Notes under the pieces: model-generated | Told to the model about the DNA's origin: nothing | Databases searched by the model: none | What the model saw: the letters and a program-made list of their open reading frames with translations, nothing else | Source: Bifidobacteriaceae bacterium | Lineage (GTDB): Bacteria > Actinomycetota > Actinomycetes > Actinomycetales > WQXJ01 | Reading direction: 5' to 3' | NCBI GenBank assembly: GCA_031270825.1 | Contig: JAISXH010000038.1 | Location: forward strand, 1 to 64,000 | DNA length: 64,000 nt | Translations under genes and position numbers: made by a program | Part shown: positions 1 to 64,000 of the stretch, one piece after another | How the letters are laid out: every line of letters starts with the position of its first letter | Position numbering within the stretch: position 1 is the stretch's first letter

Positions 1-130
1 GCATCCCCACACCACCCCCGCTCCCCACCCAATCCTGGATCAACCGGCCAACACCACAACAAACAACCACCAACAAAACGCCTCCAACCAAAACGTCTCA
101 ATCAGCTTGACAGGTTCCGGACCCGATTTA

Positions 131-267
131 GGATGCGAAACGTCGAACTCGACCCGGTCCGAGCCGGCTTGGGATGCAGAACGTCGAACTCGACCCGATT
201 TGGGATGCGAAACGTCGAACTCGACCCGGTCCGAGCCGGCTAGCGATGCAGAACGTCGAACTCGACC
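131..267 (+). repeat. Family A phased repeat array, left locus (4 copies)
   Basis: Four near-identical 23-24 bp cores begin at 131, 172, 203 and 244. Each contains the dyad GTCGAACTCGAC (arms GTCGA/TCGAC). Spacing alternates 41, 31 and 41 bp, so the array is two copies of a 72-bp dimer. The same family returns at 52668-53102. The rest of 1-355 holds no gene that I can support; open frames there simply translate the repeats. Confidence 0.9.
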
Positions 268-355
268 TGGTTTAGTTGACGAAAGGCGCCGCTTGGGGGC
301 GCAGTTGACGAAGGGCGTGCCTCGGCGCCGGAACGGTGGCGCCGAAACGGCGGCG

Positions 356-964
356 CTAGGCGAAACGGATCTTGACGTCTGGTCCGCGGGTGCGCTTCAG
401 CTCGAAGAAGTCGGGATGCTGGGCCAGTAGTTGGCAGCCGTCCCAAACCCGGCCGGCGTCCTCGCCCCGAGGGCTGCGCGCCAGCACCGGGCCGAAGAAG
501 GCCGGGCCGCCCTCGATGGCGATCACTGGCGAGCCGACATCGGAGCCGACCAGACCCATCGCCGCCTCGTGGTCAACCAGGATGACCTGGTCCCAACTGG
601 AGTCTCCGGCGGCCGCGACGGCGGGCCGCTCATCCAGGCCGAGGGCGTGAGCCGTTCGGGCCACCAGGTCGGAATCGGCTTTGGCGCGGTCGATGAATAG
701 GGCATTGGCGATCAACTGGTAGGCCTGCTCCATGGCGGGATCGCCTTGTTCTTGGCGGACGAAGGCCAGGAAGCGCTCCAGCGCGAGTGACGCCAGATGG
801 CTTTCGGCGTGGGGCGGGTTCTTGCGGTCTCGGTTGAGGTAGTGCAGGGATAAGAGCCGGGGCAGGATTTGGATCTCGCGCACCGCGCGCACCTCGGTCA
901 GCCACTGGTAGGTCACATAGGTCCACGGGCAAATCGGATCGAACCAGAATTGGGCAGTCTTCAT
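356..964 (-). CDS. DsbA-family mycothiol-dependent nitroreductase-like protein (Rv2466c type)
   Basis: A 202-residue thioredoxin-fold protein of the DsbA/FrnE class. The N-terminus carries FWFDPICPWT, with the active-site cysteine at residue 12 followed by Pro-Trp-Thr, and the C-terminus carries FFELKRTR (186-193), a signature I associate with the actinobacterial Rv2466c family. Members of that family use mycothiol to reduce oxidised or nitro compounds in the cytosol. Here the second cysteine of the usual CPWC is Thr, so a monothiol mechanism would be needed. The ATG at 964 has no Shine-Dalgarno but a TAGGAT box ends six bases upstream, so the mRNA is probably leaderless. It stands alone, with family B repeats on its upstream side. 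The family call is firm; the substrate is unknown. Confidence 0.85.
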   Translation of the reverse strand: MKTAQFWFDPICPWTYVTYQWLTEVRAVREIQILPRLLSLHYLNRDRKNPPHAESHLASLALERFLAFVRQEQGDPAMEQAYQLIANALFIDRAKADSDLVARTAHALGLDERPAVAAAGDSSWDQVILVDHEAAMGLVGSDVGSPVIAIEGGPAFFGPVLARSPRGEDAGRVWDGCQLLAQHPDFFELKRTRGPDVKIRFA

Positions 965-970
965 CCCGGA

Positions 971-976
971 ATCCTA
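971..976 (-). promoter_or_regulatory. -10 box TAGGAT, leaderless promoter
   Basis: TAGGAT on the minus strand ends six bases before the ATG at 964, placing transcription start at or next to the start codon. No convincing -35 is visible. Confidence 0.55.
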
Positions 977-1049
977 ACCGAGTCGCCCGGCAGCGGCCCG
1001 AAACCGCTCCCGATGCTTGCCCTGTGGCCAGGCCCCCAGCGGCACGCAA

Positions 1050-1161
1050 GGGGACGGTGATCCTGCTGATTCCGCAAGGGGACGGTGATCCTGCTGATTC
1101 CGCAAGGGGACGGTGATCCTGCTGATTCCGCAAGGGGACGGTGATCCTGCTGATTCCGCAA
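1050..1161. repeat. Family B repeat, four perfect tandem 28-bp units
   Basis: Four identical units start at 1050, 1078, 1106 and 1134, each opening GGGGACGGTGATCCTGCTGA and closing TTCCGCAA. There are no spacers, so this is not a CRISPR array. Diverged single or 29-bp copies lie at 18913, 33675 and 48637. The array lies about 60 bp past the stop of the GntR gene, on the 3' side like the other copies. The rest of 965-1220 shows no gene. Confidence 0.95.
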
Positions 1162-1220
1162 GGGCACACTACGCAAGGAGACGCAGGCCTGCGGTTCCAG
1201 GCCAACCGGCCCGCCGCGAG

Positions 1221-2066
1221 TCAATGACCTGGGGCCGGATGGCCTGCGGCCGCCTCAGCCTCACCGCCGGCCCGCGCCAGGTCGCCCTCGAGCTGGCGCT
1301 CCAGCACCGCCCGCTCGGTCAGGTGCTGATCGGCCCGCAGGGTTGTCCGGTCAACCCGGTAGCGCTCATCGGCAAATTCGATCGGGACCCCGGCGGAGTC
1401 CCGCGAGACACGCCTGACCCGCAGCAGGGGCGCGTCCGGCGGGACCTCAAGAGCCTCGGAGTCGACCTGGTCCGCCGGGACGGCGTCCAGCACATGGCTG
1501 CTCGAGTCCCACCGCACCCCGCGTTCCCGCAGGTAGTCGAAAACCGATCCTGATTCAAGATCGCAGCTGAGCAAATGGCCCCCGGTCGCCTCGGGGAACA
1601 CTATTCGCTCCACCATCACCGGCAACCGCTTCACCGTCCGCAGCCGAATGAGCGTGACCACCGGCGCGGCGGGCTCAATAGCCAGCCAGGCCGCTGCGGC
1701 GGCCGCCGCCCGGCCGCGCGCCACCGAAATGACAGATTGGCCCACCGGCACACTGAACTCCGCACCCCAGCGGCTGAAAGAGACCAAGCTGGGCACCCGC
1801 GCCGCCGCTTCGCTCCGGCGCACGCGCGTGTTCCGGCCTTGGCGCACCTCCACCAGGCCTCTGTCATTCAGCGTGGCGACGGCCCGTCGAATGGTGCCTC
1901 GGGCGACTCCGAACTCCCGCATCAACTGGGCCTCGCTGGGCAATTCCGACCCGCGCCCCAAACTCCCATCCTTGATTCGCGATTCCAGAGAGTCGGCGAT
2001 CCGCTGGTGGAGAGTGGGACGCGGCATGTCAGCACGCTCAAAGGCGATGGGGGCTGCTGTGCTCAT
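1221..2066 (-). CDS. GntR/HutC-family transcriptional regulator with UTRA domain
   Basis: The N-terminal winged helix is recognisable from LHQRIADSLESRIKDGSL through LPSEAQLMREFGVARGTIRR and the wing GLVEVRQGRNTRVRR. It is followed by a UTRA-type ligand domain (VMVERIVFPE, FADERYRVDRTTL). HutC-subfamily regulators bind a small metabolite and repress catabolic genes. I chose the ATG at 2066, not the GTG at 2096, because TAGGCT ends seven bases upstream of it, the leaderless pattern seen elsewhere in this window. No catabolic gene is adjacent, but the amino-compound operon starting at 10604 carries GTCTATAC, which fits the HutC-type GTNTANAC consensus. A regulatory link is inference only. Confidence 0.88.
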   Translation of the reverse strand: MSTAAPIAFERADMPRPTLHQRIADSLESRIKDGSLGRGSELPSEAQLMREFGVARGTIRRAVATLNDRGLVEVRQGRNTRVRRSEAAARVPSLVSFSRWGAEFSVPVGQSVISVARGRAAAAAAAWLAIEPAAPVVTLIRLRTVKRLPVMVERIVFPEATGGHLLSCDLESGSVFDYLRERGVRWDSSSHVLDAVPADQVDSEALEVPPDAPLLRVRRVSRDSAGVPIEFADERYRVDRTTLRADQHLTERAVLERQLEGDLARAGGEAEAAAGHPAPGH

Positions 2067-2073
2067 GAAACCA

Positions 2074-2079
2074 AGCCTA
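2074..2079 (-). promoter_or_regulatory. -10 box TAGGCT, leaderless promoter
   Basis: TAGGCT on the minus strand ends seven bases before ATG 2066. This supports the shorter start for the GntR gene. Confidence 0.55.
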
Positions 2080-2138
2080 GAGATGGCCACGGACACTTTC
2101 GGCAGTCCATCGCGTTCGCGCGTTCGCCTCTGAACGGG

Positions 2139-2450
2139 TCAGGCCAGTCTGGACCGCAGGTACTCGCGAATCTCCTGGACAATGTGGGATGCGGTTTCCT
2201 TGCGCTGGGGATACTTGTCGGCCCACGACCGGCCCGGATGAAGGGTGTCCCAACGCGACCGCACCCCTTTGCCGCGACCGCTGCCCGGATCGTGGTTGCC
2301 GAAGCCGTCCACGATCACGTTCCACACCGGGCGATGCTGGCGGATCACTGCGGACTCGCCAAGGGGAACCGGGACCATCTCGGTCATCCGAGTCACGATG
2401 CTGTGAGCCAGAGAGTCCATAGCCAAAGGGTTGAAAGGCTCGGATGTCAT
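2139..2450 (-). pseudogene. Eco29kI-family restriction endonuclease remnant, catalytic core deleted
   Basis: 103 residues. The N-terminus (FNPLAMDSLAHSIV) and C-terminus (RPVWNVIVDGFGNHDPG, RSRWDTLHPGRSWADK) match Eco29kI-family GIY-YIG nucleases, which are about twice as long. The family's GIY-YIG block, with its tyrosines and Arg/His pair, is missing, and the open frame runs straight through the junction near residues 26-31 (VPVPLGE). The late active-site residues survive as Glu32 and Asn44, twelve apart, the same spacing as Glu142/Asn154 in Eco29kI. The start overlaps the methyltransferase stop by four bases (ATGA), so the pair was one restriction-modification operon. The product should not cleave DNA, though it might still bind DNA or dimerise. 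Confidence 0.8.
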
Positions 2451-3640
2451 GCGGTCGCTCGTTCTCTTTCGGCCCGCTGCCAGGCCGAGGCGCCCCGCTT
2501 TCGCAGCTCGGCCAACTCAAGGTGCTCGTGAACGGACGAAGCAACAATCTGGGCCAGCATCACGGGGACGGCGTTGCCGAGTTGGCGCATCGCCTCACTC
2601 CATGGGCCGTGCAGGCAGTAGCGGTCGGGGAAGGTCTGGAGCCGGGCGGCTTCGCGCACGGTGAAATAGCGAACGCTGCCGTCTGGCCAGGCCAGCATGT
2701 TCTCGCCGCCAGGAACGCCATGGACGCCCGCCTTCAAGGCCTTGGCAGGTTCATCTATGGGCGAGCCGGTATGCCCTGGATATGAGCGGGCGCCCTTCTG
2801 CAGGACGTGATTCAAGAACAGACGACTGCCTGATTCGGTTGGCTCCGGCAGGTCGGAAATGGCGTCGCGCACTGTGCGCCAAGGCTTGGTGCTCATCGGG
2901 AAGTCAACCAGTTCGGCCTTCAGCGCCAGCCGATTGCCCTTCATGCGGTACCTGTCCCAGTAGGCACCGGTCACCTGCTTCGTGTGGCGCAGCGCTTCCT
3001 CGGAGTGCGTGGGCTCGGGGAACGACCACTCGGCGTCAAGGTCTGACCGAAACCCCACCATGAACACCCGCCAACGTTGCTGCGGGACGCCGTAGTCGGC
3101 TGCGTTGACCAGTGTGGTGACCACCCGGTATTGGAGGTCGTCGCGGATAGACGTGTGCTCTGCCTGAAGGCGCTGGAAGTGCTCCGCCCAAGTCTCGCGG
3201 TCGAACGGCGCGACTTCGGGGTGGGCCAGGCGAAGCCGCACGTATGCGAAATAGTCAGCGAATCGAGGCCGCGTCAAGCCCCGGACGTTCTCGATGATGA
3301 AGGCGCGCGGTCTGACCTGCCGAACCACTTCCGCAGCCGCGGGGAACATGTCGCGGGGGTCTCCCGCCGCCATGCCTTTTCCGCCTCCGCTGAACGGCTG
3401 GCACGGCGGCCCGCCGCTGACCAGGTCTACCGCGTCCTCGTAAGTCGACCAGTCGATCTCGCGAACGTCTCCCTCGCGCACGTCAACCCCTTGAACCAGA
3501 GGGTGTCCAGCGGCCTGGTTGACGCGCAGAGTGTCACAGCACCAACGGTTCCATTCGGCGACCACTTCCGTGGTGAACCCGGCCAAATGGGTTCCCAAGG
3601 CCAGGCCGCCGCCCCCGGCGAAGAGTTCCACAGATCGCAT
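2447..3640 (-). CDS. DNA (cytosine-5-)-methyltransferase, M.Eco29kI-like
   Basis: A 397-residue C5-cytosine methyltransferase with the canonical motifs in order: SAM-binding ELFAGGGG (5-12), catalytic GGPPCQPFSGGG with Cys80, ENVRG, QQRWRVFMVGFR, and motif X GNAVPVMLAQ near the end. It transfers methyl from SAM to C5 of cytosine inside a specific site. The remnant endonuclease downstream is of the Eco29kI family, whose prototype recognises CCGCGG, so that site is the best guess. The gene is full length and all motifs are intact, so it is likely active as an orphan epigenetic mark after loss of the nuclease. TAGGCT ends six bases before the ATG, suggesting a leaderless mRNA. Confidence 0.93.
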   Translation of the reverse strand: MRSVELFAGGGGLALGTHLAGFTTEVVAEWNRWCCDTLRVNQAAGHPLVQGVDVREGDVREIDWSTYEDAVDLVSGGPPCQPFSGGGKGMAAGDPRDMFPAAAEVVRQVRPRAFIIENVRGLTRPRFADYFAYVRLRLAHPEVAPFDRETWAEHFQRLQAEHTSIRDDLQYRVVTTLVNAADYGVPQQRWRVFMVGFRSDLDAEWSFPEPTHSEEALRHTKQVTGAYWDRYRMKGNRLALKAELVDFPMSTKPWRTVRDAISDLPEPTESGSRLFLNHVLQKGARSYPGHTGSPIDEPAKALKAGVHGVPGGENMLAWPDGSVRYFTVREAARLQTFPDRYCLHGPWSEAMRQLGNAVPVMLAQIVASSVHEHLELAELRKRGASAWQRAERERATA

Positions 3641-3646
3641 GACGTG

Positions 3647-3652
3647 AGCCTA
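3647..3652 (-). promoter_or_regulatory. -10 box TAGGCT for the methyltransferase
   Basis: TAGGCT on the minus strand ends six bases upstream of ATG 3640. This is the leaderless pattern. Confidence 0.55.
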
Positions 3653-3684
3653 TCTCTCGGCACTGACATTTTCCGGGCGGCGCA

Positions 3685-3713
3685 CTGGGCCCAGGGGCCC
3701 CTGGGCCCCTGGG
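3685..3713. repeat. Interleaved all-GC palindromes
   Basis: CTGGGCCCAG (3685-3694) overlaps CAGGGGCCCCTG (3692-3703), which runs on into a further CCCCTGGGGC-like block. GGGCCC appears repeatedly within 29 bp. It lies between the methyltransferase promoter and otherwise featureless DNA. The rest of 3714-3920 shows no gene. Confidence 0.7.
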
Positions 3714-3920
3714 GCTCGGTTCGCGAAGTCGTCGCCGGAACGCCGCCAACGATTCAGAGACTAGACCTTGGCGCTGGCAGTCCCGGGCGCACGGAACCCC
3801 CAACACGCCCACGACTCAAACCCCGGGCGCACCCCCTTGTCGACTTGTCGACGCCAGCCAACCAGCCCTCCCGATGCCTCTACTGGCCGCTGAACCAAAC
3901 CGCTCGTCGGCGGGCGGGGT

Positions 3921-3970
3921 CAAGGGCTGGCGCAACTAAGCCGCATGCAGCCCAGTCGCGCCAGCCCTTG
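3921..3970 (-). terminator. Large inverted repeat after the amidase operon
   Basis: A perfect 13-bp stem, CAAGGGCTGGCGC (3921-3933) against GCGCCAGCCCTTG (3958-3970), with a 24-base loop. It begins 24 bp past the amidase stop. There is no T-run, so it could be a Rho-independent-like stop or an mRNA 3' stabiliser. Confidence 0.5.
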
Positions 3971-3993
3971 GTCGGTTGATAGCCCTTCGAAGG

Positions 3994-5433
3994 TCAGCTC
4001 GCGAAGGGGGACAAATCCGGCCGGACGCCATCGGACCAGGGGCTGTGCGCCCCCTCAAGGCTGTGGGCGACCCGGAGCACCTCGGCGTCCGCGAGGTGTG
4101 TGCCGGCGATTTGCAATCCGATCGGCCGGCCGTCGGCGGTGAAGCCGGCGGGCACCGTGATGGCGGGCACGGTCAGCATGTTGAACGGATAGGTCAGCAG
4201 CCAACCCAGAAGCTGGCTTTGGACCGAATTGCCGAGCAGGTGATCGGGCGCGAACTGGCCGTGGCGGTGGGCCGCATGGGTCAACGACGGGGACACAATG
4301 ACGTCGAAGTCCTGCATGAACGCCGTGTAGGTGTCATACATCTGGGAACGCGTCAGATTGGCCCGCCCGTAGTCCGCCAGGCTCACCGTGTCCGCCTCCT
4401 TGACCATGGACACCAATTCGGGATCGATCTGACCCTCCCAGGCGTCCCAATCGATCAAGTCCCGCTCGCATGAGAAGCCCGGGATCCAGATCGCATGCCA
4501 CATGGCCGTCTCCGGGGGAGCCCACGGCGGAGTCGCCTCCACCACGGTGGCGCCCAGGTCCTCAAGCTTGGCGGCCACATCCCGGCAGGTCCGCGCCACC
4601 TCCGGATCGACCGGATACCCGGTCCCGAGATCGGGCGAATAGGCGACGCGCAAGCCCTCGATGCCTCCTGCCAGCGCCGCCGGATAGTCCGCGCCGTCGC
4701 TTGGCAGGCTGATCGGGTCCTGATCCGAGGGCCCGGTCATGACCTGGAACATCAACGCGGCGTCCGCCACCGAGCGCGCCAACGGTCCGTGAAAAGCCCA
4801 AGTCTCGAAACGCGCCGGCAGCACCGTACAGGGGATCCGACCCAGCGACGGTTTGAAGCCGACGATGCCGCACAGCGACGCGGGTATCCGCACAGATCCC
4901 GCCCCATCGCTGCCCTCCGCGATCGGCACCAGCCCAGAGGCCACGGCCACAGCCGACCCGGTGCTCGAACCGCCGGCGCTGTAGCCCTGTTTCCAGGGAT
5001 TGTGCGTGGCGCCGAAGAGGTGGCTCTCGCCGACGCCGGCGTAGCCCGCCTCCGGGACAGTGGTCTTGCCGACAAAGATTCCGCCCGCGGCGACCAACCG
5101 CTCAAAGACGGCGGCGTTGGACGTGGCGATGTTGTCTTTGAACGCGATCAGGCCAGATGTCTGCAGCTCGCCCTCGACCGCGGTCAGGTCTTTGATCGCG
5201 AACGGGACACCGGCCAGCGGACCGACGGGCTCACCCGAATCGAGGCGCTTCGCCACCGCCTCGGCTTGGGCGCGCACCTGATCGGGTTTAAACTCTGTGA
5301 AGACATTCAAGCCCTGCCCGTAGCTCTCGATCCGGGCGATGCTCGCCTCCGCGACATCTTGCGGAGTCACCTCCCGCTGTTTGACAGCGCGGGCGATCTC
5401 ACCGGCCCCGGTCCACGCATAATCCAATGCCAT
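3994..5433 (-). CDS. Amidase-signature-family hydrolase
   Basis: A 479-residue amidase-signature enzyme that hydrolyses a carboxamide or amide bond. The Ser-cisSer-Lys triad is visible: Lys81 (FAIKD), cis-Ser156 in YSAGGSSTGSA, and nucleophile Ser180 in EGSDGAGSVRIPAS, 24 residues after the cis-Ser as in the family. There is no signal peptide, so it is cytosolic. It is the last gene of a five-gene leftward operon and starts six bases after the permease stop, so its substrate is probably what the importer brings in, or a downstream amide. It lacks partners suggesting the GatCAB amidotransferase and has no GatA-type context. The family is certain; the substrate is unknown. Confidence 0.9.
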   Translation of the reverse strand: MALDYAWTGAGEIARAVKQREVTPQDVAEASIARIESYGQGLNVFTEFKPDQVRAQAEAVAKRLDSGEPVGPLAGVPFAIKDLTAVEGELQTSGLIAFKDNIATSNAAVFERLVAAGGIFVGKTTVPEAGYAGVGESHLFGATHNPWKQGYSAGGSSTGSAVAVASGLVPIAEGSDGAGSVRIPASLCGIVGFKPSLGRIPCTVLPARFETWAFHGPLARSVADAALMFQVMTGPSDQDPISLPSDGADYPAALAGGIEGLRVAYSPDLGTGYPVDPEVARTCRDVAAKLEDLGATVVEATPPWAPPETAMWHAIWIPGFSCERDLIDWDAWEGQIDPELVSMVKEADTVSLADYGRANLTRSQMYDTYTAFMQDFDVIVSPSLTHAAHRHGQFAPDHLLGNSVQSQLLGWLLTYPFNMLTVPAITVPAGFTADGRPIGLQIAGTHLADAEVLRVAHSLEGAHSPWSDGVRPDLSPFAS

Positions 5434-5439
5434 GATGGT

Positions 5440-6522
5440 TCACTTGCCTTTCGTTCGGTTGGTTGGAACAAAACTGCGCGAGAGCGCTGAAAAGCGGTCT
5501 TTGGCTTTGCGCCCCAGTTCGCGGGCCCGCGGTGTGGCGGTCAGGGAGGACGCCGCGGCCAGGATCAACACCAGGCCGGTGACAATGCCGGAGGCCTCGG
5601 GCGGAACGTTCATCAGCGTCAAACCGTTGTTGAGCACGCCGATCAGCCACACGCCCAGCACCACCCCAACCACGCTGCCGCGCCCGCCGGTGAACGGCAC
5701 CCCGCCCAGGAGCACGGCCGTCAGGATCGCGGTCTCGAAGCCAATGCCCAAGGTGCCCGAAGGGGCGCTTCCCAGCCGGGCGACCTGCAGCACGGCGGCC
5801 ACTCCCACGCTCGCCCCCACGGCGACGTACAACAGGAACACGAACCGCTTGACCACCACACCGCTGAGGAAGGCCGCCCGTTGATTCGCCCCGATGGCCA
5901 GGGCGTGCTTGCCGGCGGGCAGCCGCGAAGACACGAAGGCGAACGCGACGCAGACCAAGGCCGCCGCCCAGACCAGATAGGGAATCCCAATGAAGGAACC
6001 TGAGCCCAGCTCGAGGACTTCGGGCGGGAGCCCATAGAGCGAGCCGGGGGACAGGAACTGGGCCAGCCCGCGGGCCGCCGCCAGGCCGCCGAGCGTGACC
6101 ACGATTGGGGACAGTCCCGCGAATCCCACCAGCAGGCCGTTGAAAACGCCCATCGCGACCCCCACCGCGATCCCGGCCGCGGCTCCCGCCACCAAACCGT
6201 GTTCGAGGAAGGCGAAAGCGGCGGCGACGCCCGCCAACGCCATCGCCGAGCCCACCGACATGTCGATGAAGCCGGCCATCAGCAGCAAGGCCGCCCCGGC
6301 GGCCACGATGAAGGTGGCCGCGTTTTGGCTGAGGATGCCGAGCAGATTCTGGGATGTGAAGAACACCGGCCTTTGCGCGCCGAAGAACGCCATCAGGCAG
6401 ACCGTGGCGCCGATCAGCACCACGAGTTGCACATCCACATGGATGCGCGCGGACTTAGGGCGGCGCGGCGTCGGCAGCTGTTGAACTACGCGAGGCGGCG
6501 CCTCAAGATCAGTGACAGTCAT
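5440..6522 (-). CDS. Sugar-type ABC transporter permease (RbsC/BPD_transp_2 family)
   Basis: 360 residues with about eight to ten hydrophobic segments, beginning after a short cytoplasmic N-terminus (VQLVVLIGATVCLMAFFGAQ). The conserved GFIDMSVGSAMALAGVAAA region is the hallmark of RbsC-like permeases (usually DLSVG). It forms the membrane channel of the importer made with the ATPase and lipoprotein upstream. Its ATG follows a GAAAGGA ribosome site. The gap to the ATPase is 44 bp and to the amidase six bp. The usual substrates are monosaccharides, but this superfamily also carries purine nucleosides and autoinducers, so the sugar assignment is not safe here given the amino-compound enzymes around it. 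Confidence 0.92.
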   Translation of the reverse strand: MTVTDLEAPPRVVQQLPTPRRPKSARIHVDVQLVVLIGATVCLMAFFGAQRPVFFTSQNLLGILSQNAATFIVAAGAALLLMAGFIDMSVGSAMALAGVAAAFAFLEHGLVAGAAAGIAVGVAMGVFNGLLVGFAGLSPIVVTLGGLAAARGLAQFLSPGSLYGLPPEVLELGSGSFIGIPYLVWAAALVCVAFAFVSSRLPAGKHALAIGANQRAAFLSGVVVKRFVFLLYVAVGASVGVAAVLQVARLGSAPSGTLGIGFETAILTAVLLGGVPFTGGRGSVVGVVLGVWLIGVLNNGLTLMNVPPEASGIVTGLVLILAAASSLTATPRARELGRKAKDRFSALSRSFVPTNRTKGK

Positions 6523-6566
6523 GCGAGGGTTCCTTTCAGAGCCGATCGATGGACGGATTTGGTCGT

Positions 6567-8075
6567 CTAAGCGGTTAAGGCGGCGCCGTTGCCAAAGGCC
6601 AGGCGCATCAGCTCCGGTTCGCCGACATCAGGGTCGACAATCCCCGTCACCTTCCCCGCGTGCAGGACGACAACGCGATCAGCCAGGGCGGCCGCCTCCT
6701 CGTATTCGGAGGTGCTGAAGACGGCGCAACGTCCCGGCGCGTCGACATAGGACCGGACGAAGGCGTAGATGTCCTCCCTGGCGCCAACATCAACGCCTTG
6801 GGTCGGCTCGTCGAGGAGGAGCAGGGAAGCGCGGCTGGCCGGATTGGTCCAGCGGCCGATCATGAGTTTCTGCGCGTTGCCCCCAGACAAGGCCCGAGCT
6901 GGCGTTCTGGGATCAGGCGGCCGCACCGACATCACGTTCGCGACCACCTCGAAACACCGCTTCTCGGCCTTTTTCGAGCGCACGACCCGGCCCACCCGTT
7001 TCATGTGGGGGAGCATCACGTTGTCCGCCGCGGACATATCCGGATACAGCGCCTGGCTCTCCCGATCCGCTGGAACCAGGGCGACACCGCTCGCGGCCGC
7101 CTGGGCCGGCGATTTCGGGTCCAGTTCCACACCGCCCAGTTCCAGCCGACCAGCCCGCCGATGCCGTACGCCGGCCAGCGTCTCAAGCAGGTTGGTGCGC
7201 CCACACCCGAGCAGACCGAAGACGCCCAGCACCTCCCCCTCACGTAGCTCCACGTCGAGGGGGCCGCTGGCCGAACCGGCGAAGCCCGTCAAGCGGGCCA
7301 CCACCGGCCGGGGGCGGCCCGAAGAGCGTCGGGCTCGCCCACTCGGCGCCCGGCCCGGCGAGATCGCCTCTATCAGCTCCGGCAGTGCGATTTCGCCCCG
7401 CCGGCGGTCCTTGTACACGTCGCCGTCTCGAAGCACCACAAACCGGTCCGCCACCTGCATGACCTCCGGCAGCAAATGGGTCACGTAGATCACCGCGATG
7501 GACCGGTTGCGGGCCAGGTCGGAGATCAGGCCAAGCAGGGCGTCCGCTTCCGCGCGGCTCAGCGCCGCCGTGGGCTCGTCCAAGATCAGCACCTGCGGAT
7601 CTCGCCGCAGGGATCTGACGATCTCGACCACCTGTCGCTCACCCATGCTGAGCCCGTCAATTGTCGCCGTCGGATCCAGCTCCAGCCCGAAAGAGTGAAG
7701 CAGGGCCAGCGTCTCGCGTTCTTGGGCGCGGCGGTCAACCGTCCGCCGGACGGTCCGGATCTCCGATCCGAGGAAGACGTTGTCGGCAATGGTGAGCGAC
7801 TCGATGAGTTGAAAATGTTGGTAGATCATGGCGACGCCGGCGTCAATGGCTTCACGCGGGCTCGATGGCGCGTGGCGCGCGCCGCCAATCGTCATGCTGC
7901 CCCCGCTTGGCGCCTCGGCGCCGCTGATGCAGGCGAGCAGAGTTGATTTCCCGGCGCCGTTGGCGCCAAGCAGAGCAGTCACCTCGCCGGCGTGGAAACC
8001 AAGGTTGACGCCCCGCAGCACAGTGTTCTGACCAAACGACTTGACCAGGTCTGTTGTCTCCAGCAGCGCAGTCAC
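6567..8075 (-). CDS. Sugar-type ABC transporter ATP-binding protein, tandem ABC domains (RbsA-like)
   Basis: 502 residues holding two ATPase domains. The first has Walker A LLGANGAGKSTLL, signature SMGERQ and Walker B VLILDEPTAAL. The second has the degenerate P-loop typical of this family, GLLGCGRTNLLETL, then LSGGNAQK and LLLDEPTQGVD. It energises the RbsC-like permease, probably as a single polypeptide carrying both nucleotide sites. It starts at a GTG preceded by GAAAGGA. It is in the same operon as the binding protein (50 bp upstream) and permease (44 bp downstream). Confidence 0.93.
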   Translation of the reverse strand: MTALLETTDLVKSFGQNTVLRGVNLGFHAGEVTALLGANGAGKSTLLACISGAEAPSGGSMTIGGARHAPSSPREAIDAGVAMIYQHFQLIESLTIADNVFLGSEIRTVRRTVDRRAQERETLALLHSFGLELDPTATIDGLSMGERQVVEIVRSLRRDPQVLILDEPTAALSRAEADALLGLISDLARNRSIAVIYVTHLLPEVMQVADRFVVLRDGDVYKDRRRGEIALPELIEAISPGRAPSGRARRSSGRPRPVVARLTGFAGSASGPLDVELREGEVLGVFGLLGCGRTNLLETLAGVRHRRAGRLELGGVELDPKSPAQAAASGVALVPADRESQALYPDMSAADNVMLPHMKRVGRVVRSKKAEKRCFEVVANVMSVRPPDPRTPARALSGGNAQKLMIGRWTNPASRASLLLLDEPTQGVDVGAREDIYAFVRSYVDAPGRCAVFSTSEYEEAAALADRVVVLHAGKVTGIVDPDVGEPELMRLAFGNGAALTA

Positions 8076-8125
8076 GGTGGGGGTCCTTTCATCGTCGCGA
8101 TCGAGCGTCTCGAAGGGCCGGCAGG

Positions 8126-9139
8126 CTATTCGAACAGCGCCAGCAGATCGTTGATCTGGTCCTTGTCTTCAGCGGTCAGCAGGGTCATGGGCGTGAGGCT
8201 CGACGGGTCGCCCTCGCCCGTGATCGCGGCGATCGAGTTGTCGATGATCGAGTAGCCGAGTTCGCGCAGCGGGATGGCGGAGCTGGCCGTGTAGCCGGCG
8301 TCATCGCGAAGCGAGATCAAAGCCTCCTCGGTGCCGTCGTAGCCGGCCACGAAGAATCCATCCATGTCCACGCCCGCGTTCAACAGCGCGCGCAGGGCGC
8401 CGGTCCCGGCGTCATCGTTCATCCCGACGAAGATCTTGAGGTCGTCGGGATACTGGCGCAGGACGTCCTCGGCTATTTGCAGACCGCAGTCCTGGGCCAC
8501 GCAGTCCTGCTGGGAGACCACTTCGATGCCGAGCTCGTCCAGCATCGCCAACGGATAATCGCTCCGACCAGAAATGGACGGCAGCGCCGTGGCGGTGGTC
8601 ACGGCGGCTTTGATGTTCTTGTCGGGGTAGTTCTCTTCGATCCAGGACTTCAACAACTCGGCCATCTCTTGGCCGGCTATTTCGTTGTCGAAACCGACGG
8701 CCCCGTCCTCTTCGGGGATCGAGGAGGCGTAAGTCAGCCACTTGATGCCTTGGGCTTGGGCCTGCTCGCGGATGCCCTCGACCGCGGCCGCGTCCACCGG
8801 CCAGACCACGATGGCGTCGACCTTTTGGGTGACCCAGCTTTCGAGGGCTCGCCGCTGCGTCTCCAGGTTGGAGTCGACTGTGTTGTCAAGCAGAAGGTTG
8901 ACGCAACCATTGGCCTCGGCGCGCTCCTCAACCGCCGACTTGACCGCCTTGACGGCGGCCACCTCGCCGGTCGGGTGGCTGAAGGCGATGGTGTAGGTGC
9001 GCTCGCAGCTGGCTTTGGCGCCAGAATCGCCGCCCTCGGCTGTGTCGGACGAGCAGGCCGTCACACCGATCGCGACCACCGCGAACAGGGCGGCGGCCGC
9101 CGCGTGGCGTGACCTGCCTCCAAGAGTTGTCTTCATCAT
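8126..9139 (-). CDS. Substrate-binding lipoprotein of the ABC importer (Peripla_BP_4 type)
   Basis: 337 residues. A signal peptide with a twin-basic start and hydrophobic core ends in a lipobox, GVTAC, with Cys29 as the lipidation site, so it is anchored outside the membrane. The mature part is a type I periplasmic-binding fold (TYTIAFSHPTGEVAAVKAVK at the start, DAIVVWPVDAAA, IFVGMNDDAGTGALRAL, GYDGTEEAL). It captures the ligand for the permease downstream. ATG 9139 has a strong GAAAGGA site. The binding residues cannot be tied to a sugar from sequence alone; the neighbouring amino-compound enzymes make a hydroxylated amine or amide plausible. Confidence 0.92.
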   Translation of the reverse strand: MMKTTLGGRSRHAAAAALFAVVAIGVTACSSDTAEGGDSGAKASCERTYTIAFSHPTGEVAAVKAVKSAVEERAEANGCVNLLLDNTVDSNLETQRRALESWVTQKVDAIVVWPVDAAAVEGIREQAQAQGIKWLTYASSIPEEDGAVGFDNEIAGQEMAELLKSWIEENYPDKNIKAAVTTATALPSISGRSDYPLAMLDELGIEVVSQQDCVAQDCGLQIAEDVLRQYPDDLKIFVGMNDDAGTGALRALLNAGVDMDGFFVAGYDGTEEALISLRDDAGYTASSAIPLRELGYSIIDNSIAAITGEGDPSSLTPMTLLTAEDKDQINDLLALFE

Positions 9140-9242
9140 TAGTTCCTTTCATCATCGGCTTGCAACAGGGGGTGCGCCGGCCGCACTCGAACGGCACTAC
9201 GGCAATAGCGACCAGGCCGGAGCCCAGCGGTCTGGACCAAGG

Positions 9243-10604
9243 TCAGATGGGAAGCTCCTCAGCCAACGCCGTTTCCAGCGTCTCGAGGAACAGCGACACT
9301 TCTGGCTCGCCGACCACCAACGGCGGCCGGATCTTCAGGGCGTCGCCGCGCGGCCCGACGGTTGAGACCAGCACGCCGCGGTCCTTCAGCCCGTTGACGA
9401 TCGCCGATGCCGCCTCAGGGGCGGATTCGCCGGTGACGGGATCGGCGAACTCCACAGCGGCGAACAGGCCGGCGCCCCGGACCTCGGCAATCCATGGGCA
9501 TCCGGTCGCCAGCCCTTTCAGCCCGGCCTGCAGAGCCAGCCCTTGCTGGTGGGAGTTGTCCACCAGGCGCCGGTCGCGGATTTCGTCCAGGACCGCTTGG
9601 GCCGCGGCCATCGCCACGGGATTCCCGCCAAAGGTGTTGAAGTAGGCCACGCCGGTGTCGGCGACCAGCTCAGGGCGGAACAGCGTCGCGGCCACCGGGA
9701 ACCCGTTGCCCATCGGTTTGCCCAACGTGACCAAATCGGCCGTCACCCCGTGGCGGGTGTGCCCCCACAGCGAGTCGCCCAGTCGCCCGAACCCGGGCTG
9801 GACCTCGTCGGCGATGAACAGGCCGCCGGCCTGATGCACCGCGTCGATCACGGGCGCCAGGAATCCCGCCGGCGCCGTCACCAGCCCGTCGCTGGAGAAC
9901 GAGCTGTCGAGCAGGAACGCGGCGAACCCGATCCCTGACGACTCGAGTTCCCCGATCTTCTCCCGGATCTGCTGAGCCATGGCCGGGCCCGGGTCGGCGC
10001 CATCGCTGGGAGTCGCCGGCGCATCGATGGTGCGAACCCAGGACGAATCGACCGAGAACTGTTCGCCGGTGGAGGGCGAGCAGGCGTCTACCGCGATGGT
10101 GCCGCCGTGGTAGGCGTACCGCGTCACAATGACTCCGCGCCGGCGTGTGGCCTCGCGCGCCAGGCGAATCGCCAAGTCGTTGGCCTCAGAGCCGGTGCAG
10201 GTGAACACCGCGTGGTCGAGGCCGTCCGGGAAGGTCGCAAGGAGGTCCTCGGCGTACTTCAAGATCCCCTCGTGCAAGTAGCGCGTGTGGGTGTTGATGA
10301 GCGACCACTGTTCGGCCACCGCCGCGATCACCCTGGGGTTGGCGTGCCCCACACTGGCCACGTTGTTGTACATGTCGAGGTAGCGCTCGCCGTCACCAGA
10401 CCACAGGTATGCGCCCTCGCCGCGCACCACCTCGATGGGACGCTGATAGAAGGCGCGGTATCCCGGCCCCAGGGCAGTGCGGCGCCGGTCCAACAGATCC
10501 GCCGCGCGGGCGCTCAACCCGACAGCCGGGTCGGCTCCGAACGCGTTCGTGTCGAGGGGCGACACGGCGCTTCTCACATTCCCGGGATGGATTTGCTGCG
10601 TCAT
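9243..10604 (-). CDS. Class III PLP enzyme resembling amino-phospho-lyases (ETNPPL/PHYKPL type)
   Basis: 453 residues from the chosen ATG 10604, which sits behind AAGAAAGGA; the upstream ATG at 10634 has no ribosome site. It is a class III aminotransferase fold with FIADEVQPGFGR and the PLP lysine in LGKPMGNGFP. The stretch around NTHTRYLHEGILKYAEDLL closely resembles the NTNSRFLHDNIVEYA region of animal ethanolamine-phosphate and 5-phosphohydroxylysine phospho-lyases. Those enzymes eliminate phosphate from an amino-alcohol phosphate to give ammonia and an aldehyde. A divergently transcribed kinase of the matching family (11045) supports this reading. An ordinary omega-aminotransferase is the alternative. 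It is the first gene of the operon. Confidence 0.8.
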   Translation of the reverse strand: MTQQIHPGNVRSAVSPLDTNAFGADPAVGLSARAADLLDRRRTALGPGYRAFYQRPIEVVRGEGAYLWSGDGERYLDMYNNVASVGHANPRVIAAVAEQWSLINTHTRYLHEGILKYAEDLLATFPDGLDHAVFTCTGSEANDLAIRLAREATRRRGVIVTRYAYHGGTIAVDACSPSTGEQFSVDSSWVRTIDAPATPSDGADPGPAMAQQIREKIGELESSGIGFAAFLLDSSFSSDGLVTAPAGFLAPVIDAVHQAGGLFIADEVQPGFGRLGDSLWGHTRHGVTADLVTLGKPMGNGFPVAATLFRPELVADTGVAYFNTFGGNPVAMAAAQAVLDEIRDRRLVDNSHQQGLALQAGLKGLATGCPWIAEVRGAGLFAAVEFADPVTGESAPEAASAIVNGLKDRGVLVSTVGPRGDALKIRPPLVVGEPEVSLFLETLETALAEELPI

Positions 10605-10720
10605 CGTTCCGATACGTCCTTTCTTGGGTTTCATGGCCCTGCCAAGCTAGTGGCCGGAAATGGCGCTGCGGTTTCCCGGAACGCTTCGATCACGTGTCGA
10701 CGCAACGCGATATTGACTCC

Positions 10721-10803
10721 TATAGACCACTTGAATAGCGTTTCCCCCGGCCAGAAGAACACTAACAGCACCCAATTCTTCGGCCTATGTAACATGTCTA
10801 TAC
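10721..10803. promoter_or_regulatory. Candidate HutC/GntR operator pair in the divergent promoter region
   Basis: GTCTATAC at 10796-10803 fits GTNTANAC, the general HutC-subfamily operator pattern. A related TATAGAC lies at 10721-10727. The whole 10605-11044 intergenic stretch is distinctly AT-richer than its surroundings and must hold both divergent promoters. Confidence 0.35.
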
Positions 10804-10963
10804 AAGTTATGTCACGGAGATTTCATAAGGCTGTAACAAAGCGGGCGCGAGTCCGGCACCTGCGGAAACGTGGTACTGTCCGGAGCACCTCGCCACGCCT
10901 TCGCTCCCGTCATAACAAATCGTCTAACAGCGTTAACTGTTGGTTACAAAATGGCGGAAACGC

Positions 10964-10991
10964 TTGACGTGCCATCTTGGCGGCCTAGTAA
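10964..10991 (+). promoter_or_regulatory. Probable promoter of the kinase gene
   Basis: TTGACG (10964-10969), 16-bp spacer, TAGTAA (10986-10991), with the ATG at 11045. An imperfect dyad AACAG-N6-CTGTT at 10926-10941 lies just upstream and could be an operator. Confidence 0.45.
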
Positions 10992-11044
10992 TCTCTACCT
11001 CTTGCGGCGAAGCCGCTAATTCGGTCACCTCGAAAGGAAATTTG

Positions 11045-12124
11045 ATGAGCGTAATCGCACCTGAGGCCGTCCATAATGTGTTGGGCCAAACGACTCAGCC
11101 AACCCTCGCCGCATTTGACTCCCTGAAAGCCGGCTCGCCGGCGCCGTTCTGGCTCTTCCGAGGCGTTGCCGCCGCGTGGTGCCTGGACCCGGATCGGATC
11201 GACCTGCGCCTGATGACCGTGTCTGAAAACGCCACCTTCCGGCTGTCCTTGGACGGGCGGGCCATCGGCGCGGTGCGTGTGTCGCAACCCGGGTACGCGG
11301 GCGGGGCGGACGCCATCGTCTCCGAGCTGACCTGGATCCAGGCGCTGCGCGAGGCGCTGGCCGAAGTCGACATCATCGAACCGGTGCCGTCGCCGCGGGG
11401 CCCATACCTGGCGATAGTGAAGGACAACAGCGGCACCGGCTGGATGTGCGTGTCGACCCGCTACGTGGACGGCCGGCCGCTGGAGGATCTGCGCGATCCG
11501 GCCCAGCACTACCGGATCATCGGGAGATGGACAGCCCTCTTCCACCAGCAGGCCAGGGCCTGGACCCTGCCGCGCGGGTTCAGGCGCTTCACCTGGGACA
11601 TCGATGACATGGTGGGGCCGTCATGCCGCTGGGGGCGCTGGGAGACCGTGGCGCGCCTGCCCGACTCGGAGTTGGCTCTCCTGACCCGCGCCCAGGAGCT
11701 CGCCCTGACCCTGCTGGAGGACCTGCCCAAGAATTCCGAGACCTGGGGACTGATCCACGCCGACCTGCGTCCGGCGAATGTCCTGGTGGCTGGGGACAAG
11801 CTGACCGTGATCGACTTCGACGACAGCGGCTTCAGCTACTACTTGTACGACTACGCCGCCGCCTTGACCCTGGTGGAGCACCACTCCTACGCCCCGGCCA
11901 TGGCGACGGAGTGGATGGCGGGCTACCAAGAGGTGACGCCGCTGAGCTCGAAGGAGATTCTGCACGCCAGCGCCCTGAGCATGGTGAGGCGTCTGCAGGG
12001 GCTGGGCTGGACCGGCGGGCACCGCGAGGACGCGCTCCCGGACGGGCTGTTCGCCGAACAGCTTCCCGGCACGGTTGAAGTGGCGCGTCACTTCCTCAAG
12101 TCCCCAACCTGGCTGCTCGACTAA
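11045..12124 (+). CDS. APH/choline-kinase-fold small-molecule kinase (hydroxylysine-kinase-like)
   Basis: 359 residues starting at ATG 11045 behind GAAAGGAAA. The C-lobe has the Brenner motif GLIHADLRPANVLV and the metal-binding VIDFDDSGFSYYLYD, the pattern of phosphotransferases related to aminoglycoside kinases, SrkA and animal hydroxylysine kinase. It would transfer phosphate from ATP to a hydroxyl group. It is divergent from a phospho-lyase-like PLP enzyme. The combination kinase plus class III phospho-lyase is the route known for ethanolamine and hydroxylysine breakdown, which makes an amino alcohol the leading substrate idea. A homoserine-type or stress kinase cannot be ruled out. Confidence 0.82.
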   Translation: MSVIAPEAVHNVLGQTTQPTLAAFDSLKAGSPAPFWLFRGVAAAWCLDPDRIDLRLMTVSENATFRLSLDGRAIGAVRVSQPGYAGGADAIVSELTWIQALREALAEVDIIEPVPSPRGPYLAIVKDNSGTGWMCVSTRYVDGRPLEDLRDPAQHYRIIGRWTALFHQQARAWTLPRGFRRFTWDIDDMVGPSCRWGRWETVARLPDSELALLTRAQELALTLLEDLPKNSETWGLIHADLRPANVLVAGDKLTVIDFDDSGFSYYLYDYAAALTLVEHHSYAPAMATEWMAGYQEVTPLSSKEILHASALSMVRRLQGLGWTGGHREDALPDGLFAEQLPGTVEVARHFLKSPTWLLD

Positions 12125-12134
12125 ACACCGCCCA

Positions 12135-12180
12135 GGCGCGCGCCCCAACCACGCCCTGCAAGACAACAGGGCCGCGCGCC
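12135..12180 (+). terminator. GC hairpin after the kinase gene
   Basis: GGCGCGCG (12135-12142) pairs with CGCGCGCC (12173-12180), starting 11 bp after the kinase stop. There is no T-tract. The remaining intergenic DNA to 12462 shows only a small CCGGCGGTCGCCGG palindrome and an AAGGAAG ribosome site before 12463. Confidence 0.4.
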
Positions 12181-12462
12181 ATTACTTCACGGACCGCCGG
12201 CAAGGGGCGACCGCAACGCCGGCGGTCGCCGGTTCGGGGGGCACGCCACCGGGCGTCCATGCGCCACGTCCCGACTTGACCAGGCTGGTCAGCGCCTTCG
12301 CCGCCTCCGCCGACCGAATTCGGCCTCGACAGCGGCCCATCCACCGCCGGGAGCGGTGAACTAGGGCCCAGGCGGCCACCGGGTTGTGGGGAGCACAATG
12401 AATTCGACCCCTGGAAGCTCTTTGGCAGGTCGGCCGATGCCGGTTCAACGAAGGAAGCAGCT

Positions 12463-13497
12463 ATGACAATGATGCGCAGCGCCCATGTGGCCGGGATCGG
12501 CCGAGTCGCAGTCGTCTCGCGCCCCAGACCCGCGCCCGGTCCGGGCCAGGCGCTGATGGCCCTCACCTATGGCGGGATCTGCGGTTCGGACACCCACGCG
12601 GTGGCCGGACACCATCCGCTGTTGACGCCACCGGATTACTACCCCGGCCATGAGGCCACCGGCCGGATCGAGGAACTCGGCGCCGGGGTCGAGGGCTGGG
12701 AGGTCGGCCAGCGCATCATCTTGAAGCCGAATGTCGTCTGTGGCGAATGCGTCAATTGCCGGGCCGGACGGACCAACGCCTGCCAGACGCTGGCCTGGAT
12801 CGGATGCGACGTGACCAACCGGTGGCCCGGCGCCATGGCCGAATGCTTCATCGCCCCGGCGTCCAACCTGTTCGCCGTCCCGGATTCGATCGATGACCAG
12901 ACCGCCGCCCTGGTCGAATGCTTGTCGACGCCCGTCCATGCCGTGCGCATAGCCGGCGACATCAGCGGCGACGGCGTGGTCGTCATCGGCGGCGGAACCA
13001 TCGGCTTGTTCTCCGTCATAGCGGCCCGGCTGGCCGGCGCGGGCCGGATCGTGGTCACCGACTTGGATCCAGCCAAGCTGGAACGCGCCCGTCGCCACGG
13101 CGCCGACGTGGCCGTGGACGCCGCCGCCGGCGATGCCGACGCCCAGGTGGCTGAAGCATTGGGCGGCCCGGCCGACCTGGTCTTCGACTGCGTCGCCAAC
13201 GAGGCGTCGATCCGCCAGGCCCTGGGGCTGTTGCGCCACGCCGGCAAAATCATGGTGGTCGGCGTGCCGCCGCGAGATTTCCAGGTTCCGATGCCGTATG
13301 TCCAGGACTGGGAGATGACCATCCAGGGTTGTGCGAGCTACACCGCCGAGGACATCGACGCTTCGATCGCGATCGCGGCTCGCGGCGAGGTGCCGACCAG
13401 CGAGATCATCAGCCGTGTCTATCAACTCGAGCGGGCCCCGGAGGCCTTCGCCGAGGCGGCTCAGTCCTCGTCCGGAAAGGTACTGATTCAACCGTGA
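12463..13497 (+). CDS. Zinc-dependent MDR dehydrogenase (sorbitol/threonine-dehydrogenase class)
   Basis: 344 residues of the medium-chain dehydrogenase family. The catalytic zinc ligands are in GGICGSDTH and PGHEATG, the structural zinc lobe is CGECVNCRAGRTNAC, and the nucleotide fold carries VVIGGGTIGLFSV. It would oxidise a secondary alcohol of a polyol or sugar acid with NAD(P). The start ATG follows AAGGAAG. Its stop overlaps the next gene (GTGA), which encodes a second enzyme of the same family, so the two are co-translated and may act in sequence or as a heteromer. It heads a polyol-type operon running to 17345. The exact substrate is not readable from sequence. Confidence 0.9.
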   Translation: MTMMRSAHVAGIGRVAVVSRPRPAPGPGQALMALTYGGICGSDTHAVAGHHPLLTPPDYYPGHEATGRIEELGAGVEGWEVGQRIILKPNVVCGECVNCRAGRTNACQTLAWIGCDVTNRWPGAMAECFIAPASNLFAVPDSIDDQTAALVECLSTPVHAVRIAGDISGDGVVVIGGGTIGLFSVIAARLAGAGRIVVTDLDPAKLERARRHGADVAVDAAAGDADAQVAEALGGPADLVFDCVANEASIRQALGLLRHAGKIMVVGVPPRDFQVPMPYVQDWEMTIQGCASYTAEDIDASIAIAARGEVPTSEIISRVYQLERAPEAFAEAAQSSSGKVLIQP

Positions 13498-14582
13498 CCA
13501 ACCCGGTTCCGATGCCGACCGGCTCGGCGCCCGCTCCGGCGGCGGTTGAGCCGTTGGCGGGCGGCAGCGCTGGCCACCAGCCCAAGGCCACCGGCTCCAT
13601 GCGGGCCTGGCAATGGCGCGGACCCGGCGACCACGGGCTGATCACAACAGCGATTCCGGCGCCGGCCGAAGACGAGGTGCTGGTCGCGGTGGAGGCCTCC
13701 GGCCTGTGTGGGACCGATCTGAGGATCCTGGCGGGCGATTACAGCCACGCCCGGCCTGCGGTGGTGATCGGCCACGAGTTCGCCGGCACGGTGGTGGCCC
13801 TGGGGGAGCGGGCGCGCGGTTTCGTGGTCGGCGACTTGGTGGCGGCCGATCCGAACGTCTATTGCCTGGATTGCGAATGGTGCCGGCGCCAGGCTTACAA
13901 CTTGTGCGCCAGCGTCAATCCGATCGGCGTCAGCCGGGCCGGATCGATGGCCGAATATGTCACCGTGCCGGCACGCCTGGCGGTCAAACTGCCGGGCGCT
14001 TTCGACCCGGCCTTGGGGGCGTTGATCGAACCGCTGGCCTGCGTGCTGCACGGCATGGAGCGCGGCGGCGTGGTCGGTGGACGGACCATCGCCGTCTATG
14101 GCGCCGGCGCGATCGGACTGATGGCGGTGGTGGTGGCGGTCGATCTGGGTCTGGAGGTCACGGTGGTCGAGCCGTTGGCGCCGAGGCGGAATCGGGCCCA
14201 AGCCCTCGGGGCCGCCGCTGTCGAGAGGTTGGCCGGAGGAGCCCAGTTCGACTATGTCCTGGACGCCTCGGGCGCTGCCGCGGCGGTCGCGGACGGGCTC
14301 GGCCGCCTGCGCAAGCGCGGCACTTTCATCCAGATGGGCGTCACGCCGCAGAGCTTCGAGCTGCCCTGGACGCCCTACCAGGTGTACCAGAACGAATGGC
14401 GTCTGATCGGCTCGAACTCGGTCGCCGACTGCTATCAGCGGGCGGCCGCGCTGATGCCTTCGATCAGCGAGCCGATGCGCCGGCTGGTCACCCACACCTT
14501 GTCCCTGGCCGAGCTTGACCGCGCGATCGAGTTGATCGCCGACCCGGCGGCGGTCAAAGTCCAGGTCGACCCACGCAGGTGA
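13494..14582 (+). CDS. Second zinc-dependent MDR dehydrogenase
   Basis: 362 residues if started at the GTG overlapping the preceding stop. The conserved domain only begins near residue 36 (MRAWQWRGPGDHG), so a start at ATG 13599 is also possible; the first 35 residues are Ala/Pro/Gly-rich. Features are GLCGTDLRIL, VIGHEFAGTV, a structural zinc lobe CLDCEWCRRQAYNLC, and a nucleotide fold IAVYGAGAIGLM. It is related to but clearly diverged from the dehydrogenase just upstream. The tandem pair suggests two oxidations of related polyol or sugar intermediates, feeding the mannitol-type dehydrogenase and kinase downstream. Confidence 0.88.
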   Translation: MTNPVPMPTGSAPAPAAVEPLAGGSAGHQPKATGSMRAWQWRGPGDHGLITTAIPAPAEDEVLVAVEASGLCGTDLRILAGDYSHARPAVVIGHEFAGTVVALGERARGFVVGDLVAADPNVYCLDCEWCRRQAYNLCASVNPIGVSRAGSMAEYVTVPARLAVKLPGAFDPALGALIEPLACVLHGMERGGVVGGRTIAVYGAGAIGLMAVVVAVDLGLEVTVVEPLAPRRNRAQALGAAAVERLAGGAQFDYVLDASGAAAAVADGLGRLRKRGTFIQMGVTPQSFELPWTPYQVYQNEWRLIGSNSVADCYQRAAALMPSISEPMRRLVTHTLSLAELDRAIELIADPAAVKVQVDPRR

Positions 14583-14669
14583 TCCCGTGTCCAACCTCTC
14601 CGCGTCCAGCCCCGCTCCGCCACAGACAGCCCCGAACCCCATCCGACCGAGCGCGAAAGGCACATCCCG

Positions 14670-16148
14670 GTGGTAAGACTCAACCAATCCTCCCTCGATT
14701 CGCTAACTGACCAGGTCAAGACCCCGAAATACGACCGCTCGCAAGTCAGGGCCGGCTGGGCGCATTTCGGCGTTGGCGGATTCCACCGCGCCCATCAGGC
14801 CTTCTACCTGGACGAGGTGATGAATCGAGGCGAGTCGATGGACTTCGGCATCATCGGGGTGGGCCTGATGCCGGCAGACGCCCGGATGCGTGATGTGCTG
14901 GCGGCCCAGGACTACCTGTACACCTTGGTGACCAAGTCGGCGCGGGGGGTCTGGACGCCGCAGGTGATCGGTTCGATCATCGGCTACCTTTACGGCCCGG
15001 ATGATCCGGATGCGTTGGTCGAGCGCATGGCCGACCCGGCCATCCGGATCGTCTCGCTGACCATCACCGAAGGCGGCTACAACTTCGACCAGGTGACCGG
15101 GGAGTTCATCGCCGACAACCCCGCGATCCAGGCCGAGTTGGCGCCGGGCGCGGCGCCCGCGACCGTCTTCGGCTACATCTATGAGGCCTTGCGCCGCCGC
15201 CGCGAGCGCGCTGTGGCCCCCTTCGCCATCATGTGCTGCGACAACATCCAGGACAACGGCGCCGTCGTGAAGCGGGCGCTGACCAGCTACGCGACGCTGA
15301 GGGACGAAGAGTTGGCGGACTGGATCGGCCAGGCGGTGGCCTTCCCGTCCTCCATGGTGGACCGCATCACCCCCCAAACCACCGACCAGGACCGGCGTGA
15401 CGTGGCCGAACGCTTCGGGATCGAGGATGGCTGGCCGGTGGTGGCGGAATCGTTCACGCAATGGGCCCTGACGGATCGATTTCCGCTCGGGCGGCCGCGT
15501 TTCGAGGCGGCCGGCGTCCAGATGGTTGGCGACGTGGTGCCCTACGAACTCATGAAGTTGCGTCTGCTCAACGCCTCCCACCAGGGGATCGCCTACCTGG
15601 CGTATTTGGCCGGTTACCGTTATGTGCACGATGCCGCCCGCGACCAGGACATGGCCAGGTTCCTTCGCGCTTATATGGACTTAGAGGCCAGCCCGACTCT
15701 CCAGCCCGTTCCGGGAGTCGATCTGACGGCCTACAAGCAGGAGTTGATTTCGCGTTTCTCCAACGCCGAGGTGCGCGACACGGTCGCTCGTCTGGCGGCC
15801 GAGGGATCGGACCGCATTCCCAAGTGGCTGGTGCCGGTGATCTATTCGCGCCTGGAGGCCGGGGGCGACATCCGTCGTTCGGCGGCGATCTGCGCCGCCT
15901 GGGCGCGCTATTGCGAGGGGGTGGACGAACAGGGCCAACCCATCGCGGTTGTCGACAACGCCCTCGACCAGGTCACCGCCGCGGCGCGGGCGCAGAGCCA
16001 GGATCCGCTGGCGTTCGTGCGGCAAACGGCATTCTTCGGCGACCTGGCCGAGCGGCCCGAGTTCACTGAGCCGTACTTGGCGGCGCTGGACTCCCTGCAT
16101 CGGCAGGGCGCGGCCGCCACTCTCAAGGCCCTCGCTGACCTGGTCTAG
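14670..16148 (+). CDS. Mannitol-dehydrogenase-family polyol oxidoreductase
   Basis: 492 residues, the usual length for the polyol-specific long-chain dehydrogenase family (mannitol 2-dehydrogenase, fructuronate and tagaturonate reductases). The N-terminal fold has HFGVGGFHRAHQAFYLDE, and the catalytic signature KLRLLNASHQG carries the lysine, asparagine and histidine. It would interconvert a polyol or aldonate and the ketose with NAD(H). The start GTG 14670 has GAAAGG nine bases upstream. It sits between the MDR pair and a PfkB kinase, so a likely chain is polyol to ketose to ketose phosphate. The family is certain and the substrate open. Confidence 0.93.
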   Translation: MVRLNQSSLDSLTDQVKTPKYDRSQVRAGWAHFGVGGFHRAHQAFYLDEVMNRGESMDFGIIGVGLMPADARMRDVLAAQDYLYTLVTKSARGVWTPQVIGSIIGYLYGPDDPDALVERMADPAIRIVSLTITEGGYNFDQVTGEFIADNPAIQAELAPGAAPATVFGYIYEALRRRRERAVAPFAIMCCDNIQDNGAVVKRALTSYATLRDEELADWIGQAVAFPSSMVDRITPQTTDQDRRDVAERFGIEDGWPVVAESFTQWALTDRFPLGRPRFEAAGVQMVGDVVPYELMKLRLLNASHQGIAYLAYLAGYRYVHDAARDQDMARFLRAYMDLEASPTLQPVPGVDLTAYKQELISRFSNAEVRDTVARLAAEGSDRIPKWLVPVIYSRLEAGGDIRRSAAICAAWARYCEGVDEQGQPIAVVDNALDQVTAAARAQSQDPLAFVRQTAFFGDLAERPEFTEPYLAALDSLHRQGAAATLKALADLV

Positions 16149-16231
16149 CTGGTGGCGCGATTCGACGCCTCCGATTCGGCGGGGGAGCGGAGCCGGACGA
16201 ACCGCCGCCGGCGGCGGGCGGGCGAACCGGC

Positions 16232-16520
16232 CGGGCGGCATCGTCGCCGTGTGGGAAAGGCGAACCCGGCCGGACGAACCTCGTCGTGGCAGACGGGAGC
16301 CGAAGATGCTGATTAGGGTGGGCGAACCGATCATCGCCTGCGAGCGGGTGCGTCAGGCGGACGGACAGATCGCCCGGACGGCATCGTCGGCGTGTGGGAA
16401 AGGCGAACCCGGCCGGACGAACCTGGTCGTGGCAGACGGGAGCTGAAGATGCTGATTAGCGTGGGCGAACCGATCATCGCCTGCGAGCGGGTGCGTCAGG
16501 CGGACGGGAAGATCGCCCGG
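16232..16520 (+). repeat. 143-bp tandem duplication of the PfkB gene start
   Basis: 16232-16377 and 16375-16520 are nearly identical, offset by exactly 143 bp. They cover the upstream region, ribosome site, start codon and the first codons of the PfkB kinase. The two copies differ at a handful of positions, so the duplication is recent. 143 is not a multiple of three, so the first copy is out of phase with the real gene. Confidence 0.93.
16306..16446 (+). pseudogene. Duplicated PfkB 5' end, 46-codon leader ORF
   Basis: ATG 16306 starts a reading frame whose first 20 codons match the PfkB N-terminus (MLIRVGEPIIACERVRQADG) with two changes. It then runs out of the duplicated segment into the upstream part of the second copy and stops at 16444-16446, three bases before the kinase ATG at 16449. 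If translated it could couple to the kinase through ribosome re-initiation. It is most simply a by-product of the tandem duplication. Confidence 0.7.
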
Positions 16521-17345
16521 CGCGGGCCCCACGCCAGCGGCGCGCCGGCGATCTTCGCATACGTGGCCGCCGGGCTGGGGACGCCCACGGCTTTCATCGG
16601 CGGGGTCGGCGCTGACGCCAACGGCGCACTGTTCAAAGCCGAGTTGGCGCGGTCGGGCGCCGATCCGGCGGCGGTCCACACCGATCCGGCCGCGCCGACG
16701 GCCACGGTCATGATCCACTACGACCAGTCCGGCGGCCGCGGTTTCGACTTCGCGCTGGCGGATTCGGCGGCGGCGCGGCTGCCTGAATCGGCTCTGGGCG
16801 ATTATCCCGAGCGCGCCACCTGGTTCCACTGTTCCGGGTCGGCCTTGCAGGTGGGAGGGGACCTGGCGGCGACCACAATGAGCGCCCTGACCAGGGCGAA
16901 GGCGGCCGGCGCGCGGGTGTCGTTGGACCCGAACATTCGCCAGGAGCTGTTGACGGCCGCCGGTGTGGCGTTGCTGCGCCGTGCCCTGGCTCTGGCCGAC
17001 GCCGTCTTCCCGTCCGAGGACGAACTCGAGGTCTTGGGAATCACGGCGGATGCCCTGTCGGAAGGCGGCGTGTTGGTGGTGCAGACCATGGCGGCGGATG
17101 GGGCGCTGGCCCGGCTCGGATCGCGCTCCTGGCGCCAGCCGGCGCTGGCCGCTCCGCAGGCTGTGGTTGACACCGACGGCGCCGGCGACACCTTTGCCGG
17201 CGCTTTCGTCGCCGCCGCCATGGCCGGGCTCGAACCGGGCCAATGCCTGCGCGCAGCCTCGAAGGTGGTCGCCCAAGCCATCGCCGTCGAGGGCCCGACC
17301 ACCGTCGACCTGTCCCGGCGCCAGTGGTCCGAACTGGTCGCCTGA
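16449..17345 (+). CDS. PfkB-family carbohydrate kinase
   Basis: 298 residues, ribokinase fold. The N-terminal part has GAPAIFAYVAAGLGTPTAFI and GGVGADANGALF, and the C-terminus has the anion hole and catalytic aspartate in DTDGAGDTFAGAF. It phosphorylates a ketose, sugar acid or similar with ATP. It is the last enzyme of the polyol operon, so it probably traps the ketose made by the dehydrogenases upstream. The start at 16449 is fixed by the second copy of a tandem duplication (see that entry); the sequence from here on is intact. The substrate cannot be read from the motifs. Confidence 0.9.
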   Translation: MLISVGEPIIACERVRQADGKIARRGPHASGAPAIFAYVAAGLGTPTAFIGGVGADANGALFKAELARSGADPAAVHTDPAAPTATVMIHYDQSGGRGFDFALADSAAARLPESALGDYPERATWFHCSGSALQVGGDLAATTMSALTRAKAAGARVSLDPNIRQELLTAAGVALLRRALALADAVFPSEDELEVLGITADALSEGGVLVVQTMAADGALARLGSRSWRQPALAAPQAVVDTDGAGDTFAGAFVAAAMAGLEPGQCLRAASKVVAQAIAVEGPTTVDLSRRQWSELVA

Positions 17346-17448
17346 CCGGTCGGCCGGTCCAACTGGCGGACATACCTGGTGTGCGCGGGCGATCCAGGGC
17401 GGTGCATACTAGAACGGAACCGCACCCATCGGCCCACAGGAGGGGAAC

Positions 17449-17619
17449 ATGTCTTCCGGATTCGTTTCGACCGCCACCGACGTGGTCAAGTCATTCGGTC
17501 GCCTGCTCGGCGCCTCGGTTCGCGCCGGCGGCAAGGCGATGGACCAACTCAGCGATCGTCTGCGCGCCTATGCCGAGGGCGAACCGCCGGCGGAGCCCAT
17601 CTCCCCGAACAACGACTAG
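17449..17619 (+). CDS. Small protein, 56 residues, unknown function
   Basis: A short gene with the strongest ribosome site in the area: AGGAGGGGAAC directly before ATG 17449. The product begins MSSGFVSTATDVVKSFGRLL, followed by a Gly/Ala-rich middle, an amphipathic stretch (MDQLSDRLRAYAEG) and an acidic Pro-rich tail ending in NND. Net charge is near neutral and there is no clear membrane span. It lies 103 bp after the PfkB kinase, with TGCATACTAG upstream as a possible extended -10. I do not recognise the family. Ordinary local codon use and the ribosome site argue that it is real. Confidence 0.6.
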   Translation: MSSGFVSTATDVVKSFGRLLGASVRAGGKAMDQLSDRLRAYAEGEPPAEPISPNND

Positions 17620-18047
17620 CCGGCCGCGCCGACCAAGGCGCCGCCAAACGCCCTGCCCAGGGCCAGCGGCTGCGGTGCTCTGCGCACCGGCGCCGGCCGG
17701 CCGCACGTGGACCTGGGAAAGGGCAGGTGAATCGACTGGGCAGGCGAACGGGCGGCCGGGCCCGGGAGGCGGCGTCACAAGCGCGTCCTAAATGACGGGT
17801 ACAGCCGTAGATTCGCCGATTCGTAAACCGGTACGTAGACTTTGGTATTGTCCGCCCCCAGGTTAGGTGTTCTCGATGATGGCCTTCCGATCGGTCCGCC
17901 GGGCCACCTCGGCCTGGCGCCCAGGATCCCGCTGACGCGGCGCCGCTCCTACTTAACCAAACTGGCGCCCGCTCACGCCGGCCACATCCACCGCGCCGGG
18001 GTGGTGGTTTGGCGGCATCAACACCACGTTCGAGCGAGCGTGGCTCG
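17620..18047. other. Intergenic stretch without a convincing gene
   Basis: No frame here has a ribosome site plus a sensible product. Because it ends in a textbook plus-strand terminator (18048-18080) with no gene feeding into it, it may encode a small untranslated RNA or the remains of a lost gene. Confidence 0.4.
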
Positions 18048-18080
18048 ACGGCTCCCCGTTATACGGGGGCCGTTTTTCTT
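18048..18080 (+). terminator. Rho-independent terminator
   Basis: The stem ACGGCTCCCCG (18048-18058) pairs with CGGGGGCCGT (18064-18073) with one mismatch or bulge, a five-base loop, then TTTTTCTT. It is the clearest intrinsic terminator in the window, yet no recognisable gene precedes it. Confidence 0.8.
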
Positions 18081-18117
18081 GTGCCGGGGGTTCCATGGGC
18101 GGCGGGAGAAGGCCAGC

Positions 18118-18148
18118 CCGGTGAACCCACACTTGGTGGGTTCACCGG
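18118..18148 (-). terminator. Hairpin downstream of the tRNA gene
   Basis: A perfect 12-bp stem, CCGGTGAACCCA against TGGGTTCACCGG, with a seven-base loop. It lies 29-59 bp past the tRNA 3' end on the minus strand. There is no T-run in that direction. Confidence 0.55.
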
Positions 18149-18176
18149 TTTCCGATGTCCTGAGACATCACTTCGG

Positions 18177-18250
18177 TGCCCTGGGCGGGATTCGAACCCG
18201 CACCGTGCCGGGTTTGAGCCGACTGCCTCTACCAGTTGGGCCACCAGGGC
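18177..18250 (-). tRNA. tRNA with CAA anticodon (Leu), short variable region
   Basis: 74 nt folding as a cloverleaf. The acceptor is GCCCTGG/CCAGGGC with discriminator A. The D arm is GCC-N11-GGC with GGTAGA in the loop. The anticodon stem is GTCGG/CCGGC around CTCAAAC, giving anticodon CAA. The T arm is GCGGG-TTCGAAT-CCCGC. CCA is not encoded. The anticodon reads the leucine codon UUG, but the variable region is only five bases (ACGGT), whereas bacterial tRNA-Leu normally has a long variable arm. The three-pair D stem does resemble tRNA-Leu. Confidence 0.88.
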
Positions 18251-18282
18251 CGGTGCTGACGCCTTGATCACGTCAGGGACAC

Positions 18283-18288
18283 TAGGCT
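18283..18288 (+). promoter_or_regulatory. -10 box TAGGCT, leaderless promoter
   Basis: TAGGCT ends seven bases before GTG 18296. No ribosome site is present. Confidence 0.55.
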
Positions 18289-18295
18289 ACATGCT

Positions 18296-18895
18296 GTGAC
18301 TGACAAGAGGGCAAACGAGGTGGCCGCACGCCGGGTGGTGGTGGCCGAAGACGAGGCGCTGATTCGGCTGGACGCGGTGGAGATTCTGCGCGAGGCCGGA
18401 TTCGATGTGGTTGGAGAGGCCACCAACGGCGAGGAAGCTGTCAAGCTGGCGGAGGAGCTCCGCCCGGACGTGGTGATCATGGACATCAAGATGCCGGTCA
18501 TGGACGGCCTGACAGCGGCCGACAAGATCGGCCAAGACCGGATCGCTCCGGTTGTCATGCTGACGGCGTTCTCCCAACAAGACCTGGTTGACAGAGCCAA
18601 GGACGTGGGCGCCATGGCTTTTGTGGTCAAGCCGTTCACGGCTGCGGATCTGTTGCCCGCCATCGAAATCGCCATAGCCCGCCACGATGAGATCGTCTCG
18701 CTCGAAGAAGAGGTCTCCACCATGGAGGAGCGCCTGGAGACGCGCAAGCGGGTCGAGCGCGCGAAGGGCCTGCTGATGCAGAAGATGGAGCTGACCGAGC
18801 CGGAGGCGTTCCGCTGGATCCAAAAGACCTCCATGAACCGCCGCCTCACCATGCGCGAAGTCGCCGACGCCGTAATCGCCCAAATGGGCGCCTAG
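18296..18895 (+). CDS. pdtaR: ANTAR-domain response regulator (PdtaR-like)
   Basis: 199 residues: a receiver domain (VVVAEDEALIRLDAVEIL, phospho-acceptor Asp63 in VVIMDIKMP, FVVKPF) joined through a coiled coil (residues about 135-150) to a C-terminal ANTAR RNA-binding domain (RVERAKGLLMQKMELTEPEA, RRLTMREVADAVI). ANTAR regulators bind two-hexaloop RNA hairpins and stop transcription termination when phosphorylated. The partner kinase is usually encoded elsewhere in Actinomycetota, and none is present here. It lies directly before polA, an arrangement also seen in mycobacteria. The GTG start has a leaderless -10 box. The assignment is strong; its RNA targets are not visible in this window. 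Confidence 0.92.
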   Translation: MTDKRANEVAARRVVVAEDEALIRLDAVEILREAGFDVVGEATNGEEAVKLAEELRPDVVIMDIKMPVMDGLTAADKIGQDRIAPVVMLTAFSQQDLVDRAKDVGAMAFVVKPFTAADLLPAIEIAIARHDEIVSLEEEVSTMEERLETRKRVERAKGLLMQKMELTEPEAFRWIQKTSMNRRLTMREVADAVIAQMGA

Positions 18896-18912
18896 CCCCT
18901 CAAATTCCGCAA

Positions 18913-18940
18913 GGGGGCGGTGATTGTGTTGATTCCGCGC
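18913..18940. repeat. Family B repeat, single diverged copy
   Basis: One 28-bp copy (GGGGGCGGTGATTGTGTTGA, then TTCCGC), 18 bp after the pdtaR-like stop and before polA. Confidence 0.8.
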
Positions 18941-19004
18941 CAAACGGGACGCGGCGAAACTGGGCCGGCCGCATCTTGCCCCTGAACCGCTGACGGCGGG
19001 GCCG

Positions 19005-19010
19005 TAACCT
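19005..19010 (+). promoter_or_regulatory. -10 box TAACCT of polA
   Basis: TAACCT ends six bases before ATG 19017. There is no ribosome site, so the mRNA is probably leaderless. Confidence 0.55.
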
Positions 19011-19016
19011 AGAGCA

Positions 19017-21698
19017 ATGACTCCGACGCTGTTGCTGCTCGACGGGCACTCACTGGCCTTCCGCGCCTTCTACGCCCTGCGCGAGGCCGACTTCACCACC
19101 ACCACCGGCGAGCCGGTGGGCGCAGTCTATGGGTTCATCAACATGCTGGCCAGCCAGTTGAGGCGGTTCCAGCCGACCCATGTGGCGGCCGCCTTCGACG
19201 CCTCCCGGCACTCCTTCAGGACGGACCTCTACCCCGAATACAAGGCCGGGCGCGCGCAGACGCCGGAGGAATTCAAGGGCCAGGTGCCGTTGATCCAGGA
19301 CGTGCTCGGGGCCCTGGGCATCCACTGTTTCGAGGTGCCAGAGGTGGAGGCCGATGACGTGGTGGCCACTTTGGCGACCAGGGCCGCCCAAGAGGGCATG
19401 AACGTTCTGGTCGTCTCGGGCGACCGTGACACCTTCCAGCTGGTCAGCGACCAGATCACGGTCCTGTATCCGCAGGGCAGGGGCTCCCAGTCGGAGCTGG
19501 CGCAGATCACCCCGGCGGAGGTGGAGGCTCGCTATCACGTCAGGCCGGATCAGTATCCGGATCTGGCGGCCCTGGTGGGAGAGCAGTCTGACAACCTGCC
19601 GGGGGTCCCGAAGGTCGGCAAGGTCACCGCCGCCAAATGGATCAACCAGTATGGCTCGCTCGATCAGGTGCTCGGCCGGGCCGACCAGATCAAGGGCGTG
19701 GTCGGGGAGTCGCTCCGCCAGCACCTGGAGCAGGTCAAGCTCAACCGCCGGTTGGGTGAACTGAGGCGGGACGTCGACTTGGGCGCGGACCCGCAGGAAC
19801 TGAAGCTCGGAGCGGTCAACCGGCAGGAATTGGATCTGCTCTTCTCATCGCTCCAGTTCGGCCGCATCAAGGAGCGCTTGCTGGACTCCGGGGTCTGGGA
19901 CGCGAACGCGATCCGGGAACCGCTTCAGGCCCCGCCGGAGGCGGTCGAACCGGTGGTGATCGGTGTTGGCGGCCTGGGCGCCTACTTGGGCGAATACCAG
20001 GGCGAGACGGCCGGGATCCAAGTGGAGGGACGCCTCCTACCGGGCGCAGGCGAGGCTTGGGGGATTGCCGTCGGTTTTGGCGACGGCCGCGTCACCGTGG
20101 TCGAAGCGCAGTCGATCGACCCGGTGGACGGGGCGGATTTGGCCAAGTGGTTGGAAGATCCCGATGCCGCCAAGGCAGTCCACGACGCCAAGGCCGCCAT
20201 CCAGGAGCTTCACGGCAGCGGCTTCCAGCTGCGAGGCGTGGTCTTCGACACCCAGCTGGCGGCCTATCTGATCTGGCCGGATCAGCGCGGCTACGACCTG
20301 GCCGATTTGACCGAGCGCCTCCTGGGCGAGCGTTTGGCCGAGGAGGAGCGCGGCGGGCAGGGCGTGCTCGATCTGGGCGACGGTTCGGCGGACCTGCGCC
20401 AGGCCACCAGCGCGGTGGCGACCGCGCGTTTGGTCGAGCCGCTGACCAGGGAACTCAAGGATCGCCAGGCCACCAGCCTGTTGGTGGAAGTCGAACAGCC
20501 GTTGACGGGGGTCTTGGCCCTGATGGAGCGGGCCGGCGTGGCGGTGGACGCGAACCGTCTGGGCCAGGTCCGCGATGAGCTGGCCGGCCGCGTCGAAATG
20601 GCGCAGCGGGACGCCATCACGGCCCTGGGCGGTCGCCAGGTCAACTTGGGTAGTCCTAAAGCCCTCCAGGAAGTGCTGTTCAACGACCTGGGCATGCCGA
20701 AGACCAGAAAGACTAAGACGGGCTATTCGACTGACGCCGAATCTCTCGCCGACCTGTTCAAACGCACCGAGCATCCTTTCCTGGAACACCTGCTGTCCCA
20801 CCGGGACGCCATCAAACTGCGCCAAATGGTCGATTCGTTGCTCAGCTCGATCCAGGACGACGGCCGCATCCACACCACCTTCGGGCAGACGGTGGCGGCC
20901 ACGGGCAGACTCTCCAGTTCCGACCCCAATCTGCAGAACATTCCCGGCCGCAGTCAGATCGGCCGCCAGATCAGGCATTGTTTCGTGGTCGGCAACGGCT
21001 ACGCGGAGCTGATGACCGCCGATTACTCCCAGATCGAGATGCGCATCATGGCCGATCTGAGCGGCGACGAAGGGCTAATCGCCGCCCTCGGCGAAGGCGA
21101 GGATCTCCACCGGACGGTGGCCGCCCGCGTCTTCGGGACGGCGCCCGACCGGGTCACGTCTGAGCAGCGATCCCGCATCAAGGCGATGAGCTATGGCTTG
21201 GCCTACGGGCTGTCCGCCTACGGCCTGGCCCGGCAACTCGGCATCGGGCAAAGCGAAGCGGAAGAGCTGCGCAATGACTACTTCGCGCGCTTTGGCGGCA
21301 TCCGCGACTACCTGGAGGGCGTCGTCAGGCAGGCGCGGCGGGACGGTTACACCCAGACGATTCTGGGCCGGCGGCGCTACCTGCCCGATCTCGCCAGCCC
21401 GAACCGCCAGCGCCGCGAGATGGCTGAGCGGATGGCTTTGAACGCGCCCATCCAGGGCAGCGCCGCCGACATCATCAAGGTGGCCATGTTGAAGGTTGAC
21501 GACGCCCTGCGCCAGGCTGCGGCCAAGTCCCGCATGATCTTGCAGGTCCACGACGAATTGGTGGTAGAGGTCGCCGATGCCGAGTCGCCATTTGTGGAGG
21601 AAACCTTACGTCGGGAGATGGCGGCCGCCGCGCAGTTGAAGGTGCCGCTGACGGTCTCGGTGGGACGGGGCGAGTCCTGGCGCGAGGCCGGTCACTGA
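19017..21698 (+). CDS. polA: DNA polymerase I
   Basis: 893 residues in the family order. The 5'-nuclease domain (LLLDGHSLAFRAFYAL, VEADDVVATLA, GVPKVGKVTAAKW) spans about 1-290. A degenerate 3'-exonuclease-like domain (about 300-480) follows. The polymerase domain has motif A DYSQIEMRIMA, motif B RIKAMSYGLAYGLSAYGL and motif C LQVHDELVVEV. It fills gaps and removes RNA primers in repair and lagging-strand synthesis. The acidic residues needed for proofreading are not present in the middle domain, as is usual for Gram-positive Pol I. It is preceded by a leaderless -10 box and followed by a three-unit 24-bp repeat over its stop codon. Confidence 0.97.
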   Translation: MTPTLLLLDGHSLAFRAFYALREADFTTTTGEPVGAVYGFINMLASQLRRFQPTHVAAAFDASRHSFRTDLYPEYKAGRAQTPEEFKGQVPLIQDVLGALGIHCFEVPEVEADDVVATLATRAAQEGMNVLVVSGDRDTFQLVSDQITVLYPQGRGSQSELAQITPAEVEARYHVRPDQYPDLAALVGEQSDNLPGVPKVGKVTAAKWINQYGSLDQVLGRADQIKGVVGESLRQHLEQVKLNRRLGELRRDVDLGADPQELKLGAVNRQELDLLFSSLQFGRIKERLLDSGVWDANAIREPLQAPPEAVEPVVIGVGGLGAYLGEYQGETAGIQVEGRLLPGAGEAWGIAVGFGDGRVTVVEAQSIDPVDGADLAKWLEDPDAAKAVHDAKAAIQELHGSGFQLRGVVFDTQLAAYLIWPDQRGYDLADLTERLLGERLAEEERGGQGVLDLGDGSADLRQATSAVATARLVEPLTRELKDRQATSLLVEVEQPLTGVLALMERAGVAVDANRLGQVRDELAGRVEMAQRDAITALGGRQVNLGSPKALQEVLFNDLGMPKTRKTKTGYSTDAESLADLFKRTEHPFLEHLLSHRDAIKLRQMVDSLLSSIQDDGRIHTTFGQTVAATGRLSSSDPNLQNIPGRSQIGRQIRHCFVVGNGYAELMTADYSQIEMRIMADLSGDEGLIAALGEGEDLHRTVAARVFGTAPDRVTSEQRSRIKAMSYGLAYGLSAYGLARQLGIGQSEAEELRNDYFARFGGIRDYLEGVVRQARRDGYTQTILGRRRYLPDLASPNRQRREMAERMALNAPIQGSAADIIKVAMLKVDDALRQAAAKSRMILQVHDELVVEVADAESPFVEETLRREMAAAAQLKVPLTVSVGRGESWREAGH

Positions 21699-21766
21699 CG
21701 GATGGAGCCGGTGGTTGACTGACCGGCGGAGCCGGCGGTTGACTGACCGGCGGGACCGGCGATGCG
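21695..21766 (+). repeat. Three tandem 24-bp units over the polA stop
   Basis: Units at 21695, 21719 and 21743 read roughly CTGACCGGCGGAGCCGGCGG then TTGA. The first unit contains the polA stop codon. Each is internally self-complementary (CCGGCGGAGCCGG), so the tail could fold into stacked hairpins. Confidence 0.85.
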
Positions 21767-21817
21767 CGTCCAAGAAAAGTGCCCGCGTAGTGGTGGTTAA
21801 CAAGGACGGCCAACGTC

Positions 21818-21823
21818 TAAGCT
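21818..21823 (+). promoter_or_regulatory. -10 box TAAGCT, leaderless promoter
   Basis: TAAGCT ends six bases before GTG 21830 of the MFS gene. Confidence 0.5.
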
Positions 21824-21829
21824 TGGCTG

Positions 21830-23032
21830 GTGCCCCAGCCGGTTTTGCCCAAGTCTCAAGCCGGTTTGATCGTTTTGCTCGGATCGATGACGGCGCTGGG
21901 AGCTGTTGCCGGAGACATTTATCTGCCGTCGCTGCCAGAGGTGATGGAGGACCTCGACACCTCGCGGGCGTGGGTTCAGGCGACGATCACTGTGACCATG
22001 GCGGGGGGCGCCGTCGGCCAGTTGCTGATCGGGCCGCTGTCAGACCGCTATGGGCGCCGCCAACCGGTGCTGGCCGGATTGGTGCTGCATGTGGCGGCGT
22101 CGATCGGGATCATCTTCACGCCTTCGATCAGCCTGCTGGTCGGCTTGCGGTTCCTTCAGGGGATTGGCAACGCCTCGGCCGGGGTGGTGGCCATGGCCAT
22201 CATCCGCGATCTCAGGACCGGTTCGCAGGCGGCCAAGCTGCTCTCGCAGCTGGTCTTGGTGATCGGGGTCGCGCCGCTGTTCGCGCCGACGATCGGGACG
22301 GCCCTGGCCGGGCTGGGCACCTGGCGCTACGCCTTCGTGTTCCTGGCGGTGGTGGGCTTGGCTCTGGGCGCGTTCGTTTGGGCGCGGGTGCCGGACACCC
22401 GCACTGAGGAGGTCAAGCGCACGGCGACCGGCGTGGGGAAGGCCTTCAAGGCCTACTGGCGGCTGGCTCAGGATTATCGTTTCATGGGCTACGGGCTGAT
22501 TCCCGGCTTGGCGCACTCGGCCATGATGGCCTGGGTCATATCTTCGCCCTTCCTGATCCGGACGCAGTATGGCCGTTCTGCGACGGCGTTCGCGTTCATC
22601 TTCGCGCTCTGCGGCGTGTTCATGGTGGGCGGCGCCCAGTTGAACGCCGCCCTGGTGTACCGGTTCAAACCGAAGTCGCTGCTGCTCTTCGCGCTGCCGA
22701 TGCAGCTGGTCTTCGCGCTGGCGGGCCTGGTGTTGGGCATTGTCGGTTGGGGAGGCCTTCCCGGCCTGATCGCGGGCATGTCGGTGCTGCTGTTCCTGAA
22801 CGGTCTGGTGCCGGCCAACGCCTCGGCGTTGGCCTTATCCCGCCATGGCGAGTCCTCGGGCGCGGCCAGCGCGCTGATCGGCACGACCCAACTGGGCGCG
22901 ACGGCGGCGGTGATGGCGGTGATGTCATTGGTGGGCGAGAATCAGCGCGACATGATCTCGGTCCAGGTGGCCGTGCTGGCCGGCGCTTTGATCATTGTGC
23001 TGGCGGGCGGCGGCTACCGCCGAGCGCGCTAG
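21830..23032 (+). CDS. MFS multidrug efflux transporter, Bcr/CflA family
   Basis: 400 residues with about twelve transmembrane segments. The first loop has GDIYLPSLPEVMEDL, the Bcr/CflA signature (usually DMYLPALP). Loop 2-3 has the MFS motif GPLSDRYGRRQPVL, and GLRFLQGIGNASAGVVAMAI is motif C-like. Relatives export bicyclomycin, chloramphenicol or cysteine-type compounds with proton antiport. It starts at a GTG with a leaderless -10 box, so it is transcribed apart from polA. The substrate is unknown; the family is clear. Confidence 0.92.
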   Translation: MPQPVLPKSQAGLIVLLGSMTALGAVAGDIYLPSLPEVMEDLDTSRAWVQATITVTMAGGAVGQLLIGPLSDRYGRRQPVLAGLVLHVAASIGIIFTPSISLLVGLRFLQGIGNASAGVVAMAIIRDLRTGSQAAKLLSQLVLVIGVAPLFAPTIGTALAGLGTWRYAFVFLAVVGLALGAFVWARVPDTRTEEVKRTATGVGKAFKAYWRLAQDYRFMGYGLIPGLAHSAMMAWVISSPFLIRTQYGRSATAFAFIFALCGVFMVGGAQLNAALVYRFKPKSLLLFALPMQLVFALAGLVLGIVGWGGLPGLIAGMSVLLFLNGLVPANASALALSRHGESSGAASALIGTTQLGATAAVMAVMSLVGENQRDMISVQVAVLAGALIIVLAGGGYRRAR

Positions 23033-23194
23033 CGGATGTCCCCTGGCGCCAGGACGCCGGTCTGAACGCCGTTGGGCCGGGCCTATCATGGTTGCGCTCG
23101 GAGGCGGGCGCGGCCCCTCTCAGGTGGCGGGTTGTCCCACCTGAGAGTTCGCATTTCGGCCGGATTGCGACTAGCATCGGGGGAGTTTTTGGAT

Positions 23195-23204
23195 ACACAA
23201 GTGT
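23195..23204. promoter_or_regulatory. Candidate SufR operator
   Basis: The dyad ACACAAGTGT (ACAC-AA-GTGT) lies 30 bp before sufR. SufR proteins of mycobacteria are described as binding ACAC/GTGT-type dyads, so this is a reasonable autoregulatory site for the operon. Position and symmetry are seen; binding is inferred. Confidence 0.45.
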
Positions 23205-23233
23205 TGCGCATTAGGCGCGGAAGTGGGAGGCGG

Positions 23234-24205
23234 ATGATGACCGAGCCGGCCGCCGATCCCGGCAGCGTCAGCGACGCCAGCGGTCCGTCGCCGAAGAGCG
23301 ATCTCGCAGCTAGCGCGCCCTCATCCGCGCCCCAGTCGGTCGCCGGTCCCGCCAACGGCGATCCCGCCAACGCGGAGCCGGCCGGCGCCGCGCCGGCCGA
23401 TGGCGCGCCGCCAGCCAACTCTGACGCCACCACCAGGGCGCAGATCCTCGGCCTGATCGTCACGGACGGGCCGATCTCGGCCGGTCAGATCGCCTCCGAC
23501 TTGTCGCTCGCCGCCGCCGGCATCCGCCGCCACCTGGGCGAATTGGCCGCCGCCGGGCTGATCGAGGACCATCCCGGGCCGGGCCCGGCCAACCGCCAGC
23601 GCGGCCGCGGCCGTCCCGCCCGCTACTTCGTGGCCACCCGCAGCGCCCATCAGGCCCTCAAACAGGAGACGCCTTCGCTAGCGGTGGAGGCGATCGAATT
23701 CCTGGGCCAGGCGGCCGGGCGAGAGGCCATTGGCGGCTTCGCCGGACAGCGCGCCCAACGTTTGGAAGACCGCTACGCGGACACCGTCCAAAATGCTGGC
23801 TCGGACCTGGCCGCCCGGATCGAGGCGCTCGCCGGCGCCATGAACGAGGATGGCTTCGCAGCCACCGTCAGGCCGGGTCCAAGGGGCCTGACCCTCCAGC
23901 TGTGCCAGGGCCACTGCCCGGTTCATCAAGTGGCGCAGGCCTTCCCGGAGTTCTGCGAAGCCGAAACGCGAGCGATTTCGCGTTTGCTGGGCGTTCATGT
24001 CCAACGTTTGGCTACCCTGGCCGGGGGCGAACACGTTTGCACCACCTGCGTGCCGGTGGCCCTCGGCATACCGACCGCACCGACCGCGCCGACCGCGCCG
24101 ACCGCGCCGACCGGAGCCGCCCAGGCCGGGGGCCAACCCAAGGCGAGCGCTTTGGCTGGGTCTGGCACGGCATCGGACAAAGGCAGAACTAAAGGAGATC
24201 TATGA
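23234..24205 (+). CDS. sufR: SufR-type iron-sulfur-sensing repressor
   Basis: 323 residues from ATG 23234 behind GGGAGG. An Ala/Pro-rich tail of about 65 residues precedes a winged helix ([48 protein letters not shown]). The C-terminal half has the cluster-binding cysteines [20 protein letters not shown] and HVCTTCVP. SufR holds a [4Fe-4S] cluster and represses the suf operon when clusters are plentiful. The last ligand motif here is CTTC, and a repeated Thr-Ala-Pro linker follows. The stop overlaps the sufB start (ATGA), placing it at the head of the operon it should control. Confidence 0.92.
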
Positions 24206-25632
24206 CCGCGCCCGGCACCGAGAAGCTCAGCCAGGCCGACGCGATCGCGTCGATCGGTCGTTATCAATACGGTTGGCATGATTCGGACGCGGCCGGCAGC
24301 GCCGCCAAGCGCGGTTTGACGCCTGCGGTCGTCAAGGAGATTTCGGGCATCAAGGACGAGCCGGCCTGGATGTTGGAGAACCGGCTGAAAGCGCTGAAGC
24401 TGTTTGAGAAGAAGCCGCTGCCGCTGTGGGGCGCCGAGTTGGCCGACATCGACTTCGACACCATCAAGTACTCCGTCCGCCCCGTCGACCGGCCCGCCAC
24501 CAGCTGGGACGCGCTGCCGGAAGAGATCAAGCGGACTTACGACCGGTTGGGCATCCCGGAAGCGGAGAAACAGCGGCTGGTGGCCGGAGTGGCCGCCCAG
24601 TACGAATCCGAAGTCGTTTACCATCAAATCCGCGATGACCTCGCTAAACAGGGCGTGGTTTTTCTGGACACCGACACTGGTTTGAAAGAGTATCCAGAAC
24701 TGTTCGAGCAGTATTTCGGGACCATTGTTCCGGCCGGCGACAACAAGTTCGCCGCCCTGAACACCGCCGTCTGGTCTGGCGGCTCGTTCATCTACGTGCC
24801 GCCCGGCGTGCAGGTGAGCATCCCGTTGCAGGCCTATTTCCGCATCAACACCGAGAACATGGGCCAGTTCGAACGGACGCTCATAATCGCGGACGAGGGC
24901 GCCTACGTTCATTACGTCGAAGGCTGCACCGCGCCGATCTATCAGAGCGACTCGTTGCACGCGGCGGTGGTGGAGATCATTGTCAAGCGGAATGCCCGGG
25001 TCCGCTACACCACCATCCAGAACTGGTCCACCAATGTCTACAACTTGGTGACCAAGCGCACCCGGGTGGAAGCGGGCGGCACCATGGAATGGGTGGACGG
25101 CAATATCGGCTCGAAGGTGTCGATGAAATACCCGGCCTGCGTGTTGGCCGGGCCCCACGCGCGCGGGGAGACCCTGTCGATCGCCTTCGCCGGGCAGGGA
25201 CAGCACCAGGACACGGGCGCCAAGATGGTCCATGATGCCCCCGACACCTCGTCGTCGATAGTCTCGAAGTCCATTTCTCGCGGTGGCGGGCGCACTTCCT
25301 ACCGGGGTTTGGTCCAAATCAACGACGGCGCCGAGCGGGCTAAGTCCAACGTCATTTGTGACGCCCTGCTGGTGGATGACATTTCCCGCACCGACACTTA
25401 TCCCTATGTCGATGTGCGTGAAGATGACGTCACTATGGGCCATGAGGCGACTGTGTCGAAGGTTTCTGAGGATCAATTGTTCTACTTGATGTCGCGGGGG
25501 CTGGCGGAGGCGGAAGCCATGGCCATGATCGTGCGCGGGTTCGTCGAGCCGATCGCCCGCGAATTGCCGATGGAGTATGCCTTGGAGCTGAACCGTTTGA
25601 TCGAATTGCAGATGGAAGGATCGGTCGGCTAA
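24202..25632 (+). CDS. sufB: Fe-S cluster assembly scaffold subunit SufB
   Basis: 476 residues, full length for SufB. Typical blocks are seen: [12 protein letters not shown]-type [38 protein letters not shown] (with the functional Cys), [12 protein letters not shown], and the late [17 protein letters not shown]. With SufC and SufD it forms the scaffold on which [Fe-S] clusters are built from sulfur delivered by SufS/SufU. Its start overlaps the sufR stop and its stop directly abuts the sufD start, so translation is coupled. The start choice is supported by GGAGATCT just upstream. Confidence 0.97.
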
Positions 25633-26793
25633 ATGGGGATCGACACCAAATCTCGGGGCACGCGCCTGGCGTCATTCGACCTGACGGATTTCCCCATGCC
25701 CACGGGCCGCGAGGAGGAGTGGCGTTTCACGCCGGTGCGCGACTTGGCGGATTTGCTGCTGGACGACTTGGCCGCGGAGGTCGTGGTCCAGGTCCAGGGT
25801 CCGCTCGGGTCTGGCGTCACGGTTGAGGTGGTCGGCCGGGATCATCCCGCCATCGGCCTGGCGCCGGCGCCGGGGGACCGGGTGGCGGCGGCGGCCTGGG
25901 CCGCGGCCGAGAGCGCCACCTTGGTCACGCTCAACGCCGGGAAGGTCGAAGACGGCGTCACCGTGGTGCGTGTGATCGGCTCTGACGGCTCGACGCCGGC
26001 GCGCCCGTCGGCGCTGCATCTGGCGATCCTGGCCAAGGCGGGCGCCCGGGGGACCGTGTTGTTGGAGCACACCGGGCTGGCCCATCTGACCCAAGGCGTC
26101 GAGATCGTCCTGGAAGAGGGCGCGGATATCACCGTGATCTCAGTCCACGATTGGGCTGACGGCTCAATCCAGGCCGCCTCACACCGGGTCAGACTGGCTC
26201 AAGACGCCCACCTCAAACACGCTGTGGTGGCCTTGGGCGGAGCGCTGGTCCGCCTCACGGAGCAGTTCGAGCTGGCCGGCCCAGGCGCGAGCCTGGACGC
26301 GCTCGGCATCAACGTGACCGATTCCGGCCAGCATCACGAAGCCCAGCTATTCGTTGACCACGCGGCGGCGAACTGCCGCTCTCGCGTCGCTTACAAAGGC
26401 GCCCTGTTGGGGCCGCTGGCGCGCTCGGTGTGGATCGGCGACGTGCTGATCAGGTCCCGAGCCGAAGGCACCGACACCTATGAGTTGAACCGCAACTTGG
26501 TGCTGTCCAAGGGCGCCCGCGCCGACTCGGTGCCGAACCTGGAGATCGAGACCGGGCAGATCCTGGGCGCCGGGCACGCCAGCGCCACCGGACGGTTCGA
26601 CGAGGAGCAGCTCTTCTATCTCCAATCGCGGGGCATACCGGAGGAACTGGCCCGCTCGCTGGTGGTGCACGCCTTCTTCGCCGAGTTGATCGACCAGATA
26701 GGCGTGCTGGGAGAGATCAAGGACGCTTTGAAAATGGCGGTCGATTCCAAACTGGACCAACGCAGCAATCACAATCAACGGAGGAGCCAATGA
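25633..26793 (+). CDS. sufD: Fe-S cluster assembly subunit SufD
   Basis: 386 residues, a paralogue of SufB with the same beta-helix core. It begins with the SufD-like DFPMPTGREEEWRFTPVRDL and shares the late GHASATGRFDEEQLFYLQSR block with SufB. SufD partners SufB and SufC in the SufBC2D complex, where it helps bring in iron. The ATG follows the sufB TAA without a gap, and the stop overlaps the Rieske gene (ATGA). Order and length are ordinary for actinobacterial suf operons. Confidence 0.95.
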   Translation: MGIDTKSRGTRLASFDLTDFPMPTGREEEWRFTPVRDLADLLLDDLAAEVVVQVQGPLGSGVTVEVVGRDHPAIGLAPAPGDRVAAAAWAAAESATLVTLNAGKVEDGVTVVRVIGSDGSTPARPSALHLAILAKAGARGTVLLEHTGLAHLTQGVEIVLEEGADITVISVHDWADGSIQAASHRVRLAQDAHLKHAVVALGGALVRLTEQFELAGPGASLDALGINVTDSGQHHEAQLFVDHAAANCRSRVAYKGALLGPLARSVWIGDVLIRSRAEGTDTYELNRNLVLSKGARADSVPNLEIETGQILGAGHASATGRFDEEQLFYLQSRGIPEELARSLVVHAFFAELIDQIGVLGEIKDALKMAVDSKLDQRSNHNQRRSQ

Positions 26794-27152
26794 CAGCCCT
26801 TGTCGTCGCCGACGCGGCGGAGGTCGGACCCGGCGAAGTCAAGTCGGTCCAGGTGCGCCTGGGCCCCGAGCCGGCCGTGATCGGACCGCCGCAGGAGCAG
26901 GGGCCGCCGGGCACCACTGCGATCGTGGTGGCGCACACCGAGGCCGGCGAGTGGTACGCCATCGGCGATGTCTGCTCGCATGGTCCGGTGCTGTTGTCGG
27001 AGGGCGAGTTCGACGGCTGCACGCTGGAATGCTGGGGGCACGGCTCGCGTTTCGACCTGGCCAACGGCGAGCCGGAGAACTTGCCGGCCGATCAGCCGGT
27101 GCCGACCTATCCGGTCTTTGTCGAGGACGGCCAGGTGGTGATCCACCTATGA
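26790..27152 (+). CDS. Rieske-type non-heme ferredoxin of the SUF operon
   Basis: 120 residues with both halves of the Rieske [2Fe-2S] motif: CSHGPVLL (Cys-x-His) and CWGHGSRFDL (Cys-x2-His). It resembles the small ferredoxin subunits of bacterial dioxygenases, and a homologue sits at this place in many actinobacterial suf operons. It may pass electrons to the assembly machinery or to target proteins; that role is inferred from position. The ATG overlaps the sufD stop by four bases, and the TGA stop overlaps a further small reading frame (27149). Confidence 0.93.
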   Translation: MTALVVADAAEVGPGEVKSVQVRLGPEPAVIGPPQEQGPPGTTAIVVAHTEAGEWYAIGDVCSHGPVLLSEGEFDGCTLECWGHGSRFDLANGEPENLPADQPVPTYPVFVEDGQVVIHL

Positions 27153-27295
27153 CCCAAGGCCAAGCAGGAAGCAGCGCTCATTTGGCGCCGCCAAGAACGG
27201 GGACGGTCCTGGCCGCAGCGCGGGGCGGTCTTGGTGACGCGGGGGCGGCCGCGGCCACCGCGGCGCCCCACGGCGATTGGAGGAACAGCCGATGA
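27149..27295 (+). CDS. Micro-ORF coupled between the Rieske gene and sufC, 48 residues
   Basis: ATG 27149 overlaps the Rieske stop (ATGA), and the TGA at 27293-27295 overlaps the sufC ATG at 27292 in the same manner. The frame therefore exactly bridges the only gap in the operon. The product is Ala/Gly-rich with a Leu-Ala-Ala-Ala-Arg middle and ends HGDWRNSR. There is no known domain. It may be a true small protein, or a translated spacer that keeps ribosomes moving into sufC. sufC also has its own GGAGGAAC site inside this frame. Confidence 0.4.
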   Translation: MTQGQAGSSAHLAPPRTGTVLAAARGGLGDAGAAAATAAPHGDWRNSR

Positions 27296-28047
27296 CCACG
27301 CTTGAGATACGCGATCTGCATGTCAGCGTCGACACGCCGGAGGGCGACAAGCCGATTCTGAAGGGTGTGGACCTGACCATCGGCTCGAATCAGACCCATG
27401 CCATCATGGGGCCGAACGGCTCCGGCAAATCGACGCTGGCCTATTCCTTGGCTGGTCACCCCAAGTATCGGGTGACCAGTGGCAGCGTGCTGCTGGACGG
27501 CCAGGACCTCTTGGCCATGACCGTTGACGAACGCGCGCGGGCGGGGTTGTTCCTGGCCATGCAGTATCCGGTCGAGGTCCCCGGCGTGACGGAGGCGAAC
27601 TTCCTGCGCACCGCCAAGACGGCTGTCTCCGGGCAGGCGCCGCCGTTGCGGGCGTGGATCAAGGAAGTCGCCGCCGCGATGGAGGCGCTGCGATTCGACC
27701 CGGAATTCCAGGAGCGTTCGGTCAACGAGGGATTCTCCGGCGGCGAGAAGAAGCGCAATGAGATCCTCCAAATGGAGTTGCTGAAGCCCAAGATCGCCAT
27801 CCTCGATGAGACCGATTCCGGGCTCGATGTGGATGCCCTCAGGGTGGTGGCTGAGGGCGTCAACCGCGCCCAGGCCGCCACTGGCGCGGGCGTGATGCTG
27901 ATCACGCACTACACCCGCATACTGGATTACATCACGCCGGACTTCGTTCATGTGTTCGTGGCCGGAAGGGTGGCGGAAGAAGGCGGTCCGGATCTGGCCG
28001 CCCGGCTGGAGGCAGAGGGATATGACCGTTTCCTTAGCGCCGACTGA
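27292..28047 (+). CDS. sufC: Fe-S cluster assembly ATPase SufC
   Basis: 251 residues from ATG 27292, chosen because GGAGGAACAGCCG precedes it; an upstream in-frame GTG-type start would add five residues. It is a single ABC ATPase domain with Walker A MGPNGSGKSTLAYSL, the SufC-type signature GFSGGEKKRNEILQM and Walker B IAILDETDSGLD. It drives shape changes in SufBC2D; it is not a transporter. The 3' end overlaps sufS by 26 bp. The motif set is diagnostic. Confidence 0.97.
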   Translation: MTTLEIRDLHVSVDTPEGDKPILKGVDLTIGSNQTHAIMGPNGSGKSTLAYSLAGHPKYRVTSGSVLLDGQDLLAMTVDERARAGLFLAMQYPVEVPGVTEANFLRTAKTAVSGQAPPLRAWIKEVAAAMEALRFDPEFQERSVNEGFSGGEKKRNEILQMELLKPKIAILDETDSGLDVDALRVVAEGVNRAQAATGAGVMLITHYTRILDYITPDFVHVFVAGRVAEEGGPDLAARLEAEGYDRFLSAD

Positions 28048-29359
28048 CCAGGAACTGGCCGCCATTCGGGCGGATTTCCCGATCCTCGGCCGGCGCCTGA
28101 TCACACCGGCGGAGGAGGCCTTCTACCAGCCGTCCGCCCCAGAAGGCGGCGGCGCCAAGCTGGTCTATCTGGACAGCGGCGCGACCGCGCAGCGGCCGCG
28201 GGTGGTGCTGGACGCCATGCGCGACTTCTCGGAGAACCACAACGCCGCCGTCCACCGCGGCGCGCACGCCCTGGCCAGCGAGGCGACCGAGGCCTTCGAA
28301 GGCGCTCGCGAGTCGATCGCGGCCTTTGTCGGCGCCGAGGCGGGTGAACTGGTCTTCACCTCTGGCGCCACCGGCGCGATCAACTTGTTGACAGCCGCGC
28401 TGGGCGCCGCCTCGACCGGGCGCGGCCAGGGCCTGGGCCGGCGCTTCGCGATCCTGCCGGGCGACCGGATCGTGGTCACCCAGGCCGAGCATCACTCCAA
28501 TCTGGTCCCCTGGCAAGAGTTGGCGGCTCGCACCGGAGCGGAGCTGGCCTGGCTGAGGGTGGGGGCTGACGGCCGGCTGCGGTTGGACGATCTTGAGGGC
28601 GTCATCAATCCGCGCACCCGCGTGATGGCCTTCACGCATGCGTCCAACGTCACTGGCGCCATCAGCGACGTCGCCGCGATCACAGCGGCCGCTCGCCGCG
28701 TCGGGGCTTTCACCGTGCTCGATGCCGCCCAGACCGTTCCCCACCAGCCGGTCGATCTGCCCGCCTTGGGGGTGGATTTCGCGGCCTTCTCGGCCCACAA
28801 GATGCTCGGCCCGAACGGCATCGGCGGGCTTTATGGACGCGCCGAGTTGCTGGAGGCGCTGCCGCCCGGCTTCACCGGCGGCTCGATGGTTGAGATCGTG
28901 ACCATGCGGGATGCGACCTTCCTGCCGCCGCCGCACCGCTTCGAGGCCGGCACCCAGGCGGTCACCCAGGCGATCGGCTGGGCGGCGGCCGTCGGCTACC
29001 TGTCCCATCTGGGCATGGAGCGGATCGCCGCCCACGAACACGAGTTGACCGTGCGGCTGCTTGATGCCCTGGCCACTTTGGAGGGCGTGCGCGTTTTGGG
29101 CCCGGCCGAGGCCCAAGACCGCCTTGGCGCGGTCGCGGTTGACGTGGCCGGCGTCCACGCCCATGACGTCGGCCAGTACCTGGACGCCCAGGGCATCGCG
29201 ATCCGGGTGGGCCACCATTGCGCCCAGCCGATCCACCGCGCGCTCGGCGTTCAAGCCTCGACCCGGGCCTCGCTGGCGCTGTACAACACGGCCGACGAGA
29301 TCGACCGATTCGTCGCCGCGCTGGGCGAGGTGCGCGGCTATTTCGGGGCGGCCGGATGA
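28022..29359 (+). CDS. sufS: SufS cysteine desulfurase
   Basis: 445 residues, class V PLP enzyme. The PLP lysine is Lys260 in FSAHKMLGPNGIGG and the catalytic cysteine is Cys400 in RVGHHCAQPIH, the group II pattern. It removes sulfur from cysteine as a persulfide and hands it to SufU. The N-terminal region is a little longer than usual, with an insertion (about 26-44) before YLDSGATAQRP. ATG 28022 lies inside the sufC end behind GAGGCAGAGGG, so the two are translationally coupled. The stop overlaps sufU (ATGA). Confidence 0.96.
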   Translation: MTVSLAPTDQELAAIRADFPILGRRLITPAEEAFYQPSAPEGGGAKLVYLDSGATAQRPRVVLDAMRDFSENHNAAVHRGAHALASEATEAFEGARESIAAFVGAEAGELVFTSGATGAINLLTAALGAASTGRGQGLGRRFAILPGDRIVVTQAEHHSNLVPWQELAARTGAELAWLRVGADGRLRLDDLEGVINPRTRVMAFTHASNVTGAISDVAAITAAARRVGAFTVLDAAQTVPHQPVDLPALGVDFAAFSAHKMLGPNGIGGLYGRAELLEALPPGFTGGSMVEIVTMRDATFLPPPHRFEAGTQAVTQAIGWAAAVGYLSHLGMERIAAHEHELTVRLLDALATLEGVRVLGPAEAQDRLGAVAVDVAGVHAHDVGQYLDAQGIAIRVGHHCAQPIHRALGVQASTRASLALYNTADEIDRFVAALGEVRGYFGAAG

Positions 29360-29862
29360 GTTCGCTGGACCTGATGTACCAAGAGCTGATCATGGATCAC
29401 GCTCGCCATCCCCACGGCCGTGGCCTGGCCGAGGACTTCGACGGCGAGTCTTTCCAGGTCAACCCGACCTGCGGCGACCGCGTTCAGTTGCGCGTCCACC
29501 TGGCCCCGCCCGCCGGCCCGGGCGCGGCGGGCGAGCCAGTAGTGGCCAGGATCAGTTGGGACGGGCAGGGCTGCTCTATCTCCGCGGCCTCGGCCTCGAT
29601 GATGAAAGACCTGGCCGAAGGCAAGACTCTGAGCCACGTGGCCCAGCTTGGCGACGCCTTCGGCGAACTCATGCGTTCGCGTGGGAAGGGGATCGACGGC
29701 GCCCAGGCCGATCTCCTAGAGGACGCCATCTCGCTGGAGGGCGTTTCGCGTTACCCCATGCGGGTCAAGTGCGCTCTGCTCGGCTGGATGGCTCTGAAGG
29801 ACGCCGTCGCCAAGGCTGTCGTCGGAGACGACAGCCCGGCCCACATACCGGAAGGGATCTGA
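29356..29862 (+). CDS. sufU: SufU sulfurtransferase/scaffold
   Basis: 168 residues, IscU/SufU family. It opens LYQE-like DLMYQELIMDHARHPHGRG and has the three cysteines NPTCGD, GQGCSISAAS and VKCALLGW that bind zinc in SufU, with the SufU-specific insertion between the second and third. It accepts persulfide sulfur from SufS by a zinc-ligand swap. It starts inside the sufS stop codon. The gene context leaves little doubt. Confidence 0.95.
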   Translation: MSSLDLMYQELIMDHARHPHGRGLAEDFDGESFQVNPTCGDRVQLRVHLAPPAGPGAAGEPVVARISWDGQGCSISAASASMMKDLAEGKTLSHVAQLGDAFGELMRSRGKGIDGAQADLLEDAISLEGVSRYPMRVKCALLGWMALKDAVAKAVVGDDSPAHIPEGI

Positions 29863-29867
29863 TCGAC

Positions 29868-30350
29868 GTGACGCCATCGCCTTACACCTCCAGTGATTTC
29901 GTGCCGCCGCCGGCCACCAGAGACCAGGCCCAGGACGCCGCCGAGCGCCCGGCCGGCCTGGAAACGGAAGGCGACCAGACGGCATCGGGCAATGAGAAGG
30001 CTGGTGGGGAGTTGCCGACCGAATGCCCGCAGTCGCCGGCCTGGCCGAGCGCGGCGGACGTGGAAGAGGCCCTGCGCGACGTGATCGACCCGGAGTTGGG
30101 CATCAACGTGGTGGACTTGGGCCTGCTCTACGGCGTGACGATCGACCCGCAGGGGCGGGCGGTGGTCGACATGACGTTGACCTCGGCGGCGTGTCCGCTG
30201 ACCGGCCTGATCGAGTCGCAGGCGGCGGCCGCGCTGGAGGGCCTGGTGGCGGACACCCGGATCAACTGGGTCTGGTCGCCGCCTTGGGGTCCGGATCGGA
30301 TCACCGCCGACGGCCGCGAGCAACTGCGGGCGATCGGCTTCAACGTCTAA
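29868..30350 (+). CDS. sufT: SufT/MIP18-type metal-sulfur cluster maturation protein (DUF59)
   Basis: 160 residues from GTG 29868 behind GGAAGGGATC. An acidic, low-complexity N-terminus (about 60 residues) precedes a DUF59 domain: VEEALRDVIDPELGINVVDLGL, then MTLTSAACPLTGLIESQ with the conserved cysteine and VWSPPWGPDRIT. Proteins of this family help mature Fe-S enzymes and close most actinobacterial suf operons. The long N-terminal extension is unusual and looks disordered. It ends the operon. Confidence 0.9.
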   Translation: MTPSPYTSSDFVPPPATRDQAQDAAERPAGLETEGDQTASGNEKAGGELPTECPQSPAWPSAADVEEALRDVIDPELGINVVDLGLLYGVTIDPQGRAVVDMTLTSAACPLTGLIESQAAAALEGLVADTRINWVWSPPWGPDRITADGREQLRAIGFNV

Positions 30351-30446
30351 ACGGATCGCGGGTCCGTCCCCGGGTTGATGGACACCGGAGTCTTCGTCGC
30401 CGGGCCCACGCCCGGAGGCGGTCAGGCGCCCCGCCGCCAGCCCGGG

Positions 30447-30478
30447 TAGAATTGGCACTTCGACTGGTCGAGTGCCAA
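30447..30478 (+). promoter_or_regulatory. CIRCE operator overlapping a TAGAAT -10 box (hrcA promoter)
   Basis: TTGGCACTT (30452-30460), nine bases, then GAGTGCCAA (30470-30478): the 9-N9-9 inverted repeat bound by HrcA, with one mismatch between arms. The -10 box TAGAAT (30447-30452) abuts it, so HrcA bound here would block transcription of its own gene and dnaJ. The other DNA in 30351-30598 shows no gene. Confidence 0.88.
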
Positions 30479-30598
30479 CCGTGCCAAAGCGACGGACGTC
30501 AAAGTCCCCGAACACGGTCAGACCCGGCCGGGGAGCGGCGCTGGCGGGGGGCGCGCCGGAAGGCCGTGTGCTAGCAGACTTGGAAGTGGGTGACGTCA

Positions 30599-31612
30599 AT
30601 GCTGGATGACCGCAGACTGGCGGTGCTCAGGGCGATCATTGAGGACTACGTGTCGACCGGCGAGCCGGTCGGATCGCGGGGCTTGGTGGAACGTCATCAT
30701 CTCAGCGTCTCGCCGGCCACGATTCGCAACGACATGGCCGTCTTGGAGGAGGCCGGGCTGATCACCCAGCCCCACACCTCGGCTGGACGGGTGCCGACCG
30801 ATGCCGGCTATCGCTTGTTCGTGGACCAGCTGGCGACGGTCAAACCGCTTTCGGCGGCGGAACGACGTGCCATCCAGACCCTGCTTGACGGCCCGCTGGA
30901 CCTGGATCAGATCGTCTCGCGGGCGGTGCGCGCGCTGGCCCAGCTGACCCACCAGGTGGCGGTGATCCAGTATCCGTCCTTGCGGATGACTCGGGTCCGG
31001 CACATCGAATTGGTCGAATTGGCGCCGGCCCGCTGTCTGCTGGTCATGATCACCGACGCCGGCCGGGTGGAGCAGCGTTTCATCGAGTTGCCCGTGCCGC
31101 TGGGGGCGGAGACGGCGGCGGTGCTGCGCTCCCGGCTGAACGAGGCCACCGCCGGGCCCTCGCTGGAAGACGCCTTCGAGGACTTGGACGGACTGTGGCT
31201 CGGCTTCTCCGAAGAGGTCAGGCCGGCCGTGCGGGCGGTGGTGGAGCGGCTGAAGGAAATCCCCAAGGCCGGCTATCAAGAACGCTTCGTGCTGGCCGGC
31301 ACCTCGAATCTGGCTCGCTCCTCAGCCGATTTCTCCAGCTTCATGCCGGTGCTGGAGGCGATCGAGGAACAAGTGGTGCTGCTGAAGTTGTTGACCGAGC
31401 TGTCGGCGGATTCGGGTCAGATCGCGGTCCGGATCGGCCATGAGACCACCCAGGCGGGCCTGGAGGAGACCTCCTTGGTGGCGGCAGGATACGGGCCGGG
31501 CCGGACAGTCGCTAATCTAGGGGTGCTGGGCCCCACCCGAATGGACTACCCTGGCTCGATCGCGGTGGTCCGCGCAATTGCCTTATACCTTTCACGCATA
31601 CTGGCCGCCTAG
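30599..31612 (+). CDS. hrcA: Heat-inducible transcription repressor HrcA
   Basis: 337 residues from ATG 30599 ([18 protein letters not shown]); a GTG nine bases earlier is possible. The N-terminal winged helix has [20 protein letters not shown], and the central and C-terminal parts have the HrcA domain ([41 protein letters not shown]). HrcA represses chaperone genes through the CIRCE element and loses activity on heat shock. A CIRCE copy lies in its own promoter, and dnaJ follows 83 bp downstream, the standard actinobacterial hrcA-dnaJ pair. Confidence 0.96.
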
Positions 31613-31695
31613 CGCGGCCGAACGGGACCGAGATTCGCCGGCGGGGAGAGCCGGCGCAGGTTGAAGAGGGACGGAAGACGGGACTGAACTGGATA

Positions 31696-32859
31696 ATGAA
31701 CGACTACTACGCCATCCTTGGGGTCGCCAAGGGCGCCTCGCCGGAAGAGGTCAAGCTGGCGTACCGTAAAGCCAGCCGAAACCATCACCCTGACATCGTT
31801 GGGCACACCCCGCAGGCGGAAGAGGAGTTCAAGCGGATCAACGCCGCTTACGAGGTTCTGTCAGACCCCAAGAAGCGCGAAATGTACGATCTCGGCGTGG
31901 ATCCGCTGGCCCCCGGCGGTGGCCAGGGCGGCGCCCAGGGCGCGGGGCCGTTCGGCTTCTCCGGCTCTTTCGCCGGGTTCGGGGACATTTTCGAAGCCAT
32001 GTTCTCCGCCGCCGCAGGCGGCGCGGCGGGTCAATCAGGTCCCCTCACGCGGGCTTCGCGCGGCCGTGACCAGCTTGAACGCTTGACCGTGGAGCTTGAT
32101 GAGGCGGTTTTTGGCGGCGTCCACGAAGTGTCCTATTCGACCCATCTGACCTGCGCCAGTTGCCAGGGCAGTTGCTGCGCGCCGGGCACGGCGCCAACGC
32201 GCTGTTCGGCCTGCCAGGGCCGGGGCGTGCGCGAACGCCTGGTCCGTTCGCTGCTCGGCACCGTCCGGACGATGGATCCCTGCCGTCAATGCCAGGGTTT
32301 CGGCACCATCATCGCCAGCCCCTGCCCGGAGTGCTCGGGCCAGGGCCGGGTCCGGGGCCAGGCCGCTGTCGAGGTCAATGTTCCCGCTGGTGTGGACACC
32401 GGCAACCGGTTGCGCATGGTCGGCAAGGGCGAGGTCGGCCCGGCCGGCGGTCCGGCCGCGGACTTGTATATCGAGTTCAGGGTCAAGCGCCATCCCGACT
32501 TCATCCGCGACGGCGACAACCTGCTCGCCACCTTGCCGATCCCCATGACCGCGGCCGCGCTTGGCGCCGCGATCGTGATCGAGACGCTGGACGGCCCCCG
32601 TGAGGTGGACGTCAAACCTGGTTCGCAGCCCGGGACGGTCATCACCCTGGAGGGCCTGGGCGCCGGCCGTTTGAACCAGCGCACCCGCGGCGACCTGCGG
32701 GTCGAACTGGATGTCCAGGTTCCGACCGGCCTCGACGATTCTCAGCGCGAACTGCTCCGTCGTCTGGCTTTGGAGCGGCACGAGGAACGCCCTGAAGCTC
32801 GCTTCGCCTCGACCGGAGGGGTGTTCTCGCGTCTCAAGGACAAGCTGACGGGCAAGTGA
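31696..32859 (+). CDS. dnaJ: Chaperone DnaJ (type I, zinc-containing)
   Basis: 387 residues. The J domain spans 1-70 with HPD at 31-33, followed by a Gly/Phe-rich linker (about 75-115), a zinc-binding domain with four CxxC pairs (CASCQG, CSACQG, CRQCQG, CPECSG), and the C-terminal substrate-binding domains. It delivers unfolded proteins to DnaK and stimulates its ATPase. The first zinc module is slightly irregular (CASCQGSCCAPG). As the partner of hrcA it is the DnaJ2-type copy of Actinomycetota, probably controlled by the CIRCE site at 30452. Its stop overlaps rsmE. Confidence 0.96.
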   Translation: MNDYYAILGVAKGASPEEVKLAYRKASRNHHPDIVGHTPQAEEEFKRINAAYEVLSDPKKREMYDLGVDPLAPGGGQGGAQGAGPFGFSGSFAGFGDIFEAMFSAAAGGAAGQSGPLTRASRGRDQLERLTVELDEAVFGGVHEVSYSTHLTCASCQGSCCAPGTAPTRCSACQGRGVRERLVRSLLGTVRTMDPCRQCQGFGTIIASPCPECSGQGRVRGQAAVEVNVPAGVDTGNRLRMVGKGEVGPAGGPAADLYIEFRVKRHPDFIRDGDNLLATLPIPMTAAALGAAIVIETLDGPREVDVKPGSQPGTVITLEGLGAGRLNQRTRGDLRVELDVQVPTGLDDSQRELLRRLALERHEERPEARFASTGGVFSRLKDKLTGK

Positions 32860-33659
32860 CCGCCCCGCTGTTCTGGGCGCCGCCGGCCGAACTGGCCCAG
32901 GCCCGCCCCGGCCACACTTTTACTTTGACGGGCCCGGAGGCCCATCACGCCGTGGCCGTCAAACGTTTACGGGTCGGCGAGTCGGCGTTGTTGTCCGATG
33001 CCGCCGGCCGGCTCGCCCACACCACCGTCCTGGACGTTGTCCCCGGCGCCGCGCCAGCTCTGAGCGTCCTGATCGACGCCATCGAGGACGTGCCCCTGCG
33101 AACGCCCCGCCTGATCCTGGTCCAGGCCCTGACCAAACAGCGCCGCGACGAGGCCGCCGTGGCCGCCGCCACAGCCCTGGGCGTGGACGCCATCATCCCC
33201 TGGCAAGCCGCCCGCTCAGTCGCCCGCTGGCTCGACCCCCCCGCCGCCCTGAGCGCCAAGGCGGCGCAGGGCGCCGAACGCTGGTTGAGTCTGGCCCGCG
33301 CGGAGGCCAAGGTGGCTCGCCGCCCCTGGGTCCCCGAGGTGCTCCGCCCCGCCGATTCGGCGGCCCTGGCAGGCTTGCTGTCCCAGGCGATCGCGGCCGG
33401 ATCAATCGGCGTGGTGCTCCACGAGGACGCCGGGGCGGGCTTGGCTGGCGCGCTGGCCGGACTGCGCCGCCCCGACAGCGCCGCCGCCGCCGTCTACCTC
33501 ATAACCGGCCCGGAGGGCGGCATCTCCAGCGCCGAATTGGCGGCCTTCGCCAAAGCCGGCTGCGTCCAGGCGCGCCTGGGCCCAGAAGTGCTGCGTGCCG
33601 GCCTGGCCGGCCCGGCCGCCCTAGCCGTGTCCAGCCACCTCCTAGCCCGCTGGCCCTAA
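32856..33659 (+). CDS. rsmE: 16S rRNA (uracil-1498-N3)-methyltransferase RsmE
   Basis: 267 residues of the SPOUT family. It starts at the GTG overlapping the dnaJ stop (GTGA). The N-terminal PUA-like part has GPEAHHAVAVKRLRVGE, and the knot region has VQALTKQRRDEAAVAAATAL, LITGPEGGISSAELAAF and LGPEVLRAGLAGPAAL. It methylates N3 of U1498 in 16S rRNA using SAM. The final motif reads LRAGLA where LRTETA is usual, so it is mildly diverged. Its position after dnaJ is conserved in the phylum. A family B repeat block follows 16 bp after the stop. Confidence 0.93.
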   Translation: MTAPLFWAPPAELAQARPGHTFTLTGPEAHHAVAVKRLRVGESALLSDAAGRLAHTTVLDVVPGAAPALSVLIDAIEDVPLRTPRLILVQALTKQRRDEAAVAAATALGVDAIIPWQAARSVARWLDPPAALSAKAAQGAERWLSLARAEAKVARRPWVPEVLRPADSAALAGLLSQAIAAGSIGVVLHEDAGAGLAGALAGLRRPDSAAAAVYLITGPEGGISSAELAAFAKAGCVQARLGPEVLRAGLAGPAALAVSSHLLARWP

Positions 33660-33674
33660 CCATCCCCCACGCAA

Positions 33675-33745
33675 GGGGACGGTGACCCTGCGGAATTCCG
33701 CAAGGGGACGGTGATCCTGCGGAATTCCGCACGGGGACGGTGATC
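33675..33745. repeat. Family B repeat, two 29-bp units plus a partial
   Basis: Units at 33675, 33704 and 33733 (the last truncated). This variant carries TGCGGAATTCCGCA, a perfect 14-bp palindrome, where the 1050 array has CTGCTGATTCCGCA. The block begins 16 bp after the rsmE stop. Confidence 0.9.
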
Positions 33746-33903
33746 GGACCCCAGCGCGGGACTCGGCTTGGGCTCTGATAGTTGGATCGGCCTAGGATTG
33801 GTGGTCGAAGGCGCCGTCGCGTTTGGCGCGTCGGCCCGGGCGATGTCTGGCCCGCAGAGCGACCATCGCAAAGCGGGAATCACCGGCGAGGGGAATTGAG
33901 ACC

Positions 33904-34851
33904 ATGGCGGACTGGAGCGATTTCGACCAGGCCAGCGCGGCTTTAGACGATCCGGCCCTGGCGCCTGACGATCTGGCGACCATCGCCGACCTGTGGCCTG
34001 AGCTGTGGGAGCGGCTGGTGACACATCCTTCGGCCTATCCGGAGTTGGTGGCCTGGCTGGGAGAACAGGGCGTGGCAGCAGCCGGCGAGGCGGGGGGCAC
34101 GTCTAGCTCGCTGCACCTTCCCCCAGAACTGCAGTCCCCCTGGGTGCCGGCGGCCCGGTCTGGGCCTGAAATACCGAGTTCGCCGCAGTCCCGGTCGGCC
34201 GGTTCTGGGCCGATGCCGCCCGGTTCTGTCGCGCCGCCGCATGCGTTCTGGCCGGGGATGGCCCAGGCCCCTCTACGCGGGCCCGGCGGGCAGGCGCCTT
34301 GGACGGGACCGCCCGCGCTGTATTCGCCGCCGAAGGCGGCTATGAAACGCGGGCGGCTGGCGGCGATCATCGCGATTGCGGTGATTGTGTTGGGCGGGGG
34401 CGTGGCCGGGATTTGGGCGCTCAACGGCGGTGACCGGATCGCCCTGGTGCGGAACGGGTCGCGGGTCAGCCTTGACGATGGCGAGACTCCATACCGCGGT
34501 TCCGTGACGCTGGACGGCGAGGTTCAAGCGGAAGTCGGGTTCGTTCTCTCGGCAGATGGGAAAACGCTGCATCACGTGTCCACACGGTTGGAAGGCGGCG
34601 TGTTGAGGCGCGAATACGGCCTCGGTTGGACAACCCACACGGACGCCACGAGGTTCGACATCATCGACGGCAAGGTTGTCGCTGACATTAGCTCTGACGG
34701 TGAGCTGGAGGTCTTGGAGCTGACCTTCGACGGGATCATGGCCGGTGGCACTTTCACCTGCAGGCGCGAGTTCGGAGAGTCAGACACCCGTGTCGGCGAA
34801 ATGGTGGATCTGGGCACCGCCCAGGTCGTGGTGTCGCCGCTCGAGGACTGA
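33904..34851 (+). CDS. Membrane protein with N-terminal leucine-rich variant-type domain
   Basis: 315 residues from ATG 33904 behind GAGGGGAA. Residues 1-60 (ASAALDDPALAPDDLATIAD, PSAYPELVAWLGEQG) look like the short helical variant leucine-rich domain found at the start of many actinobacterial membrane proteins. A Pro/Ser/Gly-rich linker follows (about 65-140), then one membrane helix (LAAIIAIAVIVLGGGVAGIW). The external C-terminal domain of about 130 residues is mostly beta and has no family I know. Topology is probably N-in, C-out. It interrupts the conserved rsmE-HIT neighbourhood and may be a lineage-specific insertion. Function unknown. Confidence 0.75.
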   Translation: MADWSDFDQASAALDDPALAPDDLATIADLWPELWERLVTHPSAYPELVAWLGEQGVAAAGEAGGTSSSLHLPPELQSPWVPAARSGPEIPSSPQSRSAGSGPMPPGSVAPPHAFWPGMAQAPLRGPGGQAPWTGPPALYSPPKAAMKRGRLAAIIAIAVIVLGGGVAGIWALNGGDRIALVRNGSRVSLDDGETPYRGSVTLDGEVQAEVGFVLSADGKTLHHVSTRLEGGVLRREYGLGWTTHTDATRFDIIDGKVVADISSDGELEVLELTFDGIMAGGTFTCRREFGESDTRVGEMVDLGTAQVVVSPLED

Positions 34852-35011
34852 ACGGACGCCGGACGGCATCGGGCAACGACGGCGGGATCCCGAGGCGGGA
34901 GCGCGGCCGGGCGTTCAAAGCCAAACGACGCCGGGCGGCCAAGGGCAATGGCAACGGCCCCACGCCCCATGCGCGGGAGGGCGCCCAACGTCGACGCGAC
35001 GCCGGGATCGG

Positions 35012-35017
35012 TAGAGT
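35012..35017 (+). promoter_or_regulatory. -10 box TAGAGT, leaderless promoter
   Basis: TAGAGT ends six bases before ATG 35024 of the HIT gene and so may start the phoH-era operon. Confidence 0.55.
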
Positions 35018-35023
35018 AGTGGC

Positions 35024-35371
35024 ATGTCATTGCCCGCGGATTGCTTGTTCTGTCAGTTTGTGGACGGCACCCTGGAAACCGAGATCGTGGGTCAAAACGA
35101 GCACGCGATCGCCTTCCGCGACATCAATCCGCAGGCCCCCCTGCACGTCCTGGTCATCCCGCGCGAACACTACGCCGATGTGGCCGCCCTGGCCGGGGCC
35201 GATCCGGAAGCGCTGGCCGACCTGGTGGGCTTGGCCCAGGAGGTCGCCCTCGATGAGGCGGACGGCGAATACCGCCTGATCTTCAATTCGGGGCCGATGG
35301 CCGGTCAAAGCGTTTTCCATGTCCACGGCCATGTCCTGGGCGGGACCAAGCTCGGGTGGTCGCCGGCCTGA
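35024..35371 (+). CDS. HIT-family nucleotide hydrolase (HinT-like)
   Basis: 115 residues, the normal HinT length. It has CLFCQFVDG at the start, the core PLHVLVIPREHYADVAAL, and the histidine triad HVHGHVLGG at the C-terminus. HIT proteins hydrolyse AMP-linked substrates such as adenosine phosphoramidates. The stop overlaps the phoH start (TGATG). No ribosome site but a leaderless -10 box is present. The placement before phoH is conserved in Actinomycetota. Confidence 0.94.
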   Translation: MSLPADCLFCQFVDGTLETEIVGQNEHAIAFRDINPQAPLHVLVIPREHYADVAALAGADPEALADLVGLAQEVALDEADGEYRLIFNSGPMAGQSVFHVHGHVLGGTKLGWSPA

Positions 35372-36513
35372 TGCCAGATCCCAACGCGGCCCTGCGAACC
35401 ATCCGGGTGGCGGACCAGAGCGTGATGATGGCCCTGGTGGGCCGGGCGGACGCGAACCTGAGAGCGATTGAACAGGCCGCGCCCGCGGCAGACGTCCACG
35501 TCCGCGGCGACGTCATCACGGTCAGAGGGGACGGGCCGGACGCCGATGCCGCCCAGACGCTGATCGGCGAACTGCTGGTGATCATAGGGCGCGGTGGCGA
35601 GATCGGCCCGGACGATGTCCGCCGGATCGCGGCCATGCTGGCCGATGTGTCGGCGGGCGGGAAGGCCGAGAGCCCCAGCGCTGCCCTGACCAAATCCATT
35701 TTGTCGGCCCGGGGCCGGACCGTGCGGCCCAAGACCTTGGGTCAGAAACGCTACGTCGACATGATCGATGCCGCCACCGTGGTTTTCGCGATCGGCCCGG
35801 CCGGGACCGGCAAGACCTATCTGGCCATGGCCAAAGCGGTCCAAGCCCTGCAATCGAAGCAGGTCAATCGGATCGTGTTGACACGGCCCGCAGTCGAGGC
35901 GGGCGAACGCCTGGGCTTCCTGCCCGGCACCTTGGGGGAGAAGATCGACCCCTACTTGCGTCCCCTGTATGACGCCCTCCAAGACATGATGGACCCCGAC
36001 CACATCCCCAAGCTGATGGACGCGGGCACCATCGAAGTCGCCCCTTTGGCCTATATGCGGGGGCGCACCCTCAACGACGCCTTCATCATTTTGGACGAAG
36101 CCCAGAACACCACCGCGGAGCAGATGAAGATGTTCCTGACCCGCCTGGGCTTCAGTTCGAAGATGGTGGTCACGGGGGACATCACTCAGACCGACCTGCC
36201 CTCGGGCCAGCATTCCGGTTTGCGGGTGGTGCGGGACATCTTGGAAGGCCTGGACGGTCTCGCTTTTTGCGAGCTGACCAGCCGCGATGTGGTCCGGCAC
36301 CGGATCGTCTCCGAGATCATCGACGCTTGGGGCGCCTGGGATGAGGCCCGTCGCCGCGAGCGCGCCAGCGCCGCCGGCGGCAGGGCGAGCGGCTGGGCAG
36401 GCGAAAGGGCAAGCGGCCGGGCAGGCGAAAGGGCAAGCGGCAGGAGCCGCGACAGGACCGAGGACAGCGCCGGCGGCAGGGCCGAATGGAACCAGTCGGG
36501 ACGGGACCGATGA
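35371..36513 (+). CDS. phoH: PhoH-family ATPase
   Basis: 380 residues from the ATG overlapping the HIT stop. The N-terminal part (about 1-100) is KH-like. The ATPase core has Walker A IGPAGTGKTYLAMAKAV and Walker B DAFIILDEAQNTT, plus VLTRPAVEAGERLGFLPG and VVTGDITQTDLP. PhoH proteins are NTPases tied to RNA metabolism and commonly neighbour ybeY. The C-terminal 50 residues are a low-complexity tail of an eight-residue repeat (GERASGRA twice, with flanking variants), encoded by 24-bp direct repeats near 36395-36440 and absent from typical PhoH. Its stop overlaps ybeY. Confidence 0.93.
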   Translation: MPDPNAALRTIRVADQSVMMALVGRADANLRAIEQAAPAADVHVRGDVITVRGDGPDADAAQTLIGELLVIIGRGGEIGPDDVRRIAAMLADVSAGGKAESPSAALTKSILSARGRTVRPKTLGQKRYVDMIDAATVVFAIGPAGTGKTYLAMAKAVQALQSKQVNRIVLTRPAVEAGERLGFLPGTLGEKIDPYLRPLYDALQDMMDPDHIPKLMDAGTIEVAPLAYMRGRTLNDAFIILDEAQNTTAEQMKMFLTRLGFSSKMVVTGDITQTDLPSGQHSGLRVVRDILEGLDGLAFCELTSRDVVRHRIVSEIIDAWGAWDEARRRERASAAGGRASGWAGERASGRAGERASGRSRDRTEDSAGGRAEWNQSGRDR

Positions 36514-36962
36514 GCGTAGAGGTCCTCAACGAGACCACCACCAAGATCGACGAACTCGAATTCGCGCAGTTGGGACGGTTTGTCCTGGACAGTCTCAACG
36601 TCCATCCCCAAGCCGAGCTGGTGATCTCTTTCGTCGACCCGAACACCATAGCTGAGCTGCATGAACGCTTCCTGGACGAGCCCGGCCCCACCGACGTCAT
36701 GAGTTTCCCGATGGATGAGTTGCGCCCCGGCAGCGAGGATGAGCCGGGCCGGCCCGGCATTCTGGGGGACGTGGTGGTCTGCCCGGATGTGGCGGCCGAA
36801 CAGGCTCGCGAGATGGGCCAGAGCTTGGAGGACGAGCTGCTGGTCCTGGCCACGCATGGCATTTTGCATCTGCTCGGGTTTGATCACGCCGAACCAAATG
36901 AACGTGAGGCCATGTTCGGCCTGCAGCGCAAGCTGGTCCTCGCCTTCATCGCCTCGAGGTAG
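36510..36962 (+). CDS. ybeY: rRNA maturation endoribonuclease YbeY
   Basis: 150 residues from ATG 36510, which overlaps the phoH stop (ATGA); an in-frame ATG 24 bases earlier is also open. The metal site is HGILHLLGFDH with the three histidines, preceded by TDVMSFPMDE and GDVVVCPDVA. YbeY trims the 3' end of 16S rRNA and takes part in ribosome quality control. It belongs to the phoH-ybeY-CBS-era operon. The assignment is secure. Confidence 0.96.
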   Translation: MSVEVLNETTTKIDELEFAQLGRFVLDSLNVHPQAELVISFVDPNTIAELHERFLDEPGPTDVMSFPMDELRPGSEDEPGRPGILGDVVVCPDVAAEQAREMGQSLEDELLVLATHGILHLLGFDHAEPNEREAMFGLQRKLVLAFIASR

Positions 36963-36965
36963 CGC

Positions 36966-38231
36966 GTGGGCACGATTCCCTGGTGGGCTCTGGTATGTGG
37001 CGCGGTGGTCGGAATGTCTTTGTCGATGTTGACCGCCGCCGGCGAGGCGGCTCTGCAACGTTTGTCGCTGGCCAGTGACAGCGATCTGGCGGAGCTGCCC
37101 GCCCGGCAGCGCCGGCGCATCGCCAAGCTGTTGGATTCGGCCGAGACGGTGGTGCCGTCTTCGTCATTCGCCCGCGTGCTGTTCCAGTTGTTCGCCGGCA
37201 TTTCGATGGCCCTATGGGCGGTGAGCTGGGTCGGCGCGGGCTGGCGGGCGCTTGGTGTCGCGGTGGCCGCGGCGGCGGTGGCGGCGGTGGCCGTGGCGGT
37301 CATCCGGCCGCGGGCCAGGGCCTCGGCCGAACCGGTGCTGACGCTCCGATGGGCCGGACCCTGGCTGGCGTTGTTCCATGTCCTGGGGGCGCCGATCCGG
37401 CCGTTGTTGCGGCGCTTGGCGCCTTCAGGCATGCTCCTGTCCCCGGAGGAGCTGGCTGACCTGGTGGAACATGTCTCCACGACGGACGCGATCGCCGCTG
37501 AGGACCGCGAGATGCTCTCATCGGTGGTGGAGTTGGGCCAGACGCTGGCGCGCGAGGTGATGGTGCCGCGCACCGATGTGGTCGCGTTGGAGGCGACCAA
37601 GTCGCTGCGCAAGGCGATGGCCCTGTTTCTGCGCTCCGGGCATTCGCGCGTCCCCGTGATCGGCCCGGATGGGTTGGACGAGGTGTTCGGGGTCGCCTAT
37701 CTGAAGGACACGGCTTTGGTTTTGCAGGCCCGGCCCGATGCCGCCGAGGAGCCGATCAGCACCGTCATGCGCCCCGCGGTGTTCGTTCCGGAGTCCAAAC
37801 CGGCCGATGACGTGATGCGCGAACTGCAGTCGTTGGGCACGCATTTGGCCCTGGTGGTGGATGAATACGGAGGCGTGGCCGGGTTGGTCACGATGGAGGA
37901 TTTGTTGGAGGAGATCGTCGGCGAGTTGACCGACGAACACGATCCGGACCCGTTGGAGATGGAGGCGTTGGGGGACGGCGTCTATCGCGTGCCGGCCCGT
38001 TTCGAGTTGGACCGGTTGGGGGAGGCCTTCGACTTGGAGATTGACGACGATGACGTCGACACCGTTGGCGGTCTGCTCGCCAAAGCGCTCGGCCGGGTGC
38101 CCATCTCCGGGTCGCAGGCTGAGGTCCAAGGACTGGTGTTGACGGCTGAACGCATCGAGGGGCGGCGCAAGCAGGTCGCGACTGTCCTGGTCAGACGATT
38201 CGAGAGGCCGGTGCCGGAAGATGAGGAGTGA
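36966..38231 (+). CDS. CNNM/CBS-domain membrane protein (HlyC/CorC family)
   Basis: 421 residues starting at GTG 36966, three bases after ybeY. An N-terminal DUF21/CNNM membrane domain (helices about 5-25, 65-85, 90-110) is followed by two CBS domains (REVMVPRTDVVALEATKSL; STVMRPAVFVPESKPADDV, VVDEYGGVAGLVTMEDLLEE) and a C-terminal transporter-associated domain. Relatives are tied to magnesium/cobalt efflux and membrane protection; the old name haemolysin is misleading. The last 11 bp overlap era. The position between ybeY and era is conserved. Confidence 0.93.
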   Translation: MGTIPWWALVCGAVVGMSLSMLTAAGEAALQRLSLASDSDLAELPARQRRRIAKLLDSAETVVPSSSFARVLFQLFAGISMALWAVSWVGAGWRALGVAVAAAAVAAVAVAVIRPRARASAEPVLTLRWAGPWLALFHVLGAPIRPLLRRLAPSGMLLSPEELADLVEHVSTTDAIAAEDREMLSSVVELGQTLAREVMVPRTDVVALEATKSLRKAMALFLRSGHSRVPVIGPDGLDEVFGVAYLKDTALVLQARPDAAEEPISTVMRPAVFVPESKPADDVMRELQSLGTHLALVVDEYGGVAGLVTMEDLLEEIVGELTDEHDPDPLEMEALGDGVYRVPARFELDRLGEAFDLEIDDDDVDTVGGLLAKALGRVPISGSQAEVQGLVLTAERIEGRRKQVATVLVRRFERPVPEDEE

Positions 38232-39105
38232 GGCCGGGTTCCGGTCTGGGTTTGTGGCGGTGGTGGGACGGCCCAATGTGGGCAAGTCGACGCTGACGAA
38301 CGCTCTGGTCGGGGAGAAGGTGGCGATCACATCGAGCCGGCCGGAGACTACCCGCCGCCAGATCAGGGGCATCATCGACCGGGACGGCTATCAGGTGGTG
38401 TTGGTCGACACGCCGGGGTTGCACCGTCCCCGCACGCTGCTTGGTCAGCGGCTGAATGACCTGGTGCGGGAGGCGCTGGCGGATGTCGATGTGGCGGTGG
38501 TGTGCCTGCCGGCCGATCAGCCGGTCGGGCCGGGGGACCGGTTCTTGCTGGCGGCGCTGCCAGAACGGGTGGTGCGAGTGGCGGCGGTGACCAAGATCGA
38601 CAAGGTGGCGCGCCCGGCCTTGGCGGCGAAGCTGGTTGAAGTCGACACTCTGGCGGATTGGCGGGCTTTGGTGCCGGTGGCAGCGGCGGCGGGGCCGGGC
38701 GGGCCGGGCGTGGCGGAGTTGAGCGCGGTGTTGGGGGCGGCCATGCCGCCGGGGCCGCGCTGGTATCCGGATGGCGCCCCGACTGACACTCCGCTCGAGA
38801 TCCGGATCGCCGAACTGGTCCGGGAGGCCGCCCTGGAACAGGTCCGCGACGAGTTGCCGCATTCGGTGGCGGTGGTGGTGGACGAATTGGAGCTGCCCAA
38901 AATCCATGTGTCGCTCTTCGTTGAGCGGGACTCGCAGAAGGGGATTGTGATCGGGCGGCGAGGCGCCGGGTTGAAGACTATTGGCTCGCAGGCGCGGCCC
39001 CAGATCGAGGCGCTGGTGGGGCGGAAGGTGTTCCTGGAAATCCAGGTCAAGGTGGCCAAGGAATGGCAGCGCGACCCCAAGGCGCTGCGAAGGCTGGGCT
39101 TTTGA
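38221..39105 (+). CDS. era: GTPase Era
   Basis: 294 residues. The GTPase has G1 GRPNVGKSTLTNAL, a G2 threonine in SSRPETTRRQIRG, G3 DTPGLH and G4 TKID. A C-terminal KH domain has the Era pattern (LPHSVAVVVDELE, ERDSQKGIVIGRRGAGLKTI, VFLEIQVKVAKEWQRD). Era binds the 3' end of 16S rRNA and helps assemble the 30S subunit. It overlaps the CBS gene by 11 bp and its stop overlaps the next start. No abnormality. Confidence 0.96.
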   Translation: MRSEAGFRSGFVAVVGRPNVGKSTLTNALVGEKVAITSSRPETTRRQIRGIIDRDGYQVVLVDTPGLHRPRTLLGQRLNDLVREALADVDVAVVCLPADQPVGPGDRFLLAALPERVVRVAAVTKIDKVARPALAAKLVEVDTLADWRALVPVAAAAGPGGPGVAELSAVLGAAMPPGPRWYPDGAPTDTPLEIRIAELVREAALEQVRDELPHSVAVVVDELELPKIHVSLFVERDSQKGIVIGRRGAGLKTIGSQARPQIEALVGRKVFLEIQVKVAKEWQRDPKALRRLGF

Positions 39106-41084
39106 TGGCTGACGCCAAACCGGTCCGGCCCACGGCGGCCTGGTCTGACGCGGCCGGGTCTGCGGCGACTCGGCCCAAGACGGCCGGATCCACGACGGCT
39201 CGGCCCACTGCGGGCGAGTTCAAGGCGGCTTGGTCTCCGGCACCCCGGTTCTGGGCGGCCCGGTTCGACAGCGTGCGGCGCTGGGGCGACCGCTTGTTGG
39301 CCGCTCGCGAGCGCTGGAATCCGCAGCCGACCGGGCAGATCAGCCCGGATCGAGTCGAGACCGGTTTCGATGGCGCGCCCGAGCCGGCCGATTTCACCGT
39401 CCGGCGCGAGTTGCGACGCCTGATGTTGGATGGCGTGTCAACCGTGGTCCAGGTGGCCCGGCCGGTTGCGCCGGGCCGGTTCCCGGCGCTGGTGTTCTGC
39501 CACGGCGCCGGCACCGGCAACCACACCGCCTTCGACGAGCACTGCGCGGTTCTGGCCCGCCGAGGGGTGATCGCGGTGGTCGCGGATAAGGACCTGGCCA
39601 CCTATTCGACTCTCCGGCGTGACTACGCCCACATGGCCCGCCAGTACGCCGACCTGGCCGATTGGGTGCGGGGCCAGGACTGGCTGGCCCCCGGACGCCT
39701 GGGCTATTACGCCGAATCGGAGGGCGCCTGGGTGGCGCCGTGGGCGGCCGTCAACGGCGGCCAGCGCGGGATCGCCGAGATCCCAGGTGGCGCCGGGCAA
39801 CCGGCAGTTGCCGATGCGCGGCCCTCCCCGGAGCGGCCAGCCGGAACGGCCACAGGGACGCCGGACCGGCCCGGGCCGGGGGCGGCCGCGCGAGGCGGGG
39901 CGGATTTCATGGCGCTGGTTTCGGCGCCCGTGGTGACCCCGCGCGAACAGGGGCTTTATGCCGTTGGCACCTATTTGACCTCGGTCGACGCGCCCGCCTC
40001 GGCGTTCGACGCCGGTGTGCGGCTGTGCGGCGCGGACCAGCCCTGGGATTGGTTCGAGTACCTCGACTTCGACGCGACCCCTTATTTGGAACGGCTCAAC
40101 TGCCCCATCTTCATGGCCTATGGGGCGGCCGACATCTCCATGCCGGTGGTCCAGGGCGCGCATTGGGTCAGGCAAACCACCGGGGGACCGGTGGCGGTCC
40201 GTTACTACGCCGATGCCGACCACGGACTCAGGCGCGGGCAGGACCACCACGTCTCGGCCACCTTCTTGAACGATCTGGCCGCCTGGGTCCTGTGCCTGGC
40301 CCTCGCGCCCGGCCCGGGCGCGAGCGAAGCGGGAGCGGACTTCGCGGGCACGGCCGGCAGAGCGCCCAAACCCGCCGACCCGGCGGATTTGGGCGTGGAT
40401 GCCGACATGGAACCGGACGCGGAGCCTGGCCGCGCGGCCCCAGCTCAGCCGCTCGCCGATGAGCGCGATGCCGCCAGTGCCCCTGATCTGGGCCGGCCCG
40501 GGCTGGCCGGGCCGGGACCGGGCGTGGCCGGCAGTCCGCCGGTCCAGTTGTTCGCGGCCGTGCCGCCGGCGCCGACCGGGCCGATCAGCCGCGACGGCTA
40601 CGCCCTGCTGGGCGGCTTGGCGGCTTTGGTGGTGGCAGCGCTGGCGGCCAAGCGCCGACGCGGGCCAGAACGCGGCGGCTGCCAGCCCAAGCGTCGGCCC
40701 AAGGCAGGACTGGGCACCCGCCGGGCGCACCGCCCGGGGTCGCTCGCCTGCTTGGCCGCGGGGGCGCTCGCGACCTTATTGGCTCAGGCCGGTTACCTGG
40801 GGTTCTTGTTCCGGCTTGCCGCCGCCTACCGGACCGCGCCGGGCGCGGTCCGCTGGGGTCACCGCCTGGTCCAAGGGCTCGGTCTGGCCACGGTGCTGGC
40901 GGGCCTGGCGGCGGCATCGGGCGCGGTTAGGGCGTGGTCGGGGCGGAACCGGGCTGGCGCGGCCGAGCCAACCAAGCCCTTGGCCTTGCTGGCGGCCCTG
41001 ACTGGCGCCGGCATCTGGTTGCGCGTGGCCGCCCGCTGGGGCGCCTTCCGCCAGCGCGCCGCCGACCAGGCGCCTGTTGACTAA
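39105..41084 (+). CDS. Alpha/beta-hydrolase fused to a C-terminal membrane domain
   Basis: 659 residues from the ATG overlapping the era stop. A Thr/Ala-rich N-terminus is followed by an alpha/beta hydrolase (about 80-400): oxyanion strand PALVFCHGAGTGNH, nucleophile elbow YYAESEGAW (Ser between two Glu; the usual first Gly is Ala), acid YGAADISMP and histidine ADADHGLR. A low-complexity segment of about 55 residues (about 205-265) interrupts the fold after the elbow. The last 160 residues have about four membrane helices (YALLGGLAALVVAALAA, LACLAAGALATLLAQ, LVQGLGLATVLAGL, LALLAALTGAGIWL). It probably acts as a membrane-bound esterase or lipase; the substrate is unknown. Confidence 0.8.
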   Translation: MADAKPVRPTAAWSDAAGSAATRPKTAGSTTARPTAGEFKAAWSPAPRFWAARFDSVRRWGDRLLAARERWNPQPTGQISPDRVETGFDGAPEPADFTVRRELRRLMLDGVSTVVQVARPVAPGRFPALVFCHGAGTGNHTAFDEHCAVLARRGVIAVVADKDLATYSTLRRDYAHMARQYADLADWVRGQDWLAPGRLGYYAESEGAWVAPWAAVNGGQRGIAEIPGGAGQPAVADARPSPERPAGTATGTPDRPGPGAAARGGADFMALVSAPVVTPREQGLYAVGTYLTSVDAPASAFDAGVRLCGADQPWDWFEYLDFDATPYLERLNCPIFMAYGAADISMPVVQGAHWVRQTTGGPVAVRYYADADHGLRRGQDHHVSATFLNDLAAWVLCLALAPGPGASEAGADFAGTAGRAPKPADPADLGVDADMEPDAEPGRAAPAQPLADERDAASAPDLGRPGLAGPGPGVAGSPPVQLFAAVPPAPTGPISRDGYALLGGLAALVVAALAAKRRRGPERGGCQPKRRPKAGLGTRRAHRPGSLACLAAGALATLLAQAGYLGFLFRLAAAYRTAPGAVRWGHRLVQGLGLATVLAGLAAASGAVRAWSGRNRAGAAEPTKPLALLAALTGAGIWLRVAARWGAFRQRAADQAPVD

Positions 41085-43067
<1,983 letters not shown>

Positions 43068-43105
43068 TCCCGTCTTCCCCGGTGATCCTGGGGACCGCGC
43101 TGATC

Positions 43106-43136
43106 CTGCTGACCCTGGGGACCCCGGGGTCAGCAG
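43106..43136. terminator. Shared terminator hairpin between convergent genes
   Basis: CTGCTGACCC (43106-43115) pairs with GGGTCAGCAG (43127-43136) around TGGGGACCCCG. It sits between the leuA stop and the stop of the leftward gene at 43138. The surrounding words GGTGATCCTG and GATCCTGCTGA are those of family B, so the hairpin may be a family B derivative. Confidence 0.65.
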
Positions 43137-43137
43137 G

Positions 43138-43737
43138 TCAGACCTGGGCGCCGTCGTCGGTGTCCTCGGGGTCGCGGCTGTGCGGCATCTTCCAGATCAG
43201 GGCGGCCGCTCCGGCCACGATCGCCACCAGGCCGGCGCGGCCCAGCCAGTTCGGCACCAGCGGGCCAATGATCGCCCAGGCGAAGACGGCCGCGATGCCG
43301 CCGATCAGGCCGATCCATCCGAGCACAATGAACGGGTCGCCGGCCAGGGCCGGCGGCGGATCGGGCGGCTCGAAGTGATCTTCGACTTCGGGAGGGCTCC
43401 AGTCGCGAGGTCCGTAGGTCGCCAGGGCGTCGCCGGGAGACAACGAGTCCTCGATCTGGGCCAGGTCAGACAGGTCGCGGGACCAATCGGCGTCGTCAAG
43501 ATATTCGCCGGCGTCTGGTTCGTCCAGGTCGTCAGCCTCTTCGAAGTCGTGGTCGGCCAGGTCTGGCGACCAGACCAGGTGGCTGGCGCTGCTCGGCGCC
43601 TGATCGGTTCGCTTCGAGGCCCAGTCCTGCAGGTCCGGGGGTATAGCTGGACTGAGTTCTTGCGCCAGCTCTTGCCAGCGGGCGTCGAAATCCGCCCTCG
43701 AATCGTCTTGGCAGTCGCCGCCCTTATCCCCTCCCAC
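43138..43737 (-). CDS. Acidic membrane protein, conserved actinobacterial type, unknown function
   Basis: 199 residues if started at GTG 43737, which has TAGAGT ending seven bases upstream; the longer frame from 43821 adds an implausible Arg/Ala-rich start. The long N-terminal part is strongly acidic (EEADDLDEPDAGEYLDDADW) with a VEDHFEPPDPPPALAG motif, typical of small actinobacterial proteins beside leuA or recO. Two membrane helices follow (IVLGWIGLIGGIAAVFAWAI and AGLVAIVAGAAALIW). The N-terminus is probably cytoplasmic. It is convergent with leuA. Function unknown. Confidence 0.75.
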   Translation of the reverse strand: MGGDKGGDCQDDSRADFDARWQELAQELSPAIPPDLQDWASKRTDQAPSSASHLVWSPDLADHDFEEADDLDEPDAGEYLDDADWSRDLSDLAQIEDSLSPGDALATYGPRDWSPPEVEDHFEPPDPPPALAGDPFIVLGWIGLIGGIAAVFAWAIIGPLVPNWLGRAGLVAIVAGAAALIWKMPHSRDPEDTDDGAQV

Positions 43738-43744
43738 CTGTGGA

Positions 43745-43750
43745 ACTCTA
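43745..43750 (-). promoter_or_regulatory. -10 box TAGAGT, leaderless promoter
   Basis: TAGAGT on the minus strand ends seven bases before GTG 43737 and decides the shorter start. Confidence 0.5.
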
Positions 43751-43913
43751 CTCGGATGGCGCCGCGAAGGTGTTGACGAAGCACTTTCCGCAGGCCTTGC
43801 GGCGGCGCGGCCGGGCGCCATCAGGCGGCGCCGACCTGCCGGGCAGGCGGGGTTAGGGACCGGCCTCTAATAGAGTGAAGGGTCAACGCTCTTGGACAAG
43901 AAGGGAACCGCTT

Positions 43914-44768
43914 GTGTTCTACTGGCTCACCAGGGCGGTCTTAGGGCCGCTGGTGCGGCTGGTCTACCAGCCGTGGATCACCGGAGCCGAGAACATCCCG
44001 GCCAAGGGCGCGGCCATCCTGGCCTCGAACCATCTAGCTGTGTTCGACTCAGTGTTTGTGCCGGTGCTGATCCCCAGGCGGGTCTTCTACATCGCCAAGT
44101 CGGACTATTTCACCGGCCGGGGCCTGAAGGGCCGGCTGATCGCCGGCTTCATGAAGGGCGTGGGGATGATCCCGGTGGACCGGGCTGGTGGCAGGGCGGC
44201 GGCATCGGCCCTGGAACAGGGCGAAAGGGTGCTCCGCAAGGGCCACCTCTTCGGCATCTACCCGGAGGGGACGCGCTCCCCGGACGGCCGCCTCTACCGG
44301 GGCAAGACGGGCGTCGCCAGACTGGCTCTGGAAACCGGCGCCCCGGTTGTCCCGATCGCCATGATCGGCTCCAATGTGGCCCAGCCGGTCGGCAAGCGGC
44401 TGCCCAAGAAGCGGGTCCGGGTCGGGATTGTGGTCGGGGAGCCGATCGACCTCTCGCGCTATCGCGGACTCAGCTCAGATCGCTTCGTCTTGCGCGAAAT
44501 CACCGATCAGATCATGTTCGAGATCATGAAGCTGTCCGGCCAGGAGTACGTTGACGTGTACGCGGCCACCATGAAGGCCCGGTTCGCCGCTGGCGCGCCA
44601 TCGCCGGACTCGGAGACGTCTGCGATCGCGCCGGGCGGGCGCCCGCGGCCCACCGACCTGGAGCCGCCGGAGCCGCCGGAGCTTCCTAAGGAGCCAGAAG
44701 CGCCAGAGGCGCCAGCAGTGCCAGGACCAGAAGAACAACCAGAACCAGAAGAATCATCACAAGAGTGA
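43914..44768 (+). CDS. plsC: 1-acyl-sn-glycerol-3-phosphate acyltransferase (PlsC)
   Basis: 284 residues from GTG 43914 behind AGAAGGGAA. It has the acyltransferase motifs NHLAVFDS (His40 and Asp45), then a substrate-binding YPEGTRSPDGRLYRGK and an N-terminal hydrophobic stretch. It adds the second acyl chain to lysophosphatidate at the inner membrane. The last 50 residues are a Pro/Glu-rich tail (EPPEPPELPKEPEAPEAP) of unknown use. In mycobacteria a PlsC homologue also neighbours class II DAHP synthase, and here the synthase lies 8.6 kb on, with an accessory island between. Confidence 0.92.
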   Translation: MFYWLTRAVLGPLVRLVYQPWITGAENIPAKGAAILASNHLAVFDSVFVPVLIPRRVFYIAKSDYFTGRGLKGRLIAGFMKGVGMIPVDRAGGRAAASALEQGERVLRKGHLFGIYPEGTRSPDGRLYRGKTGVARLALETGAPVVPIAMIGSNVAQPVGKRLPKKRVRVGIVVGEPIDLSRYRGLSSDRFVLREITDQIMFEIMKLSGQEYVDVYAATMKARFAAGAPSPDSETSAIAPGGRPRPTDLEPPEPPELPKEPEAPEAPAVPGPEEQPEPEESSQE

Positions 44769-44857
44769 CCAGAACTCCCAGAGCCGCGGGACCAACGCGG
44801 GCGGCGCGAGCCATTACAACCACCCAAACCACGAGGAAACGACTAGTAGGAGTACCA

Positions 44858-46060
44858 ATGACTGTCAAACGTGTCGCCATCTTGACCGCTGGCGGTTTCG
44901 CACCGTGCCTGTCCGCCGCCGTCGGCGGACTGATCCAGCGTTACGCCGAATTGGCGCCCAGCACCGAAATCTTGATCTACCAGTATGGTTACTACGGGCT
45001 CCTGACAGGGAACAGCTACCTGGTGAACGAGGAGGCCCGGGCCAAGATCGGCATTCTGCAGCGCTTCGGCGGCAGCCCGATCGGCAGTTCGCGGGTCAAG
45101 CTGACCAACGCGGCCGACTTGGAACGCCGTGGCCTGGTCAAGCCGGGCCAGGAGCCCTTGGAGGCGGCCGCCGACAGGCTGCGTGCCGACGGCGTCGACG
45201 TGCTCCACACCATTGGCGGCGACGACACCAACACGACCGCCGCCGATCTGGCCGCCTACCTGCGTGATCACGGCTACGGCCTGACCGTGGTGGGCCTGCC
45301 CAAGACCATCGACAACGACGTGGTGCCGATCAAGCAGTCGCTCGGCGCCTGGACCGCGGCCGAGCAGGCCTCGCTGTTCGCCCAGAACATCATTGGCGAG
45401 CACCGCTCGAATCCGCGCATGCTGATCGTCCACGAGGTGATGGGCCGGGGTTGCGGCTGGCTGACGGCCGCGGCCGCCACCGAGTACCGCCGCTGGCTGG
45501 GGGAGCAGGATTGGAACCCCGCCCTGGGCTTGACCAAGGAGCGCTGGGACATCCACGGGGTTTACATCCCCGAGTTGGAGCTGGACCTGGACGCCGAATC
45601 GCAGCGCCTGCGCGGCATCATGGACCGGATCGGCAATGTCAACGTCTTCCTGTCCGAGGGCGCCGGCGTGGAGACCATTGTCCATGAGATGGAGGTCTCC
45701 GGCCAGGACGTCCCGCGCGACCCGTTCGGGCACGTCAAGCTGGACACCATCAACCCCGGCGGTTGGTATGCCCGCGAGTTCGCCGAACGGATGGGCGCGC
45801 TCAAGACCATGGTCCAGAAGTCGGGCTATTTCTCCCGCTCGGCTCGCGCCAATGAGCGCGATCTGCTGCTGATCCGCTCAATGGTCGACTTGGCCGTCGA
45901 TTCGGCCCTGGACGGCGTGTCCGGTGTGATCGGCCACGACGAGGGCAACAAGGACATTCTGCGACCGATCGAGTTCGACCGCGTCAAGGGCGGCAAACCC
46001 TTCGACGTGAAGAAGCCTTGGTTCCAAGACCTGTTGGACGGCATCGGGCAACCGCATTAG
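44858..46060 (+). CDS. pfp: Pyrophosphate-dependent 6-phosphofructokinase
   Basis: 400 residues from ATG 44858 behind AGTAGGAG. It has the phosphofructokinase fold with GGDDTNTTA, where the second Asp is the residue that marks PPi in place of ATP as donor, then PKTIDNDVVPIKQSLG and EVMGRGCGWLTAAAA. It converts fructose-6-phosphate and PPi to fructose-1,6-bisphosphate and phosphate, reversibly. The longer open frame upstream is not used. Such enzymes are common in Actinomycetota. No neighbouring glycolytic gene. Confidence 0.94.
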   Translation: MTVKRVAILTAGGFAPCLSAAVGGLIQRYAELAPSTEILIYQYGYYGLLTGNSYLVNEEARAKIGILQRFGGSPIGSSRVKLTNAADLERRGLVKPGQEPLEAAADRLRADGVDVLHTIGGDDTNTTAADLAAYLRDHGYGLTVVGLPKTIDNDVVPIKQSLGAWTAAEQASLFAQNIIGEHRSNPRMLIVHEVMGRGCGWLTAAAATEYRRWLGEQDWNPALGLTKERWDIHGVYIPELELDLDAESQRLRGIMDRIGNVNVFLSEGAGVETIVHEMEVSGQDVPRDPFGHVKLDTINPGGWYAREFAERMGALKTMVQKSGYFSRSARANERDLLLIRSMVDLAVDSALDGVSGVIGHDEGNKDILRPIEFDRVKGGKPFDVKKPWFQDLLDGIGQPH

Positions 46061-46158
46061 TTGGACGATGCCGTCTGCTCACGTCCCAGCCCCGTCTGCG
46101 GTCGTCACCTTGATCGAACCTTGACCGAATCCGGGGGGCGCCTGAAAGGCGGGGCCTT

Positions 46159-48609
46159 ATGTTGGACCGTATGACGTTGACGGATGCTGAGCCGCGCGTG
46201 GTCGATCTGGCGCTGACGGGGATGACCTGCGCCGCCTGCGCCGCCCGGATCGAGAAGAAGCTCAACCGGATCGAAGGCGTCCAAGCCAGTGTCAACCTGG
46301 CTCTGGAGACCGCCGCCGTCGAAGTGACTGGCGAGGTCACCGCCGCCGATCTGATCAAAGCGGTCGAGGCCGCCGGCTACGGCGCCAAACAAGTCGAGCC
46401 GGCTGGGCGACCGGGCGGCGCTGGCAGCGATGCCGCCGCCGAGGCGGATGCTCAGTTCGAAGCGGAAGGCGTCGAGCCGGCCGAAGCCGATCCGACCGCG
46501 CGGCTGCGCCAGCGGTTGATCATCTGCTTGGTGCTGACCGTGCCGGTTCTGTTGTTGGCGATGGTGCCGCCGTTCCAGTTCACCTACTGGCAGTGGGCGT
46601 CGTTGACTTTGGCGGCGCCGGTCGCGGTCTGGGGCGCCTATCCCTTCCACCGCGCGGCCTGGATCAACCTGCGCCACGGCGCCGCCACCATGGACACCTT
46701 GATTTCGTTGGGAGTCACCGCCGCCTTCCTGTGGTCGCTTTGGGCGCTGTTCCTGGGCGGCGCCGGCATGCCCGGCATGCGCATGGAGTTCACCTTGGTG
46801 GGCGGCGACCGGGCCGAAATCTACCTTGAAGTGGCCGCCGCGGTGACGGTGTTCATCCTGGCCGGACGCTATTTCGAGGCCCGTGCCAAGCGCCGCTCCG
46901 GCGCCGCCTTGAGGGCGCTGCTGGACTTGGGCGCCAAGACGGTGTCTTTGCTGCCGGAGGGACTGGACGGCCCAGAGCTGTCGGTTCCGGTGGAGCGCCT
47001 GCAGGTGGGAGACCTGTTCGTGGTCCGCCCGGGCGAGAAGATCGCCACCGACGGCGTGGTCCGCGACGGCGCCAGCGCCGTCGACGCGTCGCTGCTGACC
47101 GGCGAATCGGTCCCGGTCGAGGTGGTTGCCGGCGACACGGTCGCCGGCGCCACCATCGCGGTCGAGGGACGCCTGGTGGTGGAGGCGACGCGCGTCGGCT
47201 CAGACACCGCTCTGGCTCAGATCGCCCGCCTGGTCTCGAACGCCCAGAGCGGCAAAGCGCAGGTCCAGCGCCTGGCAGACCGCGTCTCCGGGGTGTTCGT
47301 CCCCATCGTGGTGACGATTTCGCTGGTCACGTTGGCGTCCTGGCTGATCGCCACCGGCCAGCCGACGCGCGCCTTCACGGCCGCCGTGGCGGTGCTGATC
47401 ATCGCCTGCCCCTGCGCGCTGGGCCTGGCCACCCCGACCGCGTTGCTGGTCGGCACCGGGCGTGGCGCCCAACTGGGCATCCTGATCAAGGGCCCGGAGG
47501 TGCTAGAGGCGGTCCGCCGCGTCGACACGGTGGTCCTGGACAAGACCGGCACCGTCACCACCGGCCGTATGACCGTGGCCGGCGTGATCCTGGCAGAGGG
47601 CCAGGACGCGGCCCGGTTCGAGCGCTTCGTCGGCGCCGTCGAATCATTCTCCGAACACCCGGTGGCCGTGGCCATCACCCAATACGTGGCCGACCAGGCC
47701 GAGGCCGGGGATGCGGTTGTCGCTGTGTCGGAGCCAGGCGCCTTGTCGCCGTCGGTGGCCGGGGCCGTTGAGCCGGGCGCCAGCGCCCTCGCGCGGGCCG
47801 GGGCTGTCGACGAGGGCGTCGCCGCCCTCCTGCGGGCTGGGGCGCAGCCCGCTGTGGTGACTGATTTCGCCGCCGTGCCTGGCCGGGGTGTGCGCGGAAG
47901 CGTCGACGGGACCACGGTTTTCGCGGGCAAGCCCGACTGGGTGCGCGGCGAAGGGCTGGTGCTGAGCGATGCCTTGGCGGACGGCATCGGGCAAGCGGAA
48001 GATCTGGGCCAGACCGTGACGGCTGTGGGCTGGGACGGTCGAGTGCGCGGCATCGTCGCGGTGGCGGATTCGCCCAAGCCGACTGCGGCGGCGGCGGTGG
48101 CGGAGTTGAAGCGCCTGCGGCTCACTCCGGTGCTCCTGACCGGCGACAATCGGCGGGCGGCGGAGGCGATCGGCGCGGCGGTCGGCATCGAACGGGTGAT
48201 CGCGGGCGTGCTTCCGGGCGAGAAGGTCGAGGTCATCAAGGGCTTGCAGGCCGAGGGCGCCGTTGTCGCCATGGTCGGCGACGGGATCAACGACGCCGCC
48301 GCGTTGGCCACCGCCAACCTGGGCATGGCCATGGGCACCGGCACCGACGCGGCGATCGAGGCCAGCGATCTGACTCTGGTGCGCGGCGATCCCCGGACCG
48401 TGCCAGACGCGATCCGGCTGTCGGCCGCGACCCTGCGGATCATCAAGTCGAACCTGTTCTGGGCCTTCGCCTACAACACGGCAGCCGTGCCCCTGGCCGC
48501 ATTCGGCCTGCTCGGCCCCCTGATCGCTGGCGGCGCCATGGCTATCAGCTCAGCCTTCGTGGTCTCCAACTCCCTGCGCCTGCGCCGCTTCAAAGCCTGG
48601 TCCCAATAA
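46159..48609 (+). CDS. copA: Copper-type P1B ATPase
   Basis: 816 residues. An N-terminal heavy-metal domain has [14 protein letters not shown] (Cys24 and Cys27). Eight membrane helices include the ion-binding [15 protein letters not shown]. Other motifs are the phosphorylation site [20 protein letters not shown] and [15 protein letters not shown]. The CPC helix fits Cu(I) export. The nucleotide domain carries an extra Ala/Gly/Val-rich stretch of about 50 residues (about 520-570) that most CopA proteins lack. No CsoR or CopZ gene is adjacent. ATG 46159 or 46171 may be the start; a GAAAGGCGGGG site favours the first. Family B repeats follow its stop. Confidence 0.93.
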
Positions 48610-48636
48610 CCCCCTCCCGCCTCCGCCCATACGCAA

Positions 48637-48702
48637 GGGGACGGTGATTGTGCTGAATTCCGCAGCGGGACGGTGATCCTGCTGAATTCCGCGGGGGGTC
48701 GG
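48637..48702. repeat. Family B repeat, two 29-bp units plus a partial
   Basis: Units start at 48637, 48666 and 48695 with 29-bp periodicity, the third truncated. The block begins 28 bp after the copA stop and abuts the tcmP C-terminal fragment on the other side. Confidence 0.88.
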
Positions 48703-48705
48703 TGA

Positions 48706-48933
48706 TCTCGCCCTCAACGTCATCATCAAACAGCGTGCCCTGGCTAAAGGCCTCAATGTGGATGGCCAGGTTGTCCGGGCGCTTCATCATGTTGTCCGCC
48801 ATCAGGATGCAGCCTGCTGCGTGGTTGGTCGCATAGACCATACGGTACTTGGGCTGCTGCCGCTCCTTCAGTCTGATCGGCATCGACAACACGTACTCGA
48901 AGGTCTCTCGGTTGTTATAGGGCGGCGTATAGG
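48706..48933 (-). pseudogene. C-terminal fragment of three-Cys-motif partner protein TcmP
   Basis: The minus strand encodes ETFEYVLSMPIRLKERQQ followed by PKYRMVYATNHAAGCILMAD and an acidic tail. I recognise this as the end of TcmP proteins (families have a conserved Y-x-x-x-ATNH-x-x-G-x-x-LM-x-D block). There is no start codon or N-terminal domain. The matching N-terminal fragment lies at 51806-52030 on the same strand, in the right order, so one gene was split and its middle lost or displaced. Confidence 0.65.
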
Positions 48934-48946
48934 GCATGCTGGGTGT

Positions 48947-49162
48947 GTGGTCAAGACGAGTGTGTATCTGGAGGAGGAGCAGAAGGCGGCGTTGGACGAG
49001 GTGTCCAAGTTGACAGGCAAGCCTTTGGCCGAGTTGTTGCGCGACGGAGTGGACCAGGTCATCCACGACCATCTGAGGCGCCGCCCAGCGATGCAGGAGG
49101 CGTTCAACGCCCCCGACATGGTGGGCCGCACAGACGAGTTGTTGGAGGACCTCGGCGCATGA
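48947..49162 (+). CDS. vapB: Ribbon-helix-helix antitoxin, VapB-like
   Basis: 71 residues from GTG 48947. The N-terminus KTSVYLEEEQKAALDEVSKL is a ribbon-helix-helix pattern and is followed by TGKPLAELLRDGVDQVI. The C-terminal tail (DMVGRTDELLEDLGA) would wrap the toxin. Its stop overlaps the PIN toxin start (ATGA), the normal VapBC design. It would bind both the toxin and the shared promoter. It lies between the two halves of a broken tcmP gene. Confidence 0.85.
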   Translation: MVKTSVYLEEEQKAALDEVSKLTGKPLAELLRDGVDQVIHDHLRRRPAMQEAFNAPDMVGRTDELLEDLGA

Positions 49163-49611
49163 GGGTCGTCGCGGACACGAGCGGGATCGTGGCGGCGCTC
49201 AACGCCGCCGAGCCCGGCCATGGGCGTTTCCGCGCGGTCCTGGAGTCGGCCGCGGCGGTGTTCATAACCGAGGCTGTCGTCACCGAGGTCCACCACGTGC
49301 TCGCGTCGGGCGGCCAGGCGGTGGCCGCCAACGCCTTCCTCGACGCTGTCGCCGATGGCTTCTACGAACTTGTGCCCATCACGGCCGCCGAGCATGCCGA
49401 GGCGGCCGACCTGGTCCGCCGCTACGAGGGCCGCATGCGGCGAAAGAAACGCAAACCCGGATCGCTGGACGTGGCTGACGCGATGAACGTGATCGCGGGG
49501 CGCCGGGTGGCGACCAACCTCCTTGTGACTGGGGACCAGGACTACCGCTCGGTCGTGCCGTTGACAGAGCACCCCGCATTCGTGCTTCTACCCGCCGACC
49601 AGGAGTTCTAG
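49159..49611 (+). CDS. vapC: PIN-domain ribonuclease toxin, VapC-like
   Basis: 150 residues. PIN acidic residues are visible: Asp6 in VVADTSGIVAAL, Glu in ITEAVVTEVHH, and Asp in GSLDVADAMNVI, ending with NLLVTGDQDYRSV. VapC toxins cut tRNA or rRNA when the antitoxin is degraded. The gene is intact, overlaps its antitoxin by four bases, and is probably functional, in contrast to the second toxin of the island, which is frameshifted. Confidence 0.88.
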   Translation: MRVVADTSGIVAALNAAEPGHGRFRAVLESAAAVFITEAVVTEVHHVLASGGQAVAANAFLDAVADGFYELVPITAAEHAEAADLVRRYEGRMRRKKRKPGSLDVADAMNVIAGRRVATNLLVTGDQDYRSVVPLTEHPAFVLLPADQEF

Positions 49612-49750
49612 CGTCTCTTGAGGTCGAGGCCAAGGGTTTCGCCACGACCTCCGCGCCGGGGCCCCGCCCGCTGTCCCATCGCCTCCGCAGACGCTGGACG
49701 ATGCCGCCCACCGGGCCGGGCGGACCCAAACGCACCAGCGTGTTTGGCTA

Positions 49751-51217
49751 TTGCGCAAGCTTAACGCTGGTTGGCTTAATCGGCGGACGCTGGTCTTCGT
49801 CCACCTCGGCGGCCCGCGAATCGACCGCCCGGCGCACCGCGTTCCACACCTCCGGCTAACACCTTTCAACGCGTCGACCTGGGACTGGGCCGCCCTCGCG
49901 TTCACGCTCGAACGGGGCGACGCCGACCTGCTGGAGCAGTCCGCGCCGGAAGCTGAGGCGAACGGGCGCCGGGCCCTGTTGGCTCGGATAATCGCGGCGG
50001 GCGACGCGCTGGAGGCGACGGCGTCCGAGCAGATCGCGCGGGGCCAGCGGGCCGGCACGCTGCGGGACGACCTGCCGGAACAGGCCACCGGAATGGTGTC
50101 GTGGGCGTTCATCGCGGCGCTTTCGGACCTGGCGGAGCGCAAGGCGGTCTACGCCGAGGCGCGCCTGGCGTTGACGCCATCGGACTTGGCGGCCGCCGGC
50201 ATGTCCCTGATCTGGGGCGGCCTGTTGACCCCGGACGTCGCGGCGAGCGCGGACGGAGGCGGCGAGTGGCCGGTCATATCGCTGGGCGCGTTCGCGGAGA
50301 ACTTCGTCCGGGCGCTGGCGGCGCACGGCCTGGAGACGACAGTGACATTGGACGATGACGCGCTGCCGGTCGCCGTCGCGCACAGCGGCTCGGCCCACGC
50401 GGCCGCCCCGGCGGACCTGGCGGCGATGGCCACCCGCCACGCCGAGAAGCGGCCGATGAACGGCGCCGCCTTGACGGTTGACGACTGGGAGCGGTTGGCC
50501 CGGCCCGGAGCGCTGGGCCGGTCCGGGGCCGGCGTGGAGTTGGCCTGGTGGCCGCGCGGCACATCCGAGTTCGACCACTTGGCGCGGGAAACCAAGGAGG
50601 CGTTCGAAGCGCAAGCCGGTGACCCGGCGGCGCGGTCCGAACTGGCCGGCTGGCTGAGGTTCTCCGACGCCGAGACCCGCGAGCGCCGAGACGGACTGCC
50701 CGCTGAGCAACTCGCGCTGACCGGTTGGACCAAGACGCTCTACTACCTGACAACGTCCCGCCAGTCCGCCACCGGCGACAAATTCGCGGGCCAATCGGTG
50801 GCGAAGAACAACGCGCAAGTCAATGGCTGCGGGGCTTGGGCGGGTGGACGGCGAGTACGGCCAGAACAGCGGGATCAGGCGGGACATCGCAGCCTTCGTG
50901 ACGGCGGGATAACAGCTGCGGATCAGGCCCGCGGCGCCGCCTGCCTGCCGATGCCCAACCAGAAGCGCCCTCGCGACCCCCAAAGTCGCCGGCGCGAGCA
51001 AGAACGGGCAGCAGACGCGGGACGACCCCGCCCAGCGGGCCGAGTGGTCCCAAACCGACCTGCGTGCCTTGATCGTCGGGATGAAACTCATCGCCGCTTG
51101 GGTCCCGCTGCGGCCGCCGCGAGGAGCGCGCGGTCGCCAGGTCAGGTCCCGCCCAGTGGCAGCCCCCGACCGCCAACAGGCGGGGTCGGCGATCCCAGCG
51201 CACTCGTGTCGCACTAA
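49751..51217 (+). CDS. Unrecognised ORF, coding character only in its middle
   Basis: An open frame of up to 488 codons. From about 49890 to 50810 the product looks like a folded, acidic protein (ALAFTLERGDADLLEQSAPE, GMVSWAFIAALSDLAERKAV, SLGAFAENFVRALAAHGLET, LTGWTKTLYYLTTS) with no family I know. After about 50820 it turns Arg/Pro/Gly-rich and no longer looks coded. The start is unclear: the first TTG has no ribosome site. It is probably an island gene damaged at its 3' end. The stretch 49612-49890 shows nothing else. Confidence 0.4.
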   Translation: MRKLNAGWLNRRTLVFVHLGGPRIDRPAHRVPHLRLTPFNASTWDWAALAFTLERGDADLLEQSAPEAEANGRRALLARIIAAGDALEATASEQIARGQRAGTLRDDLPEQATGMVSWAFIAALSDLAERKAVYAEARLALTPSDLAAAGMSLIWGGLLTPDVAASADGGGEWPVISLGAFAENFVRALAAHGLETTVTLDDDALPVAVAHSGSAHAAAPADLAAMATRHAEKRPMNGAALTVDDWERLARPGALGRSGAGVELAWWPRGTSEFDHLARETKEAFEAQAGDPAARSELAGWLRFSDAETRERRDGLPAEQLALTGWTKTLYYLTTSRQSATGDKFAGQSVAKNNAQVNGCGAWAGGRRVRPEQRDQAGHRSLRDGGITAADQARGAACLPMPNQKRPRDPQSRRREQERAADAGRPRPAGRVVPNRPACLDRRDETHRRLGPAAAAARSARSPGQVPPSGSPRPPTGGVGDPSALVSH

Positions 51218-51220
51218 CAT
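51215..51220 (+). promoter_or_regulatory. -10 box TAACAT, leaderless promoter
   Basis: TAACAT ends seven bases before ATG 51228 of the antitoxin gene. Confidence 0.5.
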
Positions 51221-51227
51221 TGTCAGT

Positions 51228-51512
51228 ATGGCATTGCAGACAACTCTCACTGTCCGCCTCGACTCAGAGGTCAAAGCGGCGGCCAAACAGCGCGCCGACG
51301 CCCTGGGTTTGTCCCTGTCCGCGGTGATATCCAACCAGTTGCGCCGCTTCATCAACGGCGCACCGGTCGTGATCGACGACGACTCGCTGATCCCCTCCGA
51401 GACGGTGGCCAAGGCCCGGCGCCAGGCGATGAGCGAGTACCGCTCTGGCCAGTACACGAGCCTCGACGGGTCCCAGGCGATCACCGACTACGACCCGGTA
51501 GCGCATGGGTGA
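51228..51512 (+). CDS. RelB/DinJ-family antitoxin
   Basis: 94 residues from ATG 51228. The N-terminal ribbon-helix-helix reads LTVRLDSEVKAAAKQRADAL with GLSLSAVISNQLRRFING, the RelB/DinJ pattern. The C-terminal tail (SEYRSGQYTSLDGSQAI) is the toxin-binding part. Leaderless -10 box. It overlaps the start of a RelE-like toxin by eight bases. The antitoxin frame is intact although the toxin is not. Confidence 0.85.
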   Translation: MALQTTLTVRLDSEVKAAAKQRADALGLSLSAVISNQLRRFINGAPVVIDDDSLIPSETVAKARRQAMSEYRSGQYTSLDGSQAITDYDPVAHG

Positions 51513-51815
51513 TCGAAAGATCGCGCGCTTCGCGGCCACTAAGCAGTACGGCAAGGCCTTCGCGAAGCTCTCTCCCAAAGCCCAGGCGAGGGTCAGCAGG
51601 CCCTGGAAGACGCCCTTGCGGACGTCGACGCGCCGAGACTCCATCTTCACGGGCTGACGGGGCAGTGGCTCGGCGTCTTCTCCGTCAACGCCGGCGGCGG
51701 CCTGCGCATTCTCTTCGAGGCTGTGGACGAGGATGGAGGATCGGCCGGCGCGGATTCCCGGTCGACGGTAGGCGTCCTGATCACCGTGGGAACCCACGCG
51801 CAGATCTACGGCTGA
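51505..51815 (+). pseudogene. RelE/ParE-type toxin with a frameshift
   Basis: ATG 51505 opens a toxin-like frame (RFAATKQYGKAFAKLSPKAQ) that ends early at 51655-51657. Shifting frame near 51585-51595 restores a full product: QQALEDALADVDAPRLHLHG, WLGVFSVNAGGGLRILFEAV and a final VGTHAQIYG, ending at 51815. The second half is the beta-sheet and C-terminus of RelE/YafQ-like mRNA interferases. One single-base change explains it. As written the toxin should be dead, unless programmed frameshifting occurs. Confidence 0.75.
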
Positions 51816-52030
51816 CCCACCCGGCTGCGGCGGACGGCGCCGCCCACCGGCGAGCCGGGGTTCTTGTCCAGGAACTCGCCCCGCCCAGCGAAACAGTCGA
51901 TGTACCGTATCGGCTTCCTGGTGTGGAGAACCTTCTGGAAGTAGGGCCTGAGGTAGTAGGCCAGTAAGTCGTCCTTGACCTGAGACCACGGCAGCTTCTT
52001 GTCGACGAAGTGGTCCTGTCTCTTAGCCAT
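51806..52030 (-). pseudogene. N-terminal fragment of TcmP (three-Cys-motif partner)
   Basis: 74 codons starting MAKRQDHFVDKKLPWSQVKD, then PYFQKVLHTRKPIRYIDCFA and GRGEFLDKNPGSPVG. This is the start of TcmP, including the YIDCFAGRG loop that resembles a methyltransferase SAM motif. Full TcmP proteins run to 350-400 residues; this one breaks off after GSPV and ends 12 codons later. Its ATG overlaps the DUF5131 stop by eight bases, the natural pairing of the two genes. The C-terminal part of TcmP lies at 48706-48933. Confidence 0.75.
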
Positions 52031-52478
52031 GCTGGGCGACCTTCATGTCCTCGATTGAGACGCCGAGCCAGAGGTTGGCGGGCCAGTCGATGTTGGCCGA
52101 CAGCTTTCGGGCGCGAGCGGCCCGCTTGGTCAAGACCTGGTGGGTGTGCTGTGGTGTCTCCCGGATCACCTCGATCAGGTCGTGGATGAAGGCGGCTGTG
52201 ACCTTGGCGTGGAACAGGTCGGACATGGAGTTGACGAAGACCATCCGGTGGCCATGCCACGTCTTCGGCGCGTCGAGCGCCTCGGGGTGCATCGTGACGC
52301 CGAAGCCCGGCCCGGAGGTGCGCGGGTCGCCATCATTCTGGTACTGCGGCATGCCCATCGCCCTGAGGCGACGGGCCATCGTCAAGGCGTAGCGGTGGTC
52401 GCAGCCAGCCGAGATGCGGTCGCAGCCCGTGACGGGGTTCCAGGTGAAGTCGGTCCACTCGATGCTGGTCTTCTTCAC
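52023..52478 (-). pseudogene. Truncated DUF5131 (Gp37/Gp68-type) protein, third Cys of the motif lost
   Basis: 151 residues from GTG 52478. It begins KKTSIEWTDFTWNPVTGC, the signature of DUF5131 proteins, whose three-cysteine motif resembles a radical-SAM cluster site. Cys19 and Cys26 are present but the third position, residue 29, is Arg (GCDHRYA where GCDxCYA is expected). The protein stops at LWLGVSIEDMKVAQHG, roughly two-thirds of the usual length. With the tcmP fragment after it, the pair looks inactivated. The phage-derived family name does not by itself mean a prophage is here. Confidence 0.75.
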
Positions 52479-52667
52479 ATGCGCTAACTTGTCACGATCC
52501 GCGCCGACGCCCCGTGAGGTGGGCCGAGGCGCGACAAGAACGCGCCCGGCATCTGGTTGGCCACCGCGCCCGCCGCACACCGGGCCGATTCCATCTTGGG
52601 CATTGCAGGTCTTGTCTGGGAGGGGATTCGGCTCGGATCGGGTGGCGGACGTTAGGCGCCTCCCGCC

Positions 52668-53102
52668 GACTTCGACGTTTAACATCCATTTGACCGCCGA
52701 GTTCGACGGTTCGCATCCATTTCTCTGGCGAGTTCGACGTTCTGCATGCCGCCTGTCCAACGTCTAGGCCGCTGACCAGCACAAACGCAAAATGCGCCGA
52801 TGCGAAACGTCGAACTCGATCCAATTTAGGATGCAAGCTGTCGAAGTCGAGGCGGTTGGGCACGCAGAACGTCGAACTCGACCAGGTCTTGACCAGGTCT
52901 GGCATGCAAACTGTCGAAGTCGAGGCGGTTGGACACGCAGAACGTCGAACTCGACCAGGTCTTGACCAGGCCTGGCATGCAAACTGTCGAACTCGGGCCG
53001 ATTCAGCATGCAGAACGTCGAACTCGGCCAGGTCTTGACCAGGTCTGGCATGCAAACTGTCGAAGTCGAGGCGGTTGGGCACGCAGAACGTCGAACTCGG
53101 TG
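52668..53102. repeat. Family A phased repeat array, right locus (12 copies, two orientations)
   Basis: Three inverted copies (about 52668, 52699, 52730; spacing 31) face nine direct copies starting at 52799, 52830, 52861, 52903, 52934, 52976, 53007, 53049 and 53080 (spacings 31, 31, 42, 31, 42, 31, 42, 31). Cores alternate between GCAGAACGTCGAACTCGAC and GCAAACTGTCGAAGTCGAG, so the unit is a 73-bp dimer. The stretch 52479-53380 has no other feature I can support. Confidence 0.92.
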
Positions 53103-53364
53103 CGGTCAGCCGCAGATGGCTCTCTGAATATGGAGGTGGATGGGGTCGGGGCGGCAGATGGTCGCGGGTCGGAGCATGGTGCTGAGCGACGTGGATGGCC
53201 TTGGGGCTGTGGGCCGAGGTGCGGATAGAGGGTGGCGATCACGGGGTGGAGGATGGGCGCGGCGCCGGTCGTGGGGGATGGACGCAGGCGGTGATCGCGG
53301 GCTTGGGAGATGGATATGGATGCGGGGGCGCGGGAGAAGCGCAGGGCGGGGAGCGTGGGCGGGG

Positions 53365-53370
53365 TAGGCT
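53365..53370 (+). promoter_or_regulatory. -10 box TAGGCT of the DAHP synthase gene
   Basis: TAGGCT ends ten bases before ATG 53381; there is no ribosome site, so the transcript has at most a few untranslated bases. Confidence 0.5.
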
Positions 53371-53380
53371 TACCAGCGCC

Positions 53381-54721
53381 ATGAATGAGACGATCAGCCA
53401 GGTGCTGGACTCCTATCGGGAGCGGCCGGCCACTCAGCAGCCGGATTGGCCGGATGCGCAGGAGTTGGCGCGGGCGACGGCCGCGTTGGCGGCGAAGCCG
53501 CCGCTGGTGTTCGCGGGCGAGGCGGATGGGTTGACTGAACGCCTGGCGGCCGCCCAGCGCGGCGAGGCGTTTGTGCTGCAGGGCGGGGATTGCGCGGAGA
53601 TTTTCGCCGAGTCTTCGGCGGACCGGATCAGGAACAAGATCCGCACGGTCTTGCAAATGGCGGTGGTGCTGACCTATGGCGCGTCGTTGCCGGTGGTCAA
53701 GATGGGCCGGATGGCCGGGCAGTATGCCAAGCCGCGCAGTGCTGCCAGCGAGACACGCGATGGCCTCACCCTGCCGGCCTACCGGGGCGATGCCGTCAAC
53801 GGCTTCGAGTTCACTGAAGCAGCCCGGCGCTACGATCCTTGGCGGATGGTTGAGGCGTACCATCATTCTTCCTCGACCCTGAACCTGATCAGGGCTTTCA
53901 CTATGGGCGGCTTCGCCGATCTGAGGCAGGTCCAGGAATGGAACCGCGGTTTCACCGCCAATCCGGCCTACGCCCGCTATGAGGCCTTGGCCGCCCAGAT
54001 CGACAAGGCGGTGCGCTTCATGGGCGCCTGCGGCGCCGATTTCGAGGCCCTCAAGATGGTCGAGTTCTTCGCTTCGCATGAGGCCTTGCTGCTGGACTAT
54101 GAACGGGCCCTGACCCGGATCGATTCGCGTGGGGGTCAACCCTATGACTGTTCGGCCCACTTCTTGTGGATTGGCGAGCGGACCCGTTCGCCGGAAGGCG
54201 CCCATGCCGAGTTGTTGAGCCACGTGCGCAACCCGCTGGGGGTCAAGGTGGGGCCGACGGCGCATGCGAGCGACATCGTGCGATTGGCGGACAAACTGGA
54301 CCCCTTCCAAGAGCCGGGCCGGTTGACTCTGATCACCCGGATGGGCGCGAGCGAGGTGCGGGCGGTGCTGCCCGGCCTGGTGCGGGCGGTTCAGGCGGCC
54401 GGGCGGCCGGTGCTGTGGGTGTGCGACCCGATGCATGGGAACACCTTCACCACTCGCGCGGGGGTCAAGACGCGCCGGTTCGACACGGTCATGGATGAGG
54501 TCCGGGGCTTCTTCGAGGTGCTGCGCGAAGCTGGCGCCGTGCCCGGCGGACTGCATGTCGAGTTGACCGGTGATGACGTCACCGAGGTCATGGGCGGTTC
54601 CGAACAGATCGACGATGCCGCCCTGACCAGGCGTTATGAGAGCCTGGTTGATCCCAGGCTGAATCATCAGCAGGCCCTGGAGATGGCCTTCCAGGTGGCT
54701 GAGCTGCTCCGCCAGGGCTGA
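53381..54721 (+). CDS. 3-deoxy-7-phosphoheptulonate synthase, class II
   Basis: 446 residues, class II (plant-like) DAHP synthase. It has FVLQGGDCAEIFAESSADRI, the metal and PEP site KMGRMAGQYAKPRS, VKVGPTAHASDIVRLADKLD and VLWVCDPMHGNTF. It joins PEP and erythrose-4-phosphate, the first step to aromatic amino acids. Class II enzymes are the usual form in Actinomycetota. The long upstream open frame runs into family A repeats and is not part of the gene. A CGGCGCGC/GCGCGCCG hairpin (54723-54740) lies immediately after the stop. Confidence 0.95.
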   Translation: MNETISQVLDSYRERPATQQPDWPDAQELARATAALAAKPPLVFAGEADGLTERLAAAQRGEAFVLQGGDCAEIFAESSADRIRNKIRTVLQMAVVLTYGASLPVVKMGRMAGQYAKPRSAASETRDGLTLPAYRGDAVNGFEFTEAARRYDPWRMVEAYHHSSSTLNLIRAFTMGGFADLRQVQEWNRGFTANPAYARYEALAAQIDKAVRFMGACGADFEALKMVEFFASHEALLLDYERALTRIDSRGGQPYDCSAHFLWIGERTRSPEGAHAELLSHVRNPLGVKVGPTAHASDIVRLADKLDPFQEPGRLTLITRMGASEVRAVLPGLVRAVQAAGRPVLWVCDPMHGNTFTTRAGVKTRRFDTVMDEVRGFFEVLREAGAVPGGLHVELTGDDVTEVMGGSEQIDDAALTRRYESLVDPRLNHQQALEMAFQVAELLRQG

Positions 54722-54722
54722 A

Positions 54723-54740
54723 CGGCGCGCAGGCGCGCCG
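54723..54740 (+). terminator. GC hairpin directly after the DAHP synthase stop
   Basis: CGGCGCGC pairs with GCGCGCCG with a minimal loop. It is followed by G/C, not T, so it is only a tentative terminator. Confidence 0.35.
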
Positions 54741-54871
54741 GCGCAGGCGGCGCGGGCCGGGCCGGGCGGCGGTCTTCGGTTATTCCCGCCCTGGGCCGCG
54801 GGGAGACTTGGATTGGGCGCTGGGCAAGTGGGGGTTGGCTTCGGGGCCTAGATGCTGTTCAGGGCCCGCTT

Positions 54872-55546
54872 GTGGCGCTGGTCGGAAACTATTTTGCTCA
54901 GACGGGAATAGCAGGCACCGATTCGGCGTTCGACATTGACGTGACCAGTAGACATGTCGCTCACCCCAAGCGTGAGCGCCCGGTGTGGATGGTGGCCGCC
55001 GCGCTGCTGGTCTTAGTGGTCTCTTTGGCCGGGCTGGGCGGAGGCCTGGCCTTGTGGACATCCCAGGCCGCCTTGAACTCAGATGTCTCGATCAATCACG
55101 GCTACCTCACCATGTCTGGGCCGACCGGCCAAACATGGCAGCTGACCTCGAAAAACGGCACAGTTCTGGCCACCAGCCACGCGATCCCCGACGATCCGGC
55201 GCCGGTGGTGGCGGACCTGGAGAAGCTGACCACCGTTTGTGGATCCGATCTGGTGTTGACGATCCGCGACTCCTATTCGGTCGCCCAGTCTGCCACCCAC
55301 ATGGAGGTGGGGGTCAAGGTCAACTGGAGGGCTCTGGGCGACCCGAGCGGTGACTACGGCATCCGGGACCAGAACGGAAACCTCTTACCGGGCTCGGCGA
55401 CGATCGGCCACTCGCTGACGGTGCAGCTACCCGATGGCGCCGATGCTTTTGAGGTGGAGCGCAGGTACCAGATTCCCGAATGCGACTTCTTCAACGAATC
55501 AGGGCTGCTCTTCAATGGGTACGCGGTGAGTGTGGTGCAGCTATGA
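54872..55546 (+). CDS. SipW-type exported protein 1 (alternate-type signal peptide)
   Basis: 224 residues. Residues about 37-66 form a basic-plus-hydrophobic signal (KRERPVW then MVAAALLVLVVSLAGLGGGL) running into ALWTSQAALNSDVSINHGYL. This ALW-x-S pattern ahead of a beta-rich domain is that of camelysin/TasA-like proteins cut by SipW-type peptidases. The mature domain (about 155 residues) includes two cysteines (VCGSDLVL, IPECDFF) and should be external. The GTG start at 54872 lacks a ribosome site, so the 36-residue N-terminal extension may not be real. Its stop overlaps the next gene (ATGA). Confidence 0.75.
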   Translation: MALVGNYFAQTGIAGTDSAFDIDVTSRHVAHPKRERPVWMVAAALLVLVVSLAGLGGGLALWTSQAALNSDVSINHGYLTMSGPTGQTWQLTSKNGTVLATSHAIPDDPAPVVADLEKLTTVCGSDLVLTIRDSYSVAQSATHMEVGVKVNWRALGDPSGDYGIRDQNGNLLPGSATIGHSLTVQLPDGADAFEVERRYQIPECDFFNESGLLFNGYAVSVVQL

Positions 55547-56283
55547 GACTCTTCAAGCACGGGTTGTTAGCGACGGGCGCGGTCTTGACCGCGGCCGCTT
55601 TGCTGTTCTCTGGCACCACCGGCGCCAAATGGTCTTCGGGTACTGAGACTGAGCCGCAGACTGTTGCAAACGAGGCCAACGAGGTCTACCTGCAACACGC
55701 CAGCACCCACACCCCAAACAAAGAATATGCCTCCAAGACTAACCTCGATCTTGAGCTTGAATTCACCGCTGCAGACGCGGCGGACTTGAGGCAGGCCTCG
55801 GAGGAATCTTTGCGGGCAGGCGGAGACGGCTTCGCCGTTTGGGGCAAGGCGGTGGCCGTGAAGGGTACGGCCTACGGCACCGCCGGTTTCGGGTATGAGG
55901 TGAGTTTGCCGACGCTGCCGAATGGTTATTCCAAGAACCTGCGCCTGTTCAGAGTGGCCGGTCAGAGCGAGTGCATTGAGGGCGCCCAGGCCGGGCCGAT
56001 CAGTTTGAACTACCCCAGCGAGCAGGAATCGGCATCCAGCCTGAGCGAGTCGGTGGCAATTTCCACAGATTACAAACCGAAGAAGCCAAAGGTGACCTTC
56101 GAACAGTGGTACTGCTTGATCGCGACCTTCACGCCGACCGGGTACTCCAACACCGCCTCAGTCAGGGTCAACCAGGGCAGTCTGTACGGGGGCACGGACA
56201 CCTGGGGCGCCTGGATCTATCCCGACGCCGCCGCCCAGCCCACGGTCACCTATAAGTTCACCGTCAAACCACTGGGAGGGTGA
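55543..56283 (+). CDS. SipW-type exported protein 2
   Basis: 246 residues from the ATG overlapping the preceding stop. A short basic start (MRLFKHG) and hydrophobic core (LLATGAVLTAAALLFSGTT) lead into AKWSSGTETE, a variant of the ALW-x-S alternate signal. The mature part of about 220 residues is beta-rich and Ser/Thr/Tyr-rich with two cysteines (QSECIEGA, EQWYCLIATF) and no domain I know. Translational coupling to exported protein 1 suggests they form one surface structure. It is followed by 350 bp carrying a family C repeat. Confidence 0.75.
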   Translation: MRLFKHGLLATGAVLTAAALLFSGTTGAKWSSGTETEPQTVANEANEVYLQHASTHTPNKEYASKTNLDLELEFTAADAADLRQASEESLRAGGDGFAVWGKAVAVKGTAYGTAGFGYEVSLPTLPNGYSKNLRLFRVAGQSECIEGAQAGPISLNYPSEQESASSLSESVAISTDYKPKKPKVTFEQWYCLIATFTPTGYSNTASVRVNQGSLYGGTDTWGAWIYPDAAAQPTVTYKFTVKPLGG

Positions 56284-56420
56284 TCGGCGGATTCAACCCC
56301 GGTTGCGCGCAGAGAATTCTCTGTTTGAGTGTCTTTGCCCGCCCTCGCGCGCTCTGATTTGACCCCGTGCTTCTTCTCGGGAACTAGGGACTTGAGCCGG
56401 TGGCGACACCGGTCGGGTTA

Positions 56421-56475
56421 CCTGGGAGTTAGCTGGGAGTTACCAGAAAGGGGCCTGTCCCCATTTTGGTTGATG
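56421..56475 (-). repeat. Family C repeat, single inverted copy
   Basis: The reverse complement of the element described at 57415: the minus strand reads ATGGGGACAGGCCCCTTTCT followed by the GGTAACTCCCAGC tail. Apart from this and the promoter at 56532, the 56284-56636 gap shows nothing. Confidence 0.9.
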
Positions 56476-56531
56476 GGGTGGGGCGGGCGGCGGGAGAGGT
56501 TTGGAGGGGCCCGGAAGGGGCCGAAAAGTTT

Positions 56532-56560
56532 TTGAAGTTTGCCGAGGAATCGGGAATAAG
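56532..56560 (+). promoter_or_regulatory. Probable promoter of exported protein 3
   Basis: TTGAAG (56532-56537), 17-bp spacer, AATAAG (56555-56560), 77 bp before the ATG at 56637. Confidence 0.4.
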
Positions 56561-56636
56561 ACTCCACTGCTGTTAGTTGGTAATGGCAGGGGGAATGGAG
56601 CCCTAACAACTAGGGGCAGATCACGAAAGGAACACA

Positions 56637-57314
56637 ATGACAATCAACCCACAAACTGAGCGCGGACGGCGCTCCCGGCGTCTGAAGGGTCTGGTCGCCG
56701 GTGCGGCCGGCGTGGCCCTGCTCCTAGGCGGAAGCACCTTCGCCCTCTGGAGCTCCAGCGACACAATCGAAGACGGAGCGACGGTGAAGCACGGAGAGCT
56801 GAAGGTCGTGGCCCAGGACGGCTCGGCCACAGCCTATGATCTCGAGGGAAATGATACGACGTCGCCAGTGACCGGCAATGGGGGAACGGTGCTTACCACT
56901 TCCTACCTGGCTTCGCCTGGCGCGAAACTCGAGATTGACTTGCCGGCTGTGAAGGTCGAGGCGGCGGGTGATTACCTGAAGTACGACCTGACCGTTGAAC
57001 CCACCACAACAATGATCGCCAACGCGACATCGGGTGCTCTCAATGGGTGGACGTTCACAGCAGCCATCTACGACAGCGAAGGCTATGAGGTAGGAGTCGG
57101 TTCGGTTGGTATCGACCTGACCGGCACCAGCGCGACCTCGATCGTTGAGGATGCTGTAGGCGACGAGACTTACACGGTCGTGTTGTACGCAGATTTCGAT
57201 GCCGACAACGAGAATCACCAAAGCACCACTGCCTCGATTACCAGTTCGTCACCCAGCCTTATCACTGATTTCGCCGGTGGCTTCAAGCTCAAGGCGACCC
57301 AGCAAGCGCACTGA
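56637..57314 (+). CDS. SipW-type exported protein 3 (camelysin/TasA-like)
   Basis: 225 residues behind a good GAAAGGAACACA site. The signal is RRSRRLKGLVAGAAGVALLLGG-like with the cleavage-side motif STFALWSSSDTIEDGATV, the clearest alternate-type signal peptide of the three. The mature domain is Thr/Ser/Asp-rich, beta-rich and lacks cysteine, like the fibre-forming TasA/camelysin group (HGELKVVAQDGS, GGTVLTTSYLASPGAKLEID). It is probably the major secreted subunit. It has its own promoter and a strong hairpin terminator (57372). Confidence 0.82.
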   Translation: MTINPQTERGRRSRRLKGLVAGAAGVALLLGGSTFALWSSSDTIEDGATVKHGELKVVAQDGSATAYDLEGNDTTSPVTGNGGTVLTTSYLASPGAKLEIDLPAVKVEAAGDYLKYDLTVEPTTTMIANATSGALNGWTFTAAIYDSEGYEVGVGSVGIDLTGTSATSIVEDAVGDETYTVVLYADFDADNENHQSTTASITSSSPSLITDFAGGFKLKATQQAH

Positions 57315-57371
57315 TCGGTTGACCGGACGCCGATGATGAAAAACGGCCGGTCTACCAGCTAGCCGAACCAA

Positions 57372-57410
57372 ACCAGCCGCCGGGCCGCCACAGGCGCCCC
57401 GGCGGCTGGT
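57372..57410 (+). terminator. Terminator hairpin after exported protein 3
   Basis: The stem ACCAGCCGCCGGG (57372-57384) pairs perfectly with CCCGGCGGCTGGT (57398-57410), 13 bp, 13-base loop. There is no T-run. It is 57 bp past the stop codon. Confidence 0.65.
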
Positions 57411-57414
57411 CACT

Positions 57415-57985
57415 AACCAAAATGGGGACAGGCCCCTTTCTGGTAACTCCCAGCCAACGTCCAGCCAACTCCCAGCGGCGATGCCGAAGGAAGGGGCCGG
57501 CCCGTCAGGGCCAACCCCAGCGAGGACAGCAGGAAGCCAGAAGAACCGTAACCAAAATGGGGACAGGCCCCTTTCTGGTAACTCCCAGCAAACGTCCAGC
57601 CAACTCCCAGCTACCTCGACCAAGCCAGTCCTCGACCAGAGCCGATGGCAAGGCCAGGACCAGCAGGAACGGTCCCGGCCGACAGACCCGGGCCATCGGA
57701 GTGGCCAGCGAAGAGAAGCCCAGTAACCAAAATGGGGACAGGCCCCTTTCTGGTAACTCCCAGCAAACGTCCAGCTAACCCCCAGCCAACCAGCCCAGGT
57801 CCATCCCGGACCAGAGGCAATGGCAAGGGCAGACCCGGCCCGCCAGGGCCAAGCCGACCAGCGGGACCGGCCCAGATGGGACTGATCCTGACAGGACCGG
57901 AACGGCAGGCAGTCAGCAGGAAGCAGTGCAGTAATCCAAGAAGGGGCCTGTCCCCATCCTGGAACTCCCAGCCAGCTCCCGACCA
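57415..57985 (+). repeat. Family C repeat cluster, three direct copies and one rearranged copy
   Basis: Copies of about 61 bp at 57415-57475, 57549-57609 and 57725-57785 begin AACCAAAATGG, contain the hairpin GGGGACAGGCCCC and end in tails with repeated CCAGCCAAC/CTCCCAG words. A fourth at about 57938-57985 has the hairpin in the opposite sense (GGGGCCTGTCCCC) but the tail unchanged. Everything between 57411 and 58089 is this cluster and linker DNA. Open frames here only translate the repeats. Confidence 0.9.
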
Positions 57986-58089
57986 ACCCAGACGCGAGGC
58001 GTCGAAGATCAGAAGGGGATGGCGCAGATGGGGACGACCCCAAGCGGGCCGGGAAGTGGCCTTGGGCCACATGTAAGCGGGGAACAGGA

Positions 58090-59112
58090 ATGAAAACGGA
58101 GAGAATTGTGACCGCTGAAATCAATACTTGGGACACCCAGCCGCAGCCGGCGGTGCCCGCCGAACCGGAGCCGTATGGCGAGACCTTTGAGACCGCCGCA
58201 GCGCGGCGCCTCGCGTTCTACCGGGAGCAAGCCGCGCGAGCCGCGGCCACCTACCAGGAGACGATCGGCGCGGCGAGCGGGACCAACCCGCCGGCAATGT
58301 ACAGCGGGCAAGTAGCGCCCGCGGCGGTGGATTCCCCTTTTGGGGCCAACGCCAGCGCTGGCGCCTTCGAGACAGGCGCGTATCAGAGCGCAGTCGCCAC
58401 GGCGACCTTGGACGGCCCCGAACGCGATGGGCTTGAAGGCCACGAAGCCTACGATGCCGACCAAGCGACCGAGTTCTCCGGCGCCAGCCTCGAAGCAGAA
58501 ACAGGAACAGAACAGAGCCCCGAAGGCTATGACAGCCCCGAGGGCTACGACAGCACCGAGGCAGAACAGCCGGCGGCCCCGGTCCAGCGGCCGTTCTGGC
58601 GCAAGGGCGCATTCTGGCGGCGGACGGCGTCGTGGAGCTCGACGGCGGCGGTGCTGGCGCTGCTGGTACTCGGCATCGTGCTAGCCCTGATACCGGCGAT
58701 GAACAAAGGCCAGGCGCTGACGGTGCTGACCGGATCGATGCAACCGACGCTCAAACCCGGCGACGTGGCCGTGGTCTTCCCAGTCGACAGCTTCGACCAG
58801 ATCGAGCTGGGCGACGTGGTGACCTTCATGCCCAAGCCGGACGACCCGACCGTGATCACCCACCGGGCCAAGGCCTGGGATGTCAACGCAGAAGGCGAAA
58901 AAGTGCTCATCACACGAGGCGACGCCAACGGCGCCGATGACGAGCCGATGGTCGAAAAACAGCTCCGAGGGAAGGTGGCCTACTCGGTTCCATGGGTGGG
59001 CAACGTGCTGCAGTACACACATGTGTCCAAGCCCTGGCTGGTGCTCGGGCTGGCTGTGATCTTGATCACATATTCCGTTTATGCGATGGCAACGAGCTTC
59101 CGTAGGCGTTAA
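58090..59112 (+). CDS. sipW: SipW-like (ER-type) signal peptidase I
   Basis: 340 residues. An acidic, low-complexity N-terminus of about 170 residues (repeated Glu-Gly-Tyr-Asp, GYDSPEGYDSTE) precedes a membrane helix (AAVLALLVLGIVLALIPAM). The catalytic domain has Ser216 in TGSMQPTLKPGD and His258 in VITHRAKAW; His in place of Lys marks the archaeal/eukaryotic ER-type group that includes Bacillus SipW. A second helix (WLVLGLAVILITYSVYAM) ends the chain. It should cut the three alternate-signal proteins just upstream. The long acidic N-terminus is not part of typical SipW. ATG 58090 follows GGGGAACAGGA. Confidence 0.9.
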   Translation: MKTERIVTAEINTWDTQPQPAVPAEPEPYGETFETAAARRLAFYREQAARAAATYQETIGAASGTNPPAMYSGQVAPAAVDSPFGANASAGAFETGAYQSAVATATLDGPERDGLEGHEAYDADQATEFSGASLEAETGTEQSPEGYDSPEGYDSTEAEQPAAPVQRPFWRKGAFWRRTASWSSTAAVLALLVLGIVLALIPAMNKGQALTVLTGSMQPTLKPGDVAVVFPVDSFDQIELGDVVTFMPKPDDPTVITHRAKAWDVNAEGEKVLITRGDANGADDEPMVEKQLRGKVAYSVPWVGNVLQYTHVSKPWLVLGLAVILITYSVYAMATSFRRR

Positions 59113-59128
59113 GTCCCAAAAGAGCGGG

Positions 59129-59134
59129 TAAAAT
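59129..59134 (+). promoter_or_regulatory. -10 box TAAAAT of the citrate synthase gene
   Basis: TAAAAT lies 43 bp before ATG 59178; an AAAGGAGACAA ribosome site follows. No good -35 is visible. Confidence 0.4.
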
Positions 59135-59177
59135 CTCCTTTGTACACACCCCGTTAGACCATCAAAGGAGACAACCC

Positions 59178-60452
59178 ATGGGGACTGCCATCTTTGCGCA
59201 TGACGATGTCAAGGCGGAACTGCCGCTGGTTGAGGCCACACAAGGCAACAACGGCTACAACATCGGCAAGCTGCTGGCGCAGACCGGCGACACGACCTTC
59301 GACATCGGCTTCGGCTCGACCGCCGCCTGCAAGTCGGCGATCACCTTCATCGACGGTGACGCCGGCATCCTTCGTTATCGGGGCTACCCGATCGAGCAGC
59401 TAGCGGCTGGCGCGACCTTCCTAGAGGTGGCCTACCTGGTGTTGCACGGAGAACTGCCGACCAAAGAAGAGCTGGACGCGTTCTGCGCGGAGATCGCTCA
59501 ATACCATCTGATCGACGAACGGCTCAAGGAGATGTTCCGTTCCTCGCCCCGGCGCTCGCATCCGATGCCGCTGCTGGCGGCCTCGATCAACATGCTCTCC
59601 ACCTTTGTCTACACCAACCCGGGGATCGACCCGGACGACCTGGACGATGCCACCCACCGGCTGATCGGCGCGGTGCCGACCCTGGCGGCCTACGGCTACA
59701 AGTATTCGACCGGCCAGCCGATGCTCTACCCGGATGACTCGGAAAGCTATGTCGAGAACTTCATCCGAATGTCCTTCGGCCTGCCGACGGCGCCCTACCC
59801 GTTCGACCCGGAGATCACCAAGGCCCTGGACGTGCTGCTGATCTTGCACGCCGACCACGAGCAGAACTGCTCCACCTCGACCGTGCGGCTGGTGGGATCA
59901 TCCGGCGCCAACATGTACGTCTCGGTCGCGGCCGGGGTCAACGCCCTGTCCGGCCCGCTCCACGGCGGCGCCAACCAGGCGGTCCTGGAAATGCTGGCGG
60001 AGATCAGGGCCGAAGGCGGCGACGTCTCCAAGTTCGTCAACAAGGTCAAGAACCGCGAAGCCAAGCTGATGGGCTTCGGCCACAGGATCTACAAGAACTA
60101 CGACCCCCGGGCCGCCATCGTCAAACAGCACGCCGACGCGATCCTGCGCCACAAGACCGGCCATGACCAGCTGCTCGACATCGCCCTGGCGCTGGAAGAG
60201 ACGGCCCTGAAGGACCCGTACTTCCAGGAGCGCAAGCTCTACCCGAACGTCGACTTCTACACCGGCCTGATTTATCAGGCCATGGGTTTCCCGGTCGACA
60301 TGTTCACGGTCCTGTTCGCGCTGGGCCGCCTGCCCGGATGGATCGCCCACTGGCGCGAGCAAGCGGCCGACCCGACCAACAAGATCGGCCGTCCGCGCCA
60401 GGTCTATGTGGGCGAAGTCGAACGCGACTTCGTGCCGATCGACAAGCGCTGA
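59178..60452 (+). CDS. gltA: Citrate synthase
   Basis: 424 residues, type II-like citrate synthase. It has ITFIDGDAGILRYRGYPIEQ near the start and the catalytic histidines in SGPLHGGANQAVLEML and MGFGHRIYKNYDPRA, with the catalytic Asp in VDFYTGLIYQAMG. It condenses oxaloacetate with acetyl-CoA, the entry to the TCA cycle. ATG 59178 has AAAGGAGAC upstream. It forms a single-gene unit closed by an 11-bp hairpin. Nothing unusual. Confidence 0.97.
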   Translation: MGTAIFAHDDVKAELPLVEATQGNNGYNIGKLLAQTGDTTFDIGFGSTAACKSAITFIDGDAGILRYRGYPIEQLAAGATFLEVAYLVLHGELPTKEELDAFCAEIAQYHLIDERLKEMFRSSPRRSHPMPLLAASINMLSTFVYTNPGIDPDDLDDATHRLIGAVPTLAAYGYKYSTGQPMLYPDDSESYVENFIRMSFGLPTAPYPFDPEITKALDVLLILHADHEQNCSTSTVRLVGSSGANMYVSVAAGVNALSGPLHGGANQAVLEMLAEIRAEGGDVSKFVNKVKNREAKLMGFGHRIYKNYDPRAAIVKQHADAILRHKTGHDQLLDIALALEETALKDPYFQERKLYPNVDFYTGLIYQAMGFPVDMFTVLFALGRLPGWIAHWREQAADPTNKIGRPRQVYVGEVERDFVPIDKR

Positions 60453-60454
60453 CT

Positions 60455-60480
60455 GGTTAGCGCGGAAATCCGCGCTAACC
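60455..60480 (+). terminator. Hairpin after gltA; core repeated at 61301
   Basis: GGTTAGCGCGG pairs perfectly with CCGCGCTAACC around AAAT, three bases after the gltA stop. There is no T-run. The core CGCGGAAATCCGCG recurs at 61301-61314, just before the end of the intergenic region. Confidence 0.6.
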
Positions 60481-60595
60481 GTTGCGCGCAGCGGGTTCCT
60501 GTGCCCACGGGACCGGGTTCTCTCCGCGTCTCCATAAGGCATCGCTCCGCGCCGTCCACGTCAACCACACCTCGACGCGTGCCCTTGCCGCACAT

Positions 60596-61094
60596 CTAGA
60601 AGTTTCCCCAGATCCTGGCGCGGCGCGGCGGTTCTGGCCCCGGTGTGTCTGAGAGAGTTGCGGACGGCGCGGAGACCATCTCGGGAGGTGTCGGCACAGT
60701 CTCCGCTTCGCCAAGGGCGTCGGCCTGTTCTGCGATCCCGAGAAGGGCGAGCCAGTCCGTCAGGCGCACTGACGTGACTTGTGCGGTTAGCGGAACCGGA
60801 GCCCCTTCGGGTGGTACCCGCCACGATTCCCATCCGAAGACGAACCCGTCGAAGACGTTGACCCTGAGGTATGTGCCGCGACTATCCCGGCCCACGACTT
60901 GGGACAAATGGTCCCGCCATGGATCAAGTCGGCCTGCTGGCCAGCCCGTCGGCCTCATGAGCGACCCGGTTCCCAATCTTGGCCGATCCGGCATCGGAAG
61001 CGGCGGCCGGCTCGGCCACGCCGACCGCGCCCAACGTTGCTGCGGTAGTCACCGCAAGCAGAGCCGCCAGTGTTTGTGTGTGCGCTCATGTCAT
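60596..61094 (-). pseudogene. Decayed gene for an exported protein
   Basis: On the minus strand, 61085 down to about 61000 encodes a signal-peptide-like run (TLAALLAVTTAATLGAVGVA then EPAAASDAGSA), but an in-frame TGA separates it from the only nearby ATG (61094). A second frame, open to 60596, continues with folded-looking sequence (GTYLRVNVFDGFVFGWESWR, LTAQVTSVRLTDWLALLGIA). One frameshift would join them. I do not recognise the family. The flanking DNA, 60481-60595 and 61095-61376, has no other gene. Confidence 0.4.
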
Positions 61095-61376
61095 TTGGTT
61101 GAATGATCCCCCGCGCGCTTCTTGACGCGTCCTTCGTGTTTTATGGACTTAGTGATGATAACTCCGGGAGTCGCCATTGCCCAAAGCACGAAGCACGCCA
61201 TGTAGTGAGGCGTGTTGTGTCAGCTAGACGTCTGGTAATAGTGATGCGCTGCCGACTCAGCCGCCCGGTTGGGCTCCGGCCACTAGCCGCCAACGAACTG
61301 CGCGGAAATCCGCGTTAGAGAGGGTCGGGGGGTGCCCCGAGGAGAGGTTGGCGGCGCCCCCCTTGGCGCGGGTAGC

Positions 61377-62762
61377 TCAGGATGGCGTTTCCGCCCCTGC
61401 GTGCTGGCGTGGGCGGCGGGTTTTCACGATCCAATAGGCCGGCCGGATCAACAGGCCCAGGGCGATCACAGCTCCGACCAGCCGAACCGGCCCCGACGGG
61501 CTGATGAAGACGCACACCAGCGCGACCAGAATCGGCACCAAGTAGACCGCCGCCCAGACCACGTAGCGGCCGAAGGACGGCATCCGCGCGCCGCGTTCCT
61601 CGGCGATCGCCTTGACCATGAAGTTCGGCCCGTTGCCGATGTAGGTGATGGCGCCGCAGGTGACCGCGCCCAGTGAGATGGCCGTCAGGTACAACTCGGG
61701 GACGCCGGCCACCACCGTCGCGCCGGGCACGTCCAGCATCTGCCCCATGTCGAAGAAGGCCAGATAGGTGGGCGTGTTGTCCAGCACCGAGGAGAGCACG
61801 CCGGTGAACCCGAAGAAGGTGTATTCGTTGAGCGGCAACGACGGCGCCTTTTCGCGCAAGATCTGCAGCGCCGGGATCATGGTCAAGAAGATCCCCGCGA
61901 ACAGGACGGCCACCTCGACTATAGGTCCCCAGGTGAACTCGTTGTCGCCGAAGCGGACTTTTCGGGGCGTCAATAGGTACGATGCCGTCGCGGCGCCCAC
62001 CTGCACCGCCACTTTCAGCCACGGCCATTCGCCCAGGAAAGCCACTGAGGCGATGATGACCGCCAACCAGGCGATGTTCCAACCGCCGCGCAGCGAGAGT
62101 GGAACCACTGCCGCGTCATCTTCGGCGATGGCTTCGGCTGGCTCTTCGGCGTAGCGGCGCCGGTCCAGGGCGTAATAGGTGAACAAGAGCAGGCCGTTGA
62201 CGAACAGCCAGGGCCAGAAGAGCGTGAATGTCCAGGTGAAGGGGACGCCGCGCATCAGCCCGACATAGAGGGGCGGATCGCCCAGGGGTGTCAACAGGCC
62301 GCCGCAGTTAGCCACGATCAGGATGGCGAACACCATGGTGTGGGATTTGTGGCGGCGCTCGGCGTTGGTGTTCAGGATTGGCCGGGCCAGGAGCATCGCG
62401 GCGCCGGTCGTGCCGACGAAGGACGCCAACACGGCGCCCGCGGCCAGCATGATGGTGTTGTTGCGGGGCGTGGCCCTGAGGTCGCCGGCCAGGAAGACAC
62501 CGCCCGAGACCACGAACAGGCTGGCCAACAGCACAATGAACTGGCCGTATTCAGCCATCGAGTGTTCCACCAGGTGCTTGTCGACCCCGAACCAGATCCA
62601 CAGCCCCACCGGCAAGCCAAGGGCTAGGGCGATCACGGCTTTGAACCAGTTGTGGTCCCAGCGGCGGGCGGTGCTGGGGATCAGAGGCAGCACCGCGATG
62701 CAGGCCAGCAGGACCACGAAGGGAAGCATCGACCAGACCGGGAGCGACACCGGAAGTGACAC
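61377..62762 (-). CDS. NhaD-like sodium:proton antiporter (CitM/ArsB superfamily)
   Basis: 461 residues with about twelve hydrophobic segments. Recognisable blocks are FVGTTGAAMLLARPILNTN, ANCGGLLTPLGDPPLYVGLM, FTGVLSSVLDNTPTYLAFF and YIGNGPNFMVKAIAEERG, the pattern of NhaD-type Na+/H+ antiporters. It would expel sodium at high pH or salt. The start is GTG 62762; a longer frame is not open. It is convergent with the decayed exported-protein region and stands alone. The family is well supported; the ion is inferred. Confidence 0.88.
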   Translation of the reverse strand: MSLPVSLPVWSMLPFVVLLACIAVLPLIPSTARRWDHNWFKAVIALALGLPVGLWIWFGVDKHLVEHSMAEYGQFIVLLASLFVVSGGVFLAGDLRATPRNNTIMLAAGAVLASFVGTTGAAMLLARPILNTNAERRHKSHTMVFAILIVANCGGLLTPLGDPPLYVGLMRGVPFTWTFTLFWPWLFVNGLLLFTYYALDRRRYAEEPAEAIAEDDAAVVPLSLRGGWNIAWLAVIIASVAFLGEWPWLKVAVQVGAATASYLLTPRKVRFGDNEFTWGPIVEVAVLFAGIFLTMIPALQILREKAPSLPLNEYTFFGFTGVLSSVLDNTPTYLAFFDMGQMLDVPGATVVAGVPELYLTAISLGAVTCGAITYIGNGPNFMVKAIAEERGARMPSFGRYVVWAAVYLVPILVALVCVFISPSGPVRLVGAVIALGLLIRPAYWIVKTRRPRQHAGAETPS

Positions 62763-62848
62763 GTCGAAAGAACTCTCTGGGAACTATTGAGGGACAAAAA
62801 CCGTATCGAGCCTAGTCGCCGCCGCCCCCATCCTCCTGGGCCGAAGGG

Positions 62849-62932
62849 TTGCGGTGGTACAACCAGGAACGCCTCCACTCATCGCTCGGATACTGCCCGC
62901 CCGCCCTGGAGAGCCTGGCGCAACAGTCTCGC
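62849..62932 (+). mobile_element. IS3-family transposase remnant (3' end)
   Basis: The plus strand encodes RWYNQERLHSSLGYCPPALE, the C-terminal signature of IS3/IS150 OrfB transposases (WYN-x-x-R-x-HSSLGY-x-PP). The DDE core and inverted repeats are not present, so only the tail survives. It overlaps the 3' end of the acyltransferase pseudogene on the other strand. Confidence 0.8.
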
Positions 62933-63996
62933 GCCCGGTCGTTCTATGAAGTGATAGGCGGCCACGGCCACGGCGACAGAGGTCACCGACGTGATCACCG
63001 CAACGGTGCCAACTCCGAAGATGCTCGAGAGCCAGGGTATCGCGAGAGAGGCAACCGGCACATGCAGCAGGTACAGGCAGTAGGTCGGAGCGGCGGCCTT
63101 CGACACTGCGCTTGCCAATCGGGACGGCAAGCGCAGCAGCGCCCCTGTTGCCACGACCGCGATGCAGACTGCAACACTGGCGGTCACTTGATCCGCACTG
63201 AGGGCGAACGAGCCTCCGGTTCCCGTCTCCAAGGCCCGTGCGCGGGCGGGTCCTGTCCAGGCCGCCGCGAACGCGAAGTTCTCCGCCAAGACAAGCCAGA
63301 ACGGCGATGACCCGATTCCCCAGCGAGTCAGTCCGAAGATCGCGAGTCCCGCAGCAAACAGGGGGGCGTAGGGTGCCACGAGCAATTCTGACCCGAGGCG
63401 GAACTCGGTTCGGTCGCAGAGAGCGGCTATCGGAGCCCAAAGGATCGCCAGTGTCATCAGGCGCTCCCGGGTGAAGCCGACTGCGCAGAGCACAGCGGCG
63501 ATGGCATAGAACCGGATCTCGGCCCAGAGGGTCCATTGGGTTGGTTCACATCAGGGACACCTGCTTTGGAGTGCATCATTGTCAGGTTCGCGGCCACATC
63601 TGCCGCATTGATGCTTTGGCGACTCAGAAACCAATTGGCCGCCGTTGCGGCCAAGACAGCAAACCAATATACGGGAAGGAGTCGGACTGCGTGAGCCCGC
63701 ACGAATCCGACTGCTGTTCTACCGGATAGAGCAATCGGTATGACAACCCCTGATATTACAAAGAACACATCGACGCCGAAAATCCCGAGCGCCGCCGCAG
63801 CTCCCGCCGCGCCAGCCGAGGGAGTTGAGTCCCGGTTCCACATCCCGCTGTCCCACGCCCAGACGTGGTAGGCGAGCACACCCAGCGCGGCTGTGATCCT
63901 CAGAGCATCGAGTCCCCCAAGCCTCGTAGGCCGGTTCGGAGGGATGCCTGCAGGCGCCGCAGGCCGATGCGCGGCCACGCCGTCAGATGAGGCCAT
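62879..63996 (-). pseudogene. Acyltransferase-3 family membrane protein, frameshifted
   Basis: The N-terminal frame from ATG 63996 gives LDALRITAALGVLAYHVWAW, the catalytic-His region of acyltransferase-3 (OafA-like) proteins, and FGVDVFFVISGVVIPIAL. It leaves frame near 63530-63560. The next frame then gives QWTLWAEIRFYAIAAVLCAV (the family's WTL-x-x-E block) and further helices to YHFIERPG, stopping at 62879. One single-base change explains the break. Such proteins O-acetylate surface sugars. The start may lie beyond the window edge, though ATG 63996 is plausible. The 3' end abuts an IS3 remnant. Confidence 0.82.
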
Positions 63997-64000
63997 GCGC

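Follow-up and report, generated by a model that had tools for sequence, protein, structure and literature searches.

The window analysed here, a 64,000-nucleotide stretch corresponding to bases 1–64000 of contig C5, belongs to the 2.94-Mb draft genome, in 70 contigs, of an uncultured bacterium that looks actinobacterial by its GC content of about 67%, an Rv2466c-like mycothiol-dependent gene and a class II DAHP synthase. Towards its right end, a 7.3-kb block (46061–53380) separates a phosphofructokinase-like gene from aroG; it is absent in relatives and contains a large gene of 816 amino acids, an RHH-PIN toxin-antitoxin pair, a short DUF5131 gene (151 aa, covering 142 of 243 profile positions) and apparently degraded neighbours. 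At the edge of this block lies an intergenic array of short repeats arranged as two arms of opposite orientation. The left arm (52663–52750, minus strand) consists of three 31-bp units whose 17-mer cores start at 52667, 52698 and 52729, while the right arm (52796–53103, plus strand) has nine units at 31- or 42-bp steps (copy starts 52802, 52833, 52864, 52906, 52937, 52979, 53010, 53052 and 53083). Recounting the copy starts reproduced exactly the spacings of 31, 31, 42, 31, 42, 31, 42 and 31 bp reported by the first-pass annotation for the right array, as well as the 31-bp steps of the three inverted copies. The latter had been listed as an extra; they are present but serve as the left arm in a symmetric arrangement, and the conserved centre of that element (52746–52801, plus strand) had been overlooked. 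The length of this centre is fixed, and within it lies a conserved core, GCTGACCAGCACAAACG (52771–52787, plus strand), common to the elements of related genomes. The alternation of two core types (GTCGAACTCGAC and GTCGAAGTCGAG) along the right arm was also borne out, and is explained by a 73-bp tandem block (52831–53099, plus strand; 3.7 copies of two units plus an 11-bp insert) that creates the 31/42 alternation as well.

The array is clearly not a random repeat. Allowing at most one mismatch, the dyad GTCGA-N2-TCGAC occurs 33 times in the window compared to 3.2 ± 1.7 times in shuffled sequence, and the genome contains 25 exact copies of the 12-mer against none of the reversed control. Together with the intergenic position of the copies and a step of 31 bp, which is not a multiple of three, these controls rule out both chance and the remnant of a coding repeat. 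A second array at the opposite end of the window (131–270, plus strand), previously considered a duplicate of the first, proved to be the right arm of another element. It contains four units of the right-arm type with starts at 135, 176, 207 and 248, confirming the reported spacings of 41, 31 and 41 bp, and is truncated by the start of the contig, where it adjoins an insertion-sequence-like end (bases 1 to about 116, minus strand, limits approximate; ..CGTCTCAATCAGCTTGACAGGTTCC). The same end also adjoins the terminal arrays of contigs C4 and C67, and contig breaks in general cluster at arrays. As the insertion sequences sit inside the arrays and not the reverse, the repeats are not remnants of a transposon end.

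Combining a genome search, targeted stretches and a position weight matrix, we found 84 units at approximately 27 places in the genome (consensus GATTTRGGATGCRAAACGTCGAACTCGACCC). Complete elements are present twice on C4 and once each on C5, C6, C12, C16, C32, C35 and C67, and all share one layout, in which the centre has between one and four minus-strand units to its left and between one and nine plus-strand units to its right. In every one of these nine elements the starts of the innermost units are 73 or 74 bp apart, equivalent to 82–83 bp between dyad axes, and the conserved centre GCTGACCAGCACAAACGC is retained (consensus CGCTTGAGCCGCTGACCAGCACAAACGCAAAATG, with 49 of 107 columns invariant across the nine). 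The linkers differ between left-arm and right-arm units, indicating that whole elements are related by descent and that the arms grow via tandem duplication. According to codon-usage gene calls the elements are intergenic, with every class of gene orientation represented; we saw no genes inside them and no recurrent neighbours, and the flanks in this genome are mostly housekeeping genes.

The spacing of the units is strikingly regular. Among 46 same-strand steps in the genome, 38 measure 31 bp, three 41 bp, three 42 bp, and one each 30 and 28 bp, so that 44 of the 46 conform to the 31/41/42-bp pattern and the preferred spacing holds genome-wide. In relatives carrying different unit sequences, the 31-bp step accounts for 114 of 121 same-strand spacings. 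Independent changes in the length between units amount to +10, +10 and +11 bp, with −1 and −3 bp also seen, the three 42-bp steps being a single event copied in tandem. The lengths 31, 41, 42 and 82 agree with one helical repeat, of about 10.3 bp per turn, and 99.3% of random length sets fit less well; because the null was chosen after the data had been seen, we treat this fit of unit and centre lengths as suggestive. The initial proposal that every core lies on one face of the helix thus stands as far as a real, non-coding and phased array is concerned, while the cooperative protein binding attached to it is a suggestion drawn from geometry. Part of the 31-bp step could also be inherited through tandem duplication instead of being maintained by selection.

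The first-pass annotation further envisaged a dimer bound to each dyad, an idea that the composition of the units does not support. Conservation within the unit is asymmetric (TGCRAAACGTCGAACTCG), extending upstream (ATGCRAAAC) without a mirror image downstream, and whereas the CGA/TCG on the inside of the dyad hardly varies, just 42% of 52 units retain the T-A pair on its outside. In addition, the units of related subfamilies (..TGTTGGTCTCGAT, ..TGGCGTACTCGAT and ..GCGGGCACTCGAT) lack the GTCGA-N2-TCGAC dyad, which is therefore not the defining feature of the elements.

These subfamilies emerged from searches of relatives with a sequence-only model of the core region and with a core pattern. 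The unit of this genome itself was not found in congeners, nor did it match phages, plasmids or viral contigs; a wide taxonomic spread was dismissed as chance, since 82 GTDB contigs match the unit once each and none contains an array. In contrast, the core model detected nine elements in the congener G001 and one in G015, a member of another genus, and a search of 396 genomes of the order with the core pattern revealed about ten elements in G006 and one in G005 (order-level matches beyond the element family are mostly single, carry one mismatch and look like chance). The unit reads (A)AATGTTGGTCTCGATT in G001, with GAATGGCGTACTCGATGA replacing it in one element, AATTGTCGGT[C/G]TCGATG in G006 and G005 (short form ..TGTCGGT[C/G]TCGAT), and TGCAAAAGCGGGCACTCGATGA in G015. 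Common to all are an A-run, seven variable bases and (C/G)TCGA. The subfamilies share the same plan, the same centre and the 31-bp step, and the units of the two arms have changed in step with each other. Measured between anchors, which differ by subfamily, the span across the core is 95, 96, 97 or 92 and does not vary inside any one subfamily. Only some species of the genus carry elements, and no arrays turned up in G002, G003, G007 or G009. Two possible relatives with other spacings were also noted, one in G013 (L397, contig C18), where GCTGACCTGCACAAACGC lies between the inverted arms CACGAAAGGTCAATTCCG and CGGAATTGACCTTTCGTG, and one in G010 (L396, contig C220), where GTTGACCAGCGCAAACGC lies beside TGCGCATACTTTTGGC repeats. 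The arrays of congeners often lie no more than a few kb away from genes of toxin-antitoxin or restriction-modification systems (L278, L280, L282, L284, L285 and L287), including MazE-like, AbiEii, PIN, HTH-nucleotidyltransferase with HepT-like, and C5 methylase genes.

The mirrored arms might act in cis as a hairpin or cruciform. They could pair as RNA, in a terminator, a non-coding RNA or a structure that stabilises a transcript, or as DNA that is either extruded or single-stranded. The geometry permits a nested pairing, which is stable (z = −5.0), and the arms are complementary across subfamilies: 86.8% of 418 cells are paired compared to 27–42% in slid controls, double changes number 67 compared to 28.8 ± 4.4 in shuffled data, and a consensus fold includes four pairs showing such changes. 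Copy by copy, however, compensatory change between the arms is not supported and coordination appears only between subfamilies. Within the genome, matching left and right units resemble each other no more than random left-right pairs do (334 versus 333.3 ± 3.5, p = 0.48; the strong conservation of the units limits the power of this test), and the innermost units of G006 retain a G-G mismatch (C at L1 in 10 of 10 elements and G at R1 in 8 of 10). One change unique to the C6 element is common to its L1 and R1. The lack of copy-by-copy covariation argues against a hairpin and for a reader that recognises single units in trans; the likeness of the arms may then simply reflect that the units of one genome are held to a single sequence. 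Unequal copy numbers in the two arms (three and nine at this locus) and the absence of any orientation preference relative to genes also speak against pairing, and a known structured RNA was ruled out since the element matched no Rfam family. Overall, we consider a cis-acting hairpin quite unlikely.

Comparison with relatives indicates that the two loci tested lie in insertions that the relatives lack. At aroG, the upstream phosphofructokinase-like gene lies 55–63 bp away in G009 and G007 and 7.3 kb away here, array included; at the C6 locus, about 900 bp containing the element correspond to a 47-bp gap in G009, a comparison that yielded no clean empty site. The elements of this genome have no common outer ends that we could find, whereas the copies of G001 share longer flanks. 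The elements may be mobile, as their copy number and species-specific positions suggest. Such properties would also suit a passive repeat resembling REPs and BIMEs, with no dedicated reader, spread by slippage or recombination and serving as a landing site for insertion sequences: the elements are intergenic, species-specific and variable in copy number, and insertion sequences recur at them (four of the six known ends of an integrase-core transposase element and all three ends seen of another lie in or at arrays), as they do at REPs (PMC1525189). This reading, which we regard as unlikely, is at odds with a step and a centre distance that are strictly kept across subfamilies despite the replaced units and with the coordinated change of the two arms, both of which need a common reader or copying mechanism, and also with the head-to-tail arrangement of the arms, unlike that of REP pairs. 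The integrase-core insertion sequence itself (L230; G000 C31:100840–102424) encodes rve and rve_3 domains and has the ends CCCTAACTGTCAAGCTGTGGTGAGACGTCG.

Among known systems the elements are closest to REP/BIME repeats, which fall into GTAG and CGTC super-families associated with RAYT transposases (PMC3733652; PMC2817692). Like these, they are short, intergenic, geneless, dispersed, partly species-specific families of mixed orientation that are targeted by insertion sequences (PMC3733652; PMC2817692), and the 84 units at about 27 loci agree with the high-copy, extragenic nature of REPs. Yet they differ in tag, orientation and RAYT linkage. A REP is defined as a 20–40 bp palindrome with an unpaired GTAG or CGTC tag and an 8–9 bp stem (PMC3733652); here, CGTC falls inside a 5-bp dyad that is itself missing in related subfamilies. 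REP pairs are mainly head-to-head or tail-to-tail and rarely head-to-tail, while every within-arm step in our elements is head-to-tail, the units following each other at a strict 31-bp step in two mirror arms with a conserved core between them. Nor is there a REPtron, in which REPs flank a RAYT gene: the genome has a sole Y1_Tnp gene, the repeat flanking it, GGGGACAGGCCCC, is unrelated, and a RAYT-borne REP was rejected on that account. This RAYT-like Y1 transposase gene (L229; G000 C64:1–1370) has AACCAAAATGGGGACAGGCCCCTTTCTGGTAACTCCCAGC repeats on both sides and scores 73.5 bits against NF047646, below the cut-off of 80.

Other comparisons are less close. In the iteron arrays of replication or partition origins, such as plasmid iterons and R1 parC with its two iteron sets around a promoter, direct repeats lie whole helical turns apart and recruit a cognate DNA-binding protein that evolves fast. 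The elements share the whole-turn direct repeats and the two sets flanking a functional core, but occur in many chromosomal copies, have mirrored sets and no adjacent cognate gene, and surround a core that is not an identified promoter or origin. MITEs, which have fixed terminal inverted repeats and a target-site duplication, are likewise small, non-autonomous and dispersed with inverted arms; here, however, the arms are expandable arrays and the conserved part is the middle, not the ends. As in CRISPR arrays, short repeats recur at regular spacing, but the approximately 11-bp linkers are themselves repeated, the arms are inverted and the unit varies between species; lacking spacers, the array was rejected as a CRISPR. 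We place the elements among interspersed repeats, as a novel variant that has a considerable chance of being a class of its own.

A chromosomal protein nucleating on the phased array was the function originally put forward, as a host-owned nucleoid, partition or silencing site. Sites phased on one helix face, several per genome and intergenic, would suit such a role. Core sites that organise the chromosome, actinobacterial parS among them, are conserved between genera; the element unit does not resemble the parS palindrome bound by ParB, TGTTTCACGTGAAACA, and the elements are scattered, variable in number, restricted to some species of the genus, built from different units and inserted at species-specific intergenic positions. 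A partition or silencing role is hence not upheld, and a host-owned site of any of these kinds seems to us improbable.

The reading we favour, with somewhat more confidence than doubt, is that the array represents a single copy of an interspersed, intergenic and non-autonomous element with trans-read iteron arms around a conserved core. The sequences themselves show the architecture, with two arms of 31-bp iterons in mirror orientation on either side of a conserved core of about 40 bp, as well as its copies, its constancy in relatives with other units, the lack of covariation between the arms of single copies, and insertion sequences inside the arms. The arms probably grow outward, lengthening and shortening through tandem duplication. 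A trans-acting factor specific for the sequence would read each unit; it is most likely a DNA-binding protein, with a specificity that shifts between lineages. Factors bound three (or four) helical turns apart would align on the same side of the helix and assemble symmetrically about the core, at which a more widely conserved activity may act. The element probably spreads passively, recognised by the arm-reading factor. That geometry and core are kept while unit sequences differ between relatives suggests that a fast-changing factor reads the repeats. No candidate gene for this reader was found, the elements having neither an internal gene nor a recurrent neighbour. Bacterial interspersed repeats are usually explained as RAYT-moved hairpins; in this case the geometry (31-bp pitch, mirror arms and core distance) persists, and what differs from species to species is the repeat sequence, which changes simultaneously in the two arms. 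Such a pattern is the signature expected of a DNA reader coevolving with its sites, and the five subfamilies provide test pairs with which this reader could be sought.

The core also occurs outside the arrays. With two changes it forms the centre, GCTGACCAGCGGAAACG, of a second dispersed repeat family of about 128 bp, with 43 matches in this genome and many in congeners (for example, G000 C26:59163–59290, C48:19148–19275 and L096), which folds into a strong multi-hairpin structure (−75 kcal/mol, z −8.7). In viral contigs the motif GCTGACCWGCGSAAACGC was found in 59 stretches (L289–L347, some redundant) compared to seven for the reversed pattern; most lie in intergenic DNA and point the same way as the gene that follows. 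Annotated phages gave no match in the two contexts examined, and no paper among those searched gave the core sequence in a relevant context. Reading the core as a promoter (TTGAGC-N18-TAAAAT) was rejected because its −10-like hexamer varies from copy to copy. The presence of the motif in the second family and in viral contigs implies that the core may be read by something more widespread than the reader of the arms, and by tying the elements to another repeat family and to phage genomes the motif makes its own function testable. More tentatively, the elements may constitute a previously undescribed class: mirror iteron arrays of 31-bp pitch with lineage-specific units, on which a rapidly diversifying protein would assemble a symmetric, filament-like complex at a core that also occurs alone in actinobacterial phage contigs. 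If this possibility were true, that complex would represent a platform for recombination, replication or defence.

In some of the viral copies of GCTGACCWGCGSAAACGC the TGA doubles as the stop codon of the gene before it, and in some a near-complement, GCAGGTCAG, follows. Finally, a third repeat family of tandem 28–29-bp units, CGCAAGGGGACGGTGATCCTGCTGATTC, is present in the window at 1045–1164, 33670–33745 and 48638–48707, and also adjoins single array units on contigs C2, C31, C37 and C63.
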